Source of the DNA: Candidatus Eiseniibacteriota bacterium
Lineage (GTDB): Bacteria; JAFGKV01
NCBI GenBank assembly: GCA_025453925.1
Contig: JALOPK010000090.1
Coordinates: forward strand, 1-10,322
Reading direction: 5' to 3'
DNA: 10,322 bases
Made by a program: the position numbers and the translations under genes. The notes beneath the pieces are model-generated. The model did not search any database and was not told the origin of the DNA. It saw nothing but the letters and a program-made list of their open reading frames with translations. Within the stretch, counting starts at the first letter, position 1, and the number at the start of each line of letters is the position of its first letter. This document shows, one piece after another, positions 1-10,322 of the stretch.

Positions 1-441
1 AACCAGCAGGTGCGGTGGGAGAATCTCGCCCGCGCCCTCGGAGTGCCCGAGCTCATCGAAGATCCGCGGTTCAAGGAGCGGGACACCCGCAAGGCCAACC
101 GGAAACTGCTCACGCCGCTTCTTGAAGAGAGGCTCTCCCTGCAACCGACGGCACACTGGGTCGACGTGCTGAACAAGGTCGATGTCCCGACCGGCGCGGT
201 GATCGGGCTGGAGGAAGCACTCACCCAGGAACAGATCTCCCACCGCCAGACGCTGCAGAGCCTCAGGGTTGAGGGCATCGGCGATCTCCCCTTCTTCTCG
301 CTCTCGGCCAAGTTCTCCAAGACTCCCGGGCGGCTCGAGACGGCGCCCCCTCGGCTCTCCCAGCACACTGCCGAAGTGCTGCGGTCTTTGGGCTACACCG
401 ACGAGGACGTGGCGGCGTTGAAGCAGAAAGCGGTGATCTGA
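1..441 (+). CDS. CaiB/BaiF family (class III) CoA-transferase, C-terminal part
   Basis: The frame is open from the first base (NQQVRWENLARAL...) to a TGA at 439-441, so this is the last 146 residues of a gene that begins outside the window. The pattern W-x-x-L-x-x-x-L-G, then a DPRF motif (about residues 21-24), then R-x-x-N-R-x-x-L, then a W-x-x-x-L-x-x-x-x-VPTGAV stretch (about residues 53-66) is the typical C-terminal signature of class III CoA-transferases (CaiB, formyl-CoA transferase, 2-methylacyl-CoA racemase). These cytoplasmic enzymes move CoA between carboxylic acids. The catalytic aspartate lies in the missing N-terminal half, so the substrate cannot be judged. The GTG at position 10 is internal to the family alignment and is not a likely start. 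A hairpin follows 15 bases after the stop. Confidence 0.9.
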   Translation, partial: NQQVRWENLARALGVPELIEDPRFKERDTRKANRKLLTPLLEERLSLQPTAHWVDVLNKVDVPTGAVIGLEEALTQEQISHRQTLQSLRVEGIGDLPFFSLSAKFSKTPGRLETAPPRLSQHTAEVLRSLGYTDEDVAALKQKAVI

Positions 442-455
442 AGAGCCGGCGACCG

Positions 456-470
456 ACCCGACCCTCGGGT
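456..470 (+). terminator. Hairpin after the CoA-transferase gene, possible terminator
   Basis: ACCCGA (456-461) pairs with TCGGGT (465-470) around a CCC loop. A second copy of TCGGGT at 473-478 could pair with the same left arm. It starts 15 bases after the stop codon, where a terminator is expected. No U-tract follows, so intrinsic termination would be weak. It may instead stabilise the mRNA 3' end. Confidence 0.35.
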
Positions 471-568
471 GCTCGGGTGGACCTGGTGTGCGGAGGTCCC
501 TGAGGCAGTGCTGTGACCGGAGGGGACCATGAACGGTCGATCCAGGATCCGGCTGCCGGTCGCCCGGG

Positions 569-600
569 TTGACAACAGAAGCCTCCTGCATTTCGATAGT
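569..600 (+). promoter_or_regulatory. Weak sigma-70-like promoter candidate for the EF-G gene
   Basis: TTGACA at 569-574 is a perfect -35 hexamer in otherwise GC-rich DNA. The region where a -10 should lie (592-600, TTCGATAGT) gives only weak matches: TTCGAT at 17-bp spacing has 3 of 6, and GATAGT has 4 of 6 but at 20-bp spacing. The placement is plausible but unproven. Confidence 0.25.
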
Positions 601-879
601 GGCCCGATCGGGTTACGTGCGCGTTTCGCTTCCGCTCGTGGGGGGGCAGGTCGCTGACAGGCCAGTAGTGGGATGATTTCCGCATCTCGGCGCCCTGCTG
701 GAGCTTTGATGGGCAGGGCCGGTGAACGGGTGGCACGATCTCAGGGCTCTCGGGCGTGGGCTCGCGCCCGCGTGTGAACCGACGACCCATTGCAGACAAC
801 AGACCGATACCAGACTGACTCACTTCCGCGTTTCCAGGCTCACCTGGGCATGGACGGGTGGGCGTACACGGAGGGCTGA

Positions 880-2967
880 ATGCCCAGAAGCATCGACATC
901 AGCAGGGTCCGCAACATCGGCATCATGGCCCATGTCGATGCAGGCAAGACCACCGTCACTGAACGGATTCTGTTCTTCACGGGCAAACGTCACCGGATCG
1001 GGGAAGTCGACGACGGCGACGCCACCATGGACTGGATGGTCCAGGAGCGGGAGCGCGGGATCACCATAACCTCCGCCACGACTTCAACATATTGGCGTGA
1101 TCACAAGATCAATGTCATCGACACGCCGGGGCATGTCGATTTCACGGCTGAGGTCGAGCGTTCTCTCCGGGTGTTGGATGGCGCCGTCGCGGTGTTCTGC
1201 GCGGTGAGCGGCGTGCAGCCGCAGTCCGAGACAGTGTGGCGACAGGCGGCCAAGTATGGCGTACCCCGACTGGCGTTCATCAACAAGATGGACCGTGTGG
1301 GCGCGAGCTTCTGGAACGTGGTGAGGGAGATCCGGAAGGAGTTGGGCGCCAACGCCGTCCCCATAGTGATTCCCATCGGAGAGGAATCGGTGTTCCGCGG
1401 TGTCGTCGACCTGGTCACCATGTCCGCGATCTTCTATGATGAGACGCCTGAAGGCATGCTCCTGCGGTACGCACCGATACCCGATTCCCATCTTGCCCAG
1501 GCTCGCCGAGCGGAGAGTGAACTCATCGAGCGCGTCAGCGAACAGGATGAAGCGCTGCTGGAGAAGTACGTCAGCGGGACCAGACCCGAGGCCATTGAGG
1601 TGGCTCGGGCGTTGCGTACGGCCACCATCAGGGGGGATATCGTTCCCGTCCTGTGCGGGGCGGCGGGGCACAACAAGGGAATCAGGCGGCTGCTGGATGC
1701 GGTGATCGACTTCCTCCCTTCCCCTGCGGATCTACCCCCGATCAGGGGTGTTGGTCCGAACGGTGCGGAGGCCGTGCGGCATTGCACCGATGAGGCGCCG
1801 CTGTCCGCTCTGGCGTTCAAGGTCCAGGCAGACAAGCACCTCCGGAGGCTCACCTATGTCCGCGTGTACTCGGGAGTTCTCAAGGCCGGGGAGTATGCTC
1901 AGAACTCAACGCGGAACAAACGGCAACGGATTGGCCGGCTGTTCGAGATGCACGCCAACAGCAGGGAGACAATCGACGAACTCCACGCCGGAGACGTGGG
2001 CGCGGTCGCCGGCATCGCCGAGACCTTCACGGGCGACACGCTGTGCAGTGAGTCCCACCCCGTGGTTCTGGAGGCGATCAAGTTTCCCGCGCCGGTCATG
2101 AGCATCGCCGTCGCCCCTGAGAACAGGGTCGATGCCGACCGGCTCACCGACAGCCTCATCCGTCTGACTGATGAAGACCCGACATTCACCTCCAGGGTGA
2201 ACACCGAAACCGCTCAGGTGGTCATCTCCGGGATGGGAGAACTCCATCTGGAGATCATCGTTGACCGGCTGCGACGCGAGTTCGGCGTCGGGGTCTCGGT
2301 CGGCCCCCCCCGGGTCGCATACCGGGAAACGTTGATCGGCACCGTGGTGCACGAGCATCGTCACGTAAAGCAAACGGGCGGGCGTGGTCAGTATGCTCAT
2401 ATGATCATTCGGGTCGAACCGGGAATCCCCGGCTCAGGGCTGCAGTTCGAAAACGAAGTCGTCGGAGGGAGAATACCGAGGGAGTACATCCCCTCCATCG
2501 AACGCGGGGTGAACGACGTCATTGCGGAGGGGCCTTATGCAGGATTCCCAATGGTGGCGGTCAAAGTCACCGTCCTCGATGGCTCTGCCCACGAAGTCGA
2601 TTCCTCGGACTTCGCCTTCCGCACATGCGGATCGGTGGGGTTTCGAGACGCGTGCAGACGCGCGGGCCTTGAGCTCCTGGAACCGGTGATGGCGATTGAG
2701 GTGATCGCCCCCGAGGAACATACCGGTGCAGTCACGACCAGTTTCTACGCCAAGCGCGGCAAAGTGGTCCACATGGAGAAGATCGGCGAGTCGCTGGTGC
2801 TTCAGGCCAGGGCGCCCCTGGCGGAGATGTTCGGCTACTCATCGGAACTGCGCAATATGACCAGCGGCCGAGGCGTATTCACCATGCAGTTTGATGCGTA
2901 CGAGACCGTGCCGCTCGCGCTTGCGGAGAAGATCATCAAAGCACAGCGCGAAAGGAGAGACCGGTAG
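880..2967 (+). CDS. fusA: Translation elongation factor G, stand-alone and divergent copy
   Basis: This is a complete 695-residue EF-G, the usual length. EF-G is the cytoplasmic GTPase that drives tRNA-mRNA translocation and, with RRF, ribosome recycling. GTPase motifs are intact: AHVDAGKTT (17-25), the switch I segment ending RGITIT (59-64), DTPGH (81-85) and NKMD (135-138). Domain II starts near residue 305, III near 398, IV near 480 and V near 598. Domain IV keeps GGRGQYAH (500-507) and the tip sequence HEVDSSD (571-577), with the histidine important for translocation. The conserved domain V segment G-D-V-I-G-D-L-N-S-R-R-G is here GAVTTSFYAKRG (616-627), which is unusual. The start is set by GGAGGG at 870-875. 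No rpsL, rpsG or tuf is adjacent, so this may be a second EF-G rather than the housekeeping one. The EF-G family call is firm; the gene symbol for a paralogue is less so. Confidence 0.93.
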   Translation: MPRSIDISRVRNIGIMAHVDAGKTTVTERILFFTGKRHRIGEVDDGDATMDWMVQERERGITITSATTSTYWRDHKINVIDTPGHVDFTAEVERSLRVLDGAVAVFCAVSGVQPQSETVWRQAAKYGVPRLAFINKMDRVGASFWNVVREIRKELGANAVPIVIPIGEESVFRGVVDLVTMSAIFYDETPEGMLLRYAPIPDSHLAQARRAESELIERVSEQDEALLEKYVSGTRPEAIEVARALRTATIRGDIVPVLCGAAGHNKGIRRLLDAVIDFLPSPADLPPIRGVGPNGAEAVRHCTDEAPLSALAFKVQADKHLRRLTYVRVYSGVLKAGEYAQNSTRNKRQRIGRLFEMHANSRETIDELHAGDVGAVAGIAETFTGDTLCSESHPVVLEAIKFPAPVMSIAVAPENRVDADRLTDSLIRLTDEDPTFTSRVNTETAQVVISGMGELHLEIIVDRLRREFGVGVSVGPPRVAYRETLIGTVVHEHRHVKQTGGRGQYAHMIIRVEPGIPGSGLQFENEVVGGRIPREYIPSIERGVNDVIAEGPYAGFPMVAVKVTVLDGSAHEVDSSDFAFRTCGSVGFRDACRRAGLELLEPVMAIEVIAPEEHTGAVTTSFYAKRGKVVHMEKIGESLVLQARAPLAEMFGYSSELRNMTSGRGVFTMQFDAYETVPLALAEKIIKAQRERRDR

Positions 2968-3061
2968 GCTTTCGCGGCGCGTGACCGCCGCTCCCTCGGC
3001 TGTGTTCAACTCCCTCATTGGGGGATCAGAGGCGACGTGCAAATGCCCCTGCGGGCGGCAT

Positions 3062-3096
3062 GAGCGGCATGGAGGCGGCTTCGCCTCCGAGCGCTC
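3062..3096 (+). terminator. Stem-loop downstream of the EF-G gene, possible terminator
   Basis: GGAGGCG (3071-3077) pairs with CGCCTCC (3082-3088) around a GCTT loop. An outer GAGCG (3062-3066) can pair with CGCTC (3092-3096) across a small internal loop. It lies about 95 bases after the EF-G stop. There is no U-tract, so an intrinsic terminator is possible but not certain. Confidence 0.4.
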
Positions 3097-3142
3097 GCGG
3101 TCCACACGGGGATCCGGACCATGCGACATAGGACTTCTCATG

Positions 3143-3160
3143 CATGGGACATGTCCCATG
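3143..3160. repeat. Perfect 18-bp palindrome
   Basis: CATGGGACATGTCCCATG reads the same on both strands with no central spacer. The left CCATGC (3119-3124) is also an inverted copy of GCATGG (3142-3147), giving a second, overlapping inverted repeat. The symmetry suits a dimeric DNA-binding protein. It sits 176 bases after the EF-G gene and about 425 bases before gntR, so its target gene is not obvious. Confidence 0.6.
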
Positions 3161-3464
3161 GAGGTCATGGGGCCCTGGCCTCAGGGAATGGATCCGTCTC
3201 TCATCGTCCCCCCACTCCTCCGGTGCCCCGACAGAGGACCCGTCCCCATCCTGTTGGACTTCGGGCGTTTGAATGCGATGTGCCCTCAGCAGCGGAACGA
3301 AACGGCGACTCCTGTTCGTCCCCGTGGCAAGGAGCGGACTTCGCACGCCTGGACACGCCGCCGCAGGCGCGCCCGGAAACCATGCACCCGTGCCCGGTGG
3401 AGAATCGCCCCGCCAGGAGGCGACTGAGAGCCGCCTGCCCGGCTCTACGGGCCCGATGTCGCGG

Positions 3465-3508
3465 GCGGGGGCAGGAGCAGGAGATCACCCTTGATCCGCT
3501 TCCCCCGC
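3465..3508. repeat. Nested GC-rich inverted repeat upstream of the gntR promoter
   Basis: GCGGGGG (3465-3471) can pair with CCCCCGC (3502-3508). Inside the loop, GATCA and TGATC form a second five-base stem around CCCT (3483-3496). It lies upstream of the predicted gntR promoter, so it is not in that mRNA. It could end transcripts entering from upstream. Confidence 0.3.
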
Positions 3509-3550
3509 AGTGACGCGGGTCGTTGCGAGGCGAAGGCTCCGACAAGGGTG

Positions 3551-3579
3551 TTGACAACTGTATCATTGTACTATACACT
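3551..3579 (+). promoter_or_regulatory. Promoter of gntR with an operator-like inverted repeat
   Basis: TTGACA at 3551-3556 is a perfect -35. A 17-bp spacer leads to TACACT (3574-3579); TATACA (3572-3577) is an alternative -10 with a 15-bp spacer. This AT-rich patch stands out from its GC-rich surroundings. ACTGTAT (3557-3563) and ATACACT (3573-3579) form an inverted repeat with one mismatch and a 9-bp centre, filling the spacer and the -10. A GntR-type dimer bound here would block RNA polymerase, which suggests autorepression (inference). Transcription should begin at about 3583-3586, at or next to the ATG. Confidence 0.7.
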
Positions 3580-3585
3580 GCGACC

Positions 3586-3975
3586 ATGATCACGATTGAT
3601 CTCGCTGGCCCAACACCAGTCCTCGACCAGCTCGTGGGCACCATACGTGATGCCATCCTGACTGGCGCCGTGGCTCCCGGCCACTCCCTCCCCTCCGCCC
3701 GTCAGCTGGGGGGGGACCTGGGAGTACACTGGAACACGGTGGCGAGAGCATATCGCGAGCTGGCCGACGACGGGTTCGTGTACGTGGTGCGCGGCCGGCG
3801 GGCCGTGGTTCGCCCTCGATCCCATTGGATCGAAACTGGCCGGGGCAAAGCCCGGCTCGATGCGAATTCTCATCTGGCTGAGGCGGTCGCCCGGGCCCGA
3901 GTGGCGGGTCTCAGTGACGATGAGCTGCGAGCGGCGTTGGAAGAGGCGATTCGGACTCCGGAGGAAAGGAGATAG
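3586..3975 (+). CDS. YtrA-type GntR family transcriptional regulator
   Basis: The protein has 129 residues, the short length typical of the YtrA subfamily, in which a winged helix-turn-helix is followed only by a short helical dimerisation tail. The DNA-binding domain spans about residues 8-75: PVLDQLVGTIRDAILTGAV, then LPSARQLGGDLGV, then the recognition helix NTVARAYREL, then DGFVYVVRGRRAVV. The usual G-x-G-T wing is replaced by GRRA. Residues 92-129 are charged and helical. An ATG at 3523 is in frame, but it lies upstream of the promoter, so 3586 is the likely start. It has no SD site, in keeping with a leaderless mRNA. The stop is three bases before the next gene, forming a two-gene operon. 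YtrA regulators usually repress their own operon. The effector is unknown. Confidence 0.88.
   Translation: MITIDLAGPTPVLDQLVGTIRDAILTGAVAPGHSLPSARQLGGDLGVHWNTVARAYRELADDGFVYVVRGRRAVVRPRSHWIETGRGKARLDANSHLAEAVARARVAGLSDDELRAALEEAIRTPEERR
3965..3972 (+). promoter_or_regulatory. Shine-Dalgarno site of the membrane protein gene, inside the end of gntR
   Basis: AAAGGAGA ends immediately before the gntR stop and five bases before the ATG at 3978. The second gene therefore has a strong ribosome site while gntR has none. This implies different translation rates from one mRNA. Confidence 0.75.
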
Positions 3976-3977
3976 CG

Positions 3978-4832
3978 ATGGCTGCGTTCCTTTTGGTCTT
4001 TCCGTTGGTCGCGGTGCTGTCCGTACCGGTGCTGACGTGGCTCATGCTGCGAACCGCGTCCCGCGAAGCCGCGGCGCGGGGCCGTGATCTGGTTGCAGAC
4101 GGCCGCGGGCTCTTCCGTCTCCTGACGGTGGCAGTGCTGATCTGCCTGCTCTTCCTTGTCGTTCGGGTCGCGGCGCCTCGTGATGTGGTTCCAGCAAATG
4201 TCCTGGCATTGCTGGTCGCGCTCGGCGGATTCCACGGGTTGTGGTGGTCCATGGGAATGCGTCTAGTTCGCGCACAGAATGCGGCGCTTCAGGCGGTCCG
4301 GGTACAGGAACCGACCCAGACCCTCCGTACAGCCAGCCTAGACGCGCGACGGGCCAGGGATTACCTCCACCCATCACTCCTCTCCCTCCCCGCCATCATT
4401 GGGATCGCAGGATGCGTCGTCATTTCCTGGCGCGCGGTCACCGCGCCTGTTAGCCCCACCGGCATCGCGATCGCCGGCGTGTTCACGCTCTGTGCACTCG
4501 GAGAACTGATCCTCTATCGGTGGTGGCTGCACGCCGAGGTGCAGGCCCCGCCGCAACTCGCCGGCGGCGATCCCGAGTGGCTTCGGCGGGAATGGGAGTC
4601 GCTGCGCCGCTTCAGGGTTCGGGCGGTGTTCACGTTCCACTGCGCGCTGCCCGCACTGTTCCTGATCTTCGCTGCTCTCTCGCTCGAAACATCCCGAGGG
4701 GCCATCGGAGGGGCCGCAATGGGAATCGCCGGGGGAATCGCCGGTACCGTCGTGGGATTGGCGGGTGGAATCTTCGGCGTGTATGCCGATCTGCGCCGGC
4801 GCAGGATCGAAGTGCGCCGGGCGATACGCTGA
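3978..4832 (+). CDS. Seven-helix membrane protein of unknown function, in operon with gntR
   Basis: I do not recognise this 284-residue protein. Hydrophobic segments lie at about residues 3-24, 46-66, 73-95, 133-153, 161-181, 214-236 and 241-269, indicating an integral inner-membrane protein. The last segment is unusually rich in glycine and alanine in a GxxxG-like pattern (GGAAMGIAGGIAGTVVGLAGG), which favours tight helix packing. Loops at 97-130 and 184-212 are charged and arginine-rich, and the C-terminus ends in DLRRRRIEVRRAIR, probably cytoplasmic. No ABC ATPase, Walker motif or enzyme motif is seen. The start follows AAAGGAGA with ideal spacing. Position three bases after gntR suggests that the regulator controls it. 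YtrA-type regulators are more often paired with ABC transporters, so this partner is unusual. A membrane stress or permease-like role is only a guess. Confidence 0.8.
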   Translation: MAAFLLVFPLVAVLSVPVLTWLMLRTASREAAARGRDLVADGRGLFRLLTVAVLICLLFLVVRVAAPRDVVPANVLALLVALGGFHGLWWSMGMRLVRAQNAALQAVRVQEPTQTLRTASLDARRARDYLHPSLLSLPAIIGIAGCVVISWRAVTAPVSPTGIAIAGVFTLCALGELILYRWWLHAEVQAPPQLAGGDPEWLRREWESLRRFRVRAVFTFHCALPALFLIFAALSLETSRGAIGGAAMGIAGGIAGTVVGLAGGIFGVYADLRRRRIEVRRAIR

Positions 4833-4861
4833 GCGATTCGAACGGGTGCGGCTGCCCCCCG

Positions 4862-4886
4862 GTCCGGCCGCCCCGCCGCGCCGGAC
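4862..4886. terminator. Hairpin between convergent genes, possible two-way terminator
   Basis: GTCCGGC (4862-4868) pairs with GCCGGAC (4880-4886) with an 11-base loop. It sits in the 56-base gap between the plus-strand stop at 4832 and the minus-strand stop at 4889, where a shared terminator is expected. There is no T-run on either side. Confidence 0.45.
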
Positions 4887-4888
4887 GG

Positions 4889-5821
4889 TCACACCCGCGG
4901 CAGGATCTCGATGGTGCGGTCGATGAGCTCCAGGTAGCTGAGGAAATCAGAACAGAACAACACCGTTTCGTGGGTCGGGCTCCGCCGCATCCGTTCCCGA
5001 GTCAACGTGCTAAGCCGGTCGGTGTGCTTCCTGCAATACTCCCGGTCGTACAGCGGCAAGAGGGATGTGACCATCCGCGCCAGTTCCCTGCGCAGCGCAT
5101 CGTGCTCGGCCCCGCGATGCTCGGGCAAGAGCTGCTGGTGGAGAAGCTGGTGCAGAACGATGGGAGTGTGGCGTCCCGGATAGTCCACCCGAGGGAAGCG
5201 CTCCTGGACGGTGCCGAGCCGGGCCAGGGGCCCGTTTTCCTCTCTGCTGGCCTGGAACACAATGAGCCACCGGTCCAGAATGCCCACCACATCGAGTTGG
5301 CAGTCAGCGCCGGCCGGGAGCAAGTCCCGAATGTGCAGCGCGGACGCTCCCTCCAGGGAGAGCAACATGGTGAGGGGTGGCTCCTGGCCGGGCATCCAGA
5401 GTGATCGCGTGGTCTCGAAGAGCTCCAACGCTCTGGTGACTGCCCCCGCGGTCAGAACCCGGTCCACCTCCACCAGAGCAAAGACCGCCTGGGTCGGTAT
5501 GAGCTGTGTACCCCGTGCGGTCGGCAAGCCGGCCCACACCCGGCTGTCGTACACGGTCAGCTTGCACGCGGGGCCGACGAGCCCGTCGCGGTTGAAAACG
5601 TGGCATGGAGCGACCCGCAGCCCCAGCGGAAGCATGGAGGCAAGCAGCCGCGCGAACAGCTCCTCCACGCTGGCTTGCCGTGTTTCAACTTCACGCAAGA
5701 GCTCCGCGACATCTTCCCACACGAGCCGGGCGGCGGCCTCGAGGTGGGTCGACAGATCGCGAGGATCTGCTGCCGATGGCTGTTCCCACGTTTCAGCCGC
5801 GTTCCGCACCAAGTCTCCCAT
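4889..5821 (-). CDS. DUF6602-like protein with degenerate nuclease-type motifs
   Basis: The protein has 310 residues with no signal peptide or membrane segment, so it is probably cytoplasmic. Residues 53-130 follow the layout I associate with DUF6602-type, restriction-endonuclease-like domains: a helix ending LLASMLPLGLRV, a G-x-V turn, a strand ending LTVYD (88-92), then PTQAVFALVEVD (109-120) and a helix. In active PD-(D/E)XK folds the strand carries an aspartate and the next one reads EVK. Here those positions are K87 and VEVD (K replaced by D120), so catalysis is unlikely. Residues 150-195 look like an alpha/beta core (MLLSLEG, VVGILDRWLIVFQA). The C-terminal part (220-308) is helical, with HQLLHQQLLPEH. 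The start is supported by GGAGAAGG (complement of 5827-5834). It follows the upstream gene by 48 bases and is probably its operon partner. The DUF6602 link is by eye; an unrelated fold is possible. Confidence 0.7.
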   Translation of the reverse strand: MGDLVRNAAETWEQPSAADPRDLSTHLEAAARLVWEDVAELLREVETRQASVEELFARLLASMLPLGLRVAPCHVFNRDGLVGPACKLTVYDSRVWAGLPTARGTQLIPTQAVFALVEVDRVLTAGAVTRALELFETTRSLWMPGQEPPLTMLLSLEGASALHIRDLLPAGADCQLDVVGILDRWLIVFQASREENGPLARLGTVQERFPRVDYPGRHTPIVLHQLLHQQLLPEHRGAEHDALRRELARMVTSLLPLYDREYCRKHTDRLSTLTRERMRRSPTHETVLFCSDFLSYLELIDRTIEILPRV

Positions 5822-5869
5822 CGTGGCCTTCTCCGGCCCCCCGGGACCGAGCGTCAGCTTTCGGACAGA

Positions 5870-7636
5870 CTAGGGCAATGTATGCAAACTCCGGGCCTGC
5901 CCGCGGCGCACCAGCTCCAGGACCGCCTCTAGCGCGCGGCACGATCGTGCGCCTGACCGCTTCTGCCGTTCCTCAATCAATGGTATGGCTGCTTCGCCTG
6001 CCTCCACAAGGCCGCCAGCCGCGCTCACGGGTACGCCAGCCTCGTGCGAGTCAACAAGATCCAGGAGACGCTCGATCGCTTCCTGGGAGCCCATTCGCCC
6101 CAAGGCGCCTAAGGCCGCACATTGCACGGAGAGCGAACTGTCGCGAAATGCAATCGCGGAAAGCTCCGCGTGCGCTTCCTCGAGCCCCAACCGGCCGAGC
6201 GCCACGGCCGCCGCCTCACGGGAATAGGCGCAGTCGGCCTTTAGCATGCTCACCAGATAGGGCCACGACGCCTGGCCCATCAAGTCGATGATCCCTTCCG
6301 CGCACCAGGTGGGCAGTGAACGCGGTCGGCAATCGCTGCGGATGCAGCCCGACCCTGCCATGGCCAGAAGCCCGGGCACTTCCGCCTCCCTCACCCTGGT
6401 CAGAGCGAGGACCAGCGCCCGATGAAAGGTGCCGTTGCCGTGGAGCCCGTCGCGCGGCGCGGCCTGGTAGGCCTCCCACAGAACATCGCGCAGATTGCCC
6501 GGGCGGATCGCCTCAAGCGCGGACAGAGACGCCTCCCGGACCAGAGCATCCTCATCCCTCAGGGCGGCGACCAGGACCTCGATTCTGTCAGGCTCCAGTG
6601 GAGCTCCGATGAGCTTTCTCACCGCGATGCGGCGGATCGCGGCCAGGCCGTGCCGTGACAGGGTTACCAGCGGCTCCACACTCTCGGGGTCGACGATCCC
6701 TTCATCCGGCGCGTGGAGCAGGAGCCGCTGCACGCTGTCGAGCCCGGCATGCGAGAACGCGACCGGTTCGATGGTCTGCATGCCCTTGATGTGCCATGCG
6801 AGACCACGCCAGAGCAGTTCCTTGGCCGCTCCGGGCGTGTCGAACTCAAGCTCGGACTGACTGCCGAGCGGATCGAGGCACAACGCCTCCTGCTCGAAGC
6901 AGACCGCCGCCTCTTCCAGTGCGCCGGCATGCACCGTGAGAATCGTCGCCGCCCACCGCAGGAAGGCACCAGCGTGACGGCGCCTCTGTGCCCAGGTCGT
7001 CGCCGTAGCGGCCAGTTCAGAGGCTCGCGTGGCCCCATCGACTGACAGGTCCGCGTAGAACCGCTTGTACGCGCCGAAACCCTGCGCAACGTAGGGATCC
7101 TCGCGCCATTCCAGCCCTGAGAGCCCGGAGGTCGTCGCCGCATGAGACCACGAAAGCGTTTCCAGGAGGCTCCGTGCCACGGTCACGGCCGGCGGCGTCG
7201 GGTCCACCGCACCGGTACCGATCACCGCGACGAAACACCCCTCATCGTCTGGAGGCTTCTGAGTTCCTCCCCCCATGACCATATGCCCCGCGCCCCCGAC
7301 CCACACCCAGACCGCGGGCCGGCGGGACTCACCGGCAGCCACAACCGCGGTTCTGGCCTCGGACCACGACACGCATCCATTGTGGAGAAGCTCCGGCTCC
7401 CATCCTTGCGCGCGGAACAGCCACGGAAGACGGGAGATGAACAGCCATGGCTCAACCTCCCGCGCTCCCTCCGGTCCGGCAACAGAGAGAAAGGCGAGCC
7501 CCGACAGGCCGGACGCGCACTCTGGAGAAAGCGGGAGCCGGGGAGTTGACAGGGTCGAGGCGAGGATGCTGGGCATCGGGTCAGCGGCAGCGGGGGAACT
7601 TGCGATCGCCAGCGACAGTAGTACAATGGGTATCAA
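5870..7636 (-). CDS. Exported protein: C39-like cysteine-peptidase fold joined to HEAT repeats
   Basis: I choose a TTG start at 7636, giving 588 residues. GAGGAGGA lies four bases upstream, and the start overlaps the previous gene's stop as TTGA. The frame stays open to 8005, but that extension overlaps the LiaF-like gene and reads as shadow. The N-terminus (IPIVLLSLAIASSPAAA, cleavage near A18/D19) resembles a signal peptide but lacks the usual basic residues. Residues about 35-195 look like a papain-like C39/BtrH-type domain: SPEC (C40), GAGHMV (H118), then a strand ending VDP (D145) would be the Cys-His-Asp triad, and a later YVAQGFGAYKRFYADL segment resembles that family. From about residue 315 to 580 come some six or seven HEAT-like helix pairs (RIEVLVAALRDEDALVREA, AELSAIAFRDSSLSVQCAAL). 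C431, C436 and C445 are clustered and may form disulfides. Substrate and role are unknown. The HEAT call is solid; the peptidase call is tentative. Confidence 0.78.
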   Translation of the reverse strand: MIPIVLLSLAIASSPAAADPMPSILASTLSTPRLPLSPECASGLSGLAFLSVAGPEGAREVEPWLFISRLPWLFRAQGWEPELLHNGCVSWSEARTAVVAAGESRRPAVWVWVGGAGHMVMGGGTQKPPDDEGCFVAVIGTGAVDPTPPAVTVARSLLETLSWSHAATTSGLSGLEWREDPYVAQGFGAYKRFYADLSVDGATRASELAATATTWAQRRRHAGAFLRWAATILTVHAGALEEAAVCFEQEALCLDPLGSQSELEFDTPGAAKELLWRGLAWHIKGMQTIEPVAFSHAGLDSVQRLLLHAPDEGIVDPESVEPLVTLSRHGLAAIRRIAVRKLIGAPLEPDRIEVLVAALRDEDALVREASLSALEAIRPGNLRDVLWEAYQAAPRDGLHGNGTFHRALVLALTRVREAEVPGLLAMAGSGCIRSDCRPRSLPTWCAEGIIDLMGQASWPYLVSMLKADCAYSREAAAVALGRLGLEEAHAELSAIAFRDSSLSVQCAALGALGRMGSQEAIERLLDLVDSHEAGVPVSAAGGLVEAGEAAIPLIEERQKRSGARSCRALEAVLELVRRGQARSLHTLP

Positions 7637-8115
7637 GAGGTCCTCCTCAGACTCCTTGCGACGAGGTAGATCCCACCGCCGATCAACACCACCGGCCAGT
7701 ACCGCCAGAATGCACTCTGGCGGAGGAGCACCACGGCGCCAAGCAAGACGAGCCCAATCCCCGGCAGTAGGAACATGCCTCCTCCCGGGCCGACGATGTA
7801 CATGGCAAGGAAACCCAGGCCGGGTGAGATGACCAGAGCGGGCCAGAGGGTTCCCATGAGACTCCATCCCATCTGCACGCAGGCCTCGAAAACGCCCCCC
7901 GCGACGATCAGGATGGACGCCGGCATCAACAGAACGTACTGTGAACGGTCGGAAACAACCATTGCAAGCAGTGCCAGACCGAAGAGTATGATGAACCACG
8001 GCCACAACTCACCCAGACCGAACCCTGCACCGAAGTTCCTGAGGAGCAGCATCACGCCGACGATCATGAGCACGACGCCCATGATGTCGCGCTTGGGGGT
8101 TCGAACCGGTTCCAT
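7633..8115 (-). CDS. LiaF/LiaI-like (DUF5668-type) membrane protein with three hairpin repeats
   Basis: The protein has 160 residues, nearly all membrane-embedded: about six hydrophobic segments at 11-27, 36-54, 59-78, 89-107, 112-131 and 138-153. Three units repeat the LiaI/LiaF-type pattern of a helix, a short loop and a W-P at the head of a second helix: WPWFIILFGLALL (38-50), WPALVISPGLGFL (91-103) and WPVVLIGGGIYLV (140-152). Family members sense or report cell-envelope stress (LiaF inhibits the LiaS kinase in Firmicutes), but the soluble C-terminal domain of true LiaF is missing, so a signalling role is only inferred. Start: AGGAGGAT (complement of 8121-8128) sits five bases before the ATG at 8115. 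An in-frame ATG at 8172 has no such site. It is first in a minus-strand set and its stop overlaps the next start. Confidence 0.85.
   Translation of the reverse strand: MEPVRTPKRDIMGVVLMIVGVMLLLRNFGAGFGLGELWPWFIILFGLALLAMVVSDRSQYVLLMPASILIVAGGVFEACVQMGWSLMGTLWPALVISPGLGFLAMYIVGPGGGMFLLPGIGLVLLGAVVLLRQSAFWRYWPVVLIGGGIYLVARSLRRTS
7641..7648 (-). promoter_or_regulatory. Shine-Dalgarno site that fixes the TTG start of the HEAT-repeat gene
   Basis: On the minus strand GAGGAGGA ends four bases before the TTG at 7636. It lies within the last codons of the LiaF-like gene (encoding L-R-R-T). With the TTGA stop/start overlap this indicates translational coupling of the two genes. Confidence 0.75.
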
Positions 8116-8120
8116 GGTGG

Positions 8121-8128
8121 ATCCTCCT
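8121..8128 (-). promoter_or_regulatory. Strong Shine-Dalgarno site of the LiaF-like gene
   Basis: AGGAGGAT on the minus strand is five bases from the ATG at 8115. It selects that codon over the in-frame ATG at 8172, which would also coincide with a TTGACA promoter-like hexamer (complement of 8167-8172). Confidence 0.75.
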
Positions 8129-8221
8129 GTTGGTCTGCCCGAGAGCTTCCGTGGAATCCGCTCCCCTGTCAAGAAACTCGACCGGTGGATGCGGTGTTGA
8201 CCAACCTGAGCCCGATGGGCG

Positions 8222-8272
8222 CCGGGGGCCTCCGCCCCGCGCGGTCAGCGCGGCGCACCGCCGCGCCCCCGG
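8222..8272 (+). repeat. Strong stem-loop in the leader of the FAD-oxidoreductase gene
   Basis: GCGCGGCG (8248-8255) pairs perfectly with CGCCGCGC (8259-8266) around a CAC loop. CCGGGGGC (8222-8229) can pair with GCCCCCGG (8265-8272). The two stems share bases 8265-8266, so they could be stacked or compete. If transcription of the plus gene starts upstream, this would be a structured 5' leader about 80 bases before the start codon. It matches no riboswitch class I know. Confidence 0.45.
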
Positions 8273-8340
8273 GACACGGTCCCCGCGGAGTTTCCCGGGG
8301 CGGCTCGTCCGAAGTGCCTGGCATCTCGCGTGGTCGTGTT

Positions 8341-8346
8341 GGAGGA
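8341..8346 (+). promoter_or_regulatory. Shine-Dalgarno site that fixes the GTG start of the FAD-oxidoreductase gene
   Basis: GGAGGA is followed by five bases and then GTG at 8352. No ATG in this frame is close, and the reading frame from this GTG stays open to the window end. Confidence 0.75.
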
Positions 8347-8351
8347 CCATA

Positions 8352-10322
8352 GTGCGCCGACGAGAGAAACTCATCCACGGTGCCTTCGATCCCGCCGCCG
8401 CGGGTCCGCCCATTCCCGGCGTGCCCGGACATGGCGGTCTTCATACCATGCGGCCCAGCCTCGGCATCCGCCGCGGCCCCCTTCCTGTTACTTCTCTCAC
8501 CGATGGCGTCTTCCGCGACGTCCTGAACCGGCGGAGCAGACAATCGCGGCACATACGCGAGGCCCTGCGCCGGGACATGCGCCACCTCCGCCGCCTCGTC
8601 GGCGGAGAGAACATCGAGCTCTCCTTTTCCGCCCGAGCCGCCGTGTCAACCGATTCCACGGGGCTGCGGGGTTTGGTGAGCGAGGCGGTCTTCTTCCCAC
8701 CAAACGTTCCGTCCCTGCAGGCGCTGGTCTCGTGGTGTTTCCATCACCGCGTGCCCCTCATCCCGTACGGGGCGGGGAGCGGGTACAACATGGGGGTGGT
8801 TCCCATGGCACCCGCCGTGACGGTCTCGCTGGCATGCCTCGGCGAGATCGGACCCGTGCACTCGAACCCCGGGGCGAAAGGACGGGCCAGCCACGTCATC
8901 TCCGCAGGCGCGGGTGCGCGGTATGCCGATGTCGCCCGCACCGTGTCAGATCAGGGATTGGCGCTGCGGTGCCTGCCCAATAGCCCCCGCGCCGCGGTGG
9001 GCGGCATCGCCGCCACGGGCAGCAACGGGGGAAGGCGGATCGGCGAGGTGGTACTCGGGGGCGAAGCCGTCCTGGCGGACGGCACGCTGGTTCGCTTCGT
9101 CGCCGACGATGACGAGCGAGCATTCTGGACCGCCGGGCGATTTCCGATGGTGCATAAGTTCCATGGGGTTCCGAGGGACCCCGCGGTGCTCCGGCGAATG
9201 ATCCGCGATGCCGACGTCCTTCCCGCGAGTCTGTTCGTCGGTTCCGAGGGAACCACCGGCATACTCACCAGAGTGGATCTGGAGCTCGAGCGGCCCGGAC
9301 GCCATGCCCTCACTGCAGCCGTCTGGCTCCGGCACCTGGACGACGTGCCGTCGTTCGTGCAGCGCGTGCAAGAGTTCTCTTCAAGGCCGACCTATTTCGA
9401 ATTGCTCACCCAGCCGGCCATCGGCCGCTACCTCACAGAGGACTTCGCGGACCTCTTCGACGGTCACGAGCAGGCCTACGTCATGGTCTCGTTCGAAGAG
9501 GATGAGGAGCCCCTGCTCACGGGCCTTGCGGGGCATCTGCGAGCAGCACTGCCGGCCGGCGGCCGCGTCCGCGTCTGCGGCCCGTATCCAAGTCACATCC
9601 CTCCACCGGAGGCGAAGCGCTTGAGCGCCCCACGGGAGGAACTCCCCCGAAGGCTCGTCAGCAAATGCAAGACCGATATGGAAGTCCTGCTGGATGCACT
9701 GCCAAGAGTGATTCCCCTGCTCGCCTCACCCCGGACCCGCGAGGGCGATCCGGTGGAGTCTATCCTATTCGGACATCTCTCAACCGGCGCGTCGGCCATT
9801 CTGCACTGGAACATCGGCGGCGTGGACCTGACGGTCGAGGAATCCGCTGCGCGCGGCTGGCGCCACCTGGAGCAAATGCTGGGCGAGGCAGCCGGAGCCG
9901 AGCCCGTCTCATCTCCCGATGCGGTCTTTACCGGGGAGCATGGGGCGGCGGGTAGGCCTTGGCTGCTCCGCGAGGTCCTGCGACGCGACGAACTGGCACG
10001 GCTGTTCCGTGTGAAGCGCGCCGTGGATCCCCGCGGCGTCGTCAATCCCGCCAAGTTGTTTCTTCCCACCCGAACGGCCAGGACGATACGGGGCCGCGCC
10101 CTCGCCGGCGCTCCGGTCGGGCCTTTGGCCGGCGTGGGAGCAATCGTAAGCCGGTGCACGAGGTGCAATGCCTGTCAGAACTGCCTGGTCATGGAGAGCC
10201 AGATCGCCGTTCGCGCCCGGCGATCGCCGCGTTCGCGCGGATCACTGATCAGCGGCAAGCGGGGTCTCCTCTATCTGCTCGAGCTCCTCGCATCGTCGGA
10301 TGTACCCGACGATGAACGACCA
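8352..10322 (+). CDS. GlcD-like FAD-binding oxidoreductase with a C-terminal cysteine cluster, 3' end missing
   Basis: The gene starts at GTG 8352 after GGAGGA and is open through the last base: 657 codons seen, end outside the window. Residues about 110-245 form the FAD-binding (PCMH/VAO-type) domain: FFPPNVPSLQAL (114-125), GAGSG (140-144), GGIAATGSNGG (217-227) and VLADGTLVRF. The C-terminal oxidase domain has VGSEGTTG (296-303) and ends VDPRGVVNPAKLF (558-570), close to the family's alDPxgilNPGKl. A CxxCxxCxxC cluster follows (C602, C605, C608, C611), then SPRSRGSLISGKRGLL, the usual run into a GlcF-type iron-sulfur part. Such flavoproteins oxidise 2-hydroxyacids (glycolate, D-lactate, D-2-hydroxyglutarate) and pass electrons to quinone or other carriers. 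Oddities: the usual GHxGDGNxHxN is GHLSTGASAILHWN (474-487), three residues longer, and the cysteine spacing is shorter than CxxCxxCxxxCP. The substrate is therefore open. An arginine-rich stretch of about 95 residues precedes the FAD domain. Confidence 0.88.
   Translation, partial: MRRREKLIHGAFDPAAAGPPIPGVPGHGGLHTMRPSLGIRRGPLPVTSLTDGVFRDVLNRRSRQSRHIREALRRDMRHLRRLVGGENIELSFSARAAVSTDSTGLRGLVSEAVFFPPNVPSLQALVSWCFHHRVPLIPYGAGSGYNMGVVPMAPAVTVSLACLGEIGPVHSNPGAKGRASHVISAGAGARYADVARTVSDQGLALRCLPNSPRAAVGGIAATGSNGGRRIGEVVLGGEAVLADGTLVRFVADDDERAFWTAGRFPMVHKFHGVPRDPAVLRRMIRDADVLPASLFVGSEGTTGILTRVDLELERPGRHALTAAVWLRHLDDVPSFVQRVQEFSSRPTYFELLTQPAIGRYLTEDFADLFDGHEQAYVMVSFEEDEEPLLTGLAGHLRAALPAGGRVRVCGPYPSHIPPPEAKRLSAPREELPRRLVSKCKTDMEVLLDALPRVIPLLASPRTREGDPVESILFGHLSTGASAILHWNIGGVDLTVEESAARGWRHLEQMLGEAAGAEPVSSPDAVFTGEHGAAGRPWLLREVLRRDELARLFRVKRAVDPRGVVNPAKLFLPTRTARTIRGRALAGAPVGPLAGVGAIVSRCTRCNACQNCLVMESQIAVRARRSPRSRGSLISGKRGLLYLLELLASSDVPDDERP

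Follow-up and report, generated by a model that had tools for sequence, protein, structure and literature searches.

The gene examined here raises the question of whether its product, in which a domain resembling the C39 peptidases appears to be joined to HEAT repeats, acts by cutting or by binding. The gene lies in a DNA stretch of 10,322 nucleotides, which we refer to as the window, and its features and neighbors are listed in Table 1. An earlier note, made from this one sequence, had read residues C40, H118, and D145 as a possible catalytic triad of C39/BtrH type, placed behind a signal-like N terminus and in front of a HEAT array.

Table 1. Positions of the studied gene, its parts, and its neighbors in the window
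Feature	Positions	Strand	Basis
Studied gene: 588-aa protein with hydrophobic N terminus, predicted degenerate C39/BtrH-like domain, and HEAT array	5870..7636	-	Translation; orthologs L031:1-1710 and L032:5929-7725
Hydrophobic N terminus, residues 1-18 (MIPIVLLSLAIASSPAAA), possible signal peptide	7583..7636	-	Sequence
Alpha/beta part of predicted degenerate papain-like (BtrH/C39-superfamily) domain, residues 20-160; nucleophile position P20, His/Asp missing	7157..7579	-	Alignments, model
Helical subdomain, residues 161-312, common to unnamed family (DPYxAQGFGAYKR ... RRxAxxFLRW)	6701..7156	-	hhalign alignment spans subdomain; structure match
HEAT-repeat solenoid, residues 313-580	5897..6700	-	Pfam HEAT_2/HEAT/HEAT_EZ; alphaRep profile and fold matches
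Upstream gene, LiaF/LiaI-like multi-TM protein	7633..8115	-	Pfam PF18917 6.4e-12, PF22570 2.4e-9; ATG at 8115, longer frame reaches 8172
Downstream gene, 310 aa, DUF6602/PD-(D/E)xK NucC-like, motif residues replaced	4889..5821	-	PD-(D/E)xK and NucC profile matches

The frame starts with a TTG codon (positions 7636 to 7634) that lies five bases 3′ of an AGGAGG sequence (7642 to 7647) and shares bases with the stop of the upstream LiaF-like gene in the overlap TTGA. Orthologs were found in both other Fermentibacteria species searched, at 61% identity (L003, which is L031) and 47% identity (L004, which is L032); the N terminus of the L031 ortholog is cut by a contig end, such that the window protein and the L032 ortholog are the complete ones. 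The L032 ortholog starts with ATG and overlaps the upstream stop as ATGA. The order FAD-linked oxidase, LiaF-like gene, studied gene, and DUF6602-like gene was found in both the window and L032, and the last two genes of that order were found in L031. We conclude that the open frame is a real gene, as indicated by its TTG start, its orthologs, and its conserved neighbors, and that the gene order around it is conserved. A profile of the three N-terminal domains (N-domains) detected no ortholog outside Fermentibacteria among 386 genomes, and a scan of the genome contigs recovered the two known orthologs and none further. Two HEAT paralogs from the same genomes (L002 and L018) were set aside as HEAT proteins that do not carry the N-domain; their frames end in a stretch that by eye resembles a J domain (HPDV).

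The HEAT array of the earlier note was borne out, as Pfam HEAT_2 matched at 1.6e-16 (60.8 bits against a curated cutoff of 27.7). PADLOC matches of the protein were confined to the HEAT part, and Pfam and NCBIfam searches of the three orthologs returned HEAT-type or helical-repeat families only, apart from a single stray match to Ago_Mid in one of the three. The Pfam profiles that the note had named for the N-domain gave no match: peptidase C39 and C39_2 (PF03412 and PF13529) were absent from an hmmscan of all three orthologs, and BtrH_N (PF14399) did not pass its curated cutoff for the window gene. Profiles of the N-domain, A4, and A6 (defined below), searched against PDB sequences, likewise gave nothing meaningful.

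A relationship of the N-domain to BtrH was detected through an intermediate family. The lead was a generic BtrH-like sequence used as a probe, and the evidence is limited to the real loci that it fetched. The probe fetched real proteins from two genomes, and profile searching extended the family to 16 of 386 genomes; an alignment of 21 proteins of this unnamed BtrH-like family (L048 to L075) is here called A6. When the Fermentibacteria N-domain was compared with A6 by hhalign, the two matched at 97% (E 7.9e-11) in an alignment of 252 columns (about residues 27 to 290) that ran across both the alpha/beta and the helical parts. The match scored 79.4; controls made by reversing the alignments, by shuffling columns 30 times, or from five unrelated alignments scored at most 22.4. 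A6 in turn matched BtrH_N proteins at 99% (E 2.7e-18) over 306 columns, a full-length relationship, and the merged profile recovered, from other genomes, proteins that are BtrH_N beyond doubt (5e-5 to 7e-4). Direct comparison of the N-domain with BtrH_N proteins alone was weak (4.7%), and thus the link is transitive through A6. BtrH_N has been described as close to C39 in a review of papain-like proteins (PMC10318531). We conclude that, at the level of sequence profiles, the N-domain is homologous at a distance to the BtrH/C39 papain-like superfamily and that this similarity stands above controls over the whole domain, by way of A6.

Structure prediction agreed with the profile result in part. 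The full-length model (mean pLDDT of 72.8) ran in the order helix, helix, two short helices, strand, helix, three strands, helical subdomain, and HEAT solenoid, a secondary-structure order that fits the papain-like superfamily. With VIA-align, residues 18 to 299 of this model matched AziU3 (8gs1_B) with a Z of 12.9 and an rmsd of 6.3 over 240 residues; for models built mainly of helices, chance alone can produce a Z of about 13. The N-domain modeled alone was of low confidence (mean pLDDT of 62.7) and matched AziU3 (Z 10.9, rmsd 7.2, 209 residues) and CtaG (Z 8.6, rmsd 5.4, 213 residues) over the whole domain. A Foldseek search of the PDB using only the N-domain gave nothing significant (best E of 0.2), and C39 exporters were not among the structural matches listed, which excludes nothing. 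The low confidence of the N-domain model, and the fact that its other fold matches are helical bundles that mostly cover only the second half of the domain and dominate the search, would fit a domain that simply continues the HEAT solenoid as irregular helices and is not papain-like. Such an arrangement is improbable, however, as hhalign related the N-domain to the HEAT part at only 0.3%, against 97% for the BtrH-like family, and four strands were predicted in the right order. The earlier suggestion of a C39/BtrH-like fold class fused to HEAT repeats is backed, at a distance, by both the profile-profile comparison and the whole-domain matches to AziU3 and CtaG.

Membership in a superfamily that does include thiol enzymes, together with a residue order and rough spacing that fit in the window protein, could indicate an active thiol enzyme that uses C40, H118, and D145. 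All three residues are present in the window protein, but none is retained in the two orthologs: in the three-species alignment C40 is C/A/T, H118 is H/G/R, and D145 is D/E/S. Residues 20 to 160 are otherwise 58% and 43% identical between orthologs, and thus the three residues proposed as catalytic belong to the positions that vary freely. Moreover, three alignments placed C40 on the second helix, away from the C39/BtrH nucleophile position, where it lay opposite the BtrH motif "CFGLGxGLGF" and the A6 motif "GxTGHAF". Since neither C40 nor H118 is conserved, the catalytic reading fails by the earlier note's own standard, and an active thiol enzyme built on these residues is hardly credible; an active peptidase of this design was rejected because of the ortholog sequences.

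The columns at which BtrH_N proteins carry their catalytic residues gave the same answer. In a combined alignment, 9 of 11 BtrH_N proteins had Cys in the nucleophile column, and each of the 23 unnamed-family proteins that were checked had Ser or Thr, whereas the three Fermentibacteria proteins have P20, R, and D there, right where the predicted mature domain begins. Those three proteins have nothing in the His and Asp columns, and the unnamed family likewise lacks the His. Neither part of the BtrH_N signature, the Cys in PGxHCxST or the His before the (V/I)xxGYD strand, was found in the Fermentibacteria N-domain. Because the nucleophile column is P/R/D, the His and Asp columns are empty, and C40 sits on helix 2, the alignments indicate that the triad is lost from the protein and that the N-domain has lost thiol chemistry in every register examined.

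Other members of the wider family were noted alongside. The unnamed family is related to BtrH_N and has no Pfam model; in its larger frames the domain is fused to PDZ (L049 and L050) or to a sigma factor-like region (by eye, L063), and it occurs in tandem in L056. The genes at L049 631-1188 and L050 617-1177, next to those for the PDZ plus BtrH-like lipoproteins, resemble by eye those for bacterial microcompartment shell proteins. No common neighbor was seen by eye in the short flanks of the A6 genes, and none of the relatives outside Fermentibacteria carried HEAT repeats, as judged from frame length and reading. L096, a 451-amino-acid frame on the plus strand and probably an exported relative, keeps the His (HGFFVIVGYD), has DSGSMAL at the nucleophile segment, and may be an intermediate linking BtrH_N to the unnamed family. 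A 665-amino-acid frame elsewhere in the genome that the window comes from contains a weak BtrH_N match at 1e-4 (L046, G000:C152:1979-2212, minus strand).

Loss of thiol chemistry would also be compatible with an enzyme of the same fold that uses non-thiol chemistry or a bound small molecule, with a site formed from the invariant W64, W72, W79, H85-N86-G87, and H165. The aziridine synthase AziU3, which is the best whole-domain structure match, is an example of this fold supporting chemistry that differs from a peptidase's; many polar and aromatic residues of the N-domain are invariant in the three orthologs, and at the nucleophile position the sister family carries Ser/Thr without exception. 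Here, however, that Ser/Thr is missing, and no biosynthetic gene cluster was evident in the window or in L032. Defining a site would take more than three sequences, and with three orthologs only, functional residues cannot be separated from shared ancestry. A new catalytic arrangement in the N-domain is possible, and we consider an enzyme of this kind unlikely. Because every catalytic residue is lost, the protein most likely binds rather than cuts. We favor, with reasonable but incomplete confidence, a noncatalytic and probably exported scaffold that combines a degenerate BtrH/C39-like binding domain with a HEAT solenoid and has a LiaF-like partner.

As a scaffold, the protein would be assembled as follows. 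The N-terminal 290 residues would be a worn-down BtrH/C39 papain-like superfamily member with an alpha/beta core and a helical subdomain, the nucleophile segment having been trimmed back to the processed N terminus and the His and Asp positions having gone. The old pocket of the N-domain would be kept and would bind a ligand or a protein, and the HEAT solenoid would offer a second binding surface for a partner. A hydrophobic N terminus is present in both complete orthologs, with a different sequence in the L032 ortholog (MILFMFMILFSSATS) and a putative boundary between AAA and D or between ATS and D; the n-region before the hydrophobic stretch contains neither Lys nor Arg. Export by this putative signal peptide is plausible, and a location outside the cytoplasm is probable. 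Translation appears to be coupled with that of the LiaF-like protein, which may be the membrane partner and may either tether the complex there or relay information about it. The earlier note had taken a cysteine cluster at 431 to 445 as fitting an oxidizing compartment: C436 and C445 are indeed invariant in the three species, but C431 is lost in L032, and since two cysteines elsewhere in the protein, C134 and C506, are invariant as well, the cluster is no special evidence for disulfides. The DUF6602-like neighbor reads CKLTVYD...EVDR, versus CDVIIYD...QVKS in the canonical member L105, and thus it too has lost motif residues; each of the three species has substitutions for the Asp and Lys of the motif (CKL, EVD), which makes it a second degenerate enzyme in the gene group. 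Like the LiaF-like protein, this NucC-like protein would be co-expressed with the studied one.

Known systems resemble the protein only in part. BtrH_N proteins (the butirosin acyltransferase BtrH and relatives) share, via the unnamed family, the whole-length order of an alpha/beta domain and then a helical subdomain, and the BtrH motif above matches CASGLSGLAF, but they retain Cys, His, and Asp and have no added HEAT repeats. The unnamed family is closest by profile and shares a GxSGxAF motif, GxxAYxxW, and an RxxAxxFL helix, but it has Ser/Thr at the nucleophile position, no HEAT repeats, and other fusions. AziU3 (PDB 7wuw and 8gs1) and CtaG (PDB 9qvj and 9qvo), the best whole-domain structural matches, are about 7 to 12% identical to the domain, and both are enzymes of antibiotic pathways; CtaG has been proposed as a peptidyl transferase (PMC6772006). 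BtrH_N proteins and AziU3 show weak sequence similarity spanning the histidine region. Peptidase C39 of bacteriocin exporters belongs to the same superfamily as the N-domain, BtrH_N having been placed next to it (PMC10318531), but the 588-amino-acid protein has no ABC transporter, triad, or Pfam match of that kind. ARMC3, an armadillo-repeat protein containing a papain-like domain without catalytic residues, offers a eukaryotic precedent (PMC10318531) from an unrelated lineage, compared by published description only. The literature library that was searched contained no work joining BtrH with HEAT repeats or with peptidase C39.

A tempting triad call from one sequence is thus corrected. We tentatively suggest, as a possibility at somewhat less than even standing, that the protein and its sister family form an unrecognized BtrH/C39 branch that abandoned thiol chemistry, its Cys first becoming Ser/Thr and then disappearing, and that now serves as a ligand-binding module in different carriers, namely PDZ lipoproteins, a sigma factor-like region, and HEAT scaffolds. 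A BtrH-related family that has no Pfam model and in which the nucleophile Cys is uniformly Ser/Thr offers a testable branch that left thiol chemistry. Fermentibacteria is a little-known phylum with almost no described biology, and here a papain-like domain would have become a noncatalytic part of a bacterial HEAT scaffold.
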